A stretch of DNA of 64,000 bases from an uncultured Atopobiaceae bacterium (lineage in GTDB: Bacteria; Actinomycetota; Coriobacteriia; Coriobacteriales; Atopobiaceae). Below, in pieces: positions 1 through 64,000 of the stretch (the first letter of the stretch is position 1; each line of letters starts with the position of its first letter). The notes under the pieces are model-generated. The model was not told the DNA's origin and did not search any database. It saw nothing but the letters and a program-made list of their open reading frames with translations. The DNA is taken from contig CALUHH010000001.1 of the NCBI GenBank assembly GCA_944320385.1, forward strand, positions 62,001 to 126,000, in the 5' to 3' direction. A program made the translations under genes and the position numbers.

Positions 1-1187
1 CGCCGCCTGCCCGCCGCGCCCTGCGCGGCCCTTCTCGCCTGGTCGACGTCGGGAAGGCTCCCAAGCTCCTCGAGCATCTGGGCGAGCGCCGTCGCCACAG
101 ACTCCGAGAAGGGCGAGCCCGACTCCACGAGGTCGAGCGCGCGCCCCGACGCAAGCAGGTCCTCCGCCTCGAAGCCGCCCTCAAAGGCCCGGAACACCCG
201 TGCGGTCTCGAGCCCCACCTCGGCACGGCAGAGCGCGAGGTTGGCCCGCTCGCGCGGGTTGGCGCGGTTCTCGAGCCGGGCGATCCTCGTGCGCGCCACC
301 CCCAGGCGCACCGCCAGCCCGCTCGTCCGCGCGAGCGCGGCCGGGGTGCCCGGGCCGCCGTCGGAGACGATCACCAGGCGGTCGGCGAGCTGCGCCGCCT
401 GGGCCACCGCGTCGGTAAAGGTCGGCGACGTGTCAACGAGAACCAGGTCGCACAGGGTGGAGAGTGTCGATATGAGTTCACCCGCGCGCACGGAGGCCAG
501 CTCCGAGGCCTCCGGCAGCCCGCAGGGCCCCATGACGCTCAGGCCCGGGCAGACCGAGGCCCTGAGGCTGTCCACGACCCCGCAGGACAGGTCGGAGGCC
601 GCGCCTATTCGTGCGAGGTCGCTTCCGCCCGGCAAGCCGAAGCAGGAGAAGAGGTTTCCGCAGGCGAGGTCGAGGTCGAGTGCGCAGACCTCGAGCCCCC
701 AGCTCGCCGCGTGCGCCGCCGCCGTCGCCACGACCGACGTCTTCCCGACGCCCCCGCGCCCCGAGCAGAAGACCACGACCGGGGCGCGCGGGCCCTCAAC
801 GGACGCGGGGCCCCGCGCGGGAGCCGCGGGCGCGGCCGGGCGACCCCCATCGCTCGCCGCGCCCACCGACTCGAGGTCCAAGACGACGTCGACTCCCGCC
901 CGCGCGGCGCGGGAGCGCAGGGAGCCCGTGACGCCGCGTTCGACCAGCACGACGCTGCGCGCGTTGCCGTCGCGCGCGATGGCGGCCGCGAGGTTCACCG
1001 ACGAGACGCCGTTCACGGCCGGACCCACGAGGGCACCCAGCTCCGTTGGGGCGGCCTCGAGCAGCGACCGGCGCAGGGCGTCGGCCGAGCCAACGAACTC
1101 GAGCGCTGCCCGCGGGTCCACGGAGCGCAGCGCCGCGCACAGCAGAAGGCGGTCCTCCCCGCCGCAAAAGCCCACCCAGTCGCTCAT
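1..1187 (-). CDS. TadZ/CpaE-like pilus assembly ATPase (partial, 3' end outside window)
   Basis: About 395 codons are visible on the minus strand from an ATG at 1187; the C-terminus lies beyond the left edge. The protein looks like a MinD/ParA-class ATPase of the TadZ/CpaE type, which positions Tad (Flp) pilus machinery at the cytoplasmic face of the membrane. Residues 1-135 form a poorly conserved N-terminal region ending in an Ala/Pro linker. A deviant Walker A (SGRGGVGKTS, about residues 142-151) follows, then ALDLDLACGN and LVLVDTSPTF, which fit the switch I and Walker B strands. The start overlaps the stop of the CpaB-like gene as ATGA, so the two are probably translationally coupled. 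The Tad assignment rests on this pairing; a generic ParA-like ATPase is the alternative. Confidence 0.8.
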   Translation of the reverse strand, partial: MSDWVGFCGGEDRLLLCAALRSVDPRAALEFVGSADALRRSLLEAAPTELGALVGPAVNGVSSVNLAAAIARDGNARSVVLVERGVTGSLRSRAARAGVDVVLDLESVGAASDGGRPAAPAAPARGPASVEGPRAPVVVFCSGRGGVGKTSVVATAAAHAASWGLEVCALDLDLACGNLFSCFGLPGGSDLARIGAASDLSCGVVDSLRASVCPGLSVMGPCGLPEASELASVRAGELISTLSTLCDLVLVDTSPTFTDAVAQAAQLADRLVIVSDGGPGTPAALARTSGLAVRLGVARTRIARLENRANPRERANLALCRAEVGLETARVFRAFEGGFEAEDLLASGRALDLVESGSPFSESVATALAQMLEELGSLPDVDQARRAAQGAAGRR

Positions 1188-1900
1188 GGGGTCGCCCCTC
1201 CCTCGACGCCCGCCCCCTCCTCGGAGGGGACGCTCGTGGGCGCTATGCCCGACCCTTCCGCAAGGCCCGCGGCGTCGTCTGCGGGCAGGGCGAGCCTCAG
1301 GCTCCCGTCGGCGCTCGCCGACAGCACGCTCGCCACCGCCTCGGGCGCCACCGCCACCGTCACGCTGCCCCGTGCGCCCACGCTCGTCCGCTCCCCCGGT
1401 GCCCTCAGGACCTGGAGGTCCGCGCTCACCAGGCTCACGCCCGTGTCGCTCACGCGGTACGCGGCGAGCGCCGTCCCCTCTCCGGCAGACGGCGGTAGAC
1501 CCAGGCCGTCGGTCACGGGGAGGGAGAGCGCCACGCGCCCGGAGGGCACCTCGACGGCGTCCTCGTCGTCCCGGAAGTTGAGCTCGGTGAGGGGCGCCCC
1601 CGCCGCCGCGGGGATGGTCACCTCGGCCCCCAGCACCTCCTCGAGGTCCACGACGGCCCCGTCGGGCGCGAGGTCGGCGAGCCAGTCGCGCTCGGCGACG
1701 TTGCGCCCGTCCACGACCTCGCCCACATCGAGCCCCTCGGGCGCCACCACGAGGCGCACCACCTCCCCGCCGTACCGCTCGAGGGCCTCGGCCCTCACGC
1801 GCTCCGCCTCGTCGCGGACGTGCTGGCCGTACAGGGCGCAGAGCAGCGCAGCGAGAAGCGCGCACGAGCCGGAGAGCGCGAACCTGAAGCGACGCGTCAT
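1184..1900 (-). CDS. CpaB/RcpC-like Flp pilus assembly protein (SAF domain)
   Basis: This 238-residue protein starts at an ATG at 1900 with a GGGGAGG ribosome site about 8 nt upstream; a longer frame to 2002 has no such site. Residues 8-24 are one hydrophobic membrane anchor, followed by a coiled Ala/Glu/Arg stretch. A SAF-like segment (VVRLVVAPEGLDVGEVVDG) is followed by a beta-rich region typical of CpaB/RcpC, the periplasmic/cell-wall-side protein of Tad pilus systems. It is small for the family (often 230-300 residues). Its stop overlaps the start of the TadZ-like gene by 4 nt. The SAF match is by eye, so the family call is moderately sure. Confidence 0.65.
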   Translation of the reverse strand: MTRRFRFALSGSCALLAALLCALYGQHVRDEAERVRAEALERYGGEVVRLVVAPEGLDVGEVVDGRNVAERDWLADLAPDGAVVDLEEVLGAEVTIPAAAGAPLTELNFRDDEDAVEVPSGRVALSLPVTDGLGLPPSAGEGTALAAYRVSDTGVSLVSADLQVLRAPGERTSVGARGSVTVAVAPEAVASVLSASADGSLRLALPADDAAGLAEGSGIAPTSVPSEEGAGVEGGATP

Positions 1901-2080
1901 CGAGCGGACCTCCCCTCTTCGTCGGATGCGCCGGACGGCGCGTGAGGGGATTGTCTCCCCGCACGAAAGCGTGCAAGGGGTCTTTTGGAGAAACCGCTCC
2001 ACGAAGCTGCAACGAAGCTGCGTTCTTCTCGCCTGTTGGCATGTTTGCGCAGCTCAAGAACTTGACATAAGAGTTTTTCC

Positions 2081-2125
2081 GTGAAACATTCGACGTTTCA
2101 CGAGAAGGAGAAACGGTGAATCACC
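2081..2125. other. Two short palindromes between rsgA and the pilus genes
   Basis: GTGAAAC at 2081-2087 is mirrored by GTTTCAC at 2095-2101 around a 7-nt loop, and GGTGAATCACC (2115-2125) is a second palindrome just past the rsgA stop. On the minus strand the first hairpin is followed by GGAAAAACTCTT, so it could be a weak terminator for rsgA. Regulator binding upstream of the cpaB-like gene is an equally possible role. Confidence 0.35.
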
Positions 2126-2145
2126 TGATAAATTGATTTCCAGTC

Positions 2146-3336
2146 TTATATCACGACATCAGGGTCGAGCGAGAGCGCACTTTGACGCATCTCCGTTGCC
2201 AGCGCCACATAGCACTCGAGGCGCCTCAGCGAGAAGTGCCCCGCCTCCTGACCTGCCCTGACCCCGCAGCCCGGCTCGTGGGTGTGCGTGCAGTCCCTGA
2301 AGCGGCACCCCTGCGCCGCATCCGCGATCTCCGGGAAGACCTTTGCGAGGCCGCGCTCGTGCCCGACGATCGGGAGGCTTCTGAGCCCCGGCTCGTCGAC
2401 GATGACGCCCGCGCCCGGCAGCGACACCATGCGCCGCGCGACCGTCGTGTGCCTGCCGGCGTCGTCGCTCTCGCGCACCGCCCCCGTCTCGAGGACGTCG
2501 CGCCCCAGAAGGGCGTTGAGCAGCGTGGACTTGCCCGCACCGGACTCCCCCAGCACGATGGCCACCGTCCCGCGCGGCACGAGGTCTCGTACGGCATCCG
2601 CGCCCCAGGGCACGCCGAGGCGCTCGGCGCAGGCGCGCACGCGGCGCCCCTCGGCGTCGTCGGCCGCCGACGACGTGAGCGCCAGGCCGCAGCCCTCCCC
2701 CAGGATGTCGCGCACGGCCGCCACGTCCTTCTCGAGCATCTCGTCGGAGGCGCGGTCGGCCTTCGTGAGCACCACCGCGACGTCAGAGCCGCAGTCACGC
2801 GCGATCACCGCCGAGCGCGCGATGCGGTCGCAGGACACCGCTCGCTCGCCGAGCTGCTGGACCACCAGCACGAGGTCGACGTTTGCCGCAAGCGTCTGGC
2901 GCTCTCCGCGCGCCCCGCCGCGCCAGCGTGCGATGTCGCTCTCGCGCGGGAGGATCTCCTCGATGAGACCCATGTCATGGCCGTGGGGCCGGCGGGCGCA
3001 CACCCAGTCGCCCACCGCCACGCGCGCGTCGGCGCGTCCGCGCAGGCCGTCCTTGGTGAGCCGCGTCGAGAACTCCGCACGGAAGGTGGCGTCTGCCGCG
3101 AGCACGGCGGGATAGCCCCGGTCGAGGCGCGCGACGCATCCCATGACCAGCTCGTCCTTCTCGGCCCCCGCCTCCACGGCACGCTCGCAGGCACCGACGT
3201 ACGCCACGCGCTGGGCCTCGCTCGGGGAGAGCTCGTCGAAGGCCGGCAGCTCGGTCAGCGTGGACAGCGCCGGCAGGGCCGCGTCCGACCCCGCCGCCTC
3301 TCGCGCGCGCCTTCTCTTGGGAGATCGCTTGGCCAC
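2146..3336 (-). CDS. rsgA: Ribosome small subunit-dependent GTPase RsgA
   Basis: RsgA is a circularly permuted GTPase that checks late 30S subunit assembly in the cytoplasm. The G4 motif (LTKAD) comes before the P-loop (GESGAGKS), and G3 reads DEPGL where many homologues have DTPG. The C-terminal zinc motif CRFRDCTHTHEPGCGV is the family signature. A GTG at 3336 is preferred because GGAAAGG lies just upstream; an in-frame ATG at 3450 would add 38 unlikely residues. The resulting 396 residues exceed the usual 290-350, mostly through a basic N-terminal tail and a longer OB region. It is divergent from the GntP gene across about 150 bp. Confidence 0.93.
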   Translation of the reverse strand: MAKRSPKRRRAREAAGSDAALPALSTLTELPAFDELSPSEAQRVAYVGACERAVEAGAEKDELVMGCVARLDRGYPAVLAADATFRAEFSTRLTKDGLRGRADARVAVGDWVCARRPHGHDMGLIEEILPRESDIARWRGGARGERQTLAANVDLVLVVQQLGERAVSCDRIARSAVIARDCGSDVAVVLTKADRASDEMLEKDVAAVRDILGEGCGLALTSSAADDAEGRRVRACAERLGVPWGADAVRDLVPRGTVAIVLGESGAGKSTLLNALLGRDVLETGAVRESDDAGRHTTVARRMVSLPGAGVIVDEPGLRSLPIVGHERGLAKVFPEIADAAQGCRFRDCTHTHEPGCGVRAGQEAGHFSLRRLECYVALATEMRQSALSLDPDVVI

Positions 3337-3349
3337 GGCACCCTTTCCG

Positions 3350-3378
3350 TTGCGACTTTTGTCCTCCGCCAGTATAGC
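3350..3378 (+). promoter_or_regulatory. Candidate sigma70-type promoter for the GntP gene
   Basis: TTGCGA (3350-3355) and TATAGC (3373-3378) are separated by 17 nt and point to the GntP gene about 110 nt downstream. The same bases contain TATACT on the minus strand, which could serve rsgA. Confidence 0.35.
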
Positions 3379-3489
3379 CGTGCCGGACCGCCGACGGCGG
3401 GATTGTTGCCAGTGCGTCACGCTCCGGCACCGGCGGCTGCCGCCCGTCATACTCAGGCATGTCGTGCGACCTCAGGATCGGAGCCCCTC

Positions 3490-4797
3490 ATGATCGGCAT
3501 CATCGGACTTTTGCTCGCCGTCGTCGCGATCGTGCTGCTCGTCTGGCGCGGCTGGCACATGGCCATCGTCTCGGTGGCGGCGTCGCTGATTGTCATTCTC
3601 ACCAACGGCATGGACCCGCTCCAGAGCATCAACGTGAGCTACATGGGCGACATGTCCGCCTTCGTGGGCAGCTGGTTTCTGCTGTTTGCCCTGGGGTCGA
3701 TCTTCGGCCGCGTCATGGGCGACTCCGGCGCCTCGGCGGGCATCGCCGCGAGCATGCTGCGCCTCGTGGGCGAACGACACGCGCTGCTCGTCATCATGGT
3801 CACGGGCCTCGTGCTCTCCTATGGCGGCATCAGCGCCTTCATCATCGCGTTCTCGGTCTACCCCATCGCGGCCGAGCTCTTCGAGCGCGCGGACATCCCC
3901 AAGAAGCTCATCGTCGCGGCCATCATGGTCTGCCCCGCCACGCTCGGCATGGTCATGATGCCGGGCATCCCCTCCACGCAGAACCTCATCCCCGCGAGCT
4001 TCCTCGGAACCGACGCCTACGCCGGGGCGCTGCTCGGCGTCATCTGCTCCGCGGTGATGTTCGCCGCGTCCTACGCCTACCTTCAGTGGGAGATCGGGCG
4101 GTGCCGGGCGCGCGGGGAGCACTTCGCCCCGAGCCCCGGAGAGACGCTCTCTCGCCCGGACGACGCCGACACCCCGCCGACCTGGGCGTGCTTCGGGCCC
4201 ATCGTCCTTCTCGTCATCCTGGTGTTTGCCCTGCAGACCGCCGGCATGGGGGCCACGGACGCGGTGGTCGGCTCCATGGCCGCGGCCGTCCTGGCCGGAT
4301 GCGCGCTCTTCCGCGGGCGCATCGCGAGCATGCGGCGGGCCGTCGGGGAGGCGTGCGCGAGCGGGCTGGGGTCGCTCGTCACGGTGGCGGCCATCATGGG
4401 CTTTGGCGGCGTGGTCGTGGACTCGCCCGCCTACCAGGGCATCGTCGAGGCGCTCATGTCCACGAGCCTGAGCCCGCTCTGGCAGGGCTTCATCACGATC
4501 TTTGCCATCGCCGGCATCACAGGCTCGGCCATCGGAGCGCTCAACATCTATCTGGGCAGCATGGCCCAGACGCTGCTGGCAACCGGCCTCGACCCTGCGA
4601 TGATGCACCGCGTGCTCTGCATGGCCTCCGTGGGCCCGGCCACGCTGCTGCCCCACACCTCTGCGATGGTCGCCGCCAACCAGGCCGCCCATACCGAGGT
4701 GCGCGACACCTACCGCTACGTGCTGGTCTCCTGCGCGCTGTTGCCGATTGCCGTGTCGCTTCTGGGCATGGCCCTCGGCCTCGCCGGCGTGATGTAG
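3490..4797 (+). CDS. GntP-family permease (gluconate or other organic acid:H+ symporter)
   Basis: This 435-residue, very hydrophobic protein has about 12 predicted membrane segments from residue 3 onward and a central hydrophilic loop (about residues 200-230). The layout, the SYGGISAF motif and the paired inverted halves match the gluconate permease family, which imports gluconate or related hydroxy acids with protons. ATG 3490 has GGAG 7 nt upstream; the open frame continues upstream to 2182 only because the opposite strand codes for rsgA. No kinase or dehydratase for sugar acids lies beside it, so the substrate is not fixed by context. It is convergent with the next gene. Confidence 0.85.
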   Translation: MIGIIGLLLAVVAIVLLVWRGWHMAIVSVAASLIVILTNGMDPLQSINVSYMGDMSAFVGSWFLLFALGSIFGRVMGDSGASAGIAASMLRLVGERHALLVIMVTGLVLSYGGISAFIIAFSVYPIAAELFERADIPKKLIVAAIMVCPATLGMVMMPGIPSTQNLIPASFLGTDAYAGALLGVICSAVMFAASYAYLQWEIGRCRARGEHFAPSPGETLSRPDDADTPPTWACFGPIVLLVILVFALQTAGMGATDAVVGSMAAAVLAGCALFRGRIASMRRAVGEACASGLGSLVTVAAIMGFGGVVVDSPAYQGIVEALMSTSLSPLWQGFITIFAIAGITGSAIGALNIYLGSMAQTLLATGLDPAMMHRVLCMASVGPATLLPHTSAMVAANQAAHTEVRDTYRYVLVSCALLPIAVSLLGMALGLAGVM

Positions 4798-4806
4798 CGT
4801 CACGGC

Positions 4807-4834
4807 GTCCTTGTCCTCCCCAGAGGGCAAGGAC
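4807..4834. terminator. Bidirectional terminator-like hairpin
   Basis: GTCCTTG (4807-4813) pairs with CAAGGAC (4828-4834), with CCTC/GAGG extending the stem inward. It sits between two convergent stop codons. Confidence 0.5.
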
Positions 4835-4845
4835 CGGAAGCCACC

Positions 4846-5868
4846 TCAGCCCCTGACGTGCAGCCTCACCGCGCCGTGCGGCACGGGCACGCCGAAGAGC
4901 GCCCGTTCGAGGCCAACGCCGCAGCGCGTGGCCCTGAGCAGCCGCTGGTGCAGCTCGGCGACCTCCTCCGCCGGGGCTGGCCCTCCCGGCTGGCGGGGAA
5001 TCTCGTCCTCGAAGAGCGCCACGGCCTTCATGAGCTCCCGATGGTCCGCCATCTGGTCGAGCTTGATGGTGTTTATCGTCCAGCCCATGTGCTCGAGCGC
5101 CTCCTTGCGACGCAGGTCCTTCTCGGGGTCGAGATGAAACTCGAGGCTGTCGTACTCCGCCCCGCGCCGCACGGCAGGCCAGGCAATGTCAATCGAGCAG
5201 CTCCTCGTGCCCGTCACCGCTGCCGCGGCATCATCGAGCGGCACCACGTAGTTGAGCTCCGGCCGCACGAAGGCGAGCCCCCGGTGGCGCCCGGGTAGGA
5301 AGAGCTCACCTGTCAGCACCGTCTCCATCGGGGAGCGCGCACCGTCGCACACCCAGCGCAGCGCCTCGCGCGCCCGACTGAGACCGTAGAGGCCGGAGAG
5401 CGCGTCCACTGCCTCGCCGATCTTCTCGACAGACGTGAGCGGCGGGCGCTCGTAGTAGCCGGACACCATCTCGGAGAAGTGCGCGTAGCGCCCGCACAGC
5501 TCGCAGCCCAGGACGACGGCGCCCACCAGCGAGAAGTCCCGTGCCATCTGCACGAAGCAAAGCTCCGGACCGGCCGCGTAGACGCCCGGCGCAAGCTCCA
5601 GCAGCAATCCTTCCGGCATGACCGGCAGGCCAAAGTTATGCGTTTCGACAGCCTTGGACTGGATGGCGCGCACGCCCTTGGCTGCAAGGACGTGGACCGG
5701 AGCGCGATGAACTCCAAACTCGCTCAGATCAAGGCGCCGAAGCTCTCGGGAATCTGTCGAGATGAGTTCCATGGCCAGCGTCTCTCTCACAAAAGGATAA
5801 GCCCTCACCTGCGGCGGAACGGCGCGCAAGAGCTCCAGGGCGGAGTTGTGAGAGATGACCACCGGCAT
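4846..5868 (-). CDS. Hypothetical protein with possible DUF559/Vsr-like nuclease C-terminal part
   Basis: I do not recognise a characterised family with certainty. The 340-residue protein starts at ATG 5868 behind GAAGGGGG. The N-terminal half is mixed alpha/beta and has a CELCGRY segment. Near residues 235-290 the pattern GAEYDSLEFH, a spaced D and R, then a leucine-rich stretch and HMGWTINTI resembles the E-D/H-D-R-GW layout of DUF559/Vsr-type PD-(D/E)xK nucleases, also seen in AbiEi-like proteins. That link is inference from motif spacing. It is a single gene between convergent GntP and the calcium ATPase, with a large inverted repeat upstream of its start. Confidence 0.6.
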   Translation of the reverse strand: MPVVISHNSALELLRAVPPQVRAYPFVRETLAMELISTDSRELRRLDLSEFGVHRAPVHVLAAKGVRAIQSKAVETHNFGLPVMPEGLLLELAPGVYAAGPELCFVQMARDFSLVGAVVLGCELCGRYAHFSEMVSGYYERPPLTSVEKIGEAVDALSGLYGLSRAREALRWVCDGARSPMETVLTGELFLPGRHRGLAFVRPELNYVVPLDDAAAAVTGTRSCSIDIAWPAVRRGAEYDSLEFHLDPEKDLRRKEALEHMGWTINTIKLDQMADHRELMKAVALFEDEIPRQPGGPAPAEEVAELHQRLLRATRCGVGLERALFGVPVPHGAVRLHVRG

Positions 5869-5970
5869 ACGTCCCCCTTCGCTCGTAAGCGATGGGGGTC
5901 GCCGTGCCAGACACTCTACCACAGCTCGACCGAGAGAGGTCGGGTCGACCTTTATTCAGAGATGGATGAA

Positions 5971-6060
5971 TTACCTACTTCAAAACCAGTGGGTAACTGG
6001 CCCATAGTCGGTGAAGAGCGCCTCTTGAGGGCAGTTACCCACTGGTTTTGAAGTAGGTAA
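5971..6060. repeat. 29-bp perfect inverted repeat with 32-nt spacer
   Basis: The arm 5971-5999 (TTACCTACTTC at its outer end, GGGTAACTG at its inner end) is repeated exactly in reverse complement at 6032-6060. The spacer holds AGAG/CTCT complementarity and the 13-mer CGCCTCTTGAGGG, which also occurs in the repeat element at 14776-14912. It lies between the start of the unknown gene at 5868 and the stop of the calcium ATPase at 6158. It may be a small non-autonomous mobile element or a large RNA hairpin. Confidence 0.85.
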
Positions 6061-6103
6061 CCGGCCGGCCGAGAAGAACGCGGGGTCGAGACGCCAAAAG
6101 AAA

Positions 6104-6129
6104 GGGGACGGAGCCGAAGCCCCGTCCCC
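6104..6129 (-). terminator. Rho-independent terminator of the calcium ATPase gene
   Basis: GGGGACGG (6104-6111) pairs with CCGTCCCC (6122-6129) around a 10-nt loop; on the minus strand the stem is followed by TTTCTTTT. Confidence 0.7.
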
Positions 6130-6157
6130 GCGGACGAGCACATGCCGAGAAGGACCG

Positions 6158-8845
6158 CTAGCCCTGGTTCTTCTCGATGGAGCGCATGACGGCCTTGTAG
6201 ACCTCCATGATCGGGATGATCAGGAAGGCCAGGCCGAGCGCGGCGGCGAGCGCCTCCATCGGGAGCTCCATGAAGCCGAACATATCGGCCAGCAGCGGCA
6301 CCTCGACCACGATGACGGTGAGGATGAGGGCCAGGATCGCGGCACCCCACAGCCACTTGTTCTGCTTCTTCATGGAGAACAGCGACGCGCGGCGGCTGCG
6401 CATGTTGAAGCAGTGGAAGATCTCGACCATCGAGAGGGTGATGAACGCCATGGTGACGCCCTCCTCGTCGGCGGTGCCCGCGATCATGTCGGCGATGTTG
6501 ATGTAGCCCATGTCGAGGTAGACGCCCACGAAGAACGAGGCCAGGACCAGGATGGTGATGACGATGCCCTGGAAGAGAATGTCGACGCCCATGCCGCCCG
6601 CGAAGACGCCGTCAGAGGCCTTGCGCGGCTTGCGCTTCATGATGTCGCCCTCGGCCTCCTCCATGCCGAGCGCCAGCGCCGGGAAGCAGTCCGTGATGAG
6701 GTTGATCCAGAGCAGCTGGACCGGCTGGAAGATCGTGAAGCCCACGAGCGTGGCCACGAAGACCGAGAGCACCTCGGCGATGTTGGCGGAGAGCAGGAAC
6801 TGGATGACCTTGCGGATGTTGTCGTAGATCCTGCGGCCCTCCTCCACCGCGTTGATGATGGTGGCGAAGTTGTCGTCTGCCAGGACCATGTCGGCCACGT
6901 TCTTGGTGACGTCGGTGCCGGTGATGCCCATGCCCACGCCGATGTCGGCACGCTTGATGGACGGGGCGTCGTTCACGCCGTCGCCGGTCATGGCCACGAT
7001 CTTGTCGCGGCTCTTCCAGGCGTCGACGATGCGGGCCTTGTGCTCGGGCTGGACGCGAGCGTAGACGCTGTACTCGGTGACCTTCTCCTTGAAGTCCTCG
7101 TCGGAGATCTTGTCGAGCTGGGCGCCGGTGATGGCCTCGGAGGCGTCCTGGCAGATGCCGAGGTTCTTTGCGATGGCCACGGCGGTGTCGATGTGGTCGC
7201 CGGTGATCATGACCGGGCGGATGCCGGCCTCCTTGGCCTCGGCGATAGCCGGGGCGACCTCAGGACGCTCGGGGTCGATCATGCCGGAGAGGCCCACGAA
7301 GACGAGGTCGTGCTCGAGCGCCTCGGGGCTACAGTCGGCGGGCAGCGCCTTGTGCATGCGCACGGCGGAGGCGAGCACGCGCAGCGCCTGGTTGGCCATG
7401 TCCTTGTTGGCGGCCATGATCTTCTCGCGGCGGGCGTCGGTCAGGGTCTCGACGGTGCCGTCGGCGTTCATGACCTGGGTGCAGCGGCCGAGTACCACGT
7501 CGGGGCCGCCCTTGGTGTACTGCTCGAAGGTGCCCTCGGGGGTCTTCACCACGACGGACATCATCTTGCGGCCGGAGTCGAACGGCGCCTCGCCCACGCG
7601 CTCGTAGCGCTCGGCGTTGCCGTTCTCGTAGAAGCCGAGCTTGGCGGCGTCGTTGACGAGCGCGCACTCGGTGGGCTCGCCCACGGCCTCGCCCTTCTCG
7701 GCGTCCCACTTGGCGTCGGAGCACAGGGCCATGGCGCGCACGTGCAGGTCGTCGGGGCCCTCGACCTCGTGCTTGGTGACGGTCATCTTGTTCTGCGTGA
7801 GGGTGCCCGTCTTGTCCGAGCAGATGATCTGGGTGCAGCCGAGCGTCTCGACGGCGGTCATCTTGCGGATGATGGCCTGGCGCTTGGACATCTTGGTGAC
7901 GCCCATGGAAAGCACGATCGTGACCACGGCCACGAGGCCCTCGGGGATGGCGGCGACGGCCAACGACACGGCGACCATGAAGGTGTCGAGGATCATCTCG
8001 GGGTTGGAGCCGAGCTCGCCGCCGTGGCGGATGAGGTCGACGGCAAAGATGATCACGCAGATCGCGAGCACCAGCTTGGTGAGGATGCCGGAGAGCTCGT
8101 TGAGCTTGATCTGGAGCGGCGTGAGCTCCTTCTTGGCGGTAGTGAGGGCGTCGGCGATCTTGCCCATCTCGGTCTTCATGCCGGTCGCGGCGACGACGGC
8201 GCGGCCGCGGCCGTAGACCACGGTGGAGCCCATGTAGCACATGTTCTTGCGGTCGCCCAGGGGCACGTCGTCGGTGCCGGCGTCAAGCACGATCGGCTCG
8301 ACGTGCTTCTCCACGGGCACGGACTCGCCGGTGAGGGCGGCCTCCTCGATCTTCATCGAGGCGCTCTCCAGGACGCGGCAGTCCGCGGGCACGGAGTCGC
8401 CGGCCTCGAGAAGGACGATGTCGCCGGGCACGAGGTCGGCGGAGGGCAGGTGGGTCAGCTTGCCGTCGCGAATGACCTTGGACTGCGCGGCGCTCATCTG
8501 CTGCAGGGCCTCGAGCGCCTGCTCCGACTTTGCCTCCTGCACGACACCGAGGACGGAGTTGATGATGACGACGGCCATGATGATGATGACGTCGGCCCAC
8601 TCGGACTCGCCCTGGATGGTGCCGGTGATCGCCGAGATGGCGGCGGCCACGATGAGCATGATGACCATCGGGTCGGCCATCTGCTCGAAGAAGCGCTTCC
8701 AGAGCGGGGTCTTCTCCTCCTTCTCCAGCTCGTTGGGCCCGTACTGGGCCAGGCGAGACGACGCCTCGCCCGCGCTGAGGCCGCCCTCCTCGTCAGAGGA
8801 CAGCTCGCTCAGCACCTCGTCCTTGGGTACCAAGTACTCCTTCAT
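6158..8845 (-). CDS. Cation-transporting P-type ATPase, Ca2+ (P2A) type
   Basis: An 895-residue integral membrane pump that exports Ca2+ using ATP. The phosphorylation motif ICSDKTGTLTQNKMTV, the TGES actuator loop (LTGESVPVEKH), the hinge TGDGVNDAPSIKRADIGVGMG and membrane helix 4 with AAIPEGLVAVVTIVLSMG are all present, which fits the PacL/SERCA-like class. Length matches the family, with about ten membrane segments and a C-terminal cation-ATPase block. ATG 8845 follows CAGGAGGGG. Upstream, CCCCTTCCTGGGGAA on the minus strand can pair with the ribosome-site region TTCCCAGGAGGGG, and a TATGAT -10-like sequence lies at about 8888-8893; which of these matters depends on where transcription starts. 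Confidence 0.93.
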   Translation of the reverse strand: MKEYLVPKDEVLSELSSDEEGGLSAGEASSRLAQYGPNELEKEEKTPLWKRFFEQMADPMVIMLIVAAAISAITGTIQGESEWADVIIIMAVVIINSVLGVVQEAKSEQALEALQQMSAAQSKVIRDGKLTHLPSADLVPGDIVLLEAGDSVPADCRVLESASMKIEEAALTGESVPVEKHVEPIVLDAGTDDVPLGDRKNMCYMGSTVVYGRGRAVVAATGMKTEMGKIADALTTAKKELTPLQIKLNELSGILTKLVLAICVIIFAVDLIRHGGELGSNPEMILDTFMVAVSLAVAAIPEGLVAVVTIVLSMGVTKMSKRQAIIRKMTAVETLGCTQIICSDKTGTLTQNKMTVTKHEVEGPDDLHVRAMALCSDAKWDAEKGEAVGEPTECALVNDAAKLGFYENGNAERYERVGEAPFDSGRKMMSVVVKTPEGTFEQYTKGGPDVVLGRCTQVMNADGTVETLTDARREKIMAANKDMANQALRVLASAVRMHKALPADCSPEALEHDLVFVGLSGMIDPERPEVAPAIAEAKEAGIRPVMITGDHIDTAVAIAKNLGICQDASEAITGAQLDKISDEDFKEKVTEYSVYARVQPEHKARIVDAWKSRDKIVAMTGDGVNDAPSIKRADIGVGMGITGTDVTKNVADMVLADDNFATIINAVEEGRRIYDNIRKVIQFLLSANIAEVLSVFVATLVGFTIFQPVQLLWINLITDCFPALALGMEEAEGDIMKRKPRKASDGVFAGGMGVDILFQGIVITILVLASFFVGVYLDMGYINIADMIAGTADEEGVTMAFITLSMVEIFHCFNMRSRRASLFSMKKQNKWLWGAAILALILTVIVVEVPLLADMFGFMELPMEALAAALGLAFLIIPIMEVYKAVMRSIEKNQG

Positions 8846-8985
8846 TCAGTTCCCCTCCTGGGAAATAGGCGCCCGGCAGATTGATGCCCGATCATAATTC
8901 CCCAGGAAGGGGCAAGGGCCCATCAAGGCTGCCATGCCGGACGCATGGACAAAAAGCACGCGGACTATTCTACCCGACGTGCGCC

Positions 8986-10155
8986 TTACATTTCATTGGT
9001 CGTTTGACCAGTTGAGCGGTTTTGGTGTACGTCGCCCGAGAGCGCCGCCACCGCGATTGCCACCGGCACCGTGAGCGCGAGCGCCGGGAAGAACCACGCC
9101 AGGTCGACGCTGCCAAACAGGGCGCCGCCGATCACGGGCCCGAGCGTCATGCCGATGTCAAACCCCATGTAGTAGGTGCTGTTGGCCAGGCCCACGTGCT
9201 CGGGCCCCACCGCGCGCACCGCCGTGGACTGGCAGACCGAGCACATGACCCCATAGCCGCCCGCCATGAGAGGCGCCGCCAGCAGCAGCCCCGCCGACCC
9301 GTCCATGAGAGCGAGAAGGGCGAGCGATCCCGCGGCGCTCACGCCGGACGCCACCACAAAGGGCACGAACCCCACGCGGTCGAACGCGCGGCCGAGAAGA
9401 ACGCGGAGCGCCATGAGGGCCACGGCGTAGACCGTGAAGAAGAGGCCCGTGGGGACGTCCAGCCCGCGCGCGTCCGCGTAGCTCACGAGAAAGGACTGCG
9501 TGACCATATACGGGATGGTGAAGAGGGCCACCACGAGCGCGGCGGGCACGGCGCGCACGTCAAGCAGGCGCAGCCGGGGGCGCTCGTCCTTCTCTGCCCG
9601 CGGGACGCCGGCGTCGCGCACGAGCAGGATCCCCACGAGCGATAGGCCCGCGAACGCCGCCGAGAGCGCGAGCGCCGGGCGATACCCCAGCGCATCGGAG
9701 ACGGCGATGCCGAGCGCGGGGCCCACGGCCATGCCGAGCGCGTTCATGAGGCCGAAGATGCCCACGCCCTGGCCCACGCGGGCGGGCGGGAGCGTCTTGG
9801 CAAACCACGTGGCCATGCAGACCGAGCAGAGCGAGTAGCCGGCGCCGTTTGCGAGGCGCATGACCGCAAGGACCGCGGTGCTCGGTGCCAGCGCCTGCCC
9901 AAGCCCGGTCACGAGCATCAGGGCGGCGCCGGCCCCGGCGAGCGCGCGCTTGGGAAGGCGGTCCGAGAGGTTGCCGGCTATGGGGCGCACGACGAGCGAG
10001 CACGCGTTCATCAGGGCCGTCAGCACGCCCATGAGCGCGGCGGCGGCGCCGAGCGTGCCGGCAAAGCCCGCGATCAGCGGGTTGGCGAGCATGGCGCTCG
10101 CGAGATAGCAAAACGTCGCGCCGAGAATGACCGCGGCATCGCGCGTCAGCAGCAC
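8986..10155 (-). CDS. MFS transporter
   Basis: This 389-residue protein shows twelve hydrophobic segments in two halves and the MFS loop pattern after helix 2 (GNLSDRLPKR, about residues 61-70), repeated weakly in the second half (GRAFDRVG). It belongs with drug- or metabolite-exporting MFS proteins of the inner membrane; the substrate cannot be read from sequence. The start is GTG at 10155, with GGGAGGAG upstream. The last codons lie in a small hairpin (TGGTC/GACCA). It is divergent from the D-LDH gene. Confidence 0.87.
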   Translation of the reverse strand: MLLTRDAAVILGATFCYLASAMLANPLIAGFAGTLGAAAALMGVLTALMNACSLVVRPIAGNLSDRLPKRALAGAGAALMLVTGLGQALAPSTAVLAVMRLANGAGYSLCSVCMATWFAKTLPPARVGQGVGIFGLMNALGMAVGPALGIAVSDALGYRPALALSAAFAGLSLVGILLVRDAGVPRAEKDERPRLRLLDVRAVPAALVVALFTIPYMVTQSFLVSYADARGLDVPTGLFFTVYAVALMALRVLLGRAFDRVGFVPFVVASGVSAAGSLALLALMDGSAGLLLAAPLMAGGYGVMCSVCQSTAVRAVGPEHVGLANSTYYMGFDIGMTLGPVIGGALFGSVDLAWFFPALALTVPVAIAVAALSGDVHQNRSTGQTTNEM

Positions 10156-10427
10156 CTTGCTCCTCCCTTCTCACCCGAATCCAGATAGTACGCCTTCTCT
10201 CGCGAGGCCGCCGCGTTTGCGCAGTTGGCGAGAAATACCTCGCAGGGAAGGTATACTGGTCCGCCGCGGCTCGGCCGGGACGGCCGCGCCCTACTCCTGA
10301 GACCGATTCCAAAATCAAGCTGGATTCGGCGGGCGCACCGCTTACGCCACCCTTGCGTGCGCTAAACTTGGGGCCGATAGGCTATCGTCGTGCGTGCGCT
10401 CTACGCACACAGAAAGGACTTCTCGCA

Positions 10428-11429
10428 ATGAACATTCTGTTTTACGGAACCGCCAGCTACGACAAGGCTTCGTTTACCAAGGAGCTCGCGGACTACCCCG
10501 AAATCAAGATCGACTTCACCGAGACCAACCTCACGCCCATGACCGCCGCCCTCGCCCGCGGCTATGACGCCGTCTGCGCCTTCGTCAACGCCGACTGCGG
10601 CGCCATGACGCTCGAGATCCTCGCCGGCTTTGGCGTGAAGCTCGTCCTCATGCGCTGCGCCGGCTTCGACGCCGTCAACGTGGCCGTGGCCCAGGACCTG
10701 GGCATGAAGGTCACCCGCGTCCCGGCCTACTCCCCGGAGGCCATCGCCGAGCACGCCATGGGCCTGGCGCTTGCCGCCAACCGCCGCATCGTCAAGGGCT
10801 ACATCCGCGTCCGCGAGAACGACTTCTCCCTCGACGGCCTCGTGGGCATCACGCTCCACGGCAAGACCGCCGGCATCATCGGCACCGGACGCATCGGCGC
10901 CGCCCTCTGCCGCATCTGCAAGGGCTTTGGCATGAAGGTCCTCGGCTCCGACCTCTATCCCAACCAGGGCCTCGTGGAGGAGGGCGTCGTGGACGAGTAC
11001 GTGGACTACGACGAGCTCTACCGCCGCTCCGACCTCATCTCGCTGCACGCCTTCCTCAACGAGGAGAGCCGTCACATGATCAACGACGAGTCCATCTCCA
11101 AGATGAAGGACGGCGTGATCTTTGTGAACACCGGCCGCGGCGGCCTCGTGGACACCCAGGCCCTCATCCGCGGCATCCTCTCCGGCAAGATCGGCGCCGC
11201 GGGCCTCGACGTCTACGACGAGGAGGGCCCCAACGTCTACCAGAACCGCGCCGGCCAGGTCATCGACTCCGTCACCGCGCGCCTCTGCTCCTTCCCCAAC
11301 GTCGTCATGACGAGCCACCAGGCCTTCTTCACCCACGAGGCCCTCGGTGAGATCGCCCGCGTCACCCTCGACAACGCCAAGGCCTTTGCCAACGGCACCG
11401 ACTTCGTTGACCGCAGCGTCGTCTGCTAG
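10428..11429 (+). CDS. ldhA: D-lactate dehydrogenase (D-2-hydroxyacid dehydrogenase family)
   Basis: This 333-residue cytoplasmic enzyme reduces pyruvate to D-lactate with NADH. The Rossmann motif GIIGTGRIG is followed by the catalytic Arg region (NTGRGGLVDT), the Glu region (GLDVYDEEGP) and the acid/base His (TSHQAFFTHEA), in the order seen in fermentative D-LDH. ATG 10428 has AGAAAGGA upstream; an earlier in-frame ATG at 10353 has no such site. It precedes pyruvate kinase by 46 bp on the same strand, so the last two steps of lactate fermentation are probably co-transcribed. The upstream region contains TATACT near 10251 and a GCGAG/CTCGC palindrome (10229-10244), both possible control sites. 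Confidence 0.9.
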   Translation: MNILFYGTASYDKASFTKELADYPEIKIDFTETNLTPMTAALARGYDAVCAFVNADCGAMTLEILAGFGVKLVLMRCAGFDAVNVAVAQDLGMKVTRVPAYSPEAIAEHAMGLALAANRRIVKGYIRVRENDFSLDGLVGITLHGKTAGIIGTGRIGAALCRICKGFGMKVLGSDLYPNQGLVEEGVVDEYVDYDELYRRSDLISLHAFLNEESRHMINDESISKMKDGVIFVNTGRGGLVDTQALIRGILSGKIGAAGLDVYDEEGPNVYQNRAGQVIDSVTARLCSFPNVVMTSHQAFFTHEALGEIARVTLDNAKAFANGTDFVDRSVVC

Positions 11430-11475
11430 CACGGCAGCGTCGCAGTTAGTACCGCCTCTCGAAGAAAGGGCACAG

Positions 11476-12924
11476 ATGGCATTCAACAAGAAGAAGACCA
11501 AGATCGTCTGTACGATGGGTCCCGCCGTCGAGGACGAGGAGGTGCTGCGTCAGCTCATCCTGCACGGCATGAACGTCGCGCGCTTCAACTTCTCCCATGG
11601 TAGCCACGAGTACCACCGCAAGAACATCGAGCGCGTCCGCGCGCTCTCCCGCGAGCTCGCCATCCCCGTTGCCATCATGCTCGACACCAAGGGCCCCGAG
11701 GTCCGCACGGGCCTGCTCAAGGACGGCAAGAAGGTCACGCTCGTGACCGGCGAGACCTGCGTCATCACCACCGACGACAACGTCGAGGGCACCGCGGAGC
11801 GCTTCTCGCTCGACTACAAGAACCTCCCCAACGAGGTCGAGGAGGGCACCGTCATCCTCATCGACGACGGCCTGATCGGCCTGGAGGTCGCGAGCGTCGA
11901 GGGCACCGACATCACCTGCAAGATCACCAACGGCGGCGAGCTCGGCGAGCGCAAGGGCGTCAACTTCCCCAACCTCAACATCAACCTCCCGTCCGTCACC
12001 GCCCAGGACCGCGCGGACATCATGTTTGGCTGCGAGCTCGGCATCGACGCCATCGCGGCCTCCTTCATCCGCGACGGCGAGGCCGTGCAGGAGATCCGCA
12101 AGATCTGCATCGAGATGGGCACTCCCAACGTCTTGATCTTCCCCAAGATCGAGAGCGCCCTGGGCGTCAAGAACTTCGACGAGATCCTCCACGCCGCCGA
12201 CGGCTGCATGGTCGCCCGCGGCGACCTGGGCGTCGAGGTTCCCGCGGCGCAGGTCCCGCACATCCAGAAGACCATCATCCGCAAGTGCAACGAGCACTAC
12301 AAGCCGGTCATCACTGCCACGCAGATGCTCGACTCCATGCAGCGCAACCCGCGCCCGACCCGCGCCGAGATCACCGACGTCGCCAACGCCGTCTACGACG
12401 GCACCGACTGCGTCATGCTCTCCGGCGAGACCGCAGCCGGCAAGTATCCGATCGAGGCCGTCAAGACGATGTCCGACATCTGCAAGGAGACCGAAAAGTA
12501 CCTGCCCGAGCGCAAGGAGTACCACGAGCGCGGCGGAATGCGCAACGTCAGCGGCGCGACCGGCTTCGCCGCGCTCGAGATGGCCGACCGCGTGGGCGCC
12601 AAGTGCATCCTCGCCCCCACCAACTCCGGCCGCTCCGCGCGCCTCATCTCCACCTTCCGCCCGAAGGTGCCGCTGTTCGCCACCTCCCCCAACGAGCAGA
12701 CCATCCGTCGCACCTGCTTCTACTGGGGCGTCTACGCGTACCGCACCACCGAGCAGGGGTCGCTGTCGAGCACGCTCTACAACGCGCTGACCACCGCCAA
12801 GCTCAACAACCTCGTCGACACCGGCGACATCGTGGTCATCACCGCCGGCGACCCGCAGACCTCGCCGCGCTTGGGCGACTACACCACCTCCACCAACATG
12901 GCGATGGTGGCCCAGGTCCAGTAG
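11476..12924 (+). CDS. pyk: Pyruvate kinase
   Basis: A 482-residue glycolytic enzyme converting phosphoenolpyruvate and ADP to pyruvate and ATP. Seen in order: NFSHGSHEYH, MLDTKGPEVRTG, the active-site block PKIESALGVKNFDEIL followed by ARGDLGVE, and TATQMLDSM followed by MLSGETAAGKYP. The C-terminal allosteric domain is complete, and the length is typical for single-domain-set bacterial enzymes without the extra PEP-utiliser domain. ATG 11476 has GAAAGGG upstream. Its 3' end is followed at once by a strong terminator. Confidence 0.97.
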   Translation: MAFNKKKTKIVCTMGPAVEDEEVLRQLILHGMNVARFNFSHGSHEYHRKNIERVRALSRELAIPVAIMLDTKGPEVRTGLLKDGKKVTLVTGETCVITTDDNVEGTAERFSLDYKNLPNEVEEGTVILIDDGLIGLEVASVEGTDITCKITNGGELGERKGVNFPNLNINLPSVTAQDRADIMFGCELGIDAIAASFIRDGEAVQEIRKICIEMGTPNVLIFPKIESALGVKNFDEILHAADGCMVARGDLGVEVPAAQVPHIQKTIIRKCNEHYKPVITATQMLDSMQRNPRPTRAEITDVANAVYDGTDCVMLSGETAAGKYPIEAVKTMSDICKETEKYLPERKEYHERGGMRNVSGATGFAALEMADRVGAKCILAPTNSGRSARLISTFRPKVPLFATSPNEQTIRRTCFYWGVYAYRTTEQGSLSSTLYNALTTAKLNNLVDTGDIVVITAGDPQTSPRLGDYTTSTNMAMVAQVQ

Positions 12925-12951
12925 GCGGGGCATCTCTTCCGCAAGAGCTGA

Positions 12952-12981
12952 GGCCCGCCGGTCTTCCTAGGCCGGCGGGCC
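12952..12981 (+). terminator. Terminator of pyk
   Basis: GGCCCGCCGG (12952-12961) pairs with CCGGCGGGCC (12972-12981), followed by CCTTGCTGCTT. It lies 27 nt past the stop codon. Confidence 0.7.
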
Positions 12982-12987
12982 CCTTGC

Positions 12988-13303
12988 TGCTTAAATAAAG
13001 CCGTCCATCCGGAAATCTGCGCCTTCGCTGCTTAAAGATTGCCTCCCATCCGGTAGCCCGGCCCGGTGACGCTTAAAGATCTTCTCCCATTCAGGAAACC
13101 CCCTCGTACTTGTTTAGTTATTCTCGCTCATCCAGCGAGAAGAACGCTCGATGCTTAAGGTTTGCCGCCCATCCTGAAGGCGCACAGACGAACCTTCAGG
13201 ATGGGCGGCGTTCTTTAAGCGGAGACGCGCCCGCCATCCGGATGGGCGCCGATCTTTAAGCGTCGCCGGGCCGGGCCCCCGGATGAGAGCCGATCATTAA
13301 GCG
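12988..13303. repeat. Mirrored array of eight 25-29 bp repeats with a 41-bp period
   Basis: The repeat begins YGCTTAAAGAT and ends CCCATCCGG. Forward copies start at 12988, 13029, 13070, 13111 (degenerate) and 13152. Reverse copies end at 13221, 13262 and 13303. Every step is exactly 41 bp. Copies 13152-13180 and 13193-13221 form a near-perfect hairpin around a 12-nt loop, and the 15-16 bp spacers differ from one another. The array fills the gap between convergent pyk and the amylase gene. The spacers are too short for a CRISPR array. It could be an ordered protein-binding array or a laddered RNA structure. Confidence 0.85.
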
Positions 13304-13328
13304 TCATCAAGCCCGGACGGCCCGCCCC

Positions 13329-14678
13329 CTACCGCTCGCAGCGCCAGTAGTACGCGGAGTAGGGCTTGAGCTCGGAGCCGCCACCGAAGTCGTGCTCCGC
13401 GCCGGTGATGAGGTCCACCGCGCGGCCGCACTGGGCGTCGAAGTGCACCGTCGCGGGCTCGCCGCTGGCGTTGATCGCCACGATCACGCGCTCGTAGGTC
13501 CCGTGCTCGCCACCGGCGTAGGTGCGCTGGAACACCAGCTGCTGGGGCTGGCACTGGAGCTGCGCGTAGTCGCCCCACACGAGTGCCGTCGAGTCCTCGC
13601 GGGCGCGCGCGATCGCCGCGATCCAGTCGGTGAGCACGCCCCACTCCGGCGCGTCGAGCGCCGGGCGCAGCTCGTGGTCGCCCGGAAGCTGCTCACCCTC
13701 GATCCCCCACTCGGAGCCGTAGTAGACCGCGGGCACGCCGCTCATCGCAAAGAGCAGGCCGTAGAGCGGGACCAGCTGGTTCTTGTCGTCCAGCTTGGTG
13801 GCGATGCGCGGCACGTCGTGGTTGTCCACGAAGTCGAGCATGTGACGGCCGGTGTAGAGGTCCCACGGCTGGCTGCCGCTCTGACGCTCCAGCGCGTAGG
13901 CGATCTCGTGCATGTTGGCGGCGTTCATCGACGACCACAGGCCCTTGTACGCCTCGTAGTTGGTCACCGCGTCGCAGAGGTCCTCGCCCATCCACTGGTT
14001 GTAGTCGCCGAACATGGTCTCGCCCACCAGCGGGAACTTCTCGCCCCGCTCGTTGCCGATCTGGTTGGCGAGGTTGCGCAGGAAGCGAAGGAATCCCTGG
14101 TCAAGACAGTAGGCCACATCAAGGCGCAGGCCGTCGATGTCAAACTCGCGCACCCAGCCGCGGATGACATCGGCCAGGTAGTCGTTGAGCTCGCCGCTCC
14201 AGTGGTTGAGCTTCACGAGGTTCTGGGCGCCCTCCCAGCAGCTGTAGGAGAGGCCGTCGTTGAAGCAGTTGTTGCCGTTGAAGTCGATCTCGAACCAGCC
14301 GGCATAGGGGCTCTCCCCGCGACGGGCGAGCACGTCCTGGAACGCCCAGAAGCCACGCCCCACGTGGTTGAACACGCCGTCCAGCAAGACCTTGATGCCG
14401 GCCTCGTGGCAGGCGTCCACCACGCGCCGCAGGTCCTCGTTGGTTCCCAGGCGGCAGTCGACCTTGGTGTAGTCGCGCGTGTCGTAGCCGTGCGCGTCCG
14501 ACTCGAAGACGGGGTTGAGCAGCAGGCACGTGGCACCGAGCCGGGCCATGTGCTCGATCCAGCCGTTGTCGATGAGCTGCAGGATGCGATGTTCGAGAAC
14601 GCCGTCGTTCTCGTACGGGGCGCCGGTGAGGCCCAGCGGATACACCTGATAGACAAAGGACGGCTCGTACCAGCTCAT
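13329..14678 (-). CDS. GH13 alpha-amylase-family glycosidase
   Basis: This 449-residue protein has no signal peptide, so it likely acts on imported maltodextrins in the cytoplasm. The GH13 conserved regions are present: LLDGVFNH (about 98-105), DGLRLDVAY with nucleophile Asp187, LVGETM with acid Glu220, and FVDNHD with Asp288. The compact size and the absence of N-terminal accessory modules fit maltodextrin glucosidase or neopullulanase-like small amylases. ATG 14678 is preferred because GAGGAG lies 8 nt upstream; the frame extends to 14726. It is alone, convergent with pyk across the 41-bp repeat array. Confidence 0.92.
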   Translation of the reverse strand: MSWYEPSFVYQVYPLGLTGAPYENDGVLEHRILQLIDNGWIEHMARLGATCLLLNPVFESDAHGYDTRDYTKVDCRLGTNEDLRRVVDACHEAGIKVLLDGVFNHVGRGFWAFQDVLARRGESPYAGWFEIDFNGNNCFNDGLSYSCWEGAQNLVKLNHWSGELNDYLADVIRGWVREFDIDGLRLDVAYCLDQGFLRFLRNLANQIGNERGEKFPLVGETMFGDYNQWMGEDLCDAVTNYEAYKGLWSSMNAANMHEIAYALERQSGSQPWDLYTGRHMLDFVDNHDVPRIATKLDDKNQLVPLYGLLFAMSGVPAVYYGSEWGIEGEQLPGDHELRPALDAPEWGVLTDWIAAIARAREDSTALVWGDYAQLQCQPQQLVFQRTYAGGEHGTYERVIVAINASGEPATVHFDAQCGRAVDLITGAEHDFGGGSELKPYSAYYWRCER

Positions 14679-14775
14679 GCGGGAGCTCCTCTCATAGACG
14701 GCGGACCCCCAACATTCTAGCCGCATGCCGTTCGCCTAATTTCGCCGTGGGTCAGCGGCAGACGGTCGTGCAGCA

Positions 14776-14912
14776 GGGTATGTACACCGCCTCTTGAGGG
14801 TATGTACACCATCCGATTTCGGACAACAAATAAATGCGCAGGTCAGGGCTTGGCGAGAAGCACTTGGAATCCCGCCAAGTGTACATACCCTCAAGCAGGG
14901 GTGTACATACCC
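14776..14912. repeat. GGGTATGTACAC dispersed element, copy 1
   Basis: The 12-mer GGGTATGTACAC occurs at 14776-14787 and 14798-14809, then in reverse complement at 14879-14890 and 14901-14912. Both pairs have a 22-bp step, so the element is a symmetric inverted repeat of 137 bp. The interior carries TCCGATTTCGGAC. A related element lies at 46128-46244. This copy occupies most of the 334-bp gap between the amylase and nagA genes, where I see no gene. Confidence 0.85.
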
Positions 14913-15012
14913 TCGCGCAGCGGCAGAGAGCACACAGCCGAGAAGGACGCGCGGCAGAAAAAGGGCGGCCCCAGCGGGACCGCCCTCGGGAAAGGGAGCG
15001 ATGAAACCGGCG

Positions 15013-16176
15013 CTACGCGCGCTCGTAGACGGTTCGGCCACCCACGATCGTGCGGACGACGTCGTAGGCACCGTCCATGAGCACGAGGTCGGCGCGGGCG
15101 CCCACGGCGATGCGGCCGCGGTCGGACCAGCCGAAGAGGCGCGCCGGGTTCTCGGAGAGCGGCTTGGCGGCCAGCTCGACCGGGGCACCCGTGAACTTCA
15201 TGAAGTTGCGCAGCGCCGTGGCCTGCGTGAGCGTGGAGCCCGCGCGGACGCCCGTGGTGGCGAGCTTGGCGTCGCCGTCCTCGACCACGACGTCGTTGAC
15301 GCCGAGCTTGTAGTTGCCGTCGGGCAGGCCGGCGGCCATGATCGAGTCGGTGATGCCCAGAATCTTGTCCCAGCCCTTGACCTTGACGTAGAGGCGCACC
15401 GTGCCCGGCACGAGGTGACGGCCGTCGCAGATCGTCTCGGCGTAGATGTCGCTCTCCAGCGCCACGCCAAAGATGGCGGGCTCGTGCTGGTGGAAGAGGC
15501 GCATCGCGTTGCCCACGTGCGTGGCCGACTTGGCGCCCGCGTTCACGCAGGCCCAAGAGAGGTCGTAGCCGGCGCCGCTGTGGCCGATGGCGGAGGTGAT
15601 GCCCAGGGCCTCGAGCTGCGGGATGAGCTCGGGCACGCCGGGGACCTCCGGGGCGAGCGTGGTGTAGAGGATGTGCCCGCCGGCGGCCTCCTGGTACTGG
15701 CGGAACAGGTCGACCGAGGCCTCGTGCATGAGCAGGTGCTCGGGCATGGCGCCCTTGTACTCGCTCGAGAGGCACGGCCCCTCCAGGTGGATGCCGAGAA
15801 GCGCGGCGCCGTCGTAGGGTCCGCCCTCGATGACCTGGCGCGCCTGCTCGATGCACCAGAGCGTCTGCTCGGGCGTGTCCGTGAGGATGGAGCAGAGCCA
15901 GCCCGTGGTGCCCTGGGAGGCGAAGAAGCGGCCGATGGTCCTCAGGCCCTCGACGTCGGCGGCGTTCACGTCAAAGCCGGCGGCGCCGTGGGTGTGAACG
16001 TCGATGAAGCCCGGCAGGGCGAGAAGCCCGCTCGCGTCGATGACCGGCAGGTCCTTCTCGTTGTCATAGGCCGAGGAGAGGCCCGTGACGACGCCGCCCT
16101 CGACGGTGACGTTCAGGCGCGCGAGCTCGCCCTCGGAAAGGACGCGCGCACCCGTGATGTAGCAGCTGGACAGCAT
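15013..16176 (-). CDS. nagA: N-acetylglucosamine-6-phosphate deacetylase
   Basis: A 387-residue amidohydrolase that removes acetate from GlcNAc-6-P, giving glucosamine-6-P for NagB. The metal site motifs are visible: DVHTHGAAGFD near residue 60, GIHLEGPCLS near 130, IGHSGAGYD near 200, THVGNAMRLFHQ near 220 and the catalytic Asp in LGITDS near 275. It starts 11 nt downstream of the nagB stop, so the two form one unit read nagB then nagA. A second NagA paralogue at 36078-37244 sits in the galactosamine-type locus. Confidence 0.94.
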   Translation of the reverse strand: MLSSCYITGARVLSEGELARLNVTVEGGVVTGLSSAYDNEKDLPVIDASGLLALPGFIDVHTHGAAGFDVNAADVEGLRTIGRFFASQGTTGWLCSILTDTPEQTLWCIEQARQVIEGGPYDGAALLGIHLEGPCLSSEYKGAMPEHLLMHEASVDLFRQYQEAAGGHILYTTLAPEVPGVPELIPQLEALGITSAIGHSGAGYDLSWACVNAGAKSATHVGNAMRLFHQHEPAIFGVALESDIYAETICDGRHLVPGTVRLYVKVKGWDKILGITDSIMAAGLPDGNYKLGVNDVVVEDGDAKLATTGVRAGSTLTQATALRNFMKFTGAPVELAAKPLSENPARLFGWSDRGRIAVGARADLVLMDGAYDVVRTIVGGRTVYERA

Positions 16177-16187
16177 GGCCGGCCTCC

Positions 16188-17003
16188 CTAGTAGGCCTGG
16201 TGACGGGCGACGTCGTTGACGTAGATCTTGGCGTCGGGGTGGTTCTGGAGCAGGGTGGCCGGGAAGGCGGCCGTGGGCTCGCCGTAGGCCGCGCGGCGCA
16301 CGACGCCGCGGTGCCAGTCGCGGAAGACGCCGAGGCGCACCTTGCGCGCGCCAAGGATCTCGCGCATGCCGATGGTCACGCAGCGGTGCGGCATGTCCTC
16401 GAGGGCGCCGCCGAGGTCGCCCACCGAGTTGGTGGCGCGGGTCTCGGGGTGGATGTCGAGGGTGCGGGTCTCGAGCGCGGCGAACTCCTCGCAGCTGAGC
16501 TCGGGCTGGGGCTCGTTGAAGGCGAGGTGCCCGGTGATGCCGATGCCGCCGAAGGCGATGTCCACGCCGCCGAGCTCGTCGATCACGCGGCCGATGCGGC
16601 CGAGGTCATGCGGGTCGGGGAAGATGCGCTGCTCCTCGGGCACCACGAGCTCGGGGTCGATCTTGCCGTAGACGTTGCGAGCCATGAAGCCGCGGAAGGA
16701 GAGCGGGTCGTCCGCGCTGATCCACTCGTCGTTGTCGTCCAGATACTCGTCCATGTTGATGAACCAGCAGTCCTTGAGGGAGATGCGCTGGTCGTTGACC
16801 ATCTTCACGAAGTAGGGGTAGTGTCCGACCGGACCGACCGGGCAGATAAACACGGTCTTCTCGCCGCGGGCGTTGTGGTCGCGGATGGTGCTGACCATCT
16901 CGAGGGCGAGGTCGAAGAAGACCTCGGCGGAGTCACCGGCGCAGACGAGCGGCACACGGGCGTCGCGACCAAGGTCCTCGGCTGAGATGTGATAGTACTC
17001 CAT
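16188..17003 (-). CDS. nagB: Glucosamine-6-phosphate deaminase
   Basis: This 271-residue cytoplasmic enzyme converts glucosamine-6-P to fructose-6-P and ammonia. The family signature GGIGITGHLAFNEP, the MDEYLD motif and a C-terminal phosphate-region segment are present, and the length is typical. The N-terminal substrate loop reads CPVGPVGHYP where canonical NagB has PTGSTP-like sequence, so this is a divergent member. ATG 17003 has AGAAAG upstream. It lies 122 bp downstream of the ABC substrate-binding protein gene, separated by a nested hairpin, and just ahead of nagA. Confidence 0.9.
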   Translation of the reverse strand: MEYYHISAEDLGRDARVPLVCAGDSAEVFFDLALEMVSTIRDHNARGEKTVFICPVGPVGHYPYFVKMVNDQRISLKDCWFINMDEYLDDNDEWISADDPLSFRGFMARNVYGKIDPELVVPEEQRIFPDPHDLGRIGRVIDELGGVDIAFGGIGITGHLAFNEPQPELSCEEFAALETRTLDIHPETRATNSVGDLGGALEDMPHRCVTIGMREILGARKVRLGVFRDWHRGVVRRAAYGEPTAAFPATLLQNHPDAKIYVNDVARHQAY

Positions 17004-17028
17004 GCTTTCTCCTTGTCTCGCGTAAGAG

Positions 17029-17082
17029 AGACGGCCTCCCCGCGCGGATGGGGAGGGTCACCCTGCTGCGGAGAGGCCGTCT
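17029..17082 (-). other. Nested hairpin between the binding-protein gene and nagB
   Basis: AGACGGCCTC (17029-17038) pairs with GAGGCCGTCT (17073-17082), and a second stem CTCCCC/GGGGAG lies inside. It may act as a terminator of the ABC operon or as an attenuator before nagB. Confidence 0.55.
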
Positions 17083-17125
17083 GTCGGGGGCTATGAGCGC
17101 CCTCGGAAACCGCTGTTCAGAAGCG

Positions 17126-18220
17126 CTACTTGATGGTCTCGTAGAGCTCGTCGGACTCGGTGATGACGTCGGTCAGGACGTAGTCCTCGACGGGCACCTC
17201 GGCCTCGATCTGGCCACCGTCCAGGAAGACCTTCTGCTGGGCCTCGTAGTAGCCGACGATGACGTCGGTGTTGCCGATGGCGTCGACGGCGCCCTGCCAG
17301 TCGCCCTCGCCCGTGGACTTAAGGAGCGTGTCCTCGGGGACGCCGAGCTCGGAGGCGAGCAGCTTGGCAACGTCGTCGATGTGCTCGGCGCGGTAGGCCT
17401 TGCCCTTGTCCAGAGCGGCGCCAAAGCGCACGAGGACGTCGTGGTTCTCCTCGGCGTACTCGGGCAGGACGACATAGGAGCCGGGGAAGGCGACCTCGTC
17501 GGAGTAGTCGGTGTTGGTGCCGAGGACGAGGTAGTCGTCGCCGAGCTGCTCCTCGAGGGTGACGGTGTTGGGCGACCAGGTGGCGGCGGCGTCGATCTGG
17601 CCGGAGATGAGGGCCGTCGTCATGCCGGAGACGTCCATCTCGACGGTGTTGATGTCGTCGACGGTGAGGCCGGCGTCCTGGAGGACGTACTGGAGGATGA
17701 TCTCGGAGGAGGTGCCGGAGGCGACGCCCACCGTCTTGCCGGCGAGGTCGGCGCCGGTCTCGATGCCGTGGGACTTGTTGGCGACGACGCAGTCGGCCTG
17801 GGAGAGCTGATCGAACGCGAAGATCTTGGCCTGGCCCTGGATGCACAGGGAGTGCGCGCCGTGGCCGATCTGGGAGATGTCGACGGAGCCGGACTGCATG
17901 GCCGTGATCTCGGCGGGGCCGGCCTGGAACTGCTCGGTCTCGACGGTGATGCCGACCTCCTCGAAGTAGCCCTGGTCGATGGCCGAGAAGAGCGTGGCCG
18001 CGGAGCCCAGGTTGGGCATGAAGGCAACGTGGACGGTGACGGGCTCGTACTCGGTGCCGGCCGGCTCCCCCTCGGTGTCGTCGGCGGTGTCGTCAGCAGC
18101 GGGCTCCTGGGTGCCGTTGTCGCAGCCGGCGAGGACCATGCCGGAGCCCACGACGCCGGCGGCACCGGCGACCTTGAGGAAGGAGCGGCGGCTGAGCTGG
18201 TTCATGTCGATCTTCTTCAT
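17126..18220 (-). CDS. ABC transporter substrate-binding lipoprotein, NMT1/SsuA type
   Basis: This 364-residue secreted lipoprotein has a Tat-like signal (RRSFLKVAGA, residues 11-20) and a lipobox ending at Cys33 (VLAGC), then an acidic linker (about residues 34-55). The mature part resembles the nitrate/sulfonate/taurine and NMT1/ThiY periplasmic-binding fold, with TVHVAFMPNLGSAA at its start. ATP-binding and permease genes of the matching SsuBC/TauBC type lie directly upstream. The ligand cannot be settled from sequence; aliphatic sulfonates, nitrate or a vitamin precursor are family options. A CGGGGG/CCCCCG hairpin sits between this gene and the ATPase gene. Confidence 0.88.
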   Translation of the reverse strand: MKKIDMNQLSRRSFLKVAGAAGVVGSGMVLAGCDNGTQEPAADDTADDTEGEPAGTEYEPVTVHVAFMPNLGSAATLFSAIDQGYFEEVGITVETEQFQAGPAEITAMQSGSVDISQIGHGAHSLCIQGQAKIFAFDQLSQADCVVANKSHGIETGADLAGKTVGVASGTSSEIILQYVLQDAGLTVDDINTVEMDVSGMTTALISGQIDAAATWSPNTVTLEEQLGDDYLVLGTNTDYSDEVAFPGSYVVLPEYAEENHDVLVRFGAALDKGKAYRAEHIDDVAKLLASELGVPEDTLLKSTGEGDWQGAVDAIGNTDVIVGYYEAQQKVFLDGGQIEAEVPVEDYVLTDVITESDELYETIK

Positions 18221-18269
18221 ATCGAATCCTTTCTCGTGGAGGCGAGTTCTTCTCGCTTCCCTCCCTTTT

Positions 18270-18286
18270 CGGGGGACGTGCCCCCG
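18270..18286 (-). other. Intercistronic hairpin in the ABC operon
   Basis: CGGGGG (18270-18275) pairs with CCCCCG (18281-18286); on the minus strand AAAAGGG follows. It lies between the ATPase stop and the binding-protein start and may tune expression of the latter. Confidence 0.45.
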
Positions 18287-18310
18287 CGAATAACGAGCGG
18301 ACGTGCGAAG

Positions 18311-19102
18311 CTACTTGCGGACGGAGAGGTACTCCTGGTAGACCTGGCTCCAGATGTGGTTCTTGAGCTCGAGGAAGCGCGGGGTCATCTTGGTCTCCTG
18401 CGTGCGGGGATACGGGATGTCGATGTCCACGATCTCCTTCACGCGGCCCGGGCGCGCGTACATGATGATGACGCGCTGGGCGAGGATGATGGCCTCCTCG
18501 ACGTCGTGGGTGATGAAGAAGCAGGTCTTCTGCTCCTTCTCCCAGGTCTCGAGCAGCTCGGACTGGAGCTGAGTGCGCGTCTGGGCGTCAAGGGCGCCGA
18601 ACGGCTCGTCCATGAGCAGGACCTTGGGGTTGACCGCGTAGGCGCGGGCGATGGCCACGCGCTGCTTCATGCCGCCCGAGAGCTCCTTGGGGTAGGACTG
18701 CACAAAGTCCTGCAGCTCGACGAGCTTGATGTACTTGAGCGCGATCTCCTCGGCCTCCTTGTCGGACTTGCCCTGGAGCTTGAGGCCAAACTTGACGTTC
18801 TCGAGGACCGTGAGCCACGGGAAGAGGGCGTACTGCTGGAAGACGATGCCGCGGTCGGGGCCGGGGCCGGTGACCTCCTGGCCGTCCACCAGGACGCGGC
18901 CCTCCGTGGGCTCCTCGAGGCCACCGATGATGTTCAGGAGCGTGGACTTGCCGCAGCCGGACGGCCCGACGACGCACACGAACTCGTTCTCGTGGATGTC
19001 GAAGTTGGCGCCGTTGAGCGCGACCACCTCGCCCTTGCGGGTGTTGAACTTCTTGACCACGTTCTCGATGTGGACCTTTACTGCTGAATCGTTTCCTGCC
19101 AT
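18311..19102 (-). CDS. ABC transporter ATP-binding protein, SsuB/TauB type
   Basis: A 263-residue cytoplasmic ATPase. Walker A (GPSGCGKST, near residue 40), Q-loop (FQQYALFPWLTV), signature (LSGGMKQRVAIARA), Walker B (VLLMDEPFGALD) and the H-loop (FFITHDVEEA) are complete, and the FPWLTV/DEPFGALD wording is characteristic of nitrate/sulfonate/taurine importers. ATG 19102 lies inside the permease gene: the two overlap by 25 bp, which implies coupled translation. Longer in-frame starts to 19810 overlap the permease out of frame and were rejected. Confidence 0.94.
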   Translation of the reverse strand: MAGNDSAVKVHIENVVKKFNTRKGEVVALNGANFDIHENEFVCVVGPSGCGKSTLLNIIGGLEEPTEGRVLVDGQEVTGPGPDRGIVFQQYALFPWLTVLENVKFGLKLQGKSDKEAEEIALKYIKLVELQDFVQSYPKELSGGMKQRVAIARAYAVNPKVLLMDEPFGALDAQTRTQLQSELLETWEKEQKTCFFITHDVEEAIILAQRVIIMYARPGRVKEIVDIDIPYPRTQETKMTPRFLELKNHIWSQVYQEYLSVRK

Positions 19103-19857
19103 CCCGTGAACCTCCTCTCGAGGAATCGGACGATCTTCTCGAAGCAGATGCCGATGATGCCGAGCATGATGATGCCGAGCAGCACGACGTCCATCTGGTA
19201 GTAGCCGCTCGCCTGCTGGATCATCATGCCGATGCCCTTGTCGCCACCGACGATCTCGGAGGCCATGAGCGTGGTGAGCGAGGTGGAGAGGCCCAGGCGC
19301 GCCGCGACGAGGATGAAGGGCGTCGAGGCGGGGATAGTGACCTTGAAGAAGATGTCCTTCTGGGTGGCGCCGAGCACGCGCGCCGCCTTGATGAGCGTGA
19401 CGTCCACGCCCTTGACGCCCTGGTAGATGGTGATGACCATGACCAGGAACGCCGCGATGAAGATGACCGTGATCTTGGAGGTCTGACCGATGCCGAGGGC
19501 GGCGATGATCAGGAAGACGTAGGCCAGCGGCGGGATGTTGCGGATGAACTGGATCCACGGCTCGACGACGTGGCGGAACGGGTCGTACCACGCCATCAGG
19601 AAGGCGACCGGAATCGACACCACGAAGGCGATGCCGAAGCCCGTGAGAACACGGGAGACGGAGGCCCAGACGTGCTCCCAGAGCAGGCCGCTCTGAGCGC
19701 GCTCGATGAAGGCGTTGAGGACCTTCTCGGGTGACGCGAAGACCGCCGGCCACGTGCCGGAGGCGGCGAGCCACAGGGCTATCGCCAGCGCCAGGGAGAT
19801 CAGTGCCCAAGCCCAGCTTGGCACCTTACTCCAGATGGGTACTTTCTTCTCTTTCAA
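19078..19857 (-). CDS. ABC transporter permease, SsuC/TauC type
   Basis: This 259-residue inner-membrane subunit has about six membrane segments and the BPD permease EAA-like loop (KAARVLGATQKDIFFKV). The chosen start is TTG at 19857 because AAGGAGG stands 6 nt upstream; the frame extends to 19950 without a better site. It is the first gene of a permease, ATPase, binding protein operon, with nagB-nagA downstream. The 400-bp region upstream separates it from the divergent LacI regulator, so that regulator could act on both sides. Confidence 0.9.
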   Translation of the reverse strand: MKEKKVPIWSKVPSWAWALISLALAIALWLAASGTWPAVFASPEKVLNAFIERAQSGLLWEHVWASVSRVLTGFGIAFVVSIPVAFLMAWYDPFRHVVEPWIQFIRNIPPLAYVFLIIAALGIGQTSKITVIFIAAFLVMVITIYQGVKGVDVTLIKAARVLGATQKDIFFKVTIPASTPFILVAARLGLSTSLTTLMASEIVGGDKGIGMMIQQASGYYQMDVVLLGIIMLGIIGICFEKIVRFLERRFTGWQETIQQ

Positions 19858-20263
19858 TGACGGCCTCCTTCTCTTTATCCCGCCGTGCCCCTCCCCAAGA
19901 GACGCTTGGAGGCGCGACGAGTGCATCCGGCGAACGCGTGCGACGTGCAACGGTCAGACCAAAAACACGTGGTCGAGAAGAACGAGCTGACTATCCCACT
20001 CAACCGTTTCTCCACTCAAACGATTAAGTTACTGACATGTAACCACAGCCCCTGGGGATTTCATAGAGTAAAGTTTGGGTAAGGGCCGCTTAGGGTGGAT
20101 TTGGTACCGCTCAGCACTTGTTAAGTGGTTAACCTCGATAAACGGTCGTTTTTGGCTTGCGAGCGCATTTCTCCAAGTTCTTCTCGTTATATGGTCTGTG
20201 TCATGGTAAACAGGTACTATCTCACTTAATCGAAAAAGTGAGCATCGAGGATTGGAGGCGGAA
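19858..20263. promoter_or_regulatory. Divergent control region with a candidate operator
   Basis: This 406-bp gap is A/T-richer than its surroundings and holds no gene that I can see. CTCACTT (20221-20227) is mirrored by AAGTGAG (20236-20242) just before the lacI ribosome site, which suggests an autoregulatory operator or leader hairpin. CACTCAACCG and CACTCAAACG recur near 20000-20023, and two copies of CGAGAAGAAC/GTTCTTCTCG lie at 19974 and 20177. The actual binding sites are not established. Confidence 0.5.
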
Positions 20264-21322
20264 ATGCGGAGGCGAACCACCCTCAAGGACGTGGCCCAGG
20301 AGGCCGGAGTCACCGCCGCGACCGTCTCCTACGTCATCAACAACACCCCCGGTCAGTCCATCCGCCCGGAGACGCGCCGGCGGGTTCTGCAGGCGGCGCG
20401 CAAGCTCAACTACATGCCCAACGCGCACGCGCGCACGCTCAGGAGCCGCACCATCCCCTGCGTGGGCGTGGTCCTGCGCAGAAACCTCTCCGTCCCCCGC
20501 TTCAGCCAGATGGCCTACGGCATCCAGACCCGGCTGGAGGAGGAGGACTACAACGTGCTGCTCCTCGGCAACAAGACCGACGCGCTCGGCCACGCTGACT
20601 ACGCGAGCGCCTACCTCGCCGGACGCGTGGGCGGCATCATATTCATCGGCATCGAGAACGAGGGGCCCGACGCCGAGAGCCTCCAGCTGCTCACCGCCGA
20701 GTCCGCGCCCCTGGTAGTTTTTGACTGCCAGCAGCAGGCGGACACCTACAGCACCGTTGACCTCGACTACCGCGGCGGGGCGCGCCTGATCACCTCCCGC
20801 ATCATCGAGCGCGGCTGCCGGCGCGTCGTCTACCTCCGCCCGCGGATCGACACCGCCCAGGAGCGCCTGCGCGAGCTCGGCGTCCGCGACATCTGCGAGG
20901 CGTCGGGCGTGGAGCTGCTCGTGCGCGAGGCCCCCATCGACCTGCACAACATCGACGTCTGGGACGAGCGCTACACCGTGGGCAACACCGAGGATGGCCT
21001 CAAGCTGAGCGAGGAGCTCATCGACACGGCGCGCCGCGTGCTCGCAGAGACCCGCGACGGCGACGCCGTGGTCACGAGCTGGGCCACCTGGACGCACTTC
21101 TTCCGCAAGATCAACCCCGATCGCAACCTCATTTACGCCGAGCTCGCCAACAACGGGGAGAACTGGCTCGCCGCCAACTTCTACACGCGGCTTCCCAACT
21201 ACGAGACCGGCATCGCCTGCGCGGAGGAGATCTTGTCGCTCATGCGCGGCAACGCCCCGTCGGCGCGCATCATCAAGCTCACCAACGTCATCGAGCCCAA
21301 GCTCGAGCCCCGTCGGCACTAA
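20264..21322 (+). CDS. LacI-family transcriptional regulator
   Basis: A 352-residue regulator. The N-terminal helix-turn-helix reads TLKDVAQEAGVTAATVSYVIN, in which only the first 20 residues form the core motif, followed by the hinge helix region LNYMPNAHARTLRS and a periplasmic-binding-like effector domain. ATG 20264 is preferred over TTG 20252 because GGAGGCG precedes it. It lies 113 bp upstream of the aldolase-kinase-isomerase-racemase genes on the same strand and is divergent from the ABC transporter, so it probably controls the cassette. A GGGGCTCGCCCC hairpin follows its stop. Confidence 0.93.
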   Translation: MRRRTTLKDVAQEAGVTAATVSYVINNTPGQSIRPETRRRVLQAARKLNYMPNAHARTLRSRTIPCVGVVLRRNLSVPRFSQMAYGIQTRLEEEDYNVLLLGNKTDALGHADYASAYLAGRVGGIIFIGIENEGPDAESLQLLTAESAPLVVFDCQQQADTYSTVDLDYRGGARLITSRIIERGCRRVVYLRPRIDTAQERLRELGVRDICEASGVELLVREAPIDLHNIDVWDERYTVGNTEDGLKLSEELIDTARRVLAETRDGDAVVTSWATWTHFFRKINPDRNLIYAELANNGENWLAANFYTRLPNYETGIACAEEILSLMRGNAPSARIIKLTNVIEPKLEPRRH

Positions 21323-21434
21323 GCGGGCGGGGCTCGCCCCCCGTCTGTCAGGCACAAGCACGCACGACCGCACGACCGAAAGCACGTACAGGAAAGCGCC
21401 CGGGGAGCCGGGTCACGAACAAGGAGATGGTCAC

Positions 21435-22592
21435 ATGGCACTCGTACCGCTCAAGCCCGTCCTGGACGCCGCGCGCAAGGGGGGCTACGCCCAGGGTGCG
21501 TTCAACGTCAACGCCGTCTGCCAGGCCAAGGCAGTCATCGAGGTCCACGAGATGATGAGGAGCGCCGCCATCCTGCAGGGCGCCGACCTTGCCAACGCCT
21601 TCATGGGCGGCCGCGCCGACTTTGCCAACGGCACGGTCGAGGACAAGATCGCGGGCGCCAAGAACATCGGCGACGCCGTGAAGAAGTACGGCGAGAAGAG
21701 CCCCATCCCGGTGGTCCTGCACCTCGACCACGGCCGCGACATGGAGAGCGTCAAGGCGGCCATCGCCGGCGGCTACACCTCCGTCATGATCGACGGCTCG
21801 TCGCTGCCGCTCGAGGAGAACATGGAGCTCACGCGCGAGGTCGTCAAGTACGCCCACCCGCGCGGCGTCTCCGTCGAGGGCGAGCTCGGCGTGCTGGCCG
21901 GCGTCGAGGACCACGTCTTCGCCGCCTCGAGCACCTACACCAACCCGCTCACGGCCGTGGAGTTTGTGCGCAACACCAAGGTCGACGCGCTGGCCATCAG
22001 CTACGGCACCATGCACGGCCCCTCCAAGGGCAAGGACGTCAAGCTCCGCCGCGAGATCCCCATCGCCATCCGCGAGTGCCTCTCCCACGAGGGGCTCGAC
22101 TGCGCGCTCGTGAGCCACGGCTCCTCCACCGTGCCGGGCTACATCGTGCGCGAGATCAACGCCCTCGGCGGCAACATCCAGAACGCCTACGGCATCAGCC
22201 TCGCCGAGCTCAAGGCCGCCATCCCCGCCGGCATCAACAAGATCAACGTCGACACCGACATCCGCCTCGCGGTGACCCGCAACATGCGCGAGCTCTTCGC
22301 CACGCGCCCGGAGCTCCAGGAGAGCCCGTCGATCGGCGGCGTCTACCAGCTCCTCAAGGAGCACCCCGAGAACCCCGACCCGCGCGCCTTCCTCCCGCCC
22401 GTGTACGACACGGTCATGTACGGCGTAGTCGAGGATGACGACCGCGCGGCCCTCGTCGCCGCCATCGAGGCCGGCGTCAAGGAGGCCGTGGCCACGCTGA
22501 TCGTCGAGTTCGGCAGCTACGGCCACTATCCCGACGTCGAGCTCGTCACGCTCGAGGAGATGGCCGAGCGCTACGAGAAGGCGGGGATCTAG
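21435..22592 (+). CDS. Class II ketose-bisphosphate aldolase family protein
   Basis: This 385-residue protein belongs to the zinc-dependent class II aldolases that split fructose- or tagatose-bisphosphate type substrates. The metal motif HLDHG, the GYTSVMIDGS strand, the second metal-site region and NKINVDTDIR near the C-terminus are recognisable. It is about 100 residues longer than the GatY-type aldolase at 51856-52707, so the two are different subfamilies. The phosphate loop reads SHGSS where many aldolases have HGGSG. It opens a tightly packed five-gene operon; only 2 bp separate its stop from the kinase start. Confidence 0.9.
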   Translation: MALVPLKPVLDAARKGGYAQGAFNVNAVCQAKAVIEVHEMMRSAAILQGADLANAFMGGRADFANGTVEDKIAGAKNIGDAVKKYGEKSPIPVVLHLDHGRDMESVKAAIAGGYTSVMIDGSSLPLEENMELTREVVKYAHPRGVSVEGELGVLAGVEDHVFAASSTYTNPLTAVEFVRNTKVDALAISYGTMHGPSKGKDVKLRREIPIAIRECLSHEGLDCALVSHGSSTVPGYIVREINALGGNIQNAYGISLAELKAAIPAGINKINVDTDIRLAVTRNMRELFATRPELQESPSIGGVYQLLKEHPENPDPRAFLPPVYDTVMYGVVEDDDRAALVAAIEAGVKEAVATLIVEFGSYGHYPDVELVTLEEMAERYEKAGI

Positions 22593-22594
22593 CC

Positions 22595-23761
22595 ATGGCG
22601 GCCGATGGCCTGCTCGTCGTCCACGGCGGCGGCCCCACCGCCGTGATCAACGCCTCGCTCTACGGCGCCGTGGACGAGGCCCTGAACACGCCCGGCGTGG
22701 GGCGCGTCCTCGGCGCGCGCGGCGGCGTGGGCGGCATCACCGGCGGCAACCTCGTCGACTTTGGCCAGGTGCCGCGCGACCAGCTCGACCTGCTGCCCTT
22801 CTCGCCCTCCTCGGCCATCGGCACGAGCCGAAAGCCGCTCGAGGACGAGGACTACCGCGAGCTCGCGCACGCGCTCGACCGCCAGGGCATCCGGTGGCTG
22901 CTGTGCACCGGCGGCAACGGCACGATGGACACCTGCGGCAAGATCTGGCGCGCCTGCCACGAGGAGGGCGTGCCCATCGACGTCGTGGGCATCCCCAAGA
23001 CCATGGACAACGACATCGCGGTGACCGACCACGCGCCCGGCTTCGCGAGCGCGGCGCGCTACATGGCTGCCACCACCTCGGCCATCTGCTGCGACGTGCG
23101 GGGCCTGCCCATACACATCGTCATCGTAGAGGCCATGGGCCGAAACGCCGGCTGGGTGACCGCCTCGAGCTGCTTTGCCGACGAGTCCGGCACCGGCGGC
23201 CCCGACCTCATCTACCTGCCCGAGCGCGCCTTCGACGAGCGCGCCTTCCTCGACGACGCGCAGCGCCTCATCGACGAGAAGGGCTCGGGCGTCGTGGTGG
23301 TGAGCGAGGGCCTGCACACCGCCGACGGAACGCCGGTGGCACCTCCCCTCATGACCGTGGGGCGCGCCACGTACTTTGGCGACGTCTCCGCGCACCTCGC
23401 CAAGCTCGTCATCTCCGAGCTCGGCTACAAGGCGCGCTCCGAGAAGCCCGGCCTCATCGGCCGCGCCTCCATCGCCTGGCAGAGCCCCGTGGACCGCGAG
23501 GAGGCCATCGGCTGCGGCCGCGAGGCGACCCGCGCCGTGCTCGAGGGCGACTCCGGCAAGATGGTGGGCATCGAGCGCGTCTCGACCGAGCCCTACGAGG
23601 CACGCCTCATCCGCATCCCCATCGAGCAGGTCATGCTCGACGAGCGCACGATGCCGGACGAGTACATCAACGAGCGCGGCAACGGCGTGACCGACGCCTT
23701 CCGCACCTGGTGCCGCCCGCTGCTGGGCCCGGCGCTGCCGCGCTTCGCGAGCTTCGCCTGA
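22595..23761 (+). CDS. 6-phosphofructokinase-family sugar kinase
   Basis: A 388-residue PFK-A superfamily protein. Nucleotide motif GGNGT (106-110), catalytic PKTMDND (134-140, base Asp138) and MGRNAGW are present. Gly at the GGxG position suggests ATP, while Lys135 is usual for PPi-dependent and some atypical ATP enzymes, so the phosphoryl donor is uncertain. The C-terminal substrate region reads GLIGRASIAWQSPVDREEA in place of the common GHxQRGG pattern, which may mean a substrate other than fructose-6-P. It lies between an aldolase and a TIM-like isomerase gene in one operon. Confidence 0.87.
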   Translation: MAADGLLVVHGGGPTAVINASLYGAVDEALNTPGVGRVLGARGGVGGITGGNLVDFGQVPRDQLDLLPFSPSSAIGTSRKPLEDEDYRELAHALDRQGIRWLLCTGGNGTMDTCGKIWRACHEEGVPIDVVGIPKTMDNDIAVTDHAPGFASAARYMAATTSAICCDVRGLPIHIVIVEAMGRNAGWVTASSCFADESGTGGPDLIYLPERAFDERAFLDDAQRLIDEKGSGVVVVSEGLHTADGTPVAPPLMTVGRATYFGDVSAHLAKLVISELGYKARSEKPGLIGRASIAWQSPVDREEAIGCGREATRAVLEGDSGKMVGIERVSTEPYEARLIRIPIEQVMLDERTMPDEYINERGNGVTDAFRTWCRPLLGPALPRFASFA

Positions 23762-23794
23762 CGCCCGCCTCTCGATCCAACGATTGGAGCCCCT

Positions 23795-24631
23795 ATGAAG
23801 CACATCTTCCTCAACCTCAAGCGCTTTGACATCAAGCCCGAGCTCGGCGGCGTCAACCGCCTCGCCGAGCCCGCTCGCTGGGGCGAGGCCGTGGCCTCCT
23901 CCATCAAGGGCGTGGCCGAGAAGTACGGCGAGGTCGCGGAGTTCGCGGCGTTCCTGCCCGAGGCGCACCTCGTGGGCGCCTGCGCCGGCGCCGAGGGCAG
24001 CCCGCTCGGCATCGGCTGCCAGGGCGTCCACGGGGCCGACACCGCCCCGGGCGGCAACTTCGGCGCCTTCACCACGCTGCGCACCGGCAACTCCGTGGCT
24101 CAGCTCGGCTGCACGTGGGCGCTCATCGGCCACTGCGAGGAGCGCATGAACCTCCGCGCCATTCTCGGCGAGGTCGGGGCCGACCCGGCCGACGTCGAGA
24201 CCGCCGTGAGCCGCATCCTCGCCCGCGAGGTGCGCGCCGCGCAGGCCGCCGGCCTCAAGGTCCTCTTCTGCATGGGCGAGCGCGAGGAGGAGGTCGACGA
24301 TTGGGAGGCCGTCCTCACCGCGCAGGTGACCCAGGGCCTCGAGGGGGCCGACCTCACCGGCGTGCGCATCGCCTACGAGCCCGTCTGGAGCATCGGCCCC
24401 GGCAAGACGCCGGCCGACGCGCCCTACATCACCAAGGTAGCGCGCCTCATCAAGGGCGTCGTGCCCGGCGTCGACGTGGTCTACGGCGGCGGCCTCAAGG
24501 CTGACAACGCCGAGATGCTCGCCGGCATCCCCGAGATCGACGGCGGCCTCATCGCCCTCACGCGCTTCTCGGGCGAGATCGGCTTCTATCCCGAGGAGTA
24601 CGCCGAGATCGTCGACCTCTACCTCAAGTGA
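23795..24631 (+). CDS. Triose-phosphate isomerase family protein (divergent)
   Basis: This 278-residue TIM-barrel protein keeps the catalytic trio: Lys9 (NLK), His113 (IGHCEER) and Glu195 (AYEPVWSIGPGKT). The phosphate-binding parts differ from TpiA: YGGS is YGGGL, and the segment that is normally VGGASL is IALTRF. It may therefore act on a modified triose or a tetrulose, as EryH-like TIM paralogues do. It is longer than typical TpiA (about 250). The next gene, a LarA homologue, follows after a GGGGACAGTCCCC palindrome that begins right after the TGA stop. Confidence 0.85.
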   Translation: MKHIFLNLKRFDIKPELGGVNRLAEPARWGEAVASSIKGVAEKYGEVAEFAAFLPEAHLVGACAGAEGSPLGIGCQGVHGADTAPGGNFGAFTTLRTGNSVAQLGCTWALIGHCEERMNLRAILGEVGADPADVETAVSRILAREVRAAQAAGLKVLFCMGEREEEVDDWEAVLTAQVTQGLEGADLTGVRIAYEPVWSIGPGKTPADAPYITKVARLIKGVVPGVDVVYGGGLKADNAEMLAGIPEIDGGLIALTRFSGEIGFYPEEYAEIVDLYLK

Positions 24632-24658
24632 GTCAAAAGGGGACAGTCCCCTTTTGAC
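24632..24658. repeat. GGGGACAGTCCCC-family palindrome
   Basis: A perfect 27-bp palindrome with TCAAAA/TTTTGA arms begins at the base after the stop codon of the TIM-like gene and ends 26 bp before the larA-like ATG. It could act as a terminator or a 3'-end stabiliser inside the operon. Confidence 0.85.
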
Positions 24659-24684
24659 CCATTCACAAGCAGAAAGGAAACCCC

Positions 24685-26181
24685 ATGCATCTTGACTTTG
24701 AGTACGGCAACGGCATGCTCGGCGCCGAGCTGCCCGACACCACCGACGTCTTCATCACCGGAGAGACCGTCAAGGACCCGGAGTGCCTGCCCCAGGACTG
24801 GGACAGCCTCTACAACGCCACGCTCGAGAGCATCCGCAACCCCATCGGCATGGAGCCGCTCGCCGACCTCGCGCACCCCGGCGCCAAGGTCGTCATCGTC
24901 ATCCCCGACATCGTGAAGGGCGGCACGCAGCCCACCGCGCACCGCAAGGTGGCCATCCGTGCCTGCCTCGACGAGCTCTTCGCGGGCGGCGTCTCCCACG
25001 ATGACGTGCTGCTGCTCTTCTCCAACGGCCTGCACCCCCGCACCTCCACCGCCGAGGCCAAGCTCATCCTGGGAGAGGACCTCTACAACGAGTTCGAGGG
25101 CACCGGCCAGATCACGAGCCACGATTCCGAGGACTACGACCACCTCGTCGACCTGGGCTTCACGCCGCAGGGCGACCACGTGATCATGAACAAGTACGTC
25201 TATGACGCCGACATCGCGATCCTCATCGGCCACACCCAGGGCAACCCCTACGGCGGCTACTCGGGTGGCTACAAGCACTGCGCCACCGGCATCACCCACT
25301 GGCGCTCCATCAGCGCCCACCACGTGCCGCGCGTCATGAGCCGCCCGGACTTCGTCCCCGTCTCCACCTCCTCCCTGATGCGCGACAAGTTCGACCAGCA
25401 GGGCATGTTCATGGAAGAGAAGATGGGCAAGAAGTTCTTCTGCTGCGACGCCGTGCTTGACACCTGGAGCCGCCAGATCGCGATCTTCTCGGGCTACGCC
25501 GCCGAGATGCAGCCCGTCTCCTGGGCGCTCGCCGACAAGCGCACCTACGTGCACTGGGCCGAGAAGAAGTACGACATCGTGGTCATGGGCATGCCCACCA
25601 ACTTCCACTACGGCGACGGCATGGGCACCAACCCCATCCAGATGATGCAGGCCGTCTCCGCCCAGGTCATCCGCCACAAGCGCATCCTCTCCGACCACTG
25701 CGTCTTTGTCATCGCCAGCTACTGCAACGGCTGGTTCCACGACGAGCGCTGGCCGTACCTGCGCGAGCAGTGGGAGCTCTGGCAGTCCGACAAGATGAAC
25801 ACCCTGGACGAGATGATCAAGTACGGCGAGTACTTCGCCACCAACAAGGAGTACATCCGCAAGTACCGCTTTGCCAACGCCTTCCACCCGTTCCACGGCT
25901 TCAGCATGATGACCTGCGGCAACCTGGCCGAGAAGTACCTCAGCGCCACCTACATCGTGGGCGCGCAGAAGCCCGGCATCGCCCGCACCATGGGCCTCAA
26001 GACCCGCCCGACCTTCGAGGAGGCCATCGCGGACGCCACGCGCAAGTACACCGACGGCAACCCCAACATCCTGGCGCTGCCGCACGCCTACAACCGCGCC
26101 GTGCCGCACCTCTGCATGAAGGACCCGTCCCAGAACAGCCACTTCCGCGACGACGCCCCCGCGCACCCCTGCGGCTGCTAG
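24685..26181 (+). CDS. LarA-type nickel-dependent 2-hydroxyacid racemase/epimerase homologue
   Basis: This 498-residue protein belongs to the lactate racemase (DUF2088) superfamily, which uses a covalently bound nickel-pincer nucleotide. The key positions are readable: PDIVKGG with Asp75, GLHPRT with His117, IGHTQGN with His183, GGYSGGYKH with Lys197 as the expected pincer lysine, and His212/213 in SAHHVP. The arginine often following the Asp motif is Lys78 here. It is longer than Lactobacillus LarA (about 424), and the C-terminal half has an unusual Trp-rich segment. Its substrate is unknown; the operon suggests a sugar acid or another hydroxy acid. No larBCE cofactor genes are in the window. 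Confidence 0.85.
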   Translation: MHLDFEYGNGMLGAELPDTTDVFITGETVKDPECLPQDWDSLYNATLESIRNPIGMEPLADLAHPGAKVVIVIPDIVKGGTQPTAHRKVAIRACLDELFAGGVSHDDVLLLFSNGLHPRTSTAEAKLILGEDLYNEFEGTGQITSHDSEDYDHLVDLGFTPQGDHVIMNKYVYDADIAILIGHTQGNPYGGYSGGYKHCATGITHWRSISAHHVPRVMSRPDFVPVSTSSLMRDKFDQQGMFMEEKMGKKFFCCDAVLDTWSRQIAIFSGYAAEMQPVSWALADKRTYVHWAEKKYDIVVMGMPTNFHYGDGMGTNPIQMMQAVSAQVIRHKRILSDHCVFVIASYCNGWFHDERWPYLREQWELWQSDKMNTLDEMIKYGEYFATNKEYIRKYRFANAFHPFHGFSMMTCGNLAEKYLSATYIVGAQKPGIARTMGLKTRPTFEEAIADATRKYTDGNPNILALPHAYNRAVPHLCMKDPSQNSHFRDDAPAHPCGC

Positions 26182-26190
26182 CGTCCCGAG

Positions 26191-27477
26191 ATGCTTCGGC
26201 TCAACGAGACATACCTCGGTGCCCGGGTGACCTCCGACGAGGTCGCCCGGGCCTCTGTGGCACGCGCGGACGTGCTCGCGCGCTGCCAGGCCGGCGAGGA
26301 GCGCCACGCCGGATCCCTCGGCTGGCTCCATGTGGACGACTGGGCGTCTGACGAGAAGATCGCGCAGGTCGAGGCCCTCGCAGCGCGCCTGCGCGAGCGC
26401 GCGGACACCTTCGTCCTCATCGGCGTGGGCGGCTCCAACAACGCCGCCCGGGCCGCGCTCGCCGCCCTCGGCGCGCGCGACGGCTCGCTCGACGGCGCTC
26501 ATCGCGTCGTCTACGCCGGCAACACGCTCTCTGCCTTTGAGCTGCGGCGTATCCTCGGGAACCTGGAGGGCCACGAGGTCGTCATCGACTGCGTGGCCAA
26601 GAACTTCGAGACGCTCGAGCCCGGCTCGTCCTTCCGGCTGCTGCGTCAGTGGCTCGTCGCGCGCTATGGCGAGAAGGACGCGGCGTCGCGCATCGTCTGC
26701 TGCGGAACGCCGGGGTCGCACCTCGAGGACCTCTGCCGCGAGCACGGCTACGCGTTCACGACCTTCCCCGAGCCCGTGGGCGGCCGCTACACCGCGCTCA
26801 CCGAGGTTCACCTGCTGCCGCTGGCCTTTGCCGGCGTGGACGTCCGCGCCCTCGTGGCAGGAGGGCGCGCCGAGGAGACCCTGCTGCGCGATCCCGTCGC
26901 GGACCCCGCGGGCAACGCCGCCTGGCGCTACGCGCTCGCGCGCCGCCTCGCCTGGGACGCGGGCGTGCGCGTGGAGCTCCTGAGCTTCTTCGAGCCGCGC
27001 TTCCGCTGGTTCTCCAAGTGGTACGAGCAGCTCTTTGGCGAGAGCGAGGGCAAGGACGGCCTCGGGCTCTTCCCCGCCTCGGCCGAGTACTCCGAGGAGC
27101 TCCACAGCCTGGGCCAATACGTCCAGGACGGCACGCCGCAGATCATGGAGACCTTCCTCGACGTGATCGAGCCCGGGCCCGAGGACTCCCTCGTCCTCGG
27201 AGGCCAGGACATCGACGACCGCTTTGGCTACCTCGACGGCGCGGACTTCTGGAACGTCAACAAGGCGAGCCTCGCGGCCTCGCGCGCCGCGCACGCCGCA
27301 ACGCTCCCCTGCCCCACCATCGAGCTCGACCGCGTGGACGAGGAGCATCTGGGGCGCCTCTTCTACTTCTTCATGTTCTCGTGCTACCTCTCCGCCGAGC
27401 TCCTCGGCGTCAACCCCTTCGACCAGCCCGGCGTCGAGGCATACAAGCAGCTCATGTTCAAGACGCTCGGCAAGTAG
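26191..27477 (+). CDS. Glucose-6-phosphate isomerase family protein with altered phosphate loop
   Basis: A 428-residue SIS-fold protein of the phosphoglucose isomerase family. GVGGSNN (78-84), GGRYTALTEV (197-206) and ELHSLGQYVQDG fit the family. The loop that binds the 6-phosphate, SKTFTTQET or SKSGTTTE in normal PGI, reads AKNFETLEP here (136-144): the Ser and Thr ligands are Ala, Asn and Glu. That makes glucose-6-P an unlikely substrate. It starts 9 bp after the larA-like stop and ends the operon. Length is within the short-PGI range. Confidence 0.85.
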   Translation: MLRLNETYLGARVTSDEVARASVARADVLARCQAGEERHAGSLGWLHVDDWASDEKIAQVEALAARLRERADTFVLIGVGGSNNAARAALAALGARDGSLDGAHRVVYAGNTLSAFELRRILGNLEGHEVVIDCVAKNFETLEPGSSFRLLRQWLVARYGEKDAASRIVCCGTPGSHLEDLCREHGYAFTTFPEPVGGRYTALTEVHLLPLAFAGVDVRALVAGGRAEETLLRDPVADPAGNAAWRYALARRLAWDAGVRVELLSFFEPRFRWFSKWYEQLFGESEGKDGLGLFPASAEYSEELHSLGQYVQDGTPQIMETFLDVIEPGPEDSLVLGGQDIDDRFGYLDGADFWNVNKASLAASRAAHAATLPCPTIELDRVDEEHLGRLFYFFMFSCYLSAELLGVNPFDQPGVEAYKQLMFKTLGK

Positions 27478-27510
27478 CGGGCATTCACGACGTCCCCCTT
27501 CCCTGGCCGG

Positions 27511-27549
27511 CCCTCTGTTAATTGGGGACAGTCCCCAATTAACAGAGGG
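27511..27549. repeat. 39-bp GGGGACAGTCCCC palindrome between convergent genes
   Basis: Perfect 19-bp arms (27511-27529 and 27531-27549) flank a single central base. It holds the last codons and the TAA of the minus-strand PLC-like gene and lies 34 bp past the PGI-like stop, so it is well placed as a bidirectional terminator. Confidence 0.9.
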
Positions 27550-28192
27550 TCTTGAGGCCGGCAACGATGGTGTCGTGTGCCTCCTTGCGCGCGGTCTCGA
27601 AGAACTCGGCGGAGAGCAGCTGGTAGACGGGCTCCCCCGTCACGTGCTCCGCCCGGTTCTTCTCCACGATGCCGCGCGCGACGTCCGCGGCGGCCCGCAC
27701 GTCCTTCTCGGCCACCGAGTACATGGGAAAGTCCGCGCACTGGGAGACCAGCGCGTCGTCGACGTGCGGGACCATCGAGATGTCGAGTGTGCGCCCGAAG
27801 AGGGCGAAGTCGGCCTGCTTGCCCACGCGCGCCCGCTCGCCCGGCTTGACGCCAATGGAGGCCAGGTAGGCGCGGGTATGGGCGTTGTAGACGTGATCGG
27901 CCACGAGGTGGGCCCACGCTCCGCGCACCAGATCGGTCACGGTGTCCTGGCGCGCCACGTAGAAGCGCCAGAAGTCGTCGTAGCGCGGCAGGGGGATGTG
28001 CTCGCGCAGCGCGAGGTGCGTGAGCTTGTAGTCGATCCTGAAGCTGGGGTCGGGCACCATGTAGCCCACGTAGACGTCCGGCACGAAGTTGCCGAAGAGA
28101 AAGGCGTTGACGTCGGTCACGCCTAGGGCATCGGCCCCCTCCTCGCGAAGGAGCCGCTCGACGTGCGCGGTATGTATGTTCCAACTAGGCAT
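27539..28192 (-). CDS. Zinc-dependent phospholipase C-like domain protein
   Basis: This 217-residue protein begins MPSWNIHTAHVERLL and has GNFVPD at about residues 34-39, HLVADHVYN near 97 and further spaced His/Asp residues. That pattern matches the alpha-helical zinc-dependent PLC-like fold (PF00882) found in many uncharacterised Gram-positive proteins. There is no signal peptide, so a secreted toxin role is unlikely. It reads away from pheT and ends inside the 39-bp palindrome. Function is unknown beyond the fold; the metal-site reading is by eye. Confidence 0.65.
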   Translation of the reverse strand: MPSWNIHTAHVERLLREEGADALGVTDVNAFLFGNFVPDVYVGYMVPDPSFRIDYKLTHLALREHIPLPRYDDFWRFYVARQDTVTDLVRGAWAHLVADHVYNAHTRAYLASIGVKPGERARVGKQADFALFGRTLDISMVPHVDDALVSQCADFPMYSVAEKDVRAAADVARGIVEKNRAEHVTGEPVYQLLSAEFFETARKEAHDTIVAGLKTLC

Positions 28193-28214
28193 GGGAGTAT
28201 CCTAGCACGTCAGA

Positions 28215-28244
28215 TGCGGCCGGGCACCCTCGGATGCCCGGCCG
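28215..28244 (-). terminator. Terminator-like hairpin after pheT
   Basis: GCGGCCGGGCA (28215-28225) pairs with TGCCCGGCCGC (28234-28244). It lies between the pheT stop and the PLC-like start; no U-run follows. Confidence 0.55.
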
Positions 28245-28245
28245 C

Positions 28246-28274
28246 AATGATACGAAGGGACTGTCCCCTTTTGA
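28246..28274. repeat. Chimeric GGGAC/GTCCC repeat
   Basis: The left arm (ATGATACGAAGGGAC) matches the repeats at 32174 and 38533, while the right arm (GTCCCCTTTTGAC) matches those at 24632 and 37295. The arms pair only at the core. It abuts the pheT stop codon. Confidence 0.75.
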
Positions 28275-28275
28275 C

Positions 28276-30744
28276 CTAGGAGCGGACCTCGCCGCCGGTG
28301 GACTTGCAGACCTTGGTCACGAGCTTCTCGTGGGCCTTCTCGACCTCCTCGGAGGTGAGGGTGCGGTCGGCGGCGCGGTACGTGAGCGAGAAGGCCATGG
28401 ACTTCTTGCCCGGGCCCACGCGCTTCTCGTCACGGTACACGTCGAAGAGGCGGACGTCGGAGAGGAGCTTGCCGCCTGCGGAGGTGATGCGCTGCATGAG
28501 GGTCTCGCAGGTCACGGACTCGTCAACGACGATGGCAAGGTCCACGTCCACGCCCGGGAGCGTGGGGATGTCCTCGTAGGGGAGCTGATCCACGGCCAGG
28601 CGCAGCAGGGCCGCCTGGGAGAGCTCGAAGGCCACGACCGGAACTTCGACGCCCATTGCCGCGAGGCCGCGCGGGTGCACGTTGCCCACCCAGCCGATGA
28701 CCTGGCCGCCGCCCGCGGTGACCTCGGCGGCGCGGCCGGGCTGGAGCCACGGGTACTTCTCGGCATCCGCCACCTTGAAGCGCACCTTGGTCAGGCGCAG
28801 CGCGTCGAGGAGCTCCTCCACCACGCCCTTGGCGTCAAAGAAGTCGTACTCGGAGAAGTGCTGGTTCCAGGCGTCGTCGGCGCGCTTGCCGGCCATCACG
28901 CCGCACACGTAGCTCGGCTCGTCGGGCTGGCTCTTGTGCTCGTGGCCAAAGAAGACGCGGCCGATCTCGTAGAGCGCCACGTTGGACACGCCGTGGTCGA
29001 GGTTGTACGCCACGGAGCGCAGCAGTCCCGGCAGCATGTCGCGGCGCATCTCGGACTGCTCGGCCACGAGCGGACGGATGATCTTGACCGGTACGCCGCG
29101 GCCATCCTCGGGGATGCCCAGGCGGGAGAGGTCGTCAGGCGCGGCGAAGTTGTACGTGGAGGTCTCGGAGAGGCCGCAGGCGCGCAGGACCTGGCCGATC
29201 TTGCGCACGCGGCGCTGCTCCACGGTGAGGCCGCCGGCGTGGTTGCGCGCGGCGGGAAGCGTGGGCTCGATGTCGCCCTCGCCCCAGAGGCGCACGACCT
29301 CCTCGATGAGGTCGACCTCGCGGGTGAGGTCGGGGCGGTTGGTGGGCGCGGTGACGGCGAGGGCGTCGTCGCCGGCCTTCTCCACGGCGCAGCCCAGACG
29401 GCGCAGGCGGCCGACCATGAAGTCCTCGGGGATGTCGGCGCCGCCGATCAGGCGCGCGCGGCTCGGGCGCAGCGTGAGCTGGGCGGGGGCGTCGTCGGCC
29501 TCGCCCGGATAGACGTCCACGATGCCGGGGCACACCTCGGCGCCGCAGCACTCCTCGAAGAGGGCCGCGGCGATCTGGGCCACGTTGGCACAGTTGGAGC
29601 CGTCGACCTTGCGCTCGTAGCGGATGGAGGCCTCGCTCATGAGGTCGAGGTTGCGGGAGGTGCGGGAGGTGTGGCCGGACGAGAAGTTCGCGCTCTCGAG
29701 AAGAACGTCGGTGGTCCCCTCCGTGATCTCGGAGTCGAGGCCGCCCATGACGCCGGCGAGGGCGATCGGCGTCGCGCCGTCGTCGGTGATGAGGCACATG
29801 TCGTGCGTCAGCTCGCGCTCCTGGCCGTCAAGCGTCACGAGCTTCTCACCGTCGTGGGCGGCGCGCACCACGATGTGGCGACGTCCGTCGCGCTCCGCGA
29901 GCTTGCCCAGGTCGAAGGCATGGAGCGGCTGGCCGGTGAGGTACATCACGTAGTTGGTGACGTCGACGACGTTGTTGATCGAGCGACCGCCCGCGGCGGC
30001 CACGCGCTGCGCGAGCCAGTCGGGCGAGGGGCCGATCTTGACGTTGCGCACCACGCGCGCGGTGTAGCGCGGGCAGAGCTCGGGGTCGTCGATGGTCACG
30101 TCGACGAGGTCGGCGGCGTTCGGGCCCTGCTCGACCTTCACGGAGGGCAGCTCGATGTGGGTGTCCTCGTCGAGCATCGCGGCGACCTCGACGGCCATGC
30201 CGGTCATCGAGAGGCAGTCGGGGCGGTTGGGCGTGATCTCGCAGTCGATCACGGTGTCGGACATGCCGAGGTAGTCGGTGAAGTCCATGCCCACCGGCGC
30301 GTCCTCGGGCAGGATCATGATGCCCTCGTGGTCGTTGCCGAGACCCAGCTCGCGGGCCGAGCAGTTCATGCCGCAGGACTCCACGCCGCGCAGCTTGCTC
30401 TTCTTGATCTTGAAGTCGCCGGGCAGCACCGCGCCGATCATGGCGGTCACGATGTGATCGCCCTCGTTGAAGTTCTGGGCGCCGCAAACGATCTGCAGCG
30501 GCACGGGGTTGCCGTTCTCATCCACGTTCTTGTCGCCCACGGAGACCTGGCAGAGCCACATGTGGTCCGAGTCGGGGTGGGGCTTCTTGCTCACGACCTG
30601 GGCCGTGACCACGTGCTCGAGGTTGGCGCCGACCTTCTCCACGGCCTCGACCTCGGTGCCGGTGCGGGTGAACTCGGCCACGAGCTCCTTGGGATCGGCC
30701 GGCACGTCGACCATGCTCTTGAGCCACTCATATGAGACGCGCAT
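28276..30744 (-). CDS. pheT: Phenylalanine-tRNA ligase beta subunit
   Basis: An 822-residue subunit of the alpha2beta2 synthetase that charges tRNA-Phe. The N-terminal tRNA-binding OB domain (about residues 40-160, HPDSDHMWLCQV), the B3/B4 region (EITPNRPDCLSMTG near 210), the B5 domain and the C-terminal anticodon-binding FDX domain (ending near 815) are all in place, and the length is standard. ATG 30744 is preceded by GGAGAAGAG. It follows pheS by 189 bp, with a hairpin between, and belongs to the T-box-controlled unit. Its stop is directly followed by a chimeric palindromic repeat. Confidence 0.97.
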   Translation of the reverse strand: MRVSYEWLKSMVDVPADPKELVAEFTRTGTEVEAVEKVGANLEHVVTAQVVSKKPHPDSDHMWLCQVSVGDKNVDENGNPVPLQIVCGAQNFNEGDHIVTAMIGAVLPGDFKIKKSKLRGVESCGMNCSARELGLGNDHEGIMILPEDAPVGMDFTDYLGMSDTVIDCEITPNRPDCLSMTGMAVEVAAMLDEDTHIELPSVKVEQGPNAADLVDVTIDDPELCPRYTARVVRNVKIGPSPDWLAQRVAAAGGRSINNVVDVTNYVMYLTGQPLHAFDLGKLAERDGRRHIVVRAAHDGEKLVTLDGQERELTHDMCLITDDGATPIALAGVMGGLDSEITEGTTDVLLESANFSSGHTSRTSRNLDLMSEASIRYERKVDGSNCANVAQIAAALFEECCGAEVCPGIVDVYPGEADDAPAQLTLRPSRARLIGGADIPEDFMVGRLRRLGCAVEKAGDDALAVTAPTNRPDLTREVDLIEEVVRLWGEGDIEPTLPAARNHAGGLTVEQRRVRKIGQVLRACGLSETSTYNFAAPDDLSRLGIPEDGRGVPVKIIRPLVAEQSEMRRDMLPGLLRSVAYNLDHGVSNVALYEIGRVFFGHEHKSQPDEPSYVCGVMAGKRADDAWNQHFSEYDFFDAKGVVEELLDALRLTKVRFKVADAEKYPWLQPGRAAEVTAGGGQVIGWVGNVHPRGLAAMGVEVPVVAFELSQAALLRLAVDQLPYEDIPTLPGVDVDLAIVVDESVTCETLMQRITSAGGKLLSDVRLFDVYRDEKRVGPGKKSMAFSLTYRAADRTLTSEEVEKAHEKLVTKVCKSTGGEVRS

Positions 30745-30870
30745 TTCTCTTCTCCTTTTCGCGCGATCAGTACAAATCTACCGAGAAGTGCTTGGGAATC
30801 AGAATCGAGAAAAACTCCCAGGTCCGGTCTGAGGGTTTCACTGGTGCCCGAGATTGGCGTGAAAGCCGAG

Positions 30871-30891
30871 GCCGCACGCCTGACGTGCGGC
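30871..30891 (-). other. Hairpin between pheS and pheT
   Basis: GCCGCACG (30871-30878) pairs with CGTGCGGC (30884-30891) around a 5-nt loop. It may set the pheS:pheT ratio or protect the pheS message. Confidence 0.55.
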
Positions 30892-30933
30892 GGCCGAAGG
30901 CTTGAGCGCCAAGATCGGGCGCCAGGGGAAGCC

Positions 30934-32013
30934 TCAGAACTGGGACAAGAAGCGCATGTCGCCCGTCATCAGCATGCGCAGGTCGGGCAGGTCGTAGCGG
31001 AGGGCCGCCACGCGCTCGACGCCGATGCCAAAGGCAAAGCCGGTGTACTTCTCGGGGTCGATGCCGCAGAACTCGAAGACGTTGGGGTCGACCATGCCGG
31101 CGCCCAGGATCTCGAGCCAGCCGGTGTTCTTGCAGAAGCGGCAGCCCTCGCCGTGGCAGACGCCGCAGGAGACGTCGACCTCGCAGGAGGGCTCGGTGAA
31201 CGGGAAGAAGTGCGGGCGGTAGCGCGTGGCACGGTCCTTGCCAAAGATCTCGCGCGTGAAGTAGTCGAGCGTGCCCTTGAGGTCGCCGAAGGTGATGCCC
31301 TCGTCCACGACGAGGCCCTCGACCTGCGTGAACTGCGGCAGGTGGTTGGCGTCGGCGGTGTCGGGGCGGAAGACCGTGCCGGGGCAGATCATGTAGATGG
31401 GCGGCTTCTTGTTCTCCATGACGTGCACCTGGACGCCGGAGGTCTGGGTGCGCAGCAGGATGTCGGACTCGCCCTGGACGTTGGTCTCCTCGGCGTGCAG
31501 CATCGTGCCCGGCGCGTTGTCCACCACGTAGAAGGTGTCCTTGGCCGAGCGGCTGGGGTGGTCCTCGGGGGCGTTGAGCGCGGTGAAGTTGTACCAGGTG
31601 CTCTCGACGTAGGGGCCGTCCTCGACGGTGTAGCCCAGGCCGCAGAAGATGTCCTCGATCTCCTCGCGGATCTGGTTGATGAGGTGCTGGGTGCCCTGGG
31701 AGAGGCGGCGGCCCGGCAGCGTCACGTCGCAGGCGTCGGCGGCCATGCGGCGCTCCATGAGCTCGCGGCCGAGCTCCTCCTTGCGGGCCTTGAGCGCGGC
31801 CTCGACGTTGCCGCGCACGGTGTTGGCGAGCTGGCCCATGGCCGGGCGCTCCTCGGGGGCAACCTTGCCCATGGAGCGCATGATCTGCGTGAGCGAGCCC
31901 TTCTTGCCCAGCACGCTCACGCGCAGGGCCTCGAGGGCCTCCATGCTCTCGGCGGCGGCCAGGCCCTCCGCCACCTGCGCCTCAATGGCCTTGAGGTCGT
32001 CGGACATCGACAT
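30934..32013 (-). CDS. pheS: Phenylalanine-tRNA ligase alpha subunit
   Basis: This 359-residue catalytic subunit has the N-terminal coiled-coil (about 1-90), then class II motifs: GYTVEDGPYVES, FRPDTADANHLPQFTQ and the C-terminal GFAFGIGVERVAAL. Phe-pocket segments are intact. A four-Cys cluster (CGVCHGEGCRFCKNTGW) resembles a zinc knuckle seen in some actinobacterial PheS. ATG 32013 has GAAGGG about 9 nt upstream; a second ATG at 32007 is possible. The open frame running to 32205 is only the T-box leader and the embedded palindrome read as protein. Confidence 0.96.
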   Translation of the reverse strand: MSMSDDLKAIEAQVAEGLAAAESMEALEALRVSVLGKKGSLTQIMRSMGKVAPEERPAMGQLANTVRGNVEAALKARKEELGRELMERRMAADACDVTLPGRRLSQGTQHLINQIREEIEDIFCGLGYTVEDGPYVESTWYNFTALNAPEDHPSRSAKDTFYVVDNAPGTMLHAEETNVQGESDILLRTQTSGVQVHVMENKKPPIYMICPGTVFRPDTADANHLPQFTQVEGLVVDEGITFGDLKGTLDYFTREIFGKDRATRYRPHFFPFTEPSCEVDVSCGVCHGEGCRFCKNTGWLEILGAGMVDPNVFEFCGIDPEKYTGFAFGIGVERVAALRYDLPDLRMLMTGDMRFLSQF

Positions 32014-32032
32014 CGTGTCATCCCTTCTCGAT

Positions 32033-32327
32033 AAAAAACCGCCCTCGAGCGGCTCTTGCTGCTGCCCAAGGACGGATTGTTCCGCGGTACCACCTCGGTT
32101 GGCGCGACGGGTTGTCTCTCCCGCGCGCCCTCTTGTTTGCGCCCCGTTCCGTGGGGCCCCCGGCTTCCCTACAGATGATACGAAGGGACTGTCCCTTCGC
32201 ATCATGTTCAGGTCGCGGCTGGTGGAGTGAACTCCGGGCCTCTGCCTTGGAGGGGGCTCTCAGCCGGTGACCCCCATCTCTTGTCCGCTGGCAACGCGAC
32301 GCCCAGACCTCTCCGTCATCGCCTAGC
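32033..32327 (-). promoter_or_regulatory. T-box riboswitch of pheST
   Basis: On the minus strand the leader holds the T-box sequence AGGTGGTACCGCGG (32082-32095), which begins the antiterminator. The terminator stem follows: CCGTCCTTGG (32066-32075) pairs, with one G-U step, with TCGAGGGCGG (32039-32048), then six T at 32033-32038. The upstream Stem I region contains GGAGTTCACTCC, where TTC followed by A fits a Phe specifier. Uncharged tRNA-Phe should stabilise the antiterminator. A dispersed palindrome interrupts the region between Stem I and the antiterminator. Stem I begins right at the lipase stop, so the promoter must lie inside that gene or farther upstream. Confidence 0.88.
32174..32206. 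repeat. GGGACTGTCCC palindrome inside the T-box leader
   Basis: Arms GATGATACGAAGGGAC (32174-32189) and GTCCCTTCGCATCAT (32191-32205) flank one base, with one mismatch. It belongs to the same family as 38533-38563. Confidence 0.85.
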
Positions 32328-32328
32328 G

Positions 32329-33627
32329 TCACATGGTAGCACAGTTCTCCGCGCGCAGCGCGTCGAGCCAGGCGACGTAGGTGTTGGGATAGTGGTTCGC
32401 GAGCAGGTGGACGACGTCGATCTGGGCGACGGCACCGACCAGCTCGACCAGTCCCGCGGGCGAGACCAGCTCGTCAAAGCTCCCCGCCCGCTCGCCGATC
32501 CGCTCTGCAAAGCGCTCCACGACCGCGCGGTCGCCCGGCTCCACCGGGCTCTCGGTCCCCATCGACTCGAGGTAGGACTCCCCCATCGCCCCCTCGAGGG
32601 CCGAGAAGGACGCGTCCCCCTCGCCCGGCAGCCACACGTCGCGCCCGTAGCGCTCGTAGCCCCAGCTCGAAAGCGGCAGGCGCGGCACCAGGTCGGCGGG
32701 GTTGAGCACGTTGAAGATGTTGTCGTAGACGGCCTCGCGCGCGTCGGCCGACGAGGTGCAGTTGGGCGTCGCGAAGGTGTAGGCGCGCACGTCGTCGGCC
32801 GTGGCCAGCGCGCTCACCGTGTCGACGTAGCTCGCGAGCAGGTTGGCCACCGCACCGCCCCGGCTGTGCCCGCAGAAGAGGTAGGCGCGCTCGACGCCCG
32901 GGCCTGCTTGCGCCGCCCGCTCCTCGAGGTCCGCCACGATCTCCTCCGCTGCGAGCGTGAAGCCCAGGTGGTCGGGGTCGCCCTCGGCGTTCTCGATCTT
33001 GATGTTGGAGAGCCACTCGGAGCCGTACGACCCGCGCACCGCGACCACGCAGAGCTCCTTCTCGGCGCCCGTCGTAGACGAGCGGACGCGCTTGGTCGCC
33101 AGGGTGTAGGCCACGACGTCCGTGCCGTCGAGTACGCCCAGGACCTCGTCGAGCACCTCGCTGCGGTAGCGGTACGACGCCGTGCACACCTCGTCGAAGC
33201 CCAGCGCCGCAAAGGCATGCTCGGCGTAGGCGGGCGCGGTCGATCCCTGCTGGTAGTAGGAGCTCTCGGCGTTGGCCACGGCGGCGAGCACGGCGCACGT
33301 GTGCGCGAGCTCGGGGTTGTAGGCGGTGGCGTCCTCGAAGAACCAGTCGTCGTCCCAGGCGACCTCGGAGGCCACGCGATGGCCCTCGGCCGAGAAGAGC
33401 GCGGCGTACTCGATCTGCGTCGCGAAGGCGCCCGTCCGGCGCTCGGAGGCCACCGCGGGCGCCGTGACGGCGTTGACGCCCGTGACGCGCTCGAGACGGC
33501 GCGCGTGCAGCACGGCCGCGCCCGCGAGCGTGGCGCTGTCGAGCAGGGCCACGGTCACCAGCAGCACCAGCAGCAGGCTGCGCCTCCTGCGTCGCTTGGG
33601 TCTGGGTCTGTCGTCGCGTGGCCGCAT
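32329..33627 (-). CDS. Membrane-anchored class 3 lipase-like alpha/beta hydrolase
   Basis: This 432-residue protein has a basic N-terminus (residues 1-17), one hydrophobic anchor or uncleaved signal (about 18-38) and an extracytoplasmic part. The nucleophile elbow GHSRGG and the preceding VVAVRGSYGSEWLSN strand match class 3 lipase/Mbeg1-like hydrolases, with an Asp in NPADLVPRLP and a late His (about 415) as triad candidates. ATG 33627 follows GGAGGTGACC. The substrate is unknown; esters or lipids outside the membrane are likely. It stops at the edge of the pheST T-box. Confidence 0.8.
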   Translation of the reverse strand: MRPRDDRPRPKRRRRRSLLLVLLVTVALLDSATLAGAAVLHARRLERVTGVNAVTAPAVASERRTGAFATQIEYAALFSAEGHRVASEVAWDDDWFFEDATAYNPELAHTCAVLAAVANAESSYYQQGSTAPAYAEHAFAALGFDEVCTASYRYRSEVLDEVLGVLDGTDVVAYTLATKRVRSSTTGAEKELCVVAVRGSYGSEWLSNIKIENAEGDPDHLGFTLAAEEIVADLEERAAQAGPGVERAYLFCGHSRGGAVANLLASYVDTVSALATADDVRAYTFATPNCTSSADAREAVYDNIFNVLNPADLVPRLPLSSWGYERYGRDVWLPGEGDASFSALEGAMGESYLESMGTESPVEPGDRAVVERFAERIGERAGSFDELVSPAGLVELVGAVAQIDVVHLLANHYPNTYVAWLDALRAENCATM

Positions 33628-33748
33628 GGTCACCTCCGTCCGGGCCTTGCAGCAATGATACCCGGAGGCAAGGCACCGCCGGGCGTCGGCGGCGCAACGT
33701 GACGAAAGCGTTAGACGGGCGGAAGGGCGGTCCTTCTCGCCCGTGCCG

Positions 33749-34537
33749 CTACGCCAGCGCGAACTTCCAGATGTTGTACGCGTTGATGAGGATGATCAGC
33801 ACCATGAGGCCCATGAAGAGCTTGTCCACGGTCTTGTCGTCGATCTTGGCGTTGACCTTGCGGCCCACGATGCCGCCCAGGATGCCGCAGACCACCATCG
33901 CGACGAGCAGCATCAGGTCCACGCCCACGTAGCCGCCGGTGACGATGGAGCTCGCGGTGCTCGTGGCCTGCGAAAACAGGATGATGTAGAGCGAGCTCGA
34001 CGCAGCGCGCTTGGTCGCCATGGTGAAGAAGTAGAAGAGCACCACGAGGTTGATCGGGCCGCCGCCGATGCCGAGGAACGACGAGCACACGCCCAGCGCA
34101 AATCCGATGACCAGGCACGCCACGGCGGACGTGACGCTAAGCGTGGGGATCTTCTCCTTGTAGATGGTGTAGACGAGCGTCCCCAGCGTGATGAGCAGAA
34201 GGAGCCCCGCCTGGACGGCGCCGGCGGTGTTGGGGTCGGGGAAGAGCCCGGCCACGAGGGAGAAGAGCTCCTTGCCCGCCAGGCCGCCCACCGCGGCGCC
34301 GATGGCGAGCGGCGTGTCGGTCTTGGGGTCGATCGTGGAGGTGCCGGAGAGCTTGGCCTTGAGGACGGAGTAGAGCGTCATCGAGAGAACCGTGCAGCCC
34401 GAGAGGAAGTTGATCGTGGCGACGTCGGCCACGCCCGTGGCGTCGAGCACCGGCTTGATGAGGATGCCGCCGCCGATGCCGCAGATGGCGCCCACCGTGC
34501 AGGCAAAGAAGCTGACGAGAAGAACGAGCACTTGCAT
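33749..34537 (-). CDS. TauE/SafE-family sulfite exporter-like permease
   Basis: A 262-residue membrane protein with about eight segments in two homologous halves, each opened by a glycine motif: GAICGIGGGILIKPVL (residues 16-31) and SSFLGIGGGPINL in the second half. That is the TauE/SafE (DUF81) hallmark. Members export sulfite, sulfoacetate or related anions, and many have no known substrate. ATG 34537 has GAAAGG upstream. It starts 46 bp after the TPR-like membrane protein gene and likely shares its transcript. Confidence 0.88.
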   Translation of the reverse strand: MQVLVLLVSFFACTVGAICGIGGGILIKPVLDATGVADVATINFLSGCTVLSMTLYSVLKAKLSGTSTIDPKTDTPLAIGAAVGGLAGKELFSLVAGLFPDPNTAGAVQAGLLLLITLGTLVYTIYKEKIPTLSVTSAVACLVIGFALGVCSSFLGIGGGPINLVVLFYFFTMATKRAASSSLYIILFSQATSTASSIVTGGYVGVDLMLLVAMVVCGILGGIVGRKVNAKIDDKTVDKLFMGLMVLIILINAYNIWKFALA

Positions 34538-34583
34538 GGCTGACGACCTTTCTTCCTATGGGGCGAGCGACTCGACGGGCGGC

Positions 34584-35216
34584 CTAGCGCTTCTCGCCAC
34601 CGTCCGCCTGCGCCGGAGCCGCGGCCTCGATGAGGGCCTGGACGCGGTCGAGGCACTCGTTCGCGCGCTTGGCGTCCCCTCGATTCTCGTACTGCGCGGA
34701 GAGCAAGTAAAGCAGCTTGGCCTTGTCCGCGGTCTTGGCCCCGTCCAGCTCACGCTCCATCTGCTTGATATAGGCGGAGCTCTTCTCGGCAAAGATCGCG
34801 TAGGTACGCTCGCACTCCTTGAGCTGCGCGGGCTCCGCCTTCTGGCGCAGCTCCTCGAGCAGCTCCTTTGCGCGGGGGTAGTCCTCCTGCTCGATGAAGA
34901 AGTTGAACGCGCGCAGCAGCAGGACCAGGCGCTGCTCGTCGCTTGTCCGAAGGCCGAGCATCTCGTCGATGATCGTGCGCGACGCATCCGCGTCGGCGAG
35001 GCACATCTGCGCGTTGAGGCGCATGTAGAGGAGGTTGTAGCGCGGGAAGGAGAAGCGCACCAGCGGGCGGGCGAGCAGGCGGACGCAGCCCTCGAAGTCC
35101 CCCTGCCCGAAGAGCCGCTCGTACTTGGCATAGACCAGGCGCTTCTGGACCTCCGTGTAGATGAGCGAGACGCCGCACAGCGCCACCACGATGATGCCGA
35201 TCAGCTGCCAGTCCAT
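34584..35216 (-). CDS. Small membrane-anchored alpha-helical (TPR-like) protein
   Basis: A 210-residue protein of unknown function. Residues 3-20 form one membrane segment (WQLIGIIVVALCGVSLIY); the rest is a string of helical pairs with spaced Ala/Leu/Tyr residues that look like degenerate TPRs. ATG 35216 has GAGGAG upstream. It is similar in plan to the 207-residue protein at 39833-40456 encoded inside the mannose-type PTS operon: an N-terminal anchor, then a basic Lys/Arg-Tyr-x-Lys-Tyr segment, then the same helical spacing. The two are probably paralogues that scaffold membrane complexes, but this is inference. Confidence 0.65.
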   Translation of the reverse strand: MDWQLIGIIVVALCGVSLIYTEVQKRLVYAKYERLFGQGDFEGCVRLLARPLVRFSFPRYNLLYMRLNAQMCLADADASRTIIDEMLGLRTSDEQRLVLLLRAFNFFIEQEDYPRAKELLEELRQKAEPAQLKECERTYAIFAEKSSAYIKQMERELDGAKTADKAKLLYLLSAQYENRGDAKRANECLDRVQALIEAAAPAQADGGEKR

Positions 35217-35287
35217 GGGCTCCTCTTCCCGTGAGTCGTATTCCCTACGAGTATGGCACGGAGCGGGCGGCCAATCGAAGCTCGATT

Positions 35288-35321
35288 CCGGTCGCTGTCC
35301 CCTGGGGAGGACAGCGACCGG
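35288..35321 (-). terminator. Terminator of the GH35-PTS-AgaS-SIS gene group
   Basis: Thirteen-bp arms CCGGTCGCTGTCC (35288-35300) and GGACAGCGACCGG (35309-35321) surround an 8-nt loop. It lies 33 bp beyond the SIS gene stop. Confidence 0.75.
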
Positions 35322-35353
35322 GGCGGTCGGGCGAGAAGAACGTGCAGCCGAGA

Positions 35354-36067
35354 TTAGTACTCTGCCAGGCGCTCCTTGAACTGATCGAGGAGTCGCTGGT
35401 TGAACTCCGGGCCGCCATCGACGTTGGCGCTCATGAACAGCGGCGGCTGGACGCCGCGCTCGAGCAGGATGTCGAGCGACTCCATGACGGCGCAGTCCAG
35501 CAGCAGGCAGCCCGTGTAGAGCGAGGTGCCGCCCACCTTGGTGGGGATGCCCTCGATCTGGAGCGCTGCGTCGCCGAAGGAGGACTTGTTGTCCAGGACC
35601 ACGTCGGCGCACTGGTAGAGGAGCTTGCCGGACTTGGCGCGGGAGGTGCCCGCGCGCGAGACCTCGAGCGCCGTCACGGCGATGACGGGCACGCCCGCCT
35701 CCTGCGCGTGCTGGGCGAGCTCGATGGGCAGCGGGTTGCGGCCGGAGTTGGAGATCACCACGAGGCAGTCCTCGGGGCGCAGGTCGAGCTTGAGCCAGAA
35801 CTGGTCGCCCACGCCGTCGATCATCTCGTAGATGCCCCAGGCGGGCTCGCGCACCACCTTGGTCTGGATGTAGCCGCCGGCGCGACCGCAGATCTCGAGC
35901 GCGTTGGCGTGGCTGTGGCCGGAGCCGAAGGCGCGGATGATGCCGCCGCGCTCGATGGTGTCGGCAAAGATGGTCGCGGCCTGGTGGAGGGCGTCCTCCT
36001 GGCCGTCGAGGACGGTGTCAAGACGCCGCAGGACCTCGGCCTTGAAGCGCGCCGCGGAATCGCCCAT
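35354..36067 (-). CDS. SIS-domain sugar isomerase/phosphosugar-binding protein
   Basis: This 237-residue protein has one SIS domain: AFGSGHSHANALE (about 45-57) and ISNSGRNPLPIEL (about 105-117), the nucleotide-sugar or phosphosugar loop with Ser/Thr ligands. It resembles uncharacterised SIS proteins that accompany amino-sugar catabolic genes, with some likeness to GmhA-like isomerases. It starts 10 bp after the nagA-type gene in the same operon, whose other members deacetylate and deaminate amino-sugar phosphates. Its exact reaction, isomerisation or effector binding, is not evident. Confidence 0.78.
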   Translation of the reverse strand: MGDSAARFKAEVLRRLDTVLDGQEDALHQAATIFADTIERGGIIRAFGSGHSHANALEICGRAGGYIQTKVVREPAWGIYEMIDGVGDQFWLKLDLRPEDCLVVISNSGRNPLPIELAQHAQEAGVPVIAVTALEVSRAGTSRAKSGKLLYQCADVVLDNKSSFGDAALQIEGIPTKVGGTSLYTGCLLLDCAVMESLDILLERGVQPPLFMSANVDGGPEFNQRLLDQFKERLAEY

Positions 36068-36077
36068 CGTCGCCTCC

Positions 36078-37244
36078 CTACTTGGCCTCGACGCCGCTCA
36101 CGAAGGTGGCGGCGAGGGTCATGTCGGCGTTGAAGATGGTCATGTCGGCGTCGCGGCCGGGCTTGATGAAGCCAAAGCGCTCTTCGATGTGGGCGGAGCG
36201 GGCGGCGACCTCGGAGGCCATGCGGATGGCCTTCTCGGCGGTCACGATCTGCCAGTCGACCATGTTCTTGACGCCCTGGGCAAGCGTGAGCACCGATCCC
36301 GCGATCGAGCCGGTGGTCCCGTCCTCGTTGAGGAGGTAGCACAGGCCGCCCTTCATGACCACGGGCAGGCCGCCGGACATGTACTCACCCTCGGGCATGC
36401 CGCCGCAGCCGAGGCAGTCGGTGATCAGGACCGTGTGGTCCCAGCCCTTGGCGTCGACGAGCGCCTTGACGGCACCGGGGACGACGTGGCGGCCGTCGCA
36501 GATGATCTCCGCGTAGGTGCCGTTGGTGGTCATGGCCGCGCCCACGACGCCCGGGTCGCGGTGGTGCAGGCCGCGCTGGCCGTTGTAGGTGTGCACGAAG
36601 CAGCTCGCGCCGGCGTTGACGGCAGCGAGTGCCTCGTCGTAGGTGGCGTCGGAGTGGCCGATGGAGGTCACGACGTCGCGCTCGTCGAGGGCGGCGCAGT
36701 ACGCGCACGCACCGTCCTTCTCGGCGGCGAGCGCGCTCTTCACGATGCGGCCGCCGGCCTTCTCCTGCCACATGTCAAAGGTCTCGACGCTCGGGTCGAT
36801 GAGGTAGACGGGGTTCTGGGCGCCCACGTGCTTCATCGTGAAGAAGGGGCCCTCGAGGTAGATGCCGCCGATGTGCGCGCCCACGAAGTCCTCGCCGCGG
36901 GACTCGTCGGCCTCGGCGATGGCGGCGCAGGAGTCGGCGATCTGGTCGACGGACTCGGTGAAGGTCGTGGGCAGCCAGCAGGTGGTGCCGCGACGGGCGA
37001 GCTCGACGCTCGAAGCGTTGATGCCCGCGGCCTCTCGGTCGGTGGTTGCGTGGTTGTAGAAGCCGTGGATGTGCGTGTCCACGAGGCCCGGGCCCACGAT
37101 GCAGCCCGTGAAGTCGCGGATCTCGCAGTCGGGGGCCTCGGCGGACCACATGCCGAACTTCCCGTCCGTCACGGTGAGGTAGCCGCCCTGCATCGTGGTT
37201 CCGGGAAGCACGAAGCGGTCGGCCTTGATGGCAAACGTGCTCAT
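36078..37244 (-). CDS. nagA: N-acetylhexosamine-6-phosphate deacetylase (NagA/AgaA family), second copy
   Basis: A 388-residue amidohydrolase. DTHIHGFYNHAT, IYLEGPFF, IGHSDATYDE, FVHTYNGQRG and LITDCLGCGG give the metal ligands and catalytic Asp of NagA-type deacetylases. The sequence clearly differs from the copy at 15013-16176. Placed between agaS and a SIS gene in a GH35/PTS operon, it probably acts on GalNAc-6-P as AgaA does, or on both hexosamines. ATG 37244 has AAGGAGC upstream. A 71-bp double palindrome lies just before its start. Confidence 0.9.
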   Translation of the reverse strand: MSTFAIKADRFVLPGTTMQGGYLTVTDGKFGMWSAEAPDCEIRDFTGCIVGPGLVDTHIHGFYNHATTDREAAGINASSVELARRGTTCWLPTTFTESVDQIADSCAAIAEADESRGEDFVGAHIGGIYLEGPFFTMKHVGAQNPVYLIDPSVETFDMWQEKAGGRIVKSALAAEKDGACAYCAALDERDVVTSIGHSDATYDEALAAVNAGASCFVHTYNGQRGLHHRDPGVVGAAMTTNGTYAEIICDGRHVVPGAVKALVDAKGWDHTVLITDCLGCGGMPEGEYMSGGLPVVMKGGLCYLLNEDGTTGSIAGSVLTLAQGVKNMVDWQIVTAEKAIRMASEVAARSAHIEERFGFIKPGRDADMTIFNADMTLAATFVSGVEAK

Positions 37245-37255
37245 GTCTGCTCCTT

Positions 37256-37326
37256 AGTGGGTCAATTGGGGACAGTCCCCTTTTGACAAAATGGGTCAAA
37301 AGGGGACTGTCCCCAATTGACCCACT
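37256..37326. repeat. 71-bp perfect double palindrome (two GGGGAC/GTCCCC cores)
   Basis: The 32-bp arms 37256-37287 and 37295-37326 are exact reverse complements around a 7-nt loop. Each arm holds one core flanked by two unlike ends (CAATT and TTTTGAC). It separates the agaS stop from the nagA-type start. Confidence 0.9.
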
Positions 37327-37333
37327 CTGTGAC

Positions 37334-38500
37334 TTAGGCCTCGAACTCGTGAATCGTGACGCCCTTGACGACGCGGTTGACGGTGCCGGTGGGGCTCGGC
37401 GTGTCGGGGGTGTTGCCCACGCGCACGGAGTTGAGCAGCGAGACCGTCTGCGCGACCATCACGAACGGCAGCGCGAGATAGGCCTCGGGCAGCGCGTCGT
37501 AGCCGGCGAAGGTGAAGGACTCGCCCTCGAAGGCCGGCGCCACGTCCTGCTGGACGGCGATGGTCTTCTGCGCGATCTTATCGCCGTTGATCTCGTTCAG
37601 GATGTCGAGGTCGTACTGGCGGGTGTAGGCGTCGTTGTTCATGAAGACAAAGACGAGGGTCTTGTCGTCCACGAAGGACTTGGGCCCGTGGCGGTAGCCC
37701 ATCGAGCTGTCCCAGGAGGTGGCCACGAGGCCGTGGGCGAGCTCGAGGATCTTGAGCTGGCTCTCCTGGGCGAGGCCCACGAAGGAGCCGGAGCCCAGGT
37801 AGGTCACGCGGTTGAAGTCGCCGGCGAGGAAGGCCGCGACCTCGTCCTCGCGCGCGACGACGGCCTCGCCCATCTTGGCGGCCTGCTCGACCCAGGCGCG
37901 CTTCTGCTCGAGGGAGGCGGCGTCAAAGACGAGCGTGGTGAGCAGCGTCATGCAGCTGTAGGAGCCGGTCATGGCAAAGCCCTTGTCGTTGGCGCGCGGG
38001 ATGAGCAGCGTCAGCGCGTCGGGGTCGTCTGCAGACTCGACGGCGAGCTTGCCCTCGGGGGCGCAGGTGATGTTGAGGAACTTGACGTTCTTCACGAACT
38101 TCTTGGCGACCTGCACGGCGGCGAGGGACTCGGGGCTGTTGCCGGAGCGCGCAAAGGAGACGAGCAGCGTGGGCTCGTCCGGGTTCAGGAAGTCGCGCGG
38201 CGCGGAGACGATGTCGGTCGTGGCGATGGGCTTGAAGTCGTAGAGGGAGACGTCGCCGGCGTGGCGCAGGTACGGGCCCACGGTGTCGCCCACGTAGTCG
38301 GAAGTGCCGGCGCCGGTGAAGACGACGGACAGGCGGCCCTCGCCCATCGCGCGGGCGCTTGCGAGAAACGCCTCGATGGCATCGAGGTTGTCCTCGTAGA
38401 TCTTGAGGGTGTCGACCCAGAGCTCAGGCTGCTGGGCGATCTCGGCCGTGGTGATGTCGGCGCCCAGGGCCTTGAGCTCCTCCGCGCTCTTCTCAAACAT
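37334..38500 (-). CDS. agaS: AgaS-type SIS-domain deaminase/ketose isomerase
   Basis: This 388-residue protein has two SIS domains, with TGAGTSDYVGDTV near residue 65, SFARSGNSPES near 120 and LGSGSFVGLAQESQLKILEL near 235. AgaS converts galactosamine-6-P to tagatose-6-P plus ammonia in the GalNAc/galactosamine pathway. The later HGPKSFVDD segment matches AgaS/GlmS-like isomerase parts. ATG 38500 follows AGAAAGGAG. It lies between the GntR gene and the nagA-type gene; the tagatose-6-P made would feed the kinase at 45084 and a class II aldolase. Confidence 0.9.
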   Translation of the reverse strand: MFEKSAEELKALGADITTAEIAQQPELWVDTLKIYEDNLDAIEAFLASARAMGEGRLSVVFTGAGTSDYVGDTVGPYLRHAGDVSLYDFKPIATTDIVSAPRDFLNPDEPTLLVSFARSGNSPESLAAVQVAKKFVKNVKFLNITCAPEGKLAVESADDPDALTLLIPRANDKGFAMTGSYSCMTLLTTLVFDAASLEQKRAWVEQAAKMGEAVVAREDEVAAFLAGDFNRVTYLGSGSFVGLAQESQLKILELAHGLVATSWDSSMGYRHGPKSFVDDKTLVFVFMNNDAYTRQYDLDILNEINGDKIAQKTIAVQQDVAPAFEGESFTFAGYDALPEAYLALPFVMVAQTVSLLNSVRVGNTPDTPSPTGTVNRVVKGVTIHEFEA

Positions 38501-38518
38501 TGGCGGCTCCTTTCTGTT

Positions 38519-38563
38519 GATGATACGAAGGGATGATACGAAGGGACTGTCCCTTCGTATCAT
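38519..38563. repeat. Palindrome with a duplicated left arm, after the GntR stop
   Basis: ATGATACGAAGGGAC (38533-38547) and GTCCCTTCGTATCAT (38549-38563) are perfect arms. An extra partial left arm precedes them at 38519-38532. The right end touches the GntR TAA. Confidence 0.9.
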
Positions 38564-39288
38564 TACATGCGCTGGTGCAGGACCTTGTACTTGAACTGGT
38601 CCGCGCGCGCAACGGACAACGTGTACTCGATGATCTCGTTGGCGATGTTGTAGGTGGTGCGGGCGAGCTCGAGCACGGGGGCGTTCTCGGGGATGTCGAG
38701 CAGGTGCGCCTCGGCGGGACGCGCCACGCTCGCAAAGAACTCCTCCTCGGCCACGCGGATCTTCTCGTGATAGACGTTCTCGATGATCTCGTAGAGCGGC
38801 ATGGAGTCGAGCAGCGGCCGCTTGAGGGTCAGGAACCTGCGCACGGGCAGGAAGCTGCGCTCCACCATCATGGGGATGCCGTCCGCCGAGCGCAGCCTCT
38901 TGAGCTTGAAGAGGCGGTCGCCCAGGCGCACGCCCATGTGCTGCGCGAGGTTCTTGTCGGCGTCGATCTCGGAGAACTCCAGGATCGTGGTATGGGGCTC
39001 GCGCCCCATCGCGCGCATCTGGTCGGTGAAGCTGTAGGACTGCATGAGGTTGGTGACCTGCGCGGACTGGTCCGCGACGAAGGTCCCGCGCCCGTGCTTG
39101 CGCACGACCATGCCCAGGCGCTCGAGCTCCTGCAGGGCCAGGCGGACCGTGGTGCGCGAGAGACCGTAGCGCTCGGAGAGCTCCCGCTCGGAGGGCATGA
39201 GGTCCCCCGGCCGGTACTCCTGCTCGATCTTCTCGGTGAGGATATCAACCAGCTGGTCATACAGCGGCTGCTTGCTCGCGCGCGCCAC
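38563..39288 (-). CDS. GntR-family (HutC/UTRA) transcriptional regulator
   Basis: A 241-residue regulator with an N-terminal winged helix (LYDQLVDILTEKIEQEYRPG, then SERELSERYGLSRTTVRLAL, residues 9-52) and a UTRA effector domain (about 85-230). GntR/UTRA proteins of this class sense amino-sugar phosphates (NagR, AgaR2, BgaR). Its place within the GH35-PTS-AgaS gene group argues that it controls that locus, plausibly through the ACTGGTA sites at 44872-44956. ATG 39288 follows GGAAGGGAGG. The palindrome after its stop may separate it from agaS. Confidence 0.92.
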   Translation of the reverse strand: MARASKQPLYDQLVDILTEKIEQEYRPGDLMPSERELSERYGLSRTTVRLALQELERLGMVVRKHGRGTFVADQSAQVTNLMQSYSFTDQMRAMGREPHTTILEFSEIDADKNLAQHMGVRLGDRLFKLKRLRSADGIPMMVERSFLPVRRFLTLKRPLLDSMPLYEIIENVYHEKIRVAEEEFFASVARPAEAHLLDIPENAPVLELARTTYNIANEIIEYTLSVARADQFKYKVLHQRM

Positions 39289-39343
39289 AGCGCCTCCCTT
39301 CCGCGTCCCGTTCCGCCGGCACCTGCCGCGGGGCCGCCGCTAC

Positions 39344-39769
39344 CTACTCGTCCTCGTCGTCATCGTCCGCGCCGGCGGAGAGCTCCATGTGGCAGACGCC
39401 CTCCTTGCCGACCTCCACGGCCTCGGACACGAGGTCCGCGATCGCGGAGTCCGGGGTGCGCGCCATCACGATGTCGATCAGCATGGGGAGGTTGGTGCCG
39501 GCGACCACCTGGATGTTGTCCTGCTCGGCGGTGATCATCATGGACTGGTTGAACGGGGTGCCGCCCATGAGGTCGCAGAAGATGAGGACGCCGTCGGTCT
39601 TCTCGCGCAGGTCCTTGACCGCAGCACGGAGGGTGTCGCCGTAGGTGCCGGCCTCCTCCTCGACAAACGGGACGATCTCAAAGGCCTCCTGCGGGCCCGC
39701 GATCATGTCGAGCGCGCTCTTGAGGCCGGTCGAGAAGTGCCCGTGCCCGGTAAGGATGAATCCGATCAT
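39344..39769 (-). CDS. PTS EIIA component, mannose/fructose/sorbose family
   Basis: This 141-residue cytoplasmic phosphocarrier takes phosphate from HPr onto His9 (TGHGHFS) and passes it to EIIB. The FCDLMGGTPFN strand and TNLPMLIDI helix are the EIIA-Man signatures. A poly-Asp/Glu tail closes the protein. ATG 39769 has AAGGAGG upstream. It is separated from EIIB-EIIC-EIID by a gene for a small membrane protein, an uncommon insertion. Confidence 0.94.
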   Translation of the reverse strand: MIGFILTGHGHFSTGLKSALDMIAGPQEAFEIVPFVEEEAGTYGDTLRAAVKDLREKTDGVLIFCDLMGGTPFNQSMMITAEQDNIQVVAGTNLPMLIDIVMARTPDSAIADLVSEAVEVGKEGVCHMELSAGADDDDEDE

Positions 39770-39832
39770 TGTGTCCTCCTTCGTGTCGAGGGCGGGGTGC
39801 CCTTGAACTCCTTATACGTACGGCAACGCGGC

Positions 39833-40456
39833 CTATGCGACCGCCTGCTGGTTCGTGTTCGTCTTGGTGAGCTCCTCGAAGCGGCGCTTGTACTGCTTCG
39901 CGTGCGTCTTGTCGCCCTTGTTGGCGTACTGCTTCCACAGCAGGAAGCAGAGCTTGCCCTGGAGGGCCGGGTTCTTCTCCTTCTTGAGCATCTGCTCCAT
40001 CTGGTCGATGTAGCCGAACTTCTTTGAGAAGACGATGTCGTAGGTGAGCTGGCAGTCGGCAACGACGGCCTGGTCGGCCGCCTTGCTTGCCCTGAGCTGG
40101 ACGAGAAGCTCCTTGCAGCGGTCCTTGTTGCCCAGCTGGGTGAAGTAGTTGAACGCGACGGCGAGGGTCTGGGCCTGGCGCTTGGCCGAGTTTCTCATGC
40201 GGACGAGAAGCTCGATCATGCGGGTGGCCATCTCCTCGTCGTCCATGGCCTGATAGCACAGGAAGCGCAGGTAGTACTGGCGGTAGGTGGTCAGCGTCAC
40301 GCGCGCGGGGGTGCTGTCGAGCGACTCGATGGCCTCCTTGTAGTGTCCCGTCTCGAAGAAGCCCTCGTACTTGGCCTCGTAGTAGCGACGGAAGCCCTCC
40401 TTGAACAGGAAGTAGGCGACGACGAGGACGATGAATGCGATGACGCCAGGATGCAC
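39833..40456 (-). CDS. Small membrane-anchored alpha-helical protein inside the PTS operon
   Basis: A 207-residue protein of unknown function. Residues 4-18 form one membrane anchor (GVIAFIVLVVAYFLF), then FRRYYEAKYEGFFETGHYKEA and TPR-like helical pairs to the end, rich in Lys, Arg and Tyr. It lies between EIID and EIIA, so it may associate with this transporter. A protein of the same plan is encoded at 34584-35216. Two strong hairpins precede it, so its expression may differ from that of the EII genes. No known PTS subunit has this form, and I do not assign a reaction. Confidence 0.7.
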   Translation of the reverse strand: MHPGVIAFIVLVVAYFLFKEGFRRYYEAKYEGFFETGHYKEAIESLDSTPARVTLTTYRQYYLRFLCYQAMDDEEMATRMIELLVRMRNSAKRQAQTLAVAFNYFTQLGNKDRCKELLVQLRASKAADQAVVADCQLTYDIVFSKKFGYIDQMEQMLKKEKNPALQGKLCFLLWKQYANKGDKTHAKQYKRRFEELTKTNTNQQAVA

Positions 40457-40483
40457 GAAATTGCCTTTCTAGAGAGAACGGAC

Positions 40484-40597
40484 GCGCATCTCGGGAGATA
40501 GGGCGGGAACCCAGAGGTCCCGAGCCGTGAGATGCGCGCCCGCTCGGATCGAGCAGTCGAGGCCCGCGGCGCCCGGAGGTCCGGGCACCGCGGGGCC
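40484..40597 (-). other. Two stable hairpins after the EIID gene
   Basis: GGCCCGCGGCGCCCGGA (40561-40577) pairs with TCCGGGCACCGCGGGGCC (40580-40597) with one mismatch and one bulge. GCGCATCTC (40484-40492) pairs with GAGATGCGC (40529-40537), enclosing TCGGGA/TCCCGA. They likely stabilise the upstream EII message or attenuate the genes that follow. Confidence 0.7.
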
Positions 40598-40607
40598 AGG
40601 AGAAGCC

Positions 40608-41438
40608 TTAGCCCTTCGCGACGAGGTTGAGGGCGCCAAAGACGATGCCGATGACCAGGACGATGAAGATCGCCTTGGTGGAGGTCATGCCCTTGCGGCC
40701 GAGCAGCCAGTACACGAAGCCGACGAGCGCGGCGGGAACGAGCTTGGGGCAGATGTTGTTCAGGATGTCCTGAACGTTCAGCGGGACGCCACCGATGTTC
40801 GGGTTGATCGTGAGGACGATGCCGACGTTGGTGGAGACCAGCGCGCCGACCATGAAGACGCCCATGACCGTAGCCGCGTCCGTGATGGCGTTGAGCTTGT
40901 CGGACATGGTGGTAACGAGCTTCATGCCCTGATCGTAGGCGATGTAGGTCTGCTTGCAGCGGAACCAGTCGACAACCACGCAGGAGGCAATCCAGATGAA
41001 GATGCCGAGCGGGTTGCCCTCCATGGCCATGTTGGCGGCCAGGGCGCCGAAGATCGTCGGGAGCAGCGAGCCAAAGATGGAGTCGCCGATGGAGGCGAGC
41101 GGGCCCATCAGGCCGGTCTTGAGGGAGGCGACGGTCTCGAGACCCTCGGTGCCCTCGGTCTCCTCGATGGCGAGGTCGATGCCCGTGATGATCGTGTTGA
41201 GGAAGTTGGAGGTGTTGAAGAACGGCGAGCACTGGGTGCGGCACGCGGTCTTCAGGGCCTCGGTGTTGTCCCCATAGATCTTGCGGAGCTGCGGAAGGAT
41301 GATCCACAGGTATCCGGAGTGCTGCATACGCTCGTAGTTCCAGCCAGCCTGGAAGCCAACGAGGTTGCGAATGTTTATCTGGCGAAGGTCAGCCTTAGTG
41401 AGCTTGTAGCCAGTGGTCTGTCCGACATTAGAGCTCAT
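40608..41438 (-). CDS. PTS EIID component, mannose family
   Basis: This 276-residue membrane subunit forms the sugar channel with EIIC. The EIID signatures NYERMQHSGY, FFNTSNFLNT and LMGPLASIGDSIF are present, and the hydrophobic C-terminal third matches the family. ATG 41438 is chosen because GGAGGG stands 10 nt upstream; ATG 41447 would leave only 2 nt. It overlaps the EIIC 3' end by 11 bp. Substrate is inferred from neighbours as a hexosamine or a Gal-HexNAc disaccharide. Confidence 0.93.
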   Translation of the reverse strand: MSSNVGQTTGYKLTKADLRQINIRNLVGFQAGWNYERMQHSGYLWIILPQLRKIYGDNTEALKTACRTQCSPFFNTSNFLNTIITGIDLAIEETEGTEGLETVASLKTGLMGPLASIGDSIFGSLLPTIFGALAANMAMEGNPLGIFIWIASCVVVDWFRCKQTYIAYDQGMKLVTTMSDKLNAITDAATVMGVFMVGALVSTNVGIVLTINPNIGGVPLNVQDILNNICPKLVPAALVGFVYWLLGRKGMTSTKAIFIVLVIGIVFGALNLVAKG

Positions 41439-42315
41439 CGTCGTCATCTCCCTCCGCACCAGCAGAGACAGCCGCGACGGCGCCGGTCTGGTGCTGCTGG
41501 TAGTAGATGTAGGCAAGAGCGAAGCCGATGAGAGCGACGGTCAGCATCGACAGACCCTTGAAGCTGCCACCGTTGATGGCGGTCTCGGTAGCACCAGCGA
41601 CCGTGGCGACGTCGCCGCCGATGGTCTGGATGCTCGAGAAGGCGGTGCCGAGGAGGGCAGCGATCACGAAGCCAAGGATGAGGTAGGCAACGTGCTTCTT
41701 GACGGGCAGGTAGCGAAGCAGGATGGCGAAGCCGACGGCCGGCAGCATGCCACCAGCGACGGTGAGGCCGGTGCCGAGCCAGGCGAGGTCGCCGTTGAGG
41801 GCGCCGGTGATGGCGTCAACCAGACCCTGGCCGAAGGCGAGGGCGAGGAAGACCGGGATCATACGGGAGAGGCACCAAGAGACAGCACCCATCCAGTAGT
41901 GAACGTTGTAGGCGCCCCAGTTCATCTTCTCGACGTCAGCGTCGCAGGCGTGACCCCAGAAGGTGTTGGCCATACGACCGAGGATGTCGGTGTAGACGAG
42001 GATCGCGGCCACGGGCACGCCGAGGGCGGCGAGGGCCTGCTCCGGGTCCATGCCGGAGCTCACGGCGAAGGCCGTGGCGATCAGGGTGCCGGAGTTGGCG
42101 TCGATGCGGGAAGCGCCGCCGAAGGTGCCAACGCCGAGGATGGTGAGCTGCATGCTACCACCGATGAAAAGACCAGTTGCCATGTCGCCCATGACGAGGC
42201 CCGTGAAGAAGCCAGAGAACACGGCGGAGCCGGCGCTGGAGTACCAGTGCAGCTCGTCCATGATCTGGAAGCCCGCGTAGAGCGTGAGCAGAAGAATCTG
42301 CCACCACTGAATCAT
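41428..42315 (-). CDS. PTS EIIC component, mannose/sorbose family
   Basis: A 295-residue polytopic permease. The start MIQWWQILLLTLYAGFQIMD, of which only the first residues are unusual, leads into the EIIC-Man core GLVMGDMATGLFIGGSMQL and the DPEQALA loop. An acidic tail (EGDDDDEL) overlaps the start of EIID. ATG 42315 is behind AAGGAGG. It lies 102 bp after EIIB. The phrase order and the partner genes match the GH35-linked PTS of streptococci. Confidence 0.94.
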   Translation of the reverse strand: MIQWWQILLLTLYAGFQIMDELHWYSSAGSAVFSGFFTGLVMGDMATGLFIGGSMQLTILGVGTFGGASRIDANSGTLIATAFAVSSGMDPEQALAALGVPVAAILVYTDILGRMANTFWGHACDADVEKMNWGAYNVHYWMGAVSWCLSRMIPVFLALAFGQGLVDAITGALNGDLAWLGTGLTVAGGMLPAVGFAILLRYLPVKKHVAYLILGFVIAALLGTAFSSIQTIGGDVATVAGATETAINGGSFKGLSMLTVALIGFALAYIYYQQHQTGAVAAVSAGAEGDDDDEL

Positions 42316-42417
42316 GGTTCTTTTCCTCCTTCTAACAACTCGAACGTAACATACGAATCACGCTATATGGTTGCGGTGCATCTCCCCTCACCGCGTAGCG
42401 CCTTGCTGGGCCGGAGC

Positions 42418-42882
42418 CTAGGGCTTGAAGGTCTCCGGGCTGTTCTGCGGGGTGAGCTGGATGACCATGGGAACGCCCATGGAGGCGAGCTCGTTCAGGG
42501 CGTCGACGTCGTCCTGGCCGCAGTTGATGTTGCGGTTGTAGGTCTTGACGATGTTCATCGAGGTGATGTTGCCAAGGATGATCTCGTCGAACTTCACGCC
42601 GGCCTTGGCGAGCTTGACGTAGACCTCGGGCTTCTTGACGACGATGAACAGACGCTGGGCGTCATACTTGCCGGCGAGGATGTTGGCCGCGGCCTTCTCG
42701 ACGGGCAGGACGGAGAGCTTGCAGGTGGCGGGGGTGGCCATGCGCAGGACCTGCTTCTGCGTGGCGTCCTCGGCGACCTGGTCATCGACGACCATAAAGC
42801 GGCTGACCTGGCGGGCGTTGGCCCAGAGGTTGCCGACCTGGCCGTGGATGAGGCGGAAGTCAACACGTGCTCCAACGATCAT
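42418..42882 (-). CDS. PTS EIIB component, mannose family
   Basis: This 154-residue protein transfers phosphate to the incoming sugar from His13 in the motif DFRLIHGQV. The ATG at 42882 gives the family-typical opening MIVGARVD and has AAGGAG 9 nt upstream; the in-frame ATG at 42891 overlaps the GH35 gene and lacks a good site. One base separates it from the GH35 stop, so the glycosidase and transporter are translated from one message. It ends 102 bp before the EIIC start. Confidence 0.94.
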   Translation of the reverse strand: MIVGARVDFRLIHGQVGNLWANARQVSRFMVVDDQVAEDATQKQVLRMATPATCKLSVLPVEKAAANILAGKYDAQRLFIVVKKPEVYVKLAKAGVKFDEIILGNITSMNIVKTYNRNINCGQDDVDALNELASMGVPMVIQLTPQNSPETFKP

Positions 42883-42883
42883 G

Positions 42884-44689
42884 CTACTCAACTCCTTCTT
42901 TCTCGAGGTGGTTGATGAGGGGCGTCGAACGTAGGGAGATGGCGTCGCTCACGTGACCCTCTGTCTCAAACAGCACGAGCTCGTTGACGCCGGCGCGCGT
43001 GATGCCGTGGGGGACGTAGAGGGTGGCGATGGGACCGATCTCCCAGTACCTGCCCACGTTGACCCCGTTGACAAACGCGACGCCCTTGCCAAAGCCCGTA
43101 GTGTCTATATAGGTGTCTGCCGGCTCGTCGAGCGAGAACTCGAAGCGCGAGAAGGACGGCGTCCCCTCGACCCAGCCGGCGGTGTAGTCGATTTCGGAGA
43201 CGTCCTCGAGCGGCAGGCGATAGGCCTCCCAGCCGAGGATGAAGTGCAGGTCGGCGCAGACGCCCGTGCGGATGCCCTTGCGCTGGGTGTCCGCCAGGAA
43301 CTTGTGGCCGTAGTTCACGCGGCCCATGTTCTCCACGAGGACGTCGAGCTGGTTCTTCTCGGCAGGAAGGGCGTAGCGGATGTCCTCGCCGATGTGCTCC
43401 TGGTACTGGGTGGCCACGAGCTCGCCGTTGACGTAGACCTGCGCGCGGTCGCGGCCGTCCACCACGCGGATGCGCTCGGGCTCGGTCGTGTCGCGCTCGA
43501 TCTGCGTGCGGTAGAGGACGTAGCCGTAGGACTGGCCCATGTCCTCCATCGTCTGCGGGTAGAGCGAGCGGACGGGCTCGGGATCGAGGCGGCCGAGGTT
43601 CTCGAAGAGGCCGGCGCGCCCGGAAAGCTCGATCTTCTCGGCCGGGACGTTTACCGCGGACTTGATCAGCGGGTCGGCGGTCCAGTTGTCCGGGAAGAGG
43701 TCGCGCACGACGTCGCGCAGCTTGTACCACTTCTCGGTGGGGTTGCCCTCCTCGTTGAGGGGGGCGTCATAGTCGTAGGAGGTGACCTGGTGCAGGTCGT
43801 GGGTGTGGCGGGCGGAGCAGCCGTTCATGAAGCCAAAGTTGGTGCCGCCGTGGAACATGTACAGGTTGATGGACCCGCCGAGCTCCAGAAGCTCGCGCAC
43901 GGAGTCCGCCAGGTCCTGCGCGTCGCGCGTGATGACGTTCTCGCCCCAGCGGTTGAACCAGCCGTCCCAGAACTCCATGCACATGAGCGGCCAGTCCTTG
44001 CCGTGCTCCTCGTGGAAGGCCTTGAGGTTGGCGAAGTTCTCGCCCGCGCGGGAGCCAAAGTTGCCGGTGACGAAGACGTCGTCGTCGATGAGCGTACCTG
44101 CGCGCAGGCATCCGCGCCACGGACCGTCGGAGGTGCACAGGGGGACGTCCACCCCGCGGTCGAGCATGAGGTCGCGGATGCTGCGCAGGTACCCCTTGTC
44201 CTCGCAGTAGGAGCCGTACTCGTTCTCCACCTGCATCATGAGGACGTTTCCGCCGCGTGTGACCTGGCGCTCGACCAAGATGGGCATGAGCGCGTCATAG
44301 TAGGCAGCGACGCGGGCAAGGAACTTGGGGTCGCGCGAGCGCGGGCGCAGGGAGCGGTCGGCGAGCAGCCAGGCGGGCAGGCCGCCCCACTCCCACTCCG
44401 CGCAGATGAACGGCGACGGGCGGACGATGATCCACAGGCCGAGCTCTGCCGCCTCGTCGAGGAAGCGGGCGAGGTCGCAGATGCCCTCGAAGTCGAACTC
44501 GCCGGGACGCGGCTCGTGGAGGTTCCACGGCACGTAGGTCTCGACGGTGTTGAAGCCCATCGCCTTGAGGTTGTAGAGGGAGTGATGCCAGTCCGACGGG
44601 TGGACGCGGAAGTAGTGGATCGAGCCAGAGAGAATCGTGAAGGGCTTGCCGTCGAGCAGGAACTGGTCCTTGATCTCGAAAGTATGCAT
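42884..44689 (-). CDS. GH35 beta-galactosidase
   Basis: A 601-residue enzyme without a signal peptide, so cytoplasmic or released. The TIM-barrel opening SGSIHYFRVHPSDW, acid/base Glu157 (ENEYGSY) and nucleophile Glu239 (CMEFWDGWF) are the GH35 residues; beta-sandwich domains follow. Streptococcal BgaC, a beta-1,3-galactosidase cutting Gal-beta-1,3-HexNAc, is encoded ahead of the same PTS-AgaS set, which supports a role on mucin core-1 or milk-glycan units. ATG 44689 has GAGGAG upstream; the GTG at 44701 is less likely. Confidence 0.93.
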   Translation of the reverse strand: MHTFEIKDQFLLDGKPFTILSGSIHYFRVHPSDWHHSLYNLKAMGFNTVETYVPWNLHEPRPGEFDFEGICDLARFLDEAAELGLWIIVRPSPFICAEWEWGGLPAWLLADRSLRPRSRDPKFLARVAAYYDALMPILVERQVTRGGNVLMMQVENEYGSYCEDKGYLRSIRDLMLDRGVDVPLCTSDGPWRGCLRAGTLIDDDVFVTGNFGSRAGENFANLKAFHEEHGKDWPLMCMEFWDGWFNRWGENVITRDAQDLADSVRELLELGGSINLYMFHGGTNFGFMNGCSARHTHDLHQVTSYDYDAPLNEEGNPTEKWYKLRDVVRDLFPDNWTADPLIKSAVNVPAEKIELSGRAGLFENLGRLDPEPVRSLYPQTMEDMGQSYGYVLYRTQIERDTTEPERIRVVDGRDRAQVYVNGELVATQYQEHIGEDIRYALPAEKNQLDVLVENMGRVNYGHKFLADTQRKGIRTGVCADLHFILGWEAYRLPLEDVSEIDYTAGWVEGTPSFSRFEFSLDEPADTYIDTTGFGKGVAFVNGVNVGRYWEIGPIATLYVPHGITRAGVNELVLFETEGHVSDAISLRSTPLINHLEKEGVE

Positions 44690-44771
44690 CTCACTCCTCA
44701 CGTCCGGACCGCTGTTTAATCGTTAAAGTTTCGTTCCGCGCGTCATCGGTCGCTAGTCGCGCATGGTAGCC

Positions 44772-44800
44772 ACTATACACGTTCTCGACATGTTTGTCGT
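44772..44800 (-). promoter_or_regulatory. Candidate promoter of the GH35-PTS operon
   Basis: On the minus strand, TATAGT (44772-44777) stands 17 nt after ACGACA (44795-44800), about 80 nt ahead of the GH35 start. The -10 is good and the -35 matches four of six. Confidence 0.5.
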
Positions 44801-44871
44801 GAAATTATGAAGAGACGCGTGAACGGTCGATTTTGCCCCGCGAGCGGACTTTTGCATTTTCGCAGGTCAGA

Positions 44872-44956
44872 ACTGGTATCTTTCACTGTTTTTTGAATAA
44901 ACCCCAGCTAGTTGATAGAAAGAACTGGTAGTAACAACTGTATCAGTAATACCAGT
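44872..44956. promoter_or_regulatory. Three ACTGGTA half-sites between GH35 and the sugar kinase gene
   Basis: ACTGGTA occurs at 44872-44878 and 44924-44930 and in reverse (TACCAGT) at 44950-44956. The last two form an inverted pair. They lie in the 394-bp divergent region (44690-45083), which has no gene, and are candidates for binding by the GntR regulator encoded at 38563-39288. Confidence 0.5.
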
Positions 44957-45083
44957 GGTACTAATTTCGGCAGACCACTCGGCGCACCCGCGGGCGGCGC
45001 TGTGCGCCGCGCCCGCCCAGAAAGATATGATGGGACAAACACCTCCGGGGTATCTGTCACATACCGCTGGCAAAGGAGCCGCC

Positions 45084-46019
45084 ATGATCTCCACCGTCAC
45101 GCTCAACACTTCCATCGACAAGGCCTACCAGCTTGCCTGCCCGCTCGTGGACGGCACGGTGATGCGCGTTCAGACCTGCATCGACAACGCCGGCGGCAAA
45201 GGGCTGAACGCCGCCCGCGCGGTCGCCACCTGCGGCGAGAAGATCGTGGCCACGGGATTTGTGGGCGGCAACAACGGCCGGCTCCTCTGCGAGCTGCTGG
45301 ACGCCGACGGCATCGAGCACGACTTCGTGCACGTGGCTGCCGAGACGCGCTGCTGCGTGAACGTGCTCGAGCCTGACGGCCGCTCGACGGAGTTCCTCGA
45401 GCCCGGCCGCGCCGTGACGGAGGACGAGGTGGCCGCCGTGCGCGCGAAGGTCGCCGAGGTGGCGGCGCGCGCCGACGTGGTGACCTTCAACGGCAGCGTC
45501 CCGGCGGGCTGCGGCGACAACATCTACCGCGAGCTCGTGGAGGTCGTGCGCGCTGCGGGCAAGCCGGCGATCCTGGACACCTCCGGCAAGCTGCTCGTGG
45601 GCAGCCTCGCCGCCCGCCCCGCGATGATCAAGCCCAACACCGATGAGATCCAAGCAATCTTGGGCAGAAAGCCCGAGTCCATCGACGAGATCTACGCCGC
45701 CGCGCGCGAGGTGCACGAGACCTACGGCATCGAGAAGGTCGTGGTGTCGCTGGGCGGCGACGGATCGGTGATGGCCTGCTCCGAGGGCGTCTTCCGCGGG
45801 CGCGCGCCCAAGATCGAGGTCGTGAACCCCGTGGGGTCGGGCGACACGATGGTCGGAGCCTTCGCCGTCGCCATGGCGCGTGGCATGGCCGTGGAGGACC
45901 AGCTCGCGTTTGCGATGGCCTGCGCGAGCGCAAACTGCCTCACGCCCTCGACCGGCCACTTCGACATGGCCGTGGCAGACGAGCTGCGCGCCGGCACGAG
46001 CGTCGAGAAGGTCGCGTAA
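45084..46019 (+). CDS. Tagatose-6-phosphate kinase / 1-phosphofructokinase (PfkB family)
   Basis: This 311-residue PfkB kinase has the substrate motif NAGGKGLNAARA (35-46) and the C-terminal NPVGSGDTMVGAF with catalytic base Asp254. The LacC/FruK subfamily phosphorylates tagatose-6-P or fructose-1-P. Its divergent position next to the AgaS-containing operon favours tagatose-6-P, the product of galactosamine-6-P deamination. ATG 45084 follows AAAGGAGCC; the frame extends to 44955 without a site. No fructose-PTS membrane subunit is nearby. Confidence 0.9.
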   Translation: MISTVTLNTSIDKAYQLACPLVDGTVMRVQTCIDNAGGKGLNAARAVATCGEKIVATGFVGGNNGRLLCELLDADGIEHDFVHVAAETRCCVNVLEPDGRSTEFLEPGRAVTEDEVAAVRAKVAEVAARADVVTFNGSVPAGCGDNIYRELVEVVRAAGKPAILDTSGKLLVGSLAARPAMIKPNTDEIQAILGRKPESIDEIYAAAREVHETYGIEKVVVSLGGDGSVMACSEGVFRGRAPKIEVVNPVGSGDTMVGAFAVAMARGMAVEDQLAFAMACASANCLTPSTGHFDMAVADELRAGTSVEKVA

Positions 46020-46127
46020 CCTACGGACCTGACGGCGCCCGGCCTTCCTCTGTGCTCAGACAGTCCTCGCCGCAAAGAACGCGGCTGCGGAACTGCGCCA
46101 GAGGAGGGCCGGGGCGCCTTCTGCTAC

Positions 46128-46244
46128 AGGGTATGTACACCACGCCTTGAGGGTATGTACACCCTCCCGGGCTGCACGCTCTTCTCGGCAGGTCTTCTAC
46201 CTGCGGGAACGTTGATAGTCCGGACTCGGACAGTGTACATACCC
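46128..46244. repeat. GGGTATGTACAC dispersed element, copy 2
   Basis: GGGTATGTACAC lies at 46128-46139 and 46150-46161 and in reverse at 46233-46244. Reversed, the element aligns with copy 1 (14776-14912): the same TTGAGGG flank, a TCCGA/TCGGAC core and a GCCGAGAAG/GGCGAGAAG block. The fourth 12-mer is absent. It fills the gap between the kinase and the histidine kinase stops. Confidence 0.85.
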
Positions 46245-46277
46245 TCAACAGCCGGGGTGGCGGAAGACAGGCGGCGG

Positions 46278-47147
46278 CTACGGGGCCGGGCGGAGCTCGA
46301 CACGGGCCGAGAAGGACGGGCGCTCGTCGGCGGTGACGCCCACCGTGAGGGTTCCGCCCATCGACTCCGCGAGCGCGCGGGCGACCGCGAGGCCGAGTCC
46401 CGTGCCGCTGGAGTTACGCGCGGGGTCACCCTGGTAGAAGCGCTCCGTGAGACGTGCCGGGTCGAGCCGGGCGGCGTCGGCGGGCGCCACGGGGTTCTCG
46501 ACCGTGAGCACCGCACCCTCCACGCGCACGCTCGGAGCGCCAGAGCCGTGGACGAGGGCGTTCTCCAACAGGTTTGCCATCACGCGGGCAAGCGCGTCGG
46601 GCGCGGCGAGCACCGGCACGGTCTGCCCGAGCCGCACGTCAGGCTCCCAGCCACGCGCCGCGAAGGCCCCATAGCGGGCCGCGAGCGCGTCCGCCGCGGC
46701 ATCGGCGAGGTCGCAGGCAACCAGCTCCGGCTCCCAGGACGGGTCCGCGGCACGCGCATAGGTGAAGAGGTCGTCCACGAGCACGCGCATGGCGGCAAGG
46801 CGCTTCTCGGCACCCTCGAGGTAGCGGGCGGCACGCTCCGGATCCTCCGCACGCTGGGCGAGCTGCAGGTAGCCCTGCGCCCCGGCGAGCGGCGTGCGGA
46901 TGTCATGACTGAGCGCGGCGAGCTGCTCTCGGAAGCGTTCGTCGGCGCGGCGGCGCTCGAGGTCGCGCGCGAGGTCCGCGTCCAGGTGGCGGTCGACCGC
47001 GCGGGCGAGCGCCGCCACCGCAGGGTCGGCGGACTCCAGGCGGGCGCGCGGCGCGGGCGAGACGGCCGCACGGTCCAGCAGCTCCGCCAGCCGCGCGAGG
47101 TCGCGGTCACGAGCCCGACGTGATGAAAAGGGACTGTCCCTTTTCAT
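46278..47147 (-). CDS. Sensor histidine kinase without membrane domain
   Basis: A 289-residue kinase: a helical N-terminal stretch of 80 residues, H-box LSHDIRTPLAGAQGYL with His81, N-box LLENALVHG, and G-box SSGTGLGLAVARALAES. There is no membrane segment or sensor domain, so it must sense through a partner, most simply the ABC transporter encoded upstream. Its ATG overlaps the permease stop as TGATG. The first nine codons (MKRDSPFSS) are written by a GGGACTGTCCC palindrome, so the original N-terminus may have been changed by that repeat. Its cognate regulator is at 49035-49742. Confidence 0.88.
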   Translation of the reverse strand: MKRDSPFSSRRARDRDLARLAELLDRAAVSPAPRARLESADPAVAALARAVDRHLDADLARDLERRRADERFREQLAALSHDIRTPLAGAQGYLQLAQRAEDPERAARYLEGAEKRLAAMRVLVDDLFTYARAADPSWEPELVACDLADAAADALAARYGAFAARGWEPDVRLGQTVPVLAAPDALARVMANLLENALVHGSGAPSVRVEGAVLTVENPVAPADAARLDPARLTERFYQGDPARNSSGTGLGLAVARALAESMGGTLTVGVTADERPSFSARVELRPAP

Positions 47148-47150
47148 CAC
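47120..47150. repeat. Palindrome spanning the permease stop and kinase start
   Basis: GTGATGAAAAGGGAC (47120-47134) and its reverse complement (47136-47150) surround one base. The stop of the permease and the first codons of the kinase are inside it. Confidence 0.9.
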
Positions 47151-47920
47151 AGGCTCACACGTGCCATGAGCTTGTGGGAGATGGCCCAGAACGCCACGAT
47201 GAAGGCAGCGCACATCACGACGGGACCTGGGTCGAGCACCGCGCTCGCGCCGAGCAGCGCCGCCGGCTGAAGCGGCATCAGCAGCTGGGCCAGGTCGTAG
47301 GCGAGCTCCTGGGAAAACGGAACCGCCACCGCCATCGGTATGAGGAGCGCCAAGTTGAGCAGGCCGCCTGCGAGCATGATCGAGATGAGCAGCGTCGTCC
47401 CAAAGCCGCGCGAGCGCCGGGAGAGCCACAGGAGCAACAGGCCAAAGGCGGCATACGTCCACCCCACGAGCACACTGGCAAGCGCACGCAGCACGAGCTC
47501 GCCCAGCGGCATCCCCCCGAGCTGTGCGCCAGGCGCGAGCAGCAGGATGAGCCCTAGCAGAACTGCCCAAGCCGTGAGCACCACCGAGAGCAGGAGCGCG
47601 AGAATCATCCGCGTGGCCACGTAGTCAGCCCTGCCGCGCCACGTGGCGATCGAGGCTCGCAGTCCACCCGACGAGAGATCGTGAACCGTGATGCCGACCA
47701 CGGCGAAGCACGTGCCAAAGACGGCTCCCGCGTTCATGATCGTGAAGAGCGACTGCTCAAACGATATGACCAGATGCATGTCGGCATTCTGCGGAGTGAG
47801 CAGGATTGTGAGGAGAGTCGCAAGGACCCACAGCGCCGGCAGCACGAAGGCACCCTTGACGTAGGCGTTGCGCGAGGCGAGGTAGAGCGCGGCGCGGAGC
47901 TGGTTTCTCAGGTTGGTCAT
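47147..47920 (-). CDS. ABC-2 type permease protein
   Basis: This 257-residue membrane protein has about six hydrophobic segments (near residues 22, 52, 103, 136, 173 and 228) and no other domain. It resembles the permeases of lantibiotic-immunity or other peptide-exporting ABC-2 systems. The ATG at 47920 is chosen over the GTG at 47929, which overlaps the ATPase stop. It lies directly after the ATPase gene and shares a TGATG junction with the histidine kinase. The transported compound is unknown. Confidence 0.82.
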   Translation of the reverse strand: MTNLRNQLRAALYLASRNAYVKGAFVLPALWVLATLLTILLTPQNADMHLVISFEQSLFTIMNAGAVFGTCFAVVGITVHDLSSGGLRASIATWRGRADYVATRMILALLLSVVLTAWAVLLGLILLLAPGAQLGGMPLGELVLRALASVLVGWTYAAFGLLLLWLSRRSRGFGTTLLISIMLAGGLLNLALLIPMAVAVPFSQELAYDLAQLLMPLQPAALLGASAVLDPGPVVMCAAFIVAFWAISHKLMARVSL

Positions 47921-47925
47921 GGTAC

Positions 47926-48921
47926 TCACCTGCCCTTCTCGTCTGCGCGGCGTCCCGCGGCGCTCGCCTTTCCGTCGATGATGCGCACGAGCTCGGCCTC
48001 AACGTCCGGCGCGGAGACCGTGAGCTCCGTCACGGCGATGCCCGCGGTCAGGAGCACCTGCGCCAGCACCGTGCGGTCCGGCTCTCCCCCGCCCGACGCC
48101 GTCACGCGCAGCGCTCCGTCCGGCAGCACGCGCACCTTGAGGCCAGGAAGCTCCTCGGCGAGCACGGCCACCGCGCGCTCAGGCGCGTCGACGCGCAGCG
48201 TGAGGTAGGTGGCACAGGCGTCGGCAAGCTCGTCGGAGGTGAGCTCGCGCGCGAGGGCTCCGTCGCGCATGATGCCGTAGTGCGTGCACATGCGCTCGAG
48301 GTGCGCCAGGATGTGCGAGCTGATAACGATTGTCACGGCACGCTCGCGGTTGAGGCGGACCAGGAGGTCTCGCAGCTCGGACGCGCCCGTGGGGTCGATG
48401 CCGTTGAGCGGCTCGTCGAGCAGCAGCACCTCGGGCGCGCCGAGCAGCGCGAGGGCCACGCCGAGTCGCTGGCGCTGGCCCGCGGAGAGGTCGTCCACGT
48501 AGGAGCCGCGCGGCCAGAGGATGCGGCGCTTGCCGTCGCCGCCCGTGCGCTCGTCCAGACCCACGGCCGCGAGCACTTCTCGGCACGCTTTCTGTGGGTC
48601 GGGCAGGCCGAGCACGAGAGCGCGGTTCATGAGGTTCTCGAAGGCGTCGAGCCGCCCGTAGACCGCGGGTGCCTCCACGAGCACGCCGATGCGCGGGTCG
48701 GACTCGCACGGGCGAAGCTGCCGGCCGAGGACGCTCACGGTGCCCGCGTCCTGCCGCATGAGGCCCGCGACCAGCTTGAGCAGGGTGGACTTGCCCGCGC
48801 CGTTCTTGCCCACCAAGCCGTAGACGGCGCCGGCGGGCACGGCGAGGCTCACGTCGCGCACCGCGCGTACGGTGCCATGCGAGAAGGACTTGGAGAGGTT
48901 GCTCGTCTCGATTGCGTTCAT
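47926..48921 (-). CDS. ABC transporter ATP-binding protein (exporter type)
   Basis: A 331-residue ATPase with Walker A GKNGAGKST, signature LSAGQRQRLGVAL and Walker B VLLLDEPLNGIDPTG. The C-terminal extra of about 100 residues is common in BcrA/LanF-like bacitracin and lantibiotic exporters. It works with the permease encoded immediately downstream. Together with the flanking regulator and kinase, the set looks like an antimicrobial-peptide or bacteriocin response operon; that role is inferred from the operon form. ATG 48921 follows AAGGAGG. Confidence 0.92.
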   Translation of the reverse strand: MNAIETSNLSKSFSHGTVRAVRDVSLAVPAGAVYGLVGKNGAGKSTLLKLVAGLMRQDAGTVSVLGRQLRPCESDPRIGVLVEAPAVYGRLDAFENLMNRALVLGLPDPQKACREVLAAVGLDERTGGDGKRRILWPRGSYVDDLSAGQRQRLGVALALLGAPEVLLLDEPLNGIDPTGASELRDLLVRLNRERAVTIVISSHILAHLERMCTHYGIMRDGALARELTSDELADACATYLTLRVDAPERAVAVLAEELPGLKVRVLPDGALRVTASGGGEPDRTVLAQVLLTAGIAVTELTVSAPDVEAELVRIIDGKASAAGRRADEKGR

Positions 48922-49004
48922 GGTGTCCTCCTTCCCTTGCTGCTTTCAGCCTACTCGGAAGGTGTCGGCAAACGCTCCAGAGACCTACAAGACTTCGACA
49001 AGAA

Positions 49005-49037
49005 TGATTCAAAAGGGGTCTGTCCCCTTTTGAATCA
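49005..49037. repeat. GGGGTCTGTCCCC palindrome at the response regulator stop
   Basis: TGATTCAAAAGGGG (49005-49018) mirrors 49024-49037, which contains the TGA of the response regulator. The core has one base changed from GGGGACTGTCCCC. Confidence 0.85.
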
Positions 49038-49742
49038 CTGGAGCTTGAAGCCGATGCCCCAGACGGTCTGGAGGTAGGCGTCCGTGCCGGACGGGCGCAG
49101 CTTGGCGCGCAGGTTACTCACGTGCGTGGCGATGGTACGCTCCTCGGTGAGCGCCTCCTCGTTGCGGGCGAGCTCGAAGAGGGCGCGCTTGGTAAAGACG
49201 CGCCCGGGCTCGGCCATCATGGCGGCGAGGATGTCGAACTCGGTGCGCGTGAGGCGCAGCGGGGCGCCGTCCACGGCAAAGGTCCGCGCGGCGGGATCGA
49301 GCTCCCAGCGGCCAAAGCGCGCTACGGTGCCCGCGCGCTCTTCTCGCCCGCGCCCGCGCAGCTGCACCTCCACGCGCGCGAGCAGCTCGTCGAGGTCGAA
49401 GGGCTTGACGAGGTAGTCGCTCGCGCCCAGGCGAAGGAGCGCCACGCGGTCTGTCACGGCGGACTTCGCCGAGGTCACGATCACGGGAGCGGCGACGCCG
49501 GTCGCGCGCAGGCGCCCGATGAGCTCCTCGCCGGGGACACCGGGCAGCATGAGGTCCAAGATCACGAGGTCGAAGGGCTCGTTCTTCTCGGCCGCGCGCT
49601 CTGCTGCGAGCAGGGCCTCCGTACCGGAGAAGGCCGGCACGCACGCGTAGCCCTCGTCCCCGAGGAAGGTGCAGACCACCTCGGAGAGCGCGGCGTCGTC
49701 CTCGACCACGAGGACGCGGGGGCTGTTGGCGTACGCATTCAT
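49035..49742 (-). CDS. OmpR/PhoB-family response regulator
   Basis: This 235-residue regulator has a receiver domain with acidic pair VVEDD (12-16), phospho-acceptor Asp63 (LVILDLMLPG) and Lys113 (YLVKPFD), then a winged-helix effector (about 135-235, ending YLQTVWGIGFKLQ). It leads an operon read regulator, ABC ATPase, permease, kinase. The 113-bp gap to the ATPase gene contains a palindromic repeat that starts at its stop codon, so the distal genes may be partly uncoupled. Upstream, TTTTGGC appears three times within about 100 bp (49840-49925). Confidence 0.94.
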   Translation of the reverse strand: MNAYANSPRVLVVEDDAALSEVVCTFLGDEGYACVPAFSGTEALLAAERAAEKNEPFDLVILDLMLPGVPGEELIGRLRATGVAAPVIVTSAKSAVTDRVALLRLGASDYLVKPFDLDELLARVEVQLRGRGREERAGTVARFGRWELDPAARTFAVDGAPLRLTRTEFDILAAMMAEPGRVFTKRALFELARNEEALTEERTIATHVSNLRAKLRPSGTDAYLQTVWGIGFKLQ

Positions 49743-49942
49743 GGGCCCAGTATAAGGCGCCCGAGGGCCCGCCTTGTGTCGCTAAATCTGAGGTTTGAGT
49801 AGCCACCAGACGGGACGCTCCAGATGTCATTGGCAAAAGCCCTGATATGACCTGTGACTCGCGGGTCATTTTGCGCCGGAATAGGCCGCTTGCCAAAACC
49901 GCCTGCTCAGACCTCGCCAAAAGTGACACAGCCCCGGCGCTT

Positions 49943-50758
49943 TCACGCCTTGAACGGCCACTCCCCCGCCGCGAGAGCCTCAATCGCAACAGCCACCGCG
50001 TCGTCCTCGCAGGCACCGACGTGCCAGCGCGCGGCCGCGGCCGCCTCCGGCGTGGCGCCCGCCACCGCAACCGAGTTCTCCACGGCCGCAAACATCGGCA
50101 GGTCGTTGTCAGCGTCGCCGAAGACCACGACCCCGTCGAGGCCCACGCCCAGACGCTCGGCCAGCCACGCCACCGCGGTGCCCTTGTTCCAGCCGCGCGG
50201 CATGATGTTGGAGTACGTGGGCATGGCGCGGTCCACGTCAAACGCCGCAACCTCGGTGTTGAGTCGCGCCACGAGCTCGGTCATGGCCACCTCGCCCTCA
50301 CCGGTGAAGACGTTGGCCTTCACCACGGGAAAGTCCGGGAGCTCGCGCGTCACGCGGCAGCGCTCGGCATAGGCCGGGAAGTGCTCGGCGAGCACGTCGA
50401 GCTCGCCCTCTACCAGAAGCGGGATCGCGTCGTCAAAGCAGACCAGCCCGGCGCCCGGCGTGGCGGCCACGATGGCGCGCAGCTGCTCGAGCGCATCGGG
50501 CGCGAGCGTCTGCTCCATGACCTTCTCGCCGCCCAGGTAGACCTGCATGCCGTTGGTCGCGAGCGCCGTGGCGCAGCACGCCGCGTCCCCGCCGAAGAAG
50601 TCCGGGATCCACGAGTAGCCGCGCCCGCTCGCGGCGCCCACCCAGAGGCCGGCGTCGATCGCCGCGTGGAAGGCGGCGACGGTGCGCTCGGAGACCTGGC
50701 GCCTGCCGCGCGGCAGGATGGTCCCGTCGATGTCGGTGAGGATGAGCTTCACGGCCAC
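49943..50758 (-). CDS. HAD-superfamily Cof-type phosphatase
   Basis: A 271-residue cytoplasmic hydrolase of the HAD IIB class. Motif I LTDIDGTIL (residues 7-15), motif II with AASGRG, the Lys in GWNKGTAV and motif IV VVFGDADNDLPMF are present, with the C2 cap between. Members dephosphorylate sugar phosphates or flavin and PLP precursors; the particular substrate is not shown. The start is GTG 50758 after GGGAGAAG. It lies downstream of a DeoR regulator, separated by a palindromic repeat, so control by that regulator is possible. Confidence 0.88.
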   Translation of the reverse strand: MAVKLILTDIDGTILPRGRRQVSERTVAAFHAAIDAGLWVGAASGRGYSWIPDFFGGDAACCATALATNGMQVYLGGEKVMEQTLAPDALEQLRAIVAATPGAGLVCFDDAIPLLVEGELDVLAEHFPAYAERCRVTRELPDFPVVKANVFTGEGEVAMTELVARLNTEVAAFDVDRAMPTYSNIMPRGWNKGTAVAWLAERLGVGLDGVVVFGDADNDLPMFAAVENSVAVAGATPEAAAAARWHVGACEDDAVAVAIEALAAGEWPFKA

Positions 50759-50775
50759 GTTCTTCTCCCTTCAGA

Positions 50776-50808
50776 TGAGTCAGAAGGGGTCTGTCCCCTT
50801 TTGACTCA
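50776..50808. repeat. GGGGTCTGTCCCC palindrome at the DeoR stop
   Basis: Arms 50776-50789 and 50795-50808 with one mismatch. The TGA of the DeoR gene is at 50806-50808, within the right arm. Confidence 0.85.
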
Positions 50809-51573
50809 GTATATGACGCGACAGCCCAGCTCGGCGGCGTCCGCGCCCACCACGCCCTCCGGGTCCGCGTCCATGATCACGGCCTCGACGCGCTCGAGCG
50901 TCCCAAACCACAAGAGGCCGGCCGCGCCGACCTTGCTCTGGTCCATGAGGACGAAGGTGCGGGTGGCGCAGCCCAGATACGCGCGCTTGAGCTCGGCCAT
51001 GTCCTGGTTGTTGGTCATGAGGCCGCGCCCGGGCACGTAGGACGTGGGCGTGACGAAGGCCTTGTCCGGGTGGAGCATCTCGAGCGTGCGCATGGCGAGC
51101 GGGCCCGCGGTGTAGCGGTGCCCCTTGCGCAGGCTGCCGCCAAGCATGATGACGTCGAGGGACGGCGCGGAGCGGTCCACGTAGTCCGCGATCGTGAAGT
51201 CATCGGTCACGATGGTCACGCCCGTCCGTCCCGAGATGGCGCGGACGAGCTCGAGCGCCGTGGTGCCCGAGTCCACGAGCACCGCATCGCCGTCTTCCAC
51301 GAAGGGCGCCGCCAGCCGCGCGATGGCCTGCTTGGCCTCCACGTTCACGTTGACGCGCCGGTCCTGCACGGAGACCGTGAGCGTCTTGGAGAGCGAGACC
51401 GCGCCGCCGTGCGTGCGGCGCAGCTTGCCATCGCGCTCGAGGGCGTCGAGGTCGGCGCGCGCCGTCACGCGGGACACGCCAAAGGCCTCGGCGAGCTGCG
51501 TGACCTGCACGGACGTCGCGCGGTCGAGCATGGAGAGGATCGCCGCGCGCCGCTCCTCGGATGACATCGCCAT
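50806..51573 (-). CDS. DeoR-family transcriptional regulator
   Basis: This 255-residue regulator has the N-terminal winged helix (ILSMLDRATSVQVTQLAEAF, then GVSRVTARADLDALE) and the DeoR effector domain with VDSGTTALELVRAI, a sugar-phosphate-binding SIS-like fold. It is divergent from a class II aldolase gene across 282 bp, which suggests that it represses that gene in the absence of a ketose phosphate. ATG 51573 lies behind AAGGGCGGG. A palindromic repeat forms its stop codon. Confidence 0.92.
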   Translation of the reverse strand: MAMSSEERRAAILSMLDRATSVQVTQLAEAFGVSRVTARADLDALERDGKLRRTHGGAVSLSKTLTVSVQDRRVNVNVEAKQAIARLAAPFVEDGDAVLVDSGTTALELVRAISGRTGVTIVTDDFTIADYVDRSAPSLDVIMLGGSLRKGHRYTAGPLAMRTLEMLHPDKAFVTPTSYVPGRGLMTNNQDMAELKRAYLGCATRTFVLMDQSKVGAAGLLWFGTLERVEAVIMDADPEGVVGADAAELGCRVIY

Positions 51574-51855
51574 GGCTACCCGCCCTTCTCGACGTCCTTC
51601 TCGCCCGCCATCTGTTTGTGTGCGAATTGTGTTTCCTTTTCTTGCCTTATGGGAAATCTATCACATTGCTTTTGCCTTCGTTTTGGAAAGAGCTTCGGGC
51701 GGCGGCAGAGGCTGGCCGCCCAGCGGAGGACGAGAAGAACGTCGACGCTGCCTTTGCTTTCCCTTCCCCGCGCCGCTCGGCGGACGCGCCGGGCCCCGCC
51801 CGCGCGCGAGCCGCCTACAATGGCGGTGTCAGCCGCTCCGAGGAAGGGAGTTTCG
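51574..51855. promoter_or_regulatory. Divergent DeoR-aldolase control region
   Basis: This A/T-rich gap has no gene that I can see. It contains a GGGCGGC/GCCGCCC hairpin near 51697-51721 and one CGAGAAGAAC copy at 51731-51740. I could not settle a promoter or operator. Confidence 0.4.
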
Positions 51856-52707
51856 ATGCTCGTCACCACGAAGGAAATGCTGCTCGACGCCCAGGCCGGC
51901 CACTACGCCGTCGGCGCGTTCAACGTCGAGAGCCTCGAGTTTGTCATGGCCGTCGTGAAGGCCGCCGAGGAGCTGCGCTCCCCCGTCATCATGCAGACCA
52001 CGCCGGGCACCGTGAAGTACGCCAACCTCGACTACTTTGCCGCCATGTGCCGCGTCGCCGCCGAGCAGGCGAGCGTGCCCGTGGCCATCCACCTCGACCA
52101 CGGCGACGGCTTCGACCGCGCGGTCCAGGCCATGAAGGCCGGCTACACCTCCGTCATGATCGACGGCTCCCACGACACCTTCGAGGACAACATCGCCCTC
52201 ACCGCCTCCGTGACCAAGGTCGCCAAGCCGCTCAACATCCCCGTCGAGGCCGAGCTCGGCAAGGTCGGCGGCAAGGAGGACGACGGCCCGGCCGTCGAGG
52301 GCGAGAGCCCCTACACCGACCCCGAGGAGGCGCGCGAGTTCGTCGAACGCACCGGCTGCACGTCGCTCGCCATCGGCGTGGGAACCGCGCACGGCGTCTA
52401 CACCGAGACCCCGCACATCGAGCAGAGCGTCGTGAAGGCCATCCGCTCCGTCGTGGACGTGCCGCTCGTGCTCCACGGCACCTCCGGCGTGCCCGACGAC
52501 CAGGTCGCCGAGGCCATCAAGAACGGCATCTGCAAGGTCAACTACGCCACCGAGCTGCGTCAGGCCTTCATGCGCGGCTTCATGGGTTACATGGCCGAGA
52601 ACCCCGGCGCCTTCGACCCCAAGAAGCCCAACAAGCCCGGCATGCAGGAGATCACCGACCTCGTCAAGGTCCGCATGACCAACCTCGGCTCCGTCAACAA
52701 GGCGTAG
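51856..52707 (+). CDS. Class II fructose/tagatose-bisphosphate aldolase (GatY/KbaY type)
   Basis: A 283-residue zinc aldolase. HLDHGDGFDRAV, GYTSVMIDGSHDTFEDN, VEAELGKVGGKEDD, GTAHGVY, LHGTSGVPDD and KVNYATELR follow the tagatose-bisphosphate/fructose-bisphosphate aldolase pattern closely. It splits FBP or tagatose-1,6-bisphosphate to DHAP and glyceraldehyde-3-P, and would complete the AgaS and LacC steps encoded elsewhere in the window. ATG 51856 follows GAAGGGAG. A DeoR gene is divergent, and a good terminator follows. Confidence 0.93.
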   Translation: MLVTTKEMLLDAQAGHYAVGAFNVESLEFVMAVVKAAEELRSPVIMQTTPGTVKYANLDYFAAMCRVAAEQASVPVAIHLDHGDGFDRAVQAMKAGYTSVMIDGSHDTFEDNIALTASVTKVAKPLNIPVEAELGKVGGKEDDGPAVEGESPYTDPEEAREFVERTGCTSLAIGVGTAHGVYTETPHIEQSVVKAIRSVVDVPLVLHGTSGVPDDQVAEAIKNGICKVNYATELRQAFMRGFMGYMAENPGAFDPKKPNKPGMQEITDLVKVRMTNLGSVNKA

Positions 52708-52733
52708 GCGAGCGCTCCCAGCCACACAGCCCT

Positions 52734-52775
52734 GGCCCCGGTTGTTGTCCCCTTGCGGGTGCAGCAACCGGGGCC
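52734..52775 (+). terminator. Terminator of the aldolase gene
   Basis: GGCCCCGGTTG (52734-52744) pairs with CAACCGGGGCC (52765-52775), followed by TTCTCGT. Confidence 0.65.
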
Positions 52776-52846
52776 TTCTCGTGGCTGTCGGGCCTGCGAG
52801 GGTCGTTCTTGCCCCCTCGCGAGGACAAGAACCGCCGGGCAAGAAG

Positions 52847-52884
52847 AACGGGTGCCCGCGACGTCATCATCGCGGGCACCCGTT
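52847..52884 (-). terminator. Terminator of the EIIA-Fru gene
   Basis: Fourteen-bp arms AACGGGTGCCCGCG (52847-52860) and 52871-52884 enclose a 10-nt loop; on the minus strand TTCTTCTT follows. A second hairpin (GTTCTTG/CAAGAAC, near 52805-52831) lies beyond. Confidence 0.75.
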
Positions 52885-52913
52885 GCGCAGTACGGGAGAC
52901 GTTGTCTGACGAG

Positions 52914-53372
52914 CTACGCCTCGGCGAGGCCGGAGTTGACGAGCTCCGCGATCTTCTCGGCATCGTCGGAGGCCTGGACGCCGGAGCGGAAGCCCTCGTC
53001 CATGAGCAGCACGGCCACCTTGGAGAGCAGCTGCAGGTGGGTGGTGCCGGCCTCGGCGGCGGGCGTCAGGATGGAGATAGCGCACGTGACGGGCGCGTTG
53101 TCCATGGAGGCCCACTCGATGCCCTCGGCAAACTTGACGACGATCATGCCGGCCGCCTTGATGGCGTCGCTCTTGGCGTGGGGGATGGCGAAGCCGCCCG
53201 TCATGCCCGTGGTGCCCTCGGCCTCGCGGGCCTTGTATGCCTCGTAGACGCCCTCGGCGTCGTCGGAGAGACCCAGCTCGACGGCCTTGTCGGCCAGCAG
53301 CCTGAGAGCCTCGTCGACGGACGCGGCGCTCTGGCCGAGAACAACGTTGGATGCGGGAACGAACTCGCTCAT
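52914..53372 (-). CDS. PTS EIIA component, fructose/mannitol type (orphan)
   Basis: This 152-residue phosphocarrier has the EIIA-Fru/Mtl active-site motif TGGFAIPHAKS with His65. The fold spans the whole protein, so it is a free-standing EIIA, not a fragment of a fused FruAB. No EIIB or EIIC of the fructose family is within the window, so its partner is encoded elsewhere or it serves regulation. It is convergent with the aldolase gene and about 110 bp from the ROK kinase gene on the same strand. Confidence 0.9.
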   Translation of the reverse strand: MSEFVPASNVVLGQSAASVDEALRLLADKAVELGLSDDAEGVYEAYKAREAEGTTGMTGGFAIPHAKSDAIKAAGMIVVKFAEGIEWASMDNAPVTCAISILTPAAEAGTTHLQLLSKVAVLLMDEGFRSGVQASDDAEKIAELVNSGLAEA

Positions 53373-53481
53373 CTCTACCCCCTACCCGGCGGCGCGCGCC
53401 GCCCGTACCTAGTCACAACAGATGAATAGTAACACCGCACGCCCCGAGTGACCGCGAAGTCGTCCCCGGCGCGGCGAGGCG

Positions 53482-54435
53482 CTATCCCCTGCTCTCGCGG
53501 CGCAGGCGCAGCGCCTCGTACGCGCAGCCGTACATGGCCGCCTGGTTGCCCAGGCTCGCCGCCTCGATGCGCGCCTGCTTGCACGGCTTGAGCGCGTACT
53601 GCTGGAACTTCTCGCGCAGCTCGGGGGCGAAGGTGGCAAAGGCGCCCGCCACGCCGCCGCCGATGAGGTACATCTCGGGGTCCACGATGCAGGAGATCTG
53701 CGACATGGCCAGCGCCAGATAGTCGCACATCTTGTCCACGGCCAGCTTGGCGCACTCGTCGCCGCCCGCGAGTGCGCGGAAGACGGAGAGCGTGTCGGTA
53801 GCGTGCTCCACGTTCACCGGCGTCACGCCGCGACGCTCGCACTCCTCGAGGTAGAGGCGCACGATGCCCTGGGCGGACGCGTACTGCTCGAGGCAGCCGC
53901 GCCGGCCGCAGCCGCACACGCGGGTCTCGTCGCGGTTGAGGGTGATGTGGCCGATCTCGCCGCCCGCGCCGAAGGAGCCGGCGATGAGCCTGCCGCCCAC
54001 GACCACGCCGGCGCCGACGCCCGTACCCAGCGCGATGAGCACGTAGCTGGAGACGCCCTGCGCCACGCCCGCCCACATCTCGCCGAGCGCCGCCGCGTTG
54101 GCGTCGTTGACGAAGGCGATGCTCGCGTTGGGGAACTCGGCGGAGAGCGCGCCGACGAAGCCCTCGGGGTCGAGCTTGATGTTGGCGAGAAGGCCCACGG
54201 TTCCGTCGTCGGCCACGGGGCCGGGGATGTCCAGGCCGCAGGCGATGACGTCGGCGGCGGTGGCGTCGTGCGCCGCGAGGATCTTGCCCAGGCCCTCGGT
54301 CACCGTGGCGTACGCCGCTGCGTCCACGAGCGCCGGCGTCGGGATCTTGCGCTCCTCGAGCAGCTCGCCCTCGGGCGTGAACAGGCCCGCCTTGATGCTC
54401 GTCCCGCCGACGTCGATGCCCAGCACCATATCCAT
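53482..54435 (-). CDS. ROK-family glucokinase or hexosamine kinase
   Basis: A 317-residue sugar kinase. The ATP motif DVGGTSIKAG (8-17), catalytic FVNDANAAALGE and the ROK zinc site CGCGRRGCLEQYAS are present, all typical of glucokinases. Glucose is the default substrate; N-acetylhexosamines or mannose are alternatives within ROK. ATG 54435 is behind AGGAGG; the frame runs on to 54576 without a site. It stands alone, divergent from the carboxypeptidase gene. Confidence 0.92.
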   Translation of the reverse strand: MDMVLGIDVGGTSIKAGLFTPEGELLEERKIPTPALVDAAAYATVTEGLGKILAAHDATAADVIACGLDIPGPVADDGTVGLLANIKLDPEGFVGALSAEFPNASIAFVNDANAAALGEMWAGVAQGVSSYVLIALGTGVGAGVVVGGRLIAGSFGAGGEIGHITLNRDETRVCGCGRRGCLEQYASAQGIVRLYLEECERRGVTPVNVEHATDTLSVFRALAGGDECAKLAVDKMCDYLALAMSQISCIVDPEMYLIGGGVAGAFATFAPELREKFQQYALKPCKQARIEAASLGNQAAMYGCAYEALRLRRESRG

Positions 54436-54613
54436 GTTCGTTCCTCCTTGCGTCACGGGACCGCGTCCCGCAGGCCATACGTGACTCACGATGATACCCA
54501 CCGTCACATCGCCTGTGGCCATCTTCTGCGCGGGCGGGTGCGGGCGTCGGCGGACGGGTAAACTGGAGGGCGTCACACCTCACGCACACCATCCAGAGCA
54601 GCGAGGAGAAGCC

Positions 54614-56218
54614 ATGGCAGAGACGAACCCCACCACGCAGCCCGCGACCGAGCCCGCAGCGCAGGCAGCCGCGGTCCCCACCACCAACCCCGGCGAGATC
54701 AACGCCGCGCTCGCCAACCCCCGCGCCGACATGGAGGCGCTGGACGCCCTCGAGCGCACGCTCTTCTCGCTTCGCTACGCCATAGGAGAGATCGGCGGCC
54801 TGGGCCCCGTGATCGACCCGCCCAAGGCCACCGCCCAGCGCGGCGAGGCCATGGCCCAGCTGCAGGAGATGTCGGTCCGCGCGCTCTGCGACCCCGCCGT
54901 TGCCCCGCTGCTGGACCGCCTGGAGAAGGAGCCCGAGCTCCTTGGCGAGACCCGCATGGCGCAAGTGCGCATCTTGAAGCGCGACCGCGCGTCGCTCGTG
55001 GACGTGCCGGCCGAGGAGCAGGCAGCCTTCAGCCGCCTCACCGTGGAGGCCAACGACGTCTGGCGCCGCGCCAAGGCCGCCAACGACTGGGCGTCGTTTC
55101 AGCCCTACGTGGACCGCATCGTGGCCTCGCTGCGCCGCATGGCCGAGTTCAAGGACGCCGAGAAGGACCCGTACGACGTGTGGCTGGGCGAGTACGAGTG
55201 GGGCACCGACCGCGCCTTCTACGACCGCTTCTTCGACCAGGTGAGGGAGTGCGTGGTCCCGCTGCTCGCCGACTGCATGGAAAGCCGTCACAAGCCCAGC
55301 CACGCCTGCGTCGACGGCTCGTTTGACGTGGAGCGCCAGTGGCGTCTCGCGAGTGACCTCGCGCGCCTGGAGGGCCTCGACGAGGGGGCCCTGTGGATCG
55401 GCCGCACCGAGCACCCCTTCACCTGCGGGCTCTCGCGCGACTTTGTGATCGTGACTGGGCACGCCTACCCCGACAACGTGCTCTCCAACGTGTTCTCCAT
55501 CCTCCACGAGGGCGGGCACGCCCTCTACGAGCAAAACGTCGACGCCGCCTACGCGGGCACCTCGCTTGCCGAGGGCACCTCGATGGGCATGCACGAGGCG
55601 CAGAGCCGCTTCTTCGAGAACGTCGTGGGCCGCTCGGAGGCCTATGCGCCCACGCTTCTCGCCGTGCTGCGCCGCCACTTCCCCGGCCAGTTCGCCCGCG
55701 TGACCTCTCACCAGCTCTACCTGGCCGAGAACTGCGCCGAGCCGGGCCTGATCCGCACCGAGGCCGACGAGCTCACCTACCCGCTGCACATCCTCGTCCG
55801 CTACGAGATCGAGCAGCTCCTGTTCTCCGGCGAGGCGACCGCGGCCGACGTTCCGCGCCTCTGGGCACAGAAGTACCACGAGTACCTGGGGGTCACGGTG
55901 CCCGACGACACCCACGGCGCCCTCCAGGACACGCACTGGTCCGACGGCTCGTTCGGCTACTTCCCGACCTACGCGCTGGGGTCGGCCTTTGGCGCGCAGC
56001 TCAAGGCGGCCATGGTCCGCGGCGGCATGGACTTCGACGCGGTCTGCGCCTCCGGCGACCTCGCGCCCGTGCGCGCCTGGCTGCGCGACAACATCTGGCG
56101 CTGGGGCCGCGCCAAGGATTCCGGCGAGCTCATCGAGGCCGCGTGCGGCGAGCCCTTCTCGGCGAAGTACTACACCGACTACCTCACTGAGAAGTTCTCC
56201 GCCATCTATCGCCTGTAA
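54614..56218 (+). CDS. M32 family metallocarboxypeptidase
   Basis: A 534-residue cytoplasmic carboxypeptidase Taq-like enzyme that trims C-terminal residues from peptides. The zinc motif HEGGH (298-302), third ligand region HEAQSRFFEN (Glu328), and RTEADELTYPLHI are the M32 signatures. Residues 1-30 are an Ala/Thr/Pro-rich extension not usual in the family. ATG 54614 has GAGGAGAAG upstream. It is followed by two palindromic repeats before dtd. Confidence 0.94.
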   Translation: MAETNPTTQPATEPAAQAAAVPTTNPGEINAALANPRADMEALDALERTLFSLRYAIGEIGGLGPVIDPPKATAQRGEAMAQLQEMSVRALCDPAVAPLLDRLEKEPELLGETRMAQVRILKRDRASLVDVPAEEQAAFSRLTVEANDVWRRAKAANDWASFQPYVDRIVASLRRMAEFKDAEKDPYDVWLGEYEWGTDRAFYDRFFDQVRECVVPLLADCMESRHKPSHACVDGSFDVERQWRLASDLARLEGLDEGALWIGRTEHPFTCGLSRDFVIVTGHAYPDNVLSNVFSILHEGGHALYEQNVDAAYAGTSLAEGTSMGMHEAQSRFFENVVGRSEAYAPTLLAVLRRHFPGQFARVTSHQLYLAENCAEPGLIRTEADELTYPLHILVRYEIEQLLFSGEATAADVPRLWAQKYHEYLGVTVPDDTHGALQDTHWSDGSFGYFPTYALGSAFGAQLKAAMVRGGMDFDAVCASGDLAPVRAWLRDNIWRWGRAKDSGELIEAACGEPFSAKYYTDYLTEKFSAIYRL

Positions 56219-56223
56219 CTTGC

Positions 56224-56308
56224 GTCTGTCAGTTGGGGACAGTCCCCAATTGACAGACATGTTTGATATAAAAGTTTTGTGTCAGTTGGGGACTGTCCCC
56301 AACTGACA
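56224..56308. repeat. Two GGGGAC/GTCCCC palindromes between carboxypeptidase and dtd
   Basis: The first (56224-56258) and second (56280-56308) share the CAGTTGGGGAC arm but have A and T centres. The first begins 6 bp after the carboxypeptidase stop; the second ends 17 bp before the dtd ATG. Confidence 0.9.
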
Positions 56309-56324
56309 GACGGCGAGGGCGGGG

Positions 56325-56807
56325 ATGAGAGCGCTCATACAACGCGTGGAGCAGGCGTCTGTCGAGGTGGACGGCGCCGTGACGGGCAGCTGCGGTGCCG
56401 GATACCTGATCTTGCTTGGCGTGGCGCCCGGCGACGACGAGGCGCTGGCGGAGCGGCTCTGGCGCAAGGTGTCTGCGCTGCGCATCTGCGCGGACGACGA
56501 CGGCAAGACCAACCGCTCGCTGATTGACACCTGCGGCAGCGTGCTCGTGGTGAGCCAGTTCACGCTCTACGCCGACGCGCGACGCGGCAACCGACCGTCG
56601 TTCACCGGCGCTGCCGGCCCCGAGCTCGCCGAACGCCTCTATGATCGCTTCTGCAACCTCGCAGAGGCCGAGCTGGGGCCGGAGCGCGTGGGGCGCGGCG
56701 TCTTCGGCGCGGACATGCGCGTGAGCCTGGTCAACGACGGGCCGTTCACGGTTCTTCTCGACACCGACGAGCTGGGCTGGACGAGCCCGGAGAGGAGACG
56801 CGCATGA
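56325..56807 (+). CDS. dtd: D-aminoacyl-tRNA deacylase
   Basis: This 160-residue enzyme removes D-amino acids or glycine mischarged on tRNA. The opening MRALIQRVEQASVEVDG, the SQFTLYAD motif (the catalytic Ser-Gln-x-x region) and NDGPFTVLLDT (the Gly-cisPro-like motif, here Gly-Pro) define the Dtd family. Its stop overlaps the mscL start as ATGA, which implies coupling. ATG 56325 follows GGGCGGGG. Confidence 0.94.
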   Translation: MRALIQRVEQASVEVDGAVTGSCGAGYLILLGVAPGDDEALAERLWRKVSALRICADDDGKTNRSLIDTCGSVLVVSQFTLYADARRGNRPSFTGAAGPELAERLYDRFCNLAEAELGPERVGRGVFGADMRVSLVNDGPFTVLLDTDELGWTSPERRRA

Positions 56808-57229
56808 AGGGGTTCATCACCGAGTTCAAGCAGTTCATCGCCCGCGGCAACGTCATGGACATGGCGGTGGGCATCATCGTGGGCGGCGCGTTCACGAGCA
56901 TCGTCAACTCGCTCGTGAACGACATCATCACGCCGCTCATCCAGCTTCTGACCGGCGGCAGCACGCTGGCGCCGAGCCTCGTGGTGGCGGGCATCAACTT
57001 CGGCGGCTTCATCGGCCAGATCATCAACTTCCTGATCGTGGCCTTTGTGGTGTTCTGCCTGGTCAAGGCCGTTAACACCATGCGCGACAAGGCCGAGGCC
57101 CTCTCGCGCGGCAGGCAGGGCGAGCCCGACGCCGCGGAGAAGCCCGCACCCACCTGCCCGTTCTGCCTCGAGGAGGTCAAGCCCGGGGCCACGCGCTGCC
57201 CGCACTGCGGCAGTCCCCTCGAGGGGTAG
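56804..57229 (+). CDS. mscL: Large-conductance mechanosensitive channel with C-terminal zinc ribbon
   Basis: A 141-residue channel that opens on membrane tension. The amphipathic N-terminus FKQFIARGNVMDMAVGIIVG and the two membrane helices (about 20-45 and 68-90) are canonical MscL, of which only part is quoted. The usual C-terminal bundle is followed by a zinc ribbon with Cys118, Cys121, Cys132 and Cys135 (CPFC, then CPHCG), a tail absent from E. coli MscL. It overlaps dtd by 4 bp. Confidence 0.95.
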   Translation: MKGFITEFKQFIARGNVMDMAVGIIVGGAFTSIVNSLVNDIITPLIQLLTGGSTLAPSLVVAGINFGGFIGQIINFLIVAFVVFCLVKAVNTMRDKAEALSRGRQGEPDAAEKPAPTCPFCLEEVKPGATRCPHCGSPLEG

Positions 57230-57240
57230 CGCGCCCGGCT

Positions 57241-57283
57241 CGGCCCAAGTACGGCGGCCCGCCGCGGCACCATACTTGGGCCG
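57241..57283 (+). terminator. Terminator-like hairpin after mscL
   Basis: Eleven-bp arms CGGCCCAAGTA (57241-57251) and TACTTGGGCCG (57273-57283), with a GC-rich inner stem. No U-run follows. Confidence 0.6.
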
Positions 57284-57310
57284 CGACGCTTCTGCCAAAT
57301 CGGCCGACCC

Positions 57311-57438
57311 TGCGACATTGCACGCCTTTGGCACCGAGAAGACCCCGGTCTGTGCGATATGGCATGCTCGACCGAACTTGCGATATTGCACGCTTTTTCT
57401 GCTGAGAAGAGCCTGTTCTGTGCGATATGGCATGCTCG
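57311..57438. repeat. Tandem 60-bp repeat with four TGCGATAT-type motifs
   Basis: Two 60-bp copies (57311-57370 and 57379-57438) agree at roughly three quarters of positions. Each holds two versions of TGCGATATKGCAYGC, giving four motifs at 57311, 57353, 57379 and 57421. They lie in a 468-bp gap (57230-57697) that otherwise shows only the mscL hairpin and no gene. Confidence 0.75.
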
Positions 57439-57697
57439 CCCCATCGCGCTATCGTTCCATCGCCCCGTCGCCCTGCGGCAAACGTCGCCCCGCGCCAAAC
57501 CTCACTCCGAGCCGTTGGCGCGAAGCGGTCACGCGCGGAGAAGCCTCTCCGTGCGCGATGACGATGCCCAGACGACACCCCGCACACCTGTCATGATGCT
57601 CGCCGTTGTCCCAGTTGGCGAGATTCAAGATGCCAGATGTGCGGGGTAAGCCCAGGTACACTATGCTCACGGCCCCGGGTTTTCGGCCCAGACGCGC

Positions 57698-57970
57698 TCA
57701 GCGCGCGTCGCCCAGCCGAGCCAGCCGGTACGTGTTGGCGAGCTGCCCGCCGTTGTCGCCCCAGCGGGGCTCGGACACGAGCAGGCCCTCCGACCTCAGG
57801 CGCGAGACGAGCCTGTCGACCGTCTTCCTGTTGCGGCCCAGGGCCTGCGCGATCTGCGCCTTTGCGCAGCACTGGCCCTCGTGCTCGGCAACATAGGCGA
57901 TGATCCGGCGCTCCGTGGGCGTGAGGCGCCTCGGGGAGGCGACAGGGGCCTCCGTCGCAGCCGTACTCAT
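57698..57970 (-). CDS. Small winged-helix DNA-binding protein
   Basis: This 90-residue protein is almost wholly one winged helix-turn-helix: LTPTERRIIAYVAEHEGQ, then KAQIAQALGRNRKTVDRLVSRLRSEG and a wing with SEPRWGDNGGQ, quoted in part. It resembles MarR/HTH_20-like or phage-type small regulators. ATG 57970 follows GAGGTGAG; the frame extends to 58030 without a site. It lies 73 bp downstream of the large surface protein gene and may be co-transcribed with it. Its target is unknown. Confidence 0.75.
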   Translation of the reverse strand: MSTAATEAPVASPRRLTPTERRIIAYVAEHEGQCCAKAQIAQALGRNRKTVDRLVSRLRSEGLLVSEPRWGDNGGQLANTYRLARLGDAR

Positions 57971-58043
57971 TTCTCTCACCTCACCATCTGCGCGAGCGGC
58001 CGACGCCCGTGGGGACGCCGGCCGCCGCAAGAACAGGTTGGAC

Positions 58044-61000
58044 TTACCTCACGCGACGACGCGCGACCGCGAGGGCACCGCCCACGAGGGCGACGCCACC
58101 CAGGGCGAGGACTGCCGGCAGAGCGGAGACCGTGTGGTCGCCGGTGTCGGGCACGCCTGGCGTTGTGGGCTCGGCGGGCTCGTCAGTCCCGGGCTGGTCG
58201 GAATCGGGAGCGGGGGGCTCGTCGGAGGTCGTCTCGTTGGTGAACGTGGGCAGCGTCGACTCGCCGTCGTAGGTCAGGCTCGCGATGTCGAGCTTGCCGT
58301 CGCCGTCGGCGTCCTCGTCGGAGACCACCACGACGAGCGTGTGGGTGGAGCCGTCGTAGGTGATGCCCTCGTCGGTGCCCGCGACCTCGGTGAGCTCGTA
58401 GGTGTAGGTGCCGGCCTCGTCAAAGACGATGTCGCCAAAGACGAACACGCCGTCAGCGCGGTTGGTCACCGTGATCGAGTCGTCCACGGCGCCAGCGGGC
58501 ATGGGTGCGCCGTCAAGCCCGGTGAGCTTGAAGGTGAACTCGCCGCCCGCAAGAGCCACGGGGTTGCCGTCAGCATCGAGAAGGACCTTGCTGCCGCCGG
58601 GGTTGACCGGATCGGTGGGATCGAGCGTCTCGGGCTCGGACTTGTCGTTCACGAAGCTCGCCGTGACGCTGCTGAAGGGAATGGTGCCCGAGGTGTTCTT
58701 GGAGCTCACAAGCTCGTAGTCAAGGCCGTCGATCTCCTCGACCGTGTACTTGGCACCCTTGGGCAGATTCTTGATGGTGACAGTCTCGCCGCCGTTGAGG
58801 GTAATGGTCGCCACGTTGTTGGTGAACTTGACGCCTCCGTAGATCTGGTCGCCCGCGCCCTCGACTGTCACGCGGAAGGTGAACTCGTCGTTGAGGTTGG
58901 CAAGGTTGCCCGTGACGGTCTTAGAGACCTTGAGGTCTCCGACGTTGTCGCTCGGCGTGGGCGGCTCAGGGTCGGTGCTACCGTTGGAGGTGCCCCACAC
59001 GAGCACGAACGGCGAGAAGGACGAGGTCGTGAACTTGATTCCATACGGCGTCTTCTCCGCATTGCTGACCACCACGGTCTTTGTGGCACCGTCAATCTTG
59101 CTGTCGAGCACTCCGTTGTTGACGTCATCAGTGAAGTTGTCGCGCTCCATGCCTTCGCCCTCGAAGTGGACGACGTGGAACGTGTCAGAGCTGTCAGTGC
59201 CCGTGGGGTAAGGCCAGTAGACCGTCAACGTCTGGTCCTTGCCGTCTGCGTTCTTGGCCTGGAGCCAGGTGTTGCCGTTGTTGGCATCGACGAGGTCGAG
59301 ATACTTCGCCTCGTACTGGGCGGTATCCGCATCGACAGCGTTGCCGAGCGTCTCAATCGCAGCCTCGCCGAGCTGCTCGGCATAGTCAGCATCGCCTTGT
59401 CCGAGGATCTCGCCAGTGTTCTGATGGGAGACGACGTCGTCAAAGAGTAGAGACGGGGCAGGCTCCTCGTTCGAATCGAGGTCGATACTGCTTTCGTTAA
59501 TCATGTAGGTTGTGTCACTCGGAGCGACAACGTAGGCCTTGTTGTACTCCTCGCCAGTATCCGCCTCGGTCTTTGCGTCGGCGGCCATCTTATCGTTAAC
59601 CGCACTCTCGTTGGGCTCGGCAGCAGTAACGACCATGTTCTGATCGCCCGTTACATAGCGAACGTGCAGCTGACCATCCTCAAGAGAGATGGGGGCCGTA
59701 TATTCCGTGCCGTTAACCGTTGCAACGAGCTCCACATCTCCGATGTCATCGGGATAGATGCCCATGGCGTAGGTCTCTTGCAGCGAATTGGCAGAGCTGG
59801 GGCTAAAGTTGTCGGAAGTGATGGGGTCGCCGCCGCCTTCGGGCGTGAACTGGAGCCTCACGTCATCGGTGCCCGTGTTCTCAACCGGAACGAGGCGGTA
59901 GACGAACCTGTCGTAAGCGGTGGAGTCATTGTCCTCGCTTCCGTAGCGGACTAGGCTCCACTCGTACTTGTTCCTCGAATCTTCCGTTGACATCACCTTG
60001 ACGTACTCGGAGAGATCGACTGCAACGAAACCGTCCTCCTCGTCGGTGATCGAACCTCCGGCGAAGTAGGCATTCTGAATAGCAGCGTTCATCTCGGGCG
60101 TCAGCTGGAAGTAGTAGCCCGGCTCGGGAAGCGAGTTCACCTTTTCACCAACTACGTCCCCGTCGCCGAGATCGCCCTGCACGACTCCTTCGTAGCCGTC
60201 GGAGCCGCCCATGTAGATGGTGATGTCAGCAGGACGGATAGTGGCCGTCTCCTCCTCGACCGTGTAGCTCACCGTGGGCTTATTGAACTGCTGGGGCTCG
60301 CCCGGCTTCTCCTCAGAGTCAACTGGGAAGAGCGTTGCGCTGTTGTTGGTGTAGAGACCAGAGTGATTCTGAGAGCCGTCTCGATCGTACTCGCCATACG
60401 AGCCAGGCTCGGTCTGCGGGTCCGTCAGCTTGACTCGATAGGTCAGCTGAACCTGGGCATCCTTGGTAATTGCCACCTTGCTCGTCCAGACGAAGCACTC
60501 GCCGTACGACACCCCGCCAATGGCGGCACCGTCCTCGTAGTATTCCAGCGTGAACTGCTCATTGTTTTCGCCGTCTACGAACGACCAGGCTTTAGTCGCA
60601 CCGCCAACGTTCGCATCCTGAGCTTTAAGCTGCTGCCCACCGACCGTGAGCGTCAGATGGCTCACATCGACGACAAAGTCAAAGTTGTAGTTATTTCCAT
60701 CAAGGGTGCCATAGCCAATCTCGTCGACGACGTAGCTGTCCTCGTCAACGAGCTGGATAAGCTCGTCCTTGATGTCAGAGAAAATCTCCTCGATGTCGCT
60801 ATCGCTGAAGGCCTGCTCAGCATTAGACGTCTCTTTCTGGATTACGCTGACTCCATGGGCCTTCAAATCGTCCAACATACCATTCTTGATCGTCTGGACT
60901 TCTTGACCAAACTGATCAACGTCAGGATTGAAGTTATTGTTGGCAATCACAACTCGAATGCCGTCGGAAACCGCCTCAATTATGTTGTCATAGGTCAGGT

Positions 61001-63326
61001 ACGTTGATTTCTCAAACGGGGTGAAATAGTTCCCGATCTCATCATAGCTGGGCTTCTGAATTCCCTCTTGGTCCTCAGTTTCTACTTCAGTGCCCTTGAT
61101 GTTCTTCCAATACTCCTTCCACATGCTCTTGCGGAAGAAGCTATCATATGCCGGATTGTCACTATTCCGATTGGAGTTGACTTCACTCCAGGTCTCATAC
61201 ATAGGAGGATCGGTCGCAAGGTCGCCTTGGTCGTAAGAACGCCTCTTGCTCATGGGAACGTCTTCAGACGAACCGATAGTGCCCCGGTACACATAACCAT
61301 ATAGATCGCTGAACATGACGATGTACTTATCTTCGCCATCTCCCGCGTTCAGCATTTGGGCCGCCATATCGACCGCCCACTCGGTATTTGATCCACCAAC
61401 TCGATATTGAATTCCTTCGCTATCGGTACTCACCGGTGTCGAGATGGCTTTTCCAAGCGCATCGAGCGCTGTGGAATCGCTAATCGAAACAAGTCCGCTG
61501 AGCCCACTCGTCGCAGCGAGCCAGTCGCGGGCAACACCATCAAAAGTGACCAGTCCCACCTTTACATCAAGGTTCTCTTTGTTCGCCAGCTCTTTGAGGA
61601 CGCTCATCGCAGCGTCTTTGAACACCGCCGACGTGCCATAGGAGTCATCGATGACAAACACGATATCCATCGACTTCTTGTACTCAGCCGACGGCAGCGA
61701 AAGGGTAACGTCAGAGACCCAGTCACCGTTTTCGTCCTTCACGAGATTCTGGGCGGTCTTGGACTTGGAGATGTCGAGAGCGGGAGCCGCAACCGTGTAC
61801 GTGACTTTAGGCACAGGGAATGTTTCTGTTCCACCCTGTCCAATGGTTGGCTCATATTCGAGCGTTGCGTCCTCGTTTGTCGGAACCGTATGAATACCAG
61901 GCGTCGTTTCCTTATTGACGAGCTTGAGGTCGTAGGAGAGCTCGAGACCCGTACCTTGTTCAACCGGAGTGTTAATGTCCCAGGAGAACTGCTCCCGCGG
62001 GTCGGAGGAGGAGCCCTCCTTATAGTAGGTCACAACGTACTCTTCGTTATTTCCAAAGGTCACCGTATTGGCATCTTTGTTGACAACGCCGTCTAGTTTC
62101 TCTCCATCAACCTTCAGCGTAAAACTATCGAGCGAGACAAGACCGAAATTATTACCAATGACGTCAGTCACGATGCCAGACTTAATCTGGTAGAGAATCT
62201 CATCCCTGATGCCTGAAAATACGCTCTCGGGATCAGCGTTGCTGATTTCGCTCTTTCCAGCATTGGTGCTCATGCTGTTCAGATGCTCCATCAGTTCCTT
62301 GCCCCACGGGTAATTCCTCCAGCTATCGAGATTATCCACGCCTTCAGATAGCGCCTCAGGTGCTGCAAACGTGAAACTCTCGTCAAACTTGCCAACGAGC
62401 TTCTCATACCCCTGGACGCACTCATAAGCAGAAATCTCGGGCGCAATAGCATACTTGCTCGCTATCTTATCGCGTTCATCATTCTCATAGATAGGCGCGA
62501 TGAGTAGGTCGGTGCTTTCAATCGAATAGCCCGACCCAAACTTCTTGGCATAGCTGGCATCTTTGGTGGCGTTGATTTTCTTGGGAACCTCATTCAAGAA
62601 CTTATCGAAGCTTCCGTATATCTCGGCAAAGGACTTGGTCTCAAGCGGATCATCCGTAATTGTGTAAAAGGTATCCCACGCAGAAGCATCGTCATGTACC
62701 GACTGCTCCCCGGGGTTAGGATTCTCGACCGTACTCTGCTGGAGAACGGGCACCGTCATGACATTCCCGTCCTCAAGCCAAAAATAGGAAATGCCATCGG
62801 ACAGCGTTACAAGGTACGTCGAGTCTACCCCCTCAGGCACCTCATCCATCTGAGAAAGCGCCTTCGTGATGCCGGAGTCCATGTTCGTACCGGTCGTCGG
62901 CTCTCTGTTCGCAAAGTTCGCGAGCGTTTCATTCAGGCTTTTGTCGTCGACAATGTTCTTCCAACCCGTCGACGTAGCAGTACCAGAGAAAATTACGACG
63001 TTGTAGTAAAGCTCAGTGTTCGTCTTGGTCTTGAGCTCGCTGAGCATGTCAGCGGCCTCGTCACGCATTCCCTGGCTGGTTGATTTGTCCAGCAGGAACA
63101 TGACGGCTACCTTGTCCTTCTCCTGCGTGGCACCGACCTTCAACGTGACGGTCGTGGTGTCGTTCTCGAGACCCGTAGCCGACTTGGCAACGGTCACACC
63201 GCTTTCATCGGAGCCAGTGCCCGCACCAGAGCCCTTACCCGCGGCAAACGCGGACACGAGCGGCACGCTCAGCACCACGGCCACGACCATGGCGAGCGCG
63301 AGCGCTACTTTTCTTAACCTACTCAC
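58044..63326 (-). CDS. Large sortase-anchored surface protein with two VWA domains and pilin-like domains
   Basis: A 1760-residue cell-wall protein. Signal peptide about 1-29; first VWA from about residue 70 with MIDAS DKSTS (80-84); second VWA from about 550 with DDSYG (560-564), where the third Ser is Gly. Each VWA is followed by a similar stalk ending in an SVFSGIRDEI or EIFSDIKDEL helix, so the unit is duplicated. Near the C-terminus come a Cna/DUF5979-like domain (KVSKTVTGNL) and a streptococcal Spy0128-like pilin isopeptide domain, then the VPDTGD sorting motif (about 1725), a membrane helix and RRRVR. Start is GTG 63326. The N-terminal two thirds are less GC-rich than the C-terminal part. 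No sortase gene is in the window. Confidence 0.9.
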   Translation of the reverse strand: MSRLRKVALALAMVVAVVLSVPLVSAFAAGKGSGAGTGSDESGVTVAKSATGLENDTTTVTLKVGATQEKDKVAVMFLLDKSTSQGMRDEAADMLSELKTKTNTELYYNVVIFSGTATSTGWKNIVDDKSLNETLANFANREPTTGTNMDSGITKALSQMDEVPEGVDSTYLVTLSDGISYFWLEDGNVMTVPVLQQSTVENPNPGEQSVHDDASAWDTFYTITDDPLETKSFAEIYGSFDKFLNEVPKKINATKDASYAKKFGSGYSIESTDLLIAPIYENDERDKIASKYAIAPEISAYECVQGYEKLVGKFDESFTFAAPEALSEGVDNLDSWRNYPWGKELMEHLNSMSTNAGKSEISNADPESVFSGIRDEILYQIKSGIVTDVIGNNFGLVSLDSFTLKVDGEKLDGVVNKDANTVTFGNNEEYVVTYYKEGSSSDPREQFSWDINTPVEQGTGLELSYDLKLVNKETTPGIHTVPTNEDATLEYEPTIGQGGTETFPVPKVTYTVAAPALDISKSKTAQNLVKDENGDWVSDVTLSLPSAEYKKSMDIVFVIDDSYGTSAVFKDAAMSVLKELANKENLDVKVGLVTFDGVARDWLAATSGLSGLVSISDSTALDALGKAISTPVSTDSEGIQYRVGGSNTEWAVDMAAQMLNAGDGEDKYIVMFSDLYGYVYRGTIGSSEDVPMSKRRSYDQGDLATDPPMYETWSEVNSNRNSDNPAYDSFFRKSMWKEYWKNIKGTEVETEDQEGIQKPSYDEIGNYFTPFEKSTYLTYDNIIEAVSDGIRVVIANNNFNPDVDQFGQEVQTIKNGMLDDLKAHGVSVIQKETSNAEQAFSDSDIEEIFSDIKDELIQLVDEDSYVVDEIGYGTLDGNNYNFDFVVDVSHLTLTVGGQQLKAQDANVGGATKAWSFVDGENNEQFTLEYYEDGAAIGGVSYGECFVWTSKVAITKDAQVQLTYRVKLTDPQTEPGSYGEYDRDGSQNHSGLYTNNSATLFPVDSEEKPGEPQQFNKPTVSYTVEEETATIRPADITIYMGGSDGYEGVVQGDLGDGDVVGEKVNSLPEPGYYFQLTPEMNAAIQNAYFAGGSITDEEDGFVAVDLSEYVKVMSTEDSRNKYEWSLVRYGSEDNDSTAYDRFVYRLVPVENTGTDDVRLQFTPEGGGDPITSDNFSPSSANSLQETYAMGIYPDDIGDVELVATVNGTEYTAPISLEDGQLHVRYVTGDQNMVVTAAEPNESAVNDKMAADAKTEADTGEEYNKAYVVAPSDTTYMINESSIDLDSNEEPAPSLLFDDVVSHQNTGEILGQGDADYAEQLGEAAIETLGNAVDADTAQYEAKYLDLVDANNGNTWLQAKNADGKDQTLTVYWPYPTGTDSSDTFHVVHFEGEGMERDNFTDDVNNGVLDSKIDGATKTVVVSNAEKTPYGIKFTTSSFSPFVLVWGTSNGSTDPEPPTPSDNVGDLKVSKTVTGNLANLNDEFTFRVTVEGAGDQIYGGVKFTNNVATITLNGGETVTIKNLPKGAKYTVEEIDGLDYELVSSKNTSGTIPFSSVTASFVNDKSEPETLDPTDPVNPGGSKVLLDADGNPVALAGGEFTFKLTGLDGAPMPAGAVDDSITVTNRADGVFVFGDIVFDEAGTYTYELTEVAGTDEGITYDGSTHTLVVVVSDEDADGDGKLDIASLTYDGESTLPTFTNETTSDEPPAPDSDQPGTDEPAEPTTPGVPDTGDHTVSALPAVLALGGVALVGGALAVARRRVR

Positions 63327-63486
63327 TCTCTTCCCCTCTCGTTCTTGTCGATTGCTTGTCTCTGGTCTGTTTTGGGGGATGTGGTTCTATCTCCAGGGAG
63401 TCGCTAGGGTGGCCCGTCGCGTCCCGTTGTCTTCCATGACGGTGGTCGCCAGTACGGGACGACATGGCAAAGCAGCAGCTCAGCAC

Positions 63487-63506
63487 GCCTGAGAGCTGTC
63501 TCAGGC
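63487..63506. other. Stable hairpin upstream of the surface protein gene
   Basis: GCCTGAGA (63487-63494) pairs with TCTCAGGC (63499-63506) around a 4-nt loop. A second stem, CGTCCCGT/ACGGGACG, spans 63420-63461. Both would be in the leader if transcription starts farther upstream. Confidence 0.55.
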
Positions 63507-63551
63507 GCGCGCCGCGAAACAATCTCTGCCCGTCTCGCACTGCCCACTTAA

Positions 63552-63694
63552 GTAGACCTTTGCGAACGGGTGAGTTACCATTTCAGGCTACGTTGAGCTA
63601 GGTTTGTTTTGCTTGAAAGCAGCAGGTACCCGGCTTGGGCGTCGTTTCTTCCCGACTCGGCGCCCTCCACGGGACGAAGGACGGAAAGGTCTAC
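63552..63694. repeat. Inverted repeat flanking a 123-bp segment beside a recombinase gene
   Basis: GTAGACCTTT (63552-63561) recurs in reverse complement, AAAGGTCTAC, at 63685-63694, with further matching A/T bases outside. It lies in the 444-bp gap between the surface protein and the recombinase, where no gene is seen. It could bound an invertible promoter segment. Confidence 0.5.
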
Positions 63695-63770
63695 CTTTTT
63701 ACGCCAGCGGTAACATCTGTTTAGCTGCGTGGTCGCTGTTGGAGGCTCTTCTCGCCCCTCTGCGGAACGG

Positions 63771-64000
63771 CTACTGATGCTCGTCCGCCCTCAGCCACTT
63801 CTCGAAGGTCGTCCGACACACCCCGAGCTCCTCGGCAGCCTTTGCGTGCGTCATCAAGCCCTCCGCCACCTGGCCGCGCACGTACGCGTAGCTCTCCGGG
63901 CGCTGCAGCGGGGGCCTTCCCAGACGGCGTCCCCGCGCCCGCGCCGCCGCAATCCCCTCCGCCTGGCGCTGTCGGATGTTCTCGCGCTCGAGTTGCGCCA
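63771..64000 (-). CDS. Serine recombinase (resolvase/invertase), C-terminal part only
   Basis: Seventy-five codons plus TAG are visible; the 5' part lies past the right edge. The sequence has the long helix NIRQRQAEGIAAARARG, the linker GRRLGRPP and a C-terminal helix-turn-helix (AKAAEELGVCRTTFEKWL), which is the Hin/Pin/Tn3-resolvase DNA-binding end. The catalytic Ser domain is not visible. It ends 445 bp upstream of the surface protein start and reads in the same direction, so it may act on the intervening inverted repeats. Confidence 0.85.
   Translation of the reverse strand, partial: AQLERENIRQRQAEGIAAARARGRRLGRPPLQRPESYAYVRGQVAEGLMTHAKAAEELGVCRTTFEKWLRADEHQ

Follow-up and report, generated by a model that had tools for sequence, protein, structure and literature searches.

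Helically phased, convergent arrays of a short DNA sequence in an Atopobiaceae bacterium and related species

The genome of an uncultured gut bacterium of the Atopobiaceae related to Olsenella sp. An293 contains about 58 arrays in which a short DNA sequence is repeated about every four helical turns toward a mirror point, in a manner that keeps all copies on one face of the DNA. This arrangement points to an unknown DNA-binding protein whose target sequence differs from species to species, although this reading is inferred from sequence alone. Comparable arrays are present in 11 more species of the genus and in one species of a second genus, and were absent from the other genomes searched. Nearly every array is convergent, and all are intergenic, usually just 3' of genes. 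Each unit has a constant half (GCTTA) and a half that differs between species but is shared by nearly all arrays of one genome.

The Array in the Window

The window analyzed is a stretch of 64,000 nucleotides (contig CALUHH010000001.1 of assembly GCA_944320385.1, positions 62,001 to 126,000). An earlier note, made from the sequence of the window alone, described eight copies of a repeat, five forward and three reverse, at an exact 41-bp period, and this observation is confirmed by the present analysis (Table 1). The eight units are each 24 bp in length and are spaced by exactly 41 bp within each arm (four steps and two steps), but by 65 bp across the center, so that the 41-bp step, contrary to the note, does not span the mirror point. 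The fourth forward unit is degenerate (GTTTAGTT...). The center is a 28-nt inverted repeat, 86% complementary, with a 12-nt loop. A motif model learned over 29 loci of the genome gives all eight units scores of 18–37, whereas no hit of 11 or more was found in a shuffled 252-kb control; the model shows a unit YGCTTARRRATYGCSNCYCRTCCGG, with weak conservation in the spacer. The array lies between the convergent 3' ends of the genes for pyruvate kinase and a GH13 α-amylase.

Table 1. Coordinates of the array in the window, its neighbors, and other features. Positions without a prefix are those of the window; L1 to L5 are units of the forward arm, and three-digit L numbers (such as L101) designate loci retrieved from the genomes searched.
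Position	Strand	Feature	Observation
11476..12924	+	Pyruvate kinase gene; 3' end faces the array	Gene call; Pfam PK and PK_C
12952..12981	+	13-bp inverted repeat (hairpin) between pyk and the array	
12989..13012	+	Forward unit L1 (outermost)	Score 31.5
13030..13053	+	Forward unit L2	Score 36.8; 41 bp from L1
13071..13094	+	Forward unit L3	Score 30.8; 41-bp step
13112..13135	+	Forward unit L4, degenerate	Score 18.0; 41-bp step
13137..13145	+	Second spacer motif GAGAAGAAC (family GAGAAGRRC)	24 bp into the L4 period
13153..13176	+	Forward unit L5 (innermost)	Score 34.1; 41-bp step
13177..13196		Center (mirror point)	L5-to-R1 spacing 65 bp, one rung of the 10.4-bp ladder
13197..13220	-	Reverse unit R1 (innermost)	Score 34.9
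13238..13261	-	Reverse unit R2	Score 33.8; 41-bp step
13279..13302	-	Reverse unit R3 (outermost)	Score 31.9; 41-bp step
13329..14678	-	GH13 α-amylase gene; 3' end faces the array	About 23 bp from the array
57300-57438		Two-copy tandem repeat of 68 bp	81% matches; unrelated to the arrays as far as seen
L101:3950-4420, L106:4488-4958, L105:2638-3095		Array and flanks almost identical in three species	2 differing bases in about 457 aligned
L097:2002-3971		C-5 cytosine methyltransferase fragment and MutH-type (Sau3AI-like) protein	Next to an array of the source genome
L009:3860-4762, L170:6975-7874 (also delimited as 6972-7874), L183:3345-4268, L143:124-1020		Protein family of about 300 aa	Next to or between arrays in four species; no Pfam match

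Distribution of the Arrays

A search of the source genome (2.24 Mb, 58 contigs; designated G000) with the array gave 62 BLAST matches, a model of two neighboring units gave 193, and a simple GCTTA/TCC pair pattern at 41 bp gave 230, against none for the reversed control pattern. The retrieved loci yielded 57 array groups, some of them cut by contig ends, and one further array near position 133k of contig C2 was not among the loci retrieved. The note had named an isolated low-complexity expansion as the condition that would refute it, and this is excluded by these searches and by those of related genomes described below. Many contigs of this draft genome (C7, C8, C15, C18, C19, C20, C24, C39, C46, C49, C52, and C56) end inside or within a few hundred bases of arrays, so the arrays appear to break the assembly.

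Three GCTTA boxes at 41-bp steps recur in 12 of the 31 genomes of the genus examined (including G000 but not counting a further genome with a single match) and in one genome of another genus of the family (G088); single matches elsewhere look like chance. The counts range from 202 matches in G000 and 108 in G001 down to 2 in G020, whereas 19 of the 31 genomes gave no match or only one, so the system is dispensable. A four-box pattern found nothing outside the genus in a sample of 396 genomes of the phylum, and the pair pattern found nothing outside the genus in 397 genomes of the order. In viral contigs, there was no match of the pair pattern of the source genome, although three stretches with four GCTTA at 41 bp were present. 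The named relatives with arrays of the G000 type are Olsenella sp. An293 and uncultured Atopobiaceae.

Across species, the first half, GCTTA (then A/T near +7/+8), stays constant, but the second half is CYCRTCCGG in G000, CGGGGTTRTGGCA in G019, GNYYGTTGCGG in G042, CCNTTGGAGGG in G010, G001, and G045, CATCGCR in G009, CTCGTCCGG in G018, and CTAGNCCTCATGYGGRTT in G088. The second motif, GAGAAGRRC, occurs at fixed phases in the spacers, with at least one copy in 92 of 114 arrays scanned, but is lacking in all scanned arrays of G088.

Helical Register across the Mirror Point

Over 12 genomes, the orientations of neighboring units are ++ in 325 cases, -- in 303, and +- in 106, but -+ in only 3, so the arrays are almost always convergent. 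The tandem steps are 41 bp (514) or 42 bp (92), with rare exceptions including 52 and 81–84 bp. The spacings across the center take only values of 55, 64–66, 75–76, 85–87, 96–97, 107–108, 117, 128, 137–139, and 149 bp, and the best fitting period is 10.42–10.45 bp, with R = 0.947 for 97 non-redundant centers. Spacings of 107 bp and above could be smaller ones with one decayed unit, but restriction to spacings of 100 bp or less gives the same result (n = 83, R = 0.947). It should also be noted that some arrays and species share ancestry, so the rungs of this ladder are not fully independent; with one count per genome and value (n = 42), R is 0.93, and none of 20,000 random sets reached it. The GCTTA boxes on the two sides of the center are 5.07, 6.03, 7.03–7.08, 8.04, or 9.09 turns apart. 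All GCTTA boxes of an array therefore face the same side of B-DNA, and the proposal of the note that all copies lie on one side of the helix is strongly borne out.

The interpretation offered in the note is thus supported in part, because its second proposal, that RNA from either strand would form a ladder of in-register stems, is not supported. The array in the window does fold strongly (−179.7 kcal/mol, z −13.6), and the location of the arrays 3' of genes, with enrichment between convergent genes, would suit a terminator or an mRNA-stabilizing or regulatory RNA. However, if RNA pairing mattered, units of equal rank in the two arms should resemble each other most, and they are no more alike (0.699) than units at neighboring unequal ranks (0.685–0.697), so there is no in-register covariation between the arms. 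Arrays with swapped arms fold almost as well as real ones (−50.2 against −52.9 kcal/mol per 100 nt), and units alone do not fold better than shuffles (mean −3.5 against −4.4). In-register arm pairing is a property of the copy in the window and not of the family, and the strong fold of this copy follows from inverted copies of one motif plus some local arm homology. No Rfam family matched at the gathering score, the matches being at chance level only, and loop lengths restricted to whole helical turns make sense only on double-stranded DNA. An RNA element is therefore considered unlikely. RNA-guided recognition was also rejected, because C-to-T and A-to-G changes in the half-site were not favored over G-to-A and T-to-C changes in a way that fits G-U wobble. 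In a comparison directed at replacement of intrinsic terminators, terminator-like hairpins were few at either array-facing or other 3' ends, too few to be informative.

Genomic Location and Evolution

Among arrays with both neighboring genes called, 25 lie between convergent, 45 between co-directional, and 8 between divergent genes, although in the loci of the source genome convergent pairs make up only 36 of 278 neighboring gene pairs. The median distance is about 56 bp to 3' ends and about 165 bp to 5' ends. Thirteen of 61 sampled arrays of relatives sit next to the orthologue of a gene that also has an array in the source genome, against a rough chance expectation of 3–4. In G018, the orthologue of the amylase flanking the window array (97.6% identical) also has an array 22 bp from its 3' end, and some arrays of different species share both flanks but carry different half-sites (L023/L171 and L087/L185).

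In one orthologous pair (G010/G045), motif positions are 92% identical, compared with about 60% elsewhere in the array, but this difference is inflated by unit turnover and by an alignment guided by the motif. Some inner units are duplicated and units turn over, as tandem duplication without function would predict, but the retention of motif positions in hundreds of units whose spacers are randomized, the helical ladder at the mirror point, and the appearance of the same design in independent species make this explanation very unlikely.

A selfish mobile element, in which the units are binding sites of a transposase or recombinase and the arrays are cargo-less elements that spread and differ in specificity between species, is the main rival reading, though doubtful. 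It is favored by the very uneven copy number (about 58 arrays in one species and none in most), by the resemblance of a species-shared half-site with a constant half to terminal-repeat recognition, and by the almost identical array shared by three species. The latter lies beside a T5orf172 (GIY-YIG-like) protein and a putative DNA methyltransferase, and two of the three species otherwise carry a different half-site, which suggests recent transfer or recombination; a second restriction-modification-like locus lies next to an array of the source genome (L097, Table 1). However, only 10 pairs of arrays in the source genome share 88% or more identity over 60 bp and spacers are near-random between arrays, so few of them are recent copies of each other, positions are shared between species above chance, and arms of 2–9 helically phased units are unlike the transposon ends known to us.

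Comparison with Known Systems

REP and BIME elements (GTAG- and CGTC-tagged families; PMC3733652) likewise have many intergenic copies, mostly 3' of genes and between convergent or co-directional genes, are found in both orientations, and are partly species-specific. The units described here, however, are not palindromic, as shown by their self-folding energies, and their order is convergent rather than alternating, with a period of 41–42 bp and helical phasing across the center. The constant part is GCTTA rather than a GTAG or CGTC tag; a CRTC core occurs only in some species (G000, G009, G016, and G018) and is not constant. Nor does the presence of arrays track RAYT genes. G019 (99% complete) has arrays but no Y1_Tnp, while many array-less genomes have several, and no unit lies within the about 1.5-kb flanks of the four Y1_Tnp (RAYT-like) genes of the source genome (L037, L038, L039, and L040), of which L037 appears to carry a C-terminal helix-turn-helix. 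Mobilization by RAYT transposases is thus largely refuted.

The sites of ParB, Noc, SlmA, and MatP are also dispersed double-stranded DNA sites, tens per chromosome, but are short palindromes used singly, whereas the present units are asymmetric, bipartite, and arranged in arrays. No extra ParB-family protein accompanies the arrays, since one ParB_N gene is present in most genomes with or without them. CRISPR arrays share short repeats at fixed spacing, but are composed of near-identical repeats in one direction with unique spacers; the present units are degenerate (about 70% alike) and inverted at a center. Clustered operators with helical phasing and DNA looping, such as those of the lac or lambda repressor, resemble the arrays in having direct repeats on one face of the DNA and a spacing dependence in steps of one helical turn, but here there are dozens of loci per genome with up to 15 units each, a mirror point, and a half-site that changes between species. 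The note stated that no named element of this form was known, and this held in every test made here. No family tested shares the defining features of the element, which is consequently regarded as new in kind, although this rests partly on literature searches, of an incomplete collection, that found no description.

Interpretation

The strict phasing, orientation, retained motif positions, and concerted change of the half-site point to a protein that binds each unit, contacts its neighbor four turns away, and contacts its mirror partner across the center. The explanation favored, with moderate confidence, is that the arrays are operator-like double-stranded DNA binding arrays for an unidentified, lineage-specific protein of evolving specificity. 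In this view, each 24-bp unit would be one asymmetric, bipartite site, with a constant half GCTTAnnnAW and a variable half; subunits would bind head to tail every 41–42 bp, and the two convergent rows would meet at the mirror point in helical register, so that all subunits sit on one face of the DNA and form one cooperative assembly or loop. It should be recognized that the arrays themselves, their spacing and orientation, the helical ladder, the constant and variable halves, the intergenic 3' location, and the patchy presence in one genus and one species of another rest directly on the analysis, whereas the protein, its binding to the units, its cooperativity, and its role are inferences. Neither Y1_Tnp nor ParB-family genes track the arrays, and the protein family of about 300 residues found near arrays in four species (Table 1), which may be disrupted in the source genome, lies at only two or three loci and is not convincing as the cognate protein. 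The most likely role is that of an architectural, insulating, or transcription-blocking boundary at gene ends, but a selfish origin is not excluded.

A more far-reaching reading, which is possible but tentative, is that the arrays belong to a previously undescribed bacterial nucleoprotein system, confined as far as searched to one Atopobiaceae genus and one species of another, in which a cooperative protein polymerizes along the arrays at dozens of gene ends to organize or insulate the chromosome. The recognition half-site would then evolve in concert across all loci of a genome while array positions are partly kept, a bacterial parallel to fast-evolving satellite/centromere-protein or PRDM9-type pairs.

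If the favored explanation is correct, these are the most regularly built dispersed DNA elements known to us in a bacterial chromosome, and the 10.4-bp ladder at the mirror point reads out a protein-DNA assembly from sequence alone. They also mark an unknown protein that could be sought in a cultured gut isolate, and the concerted change of one half-site across nearly all arrays of a species is a natural experiment in how a DNA-binding protein and dozens of its sites co-evolve.
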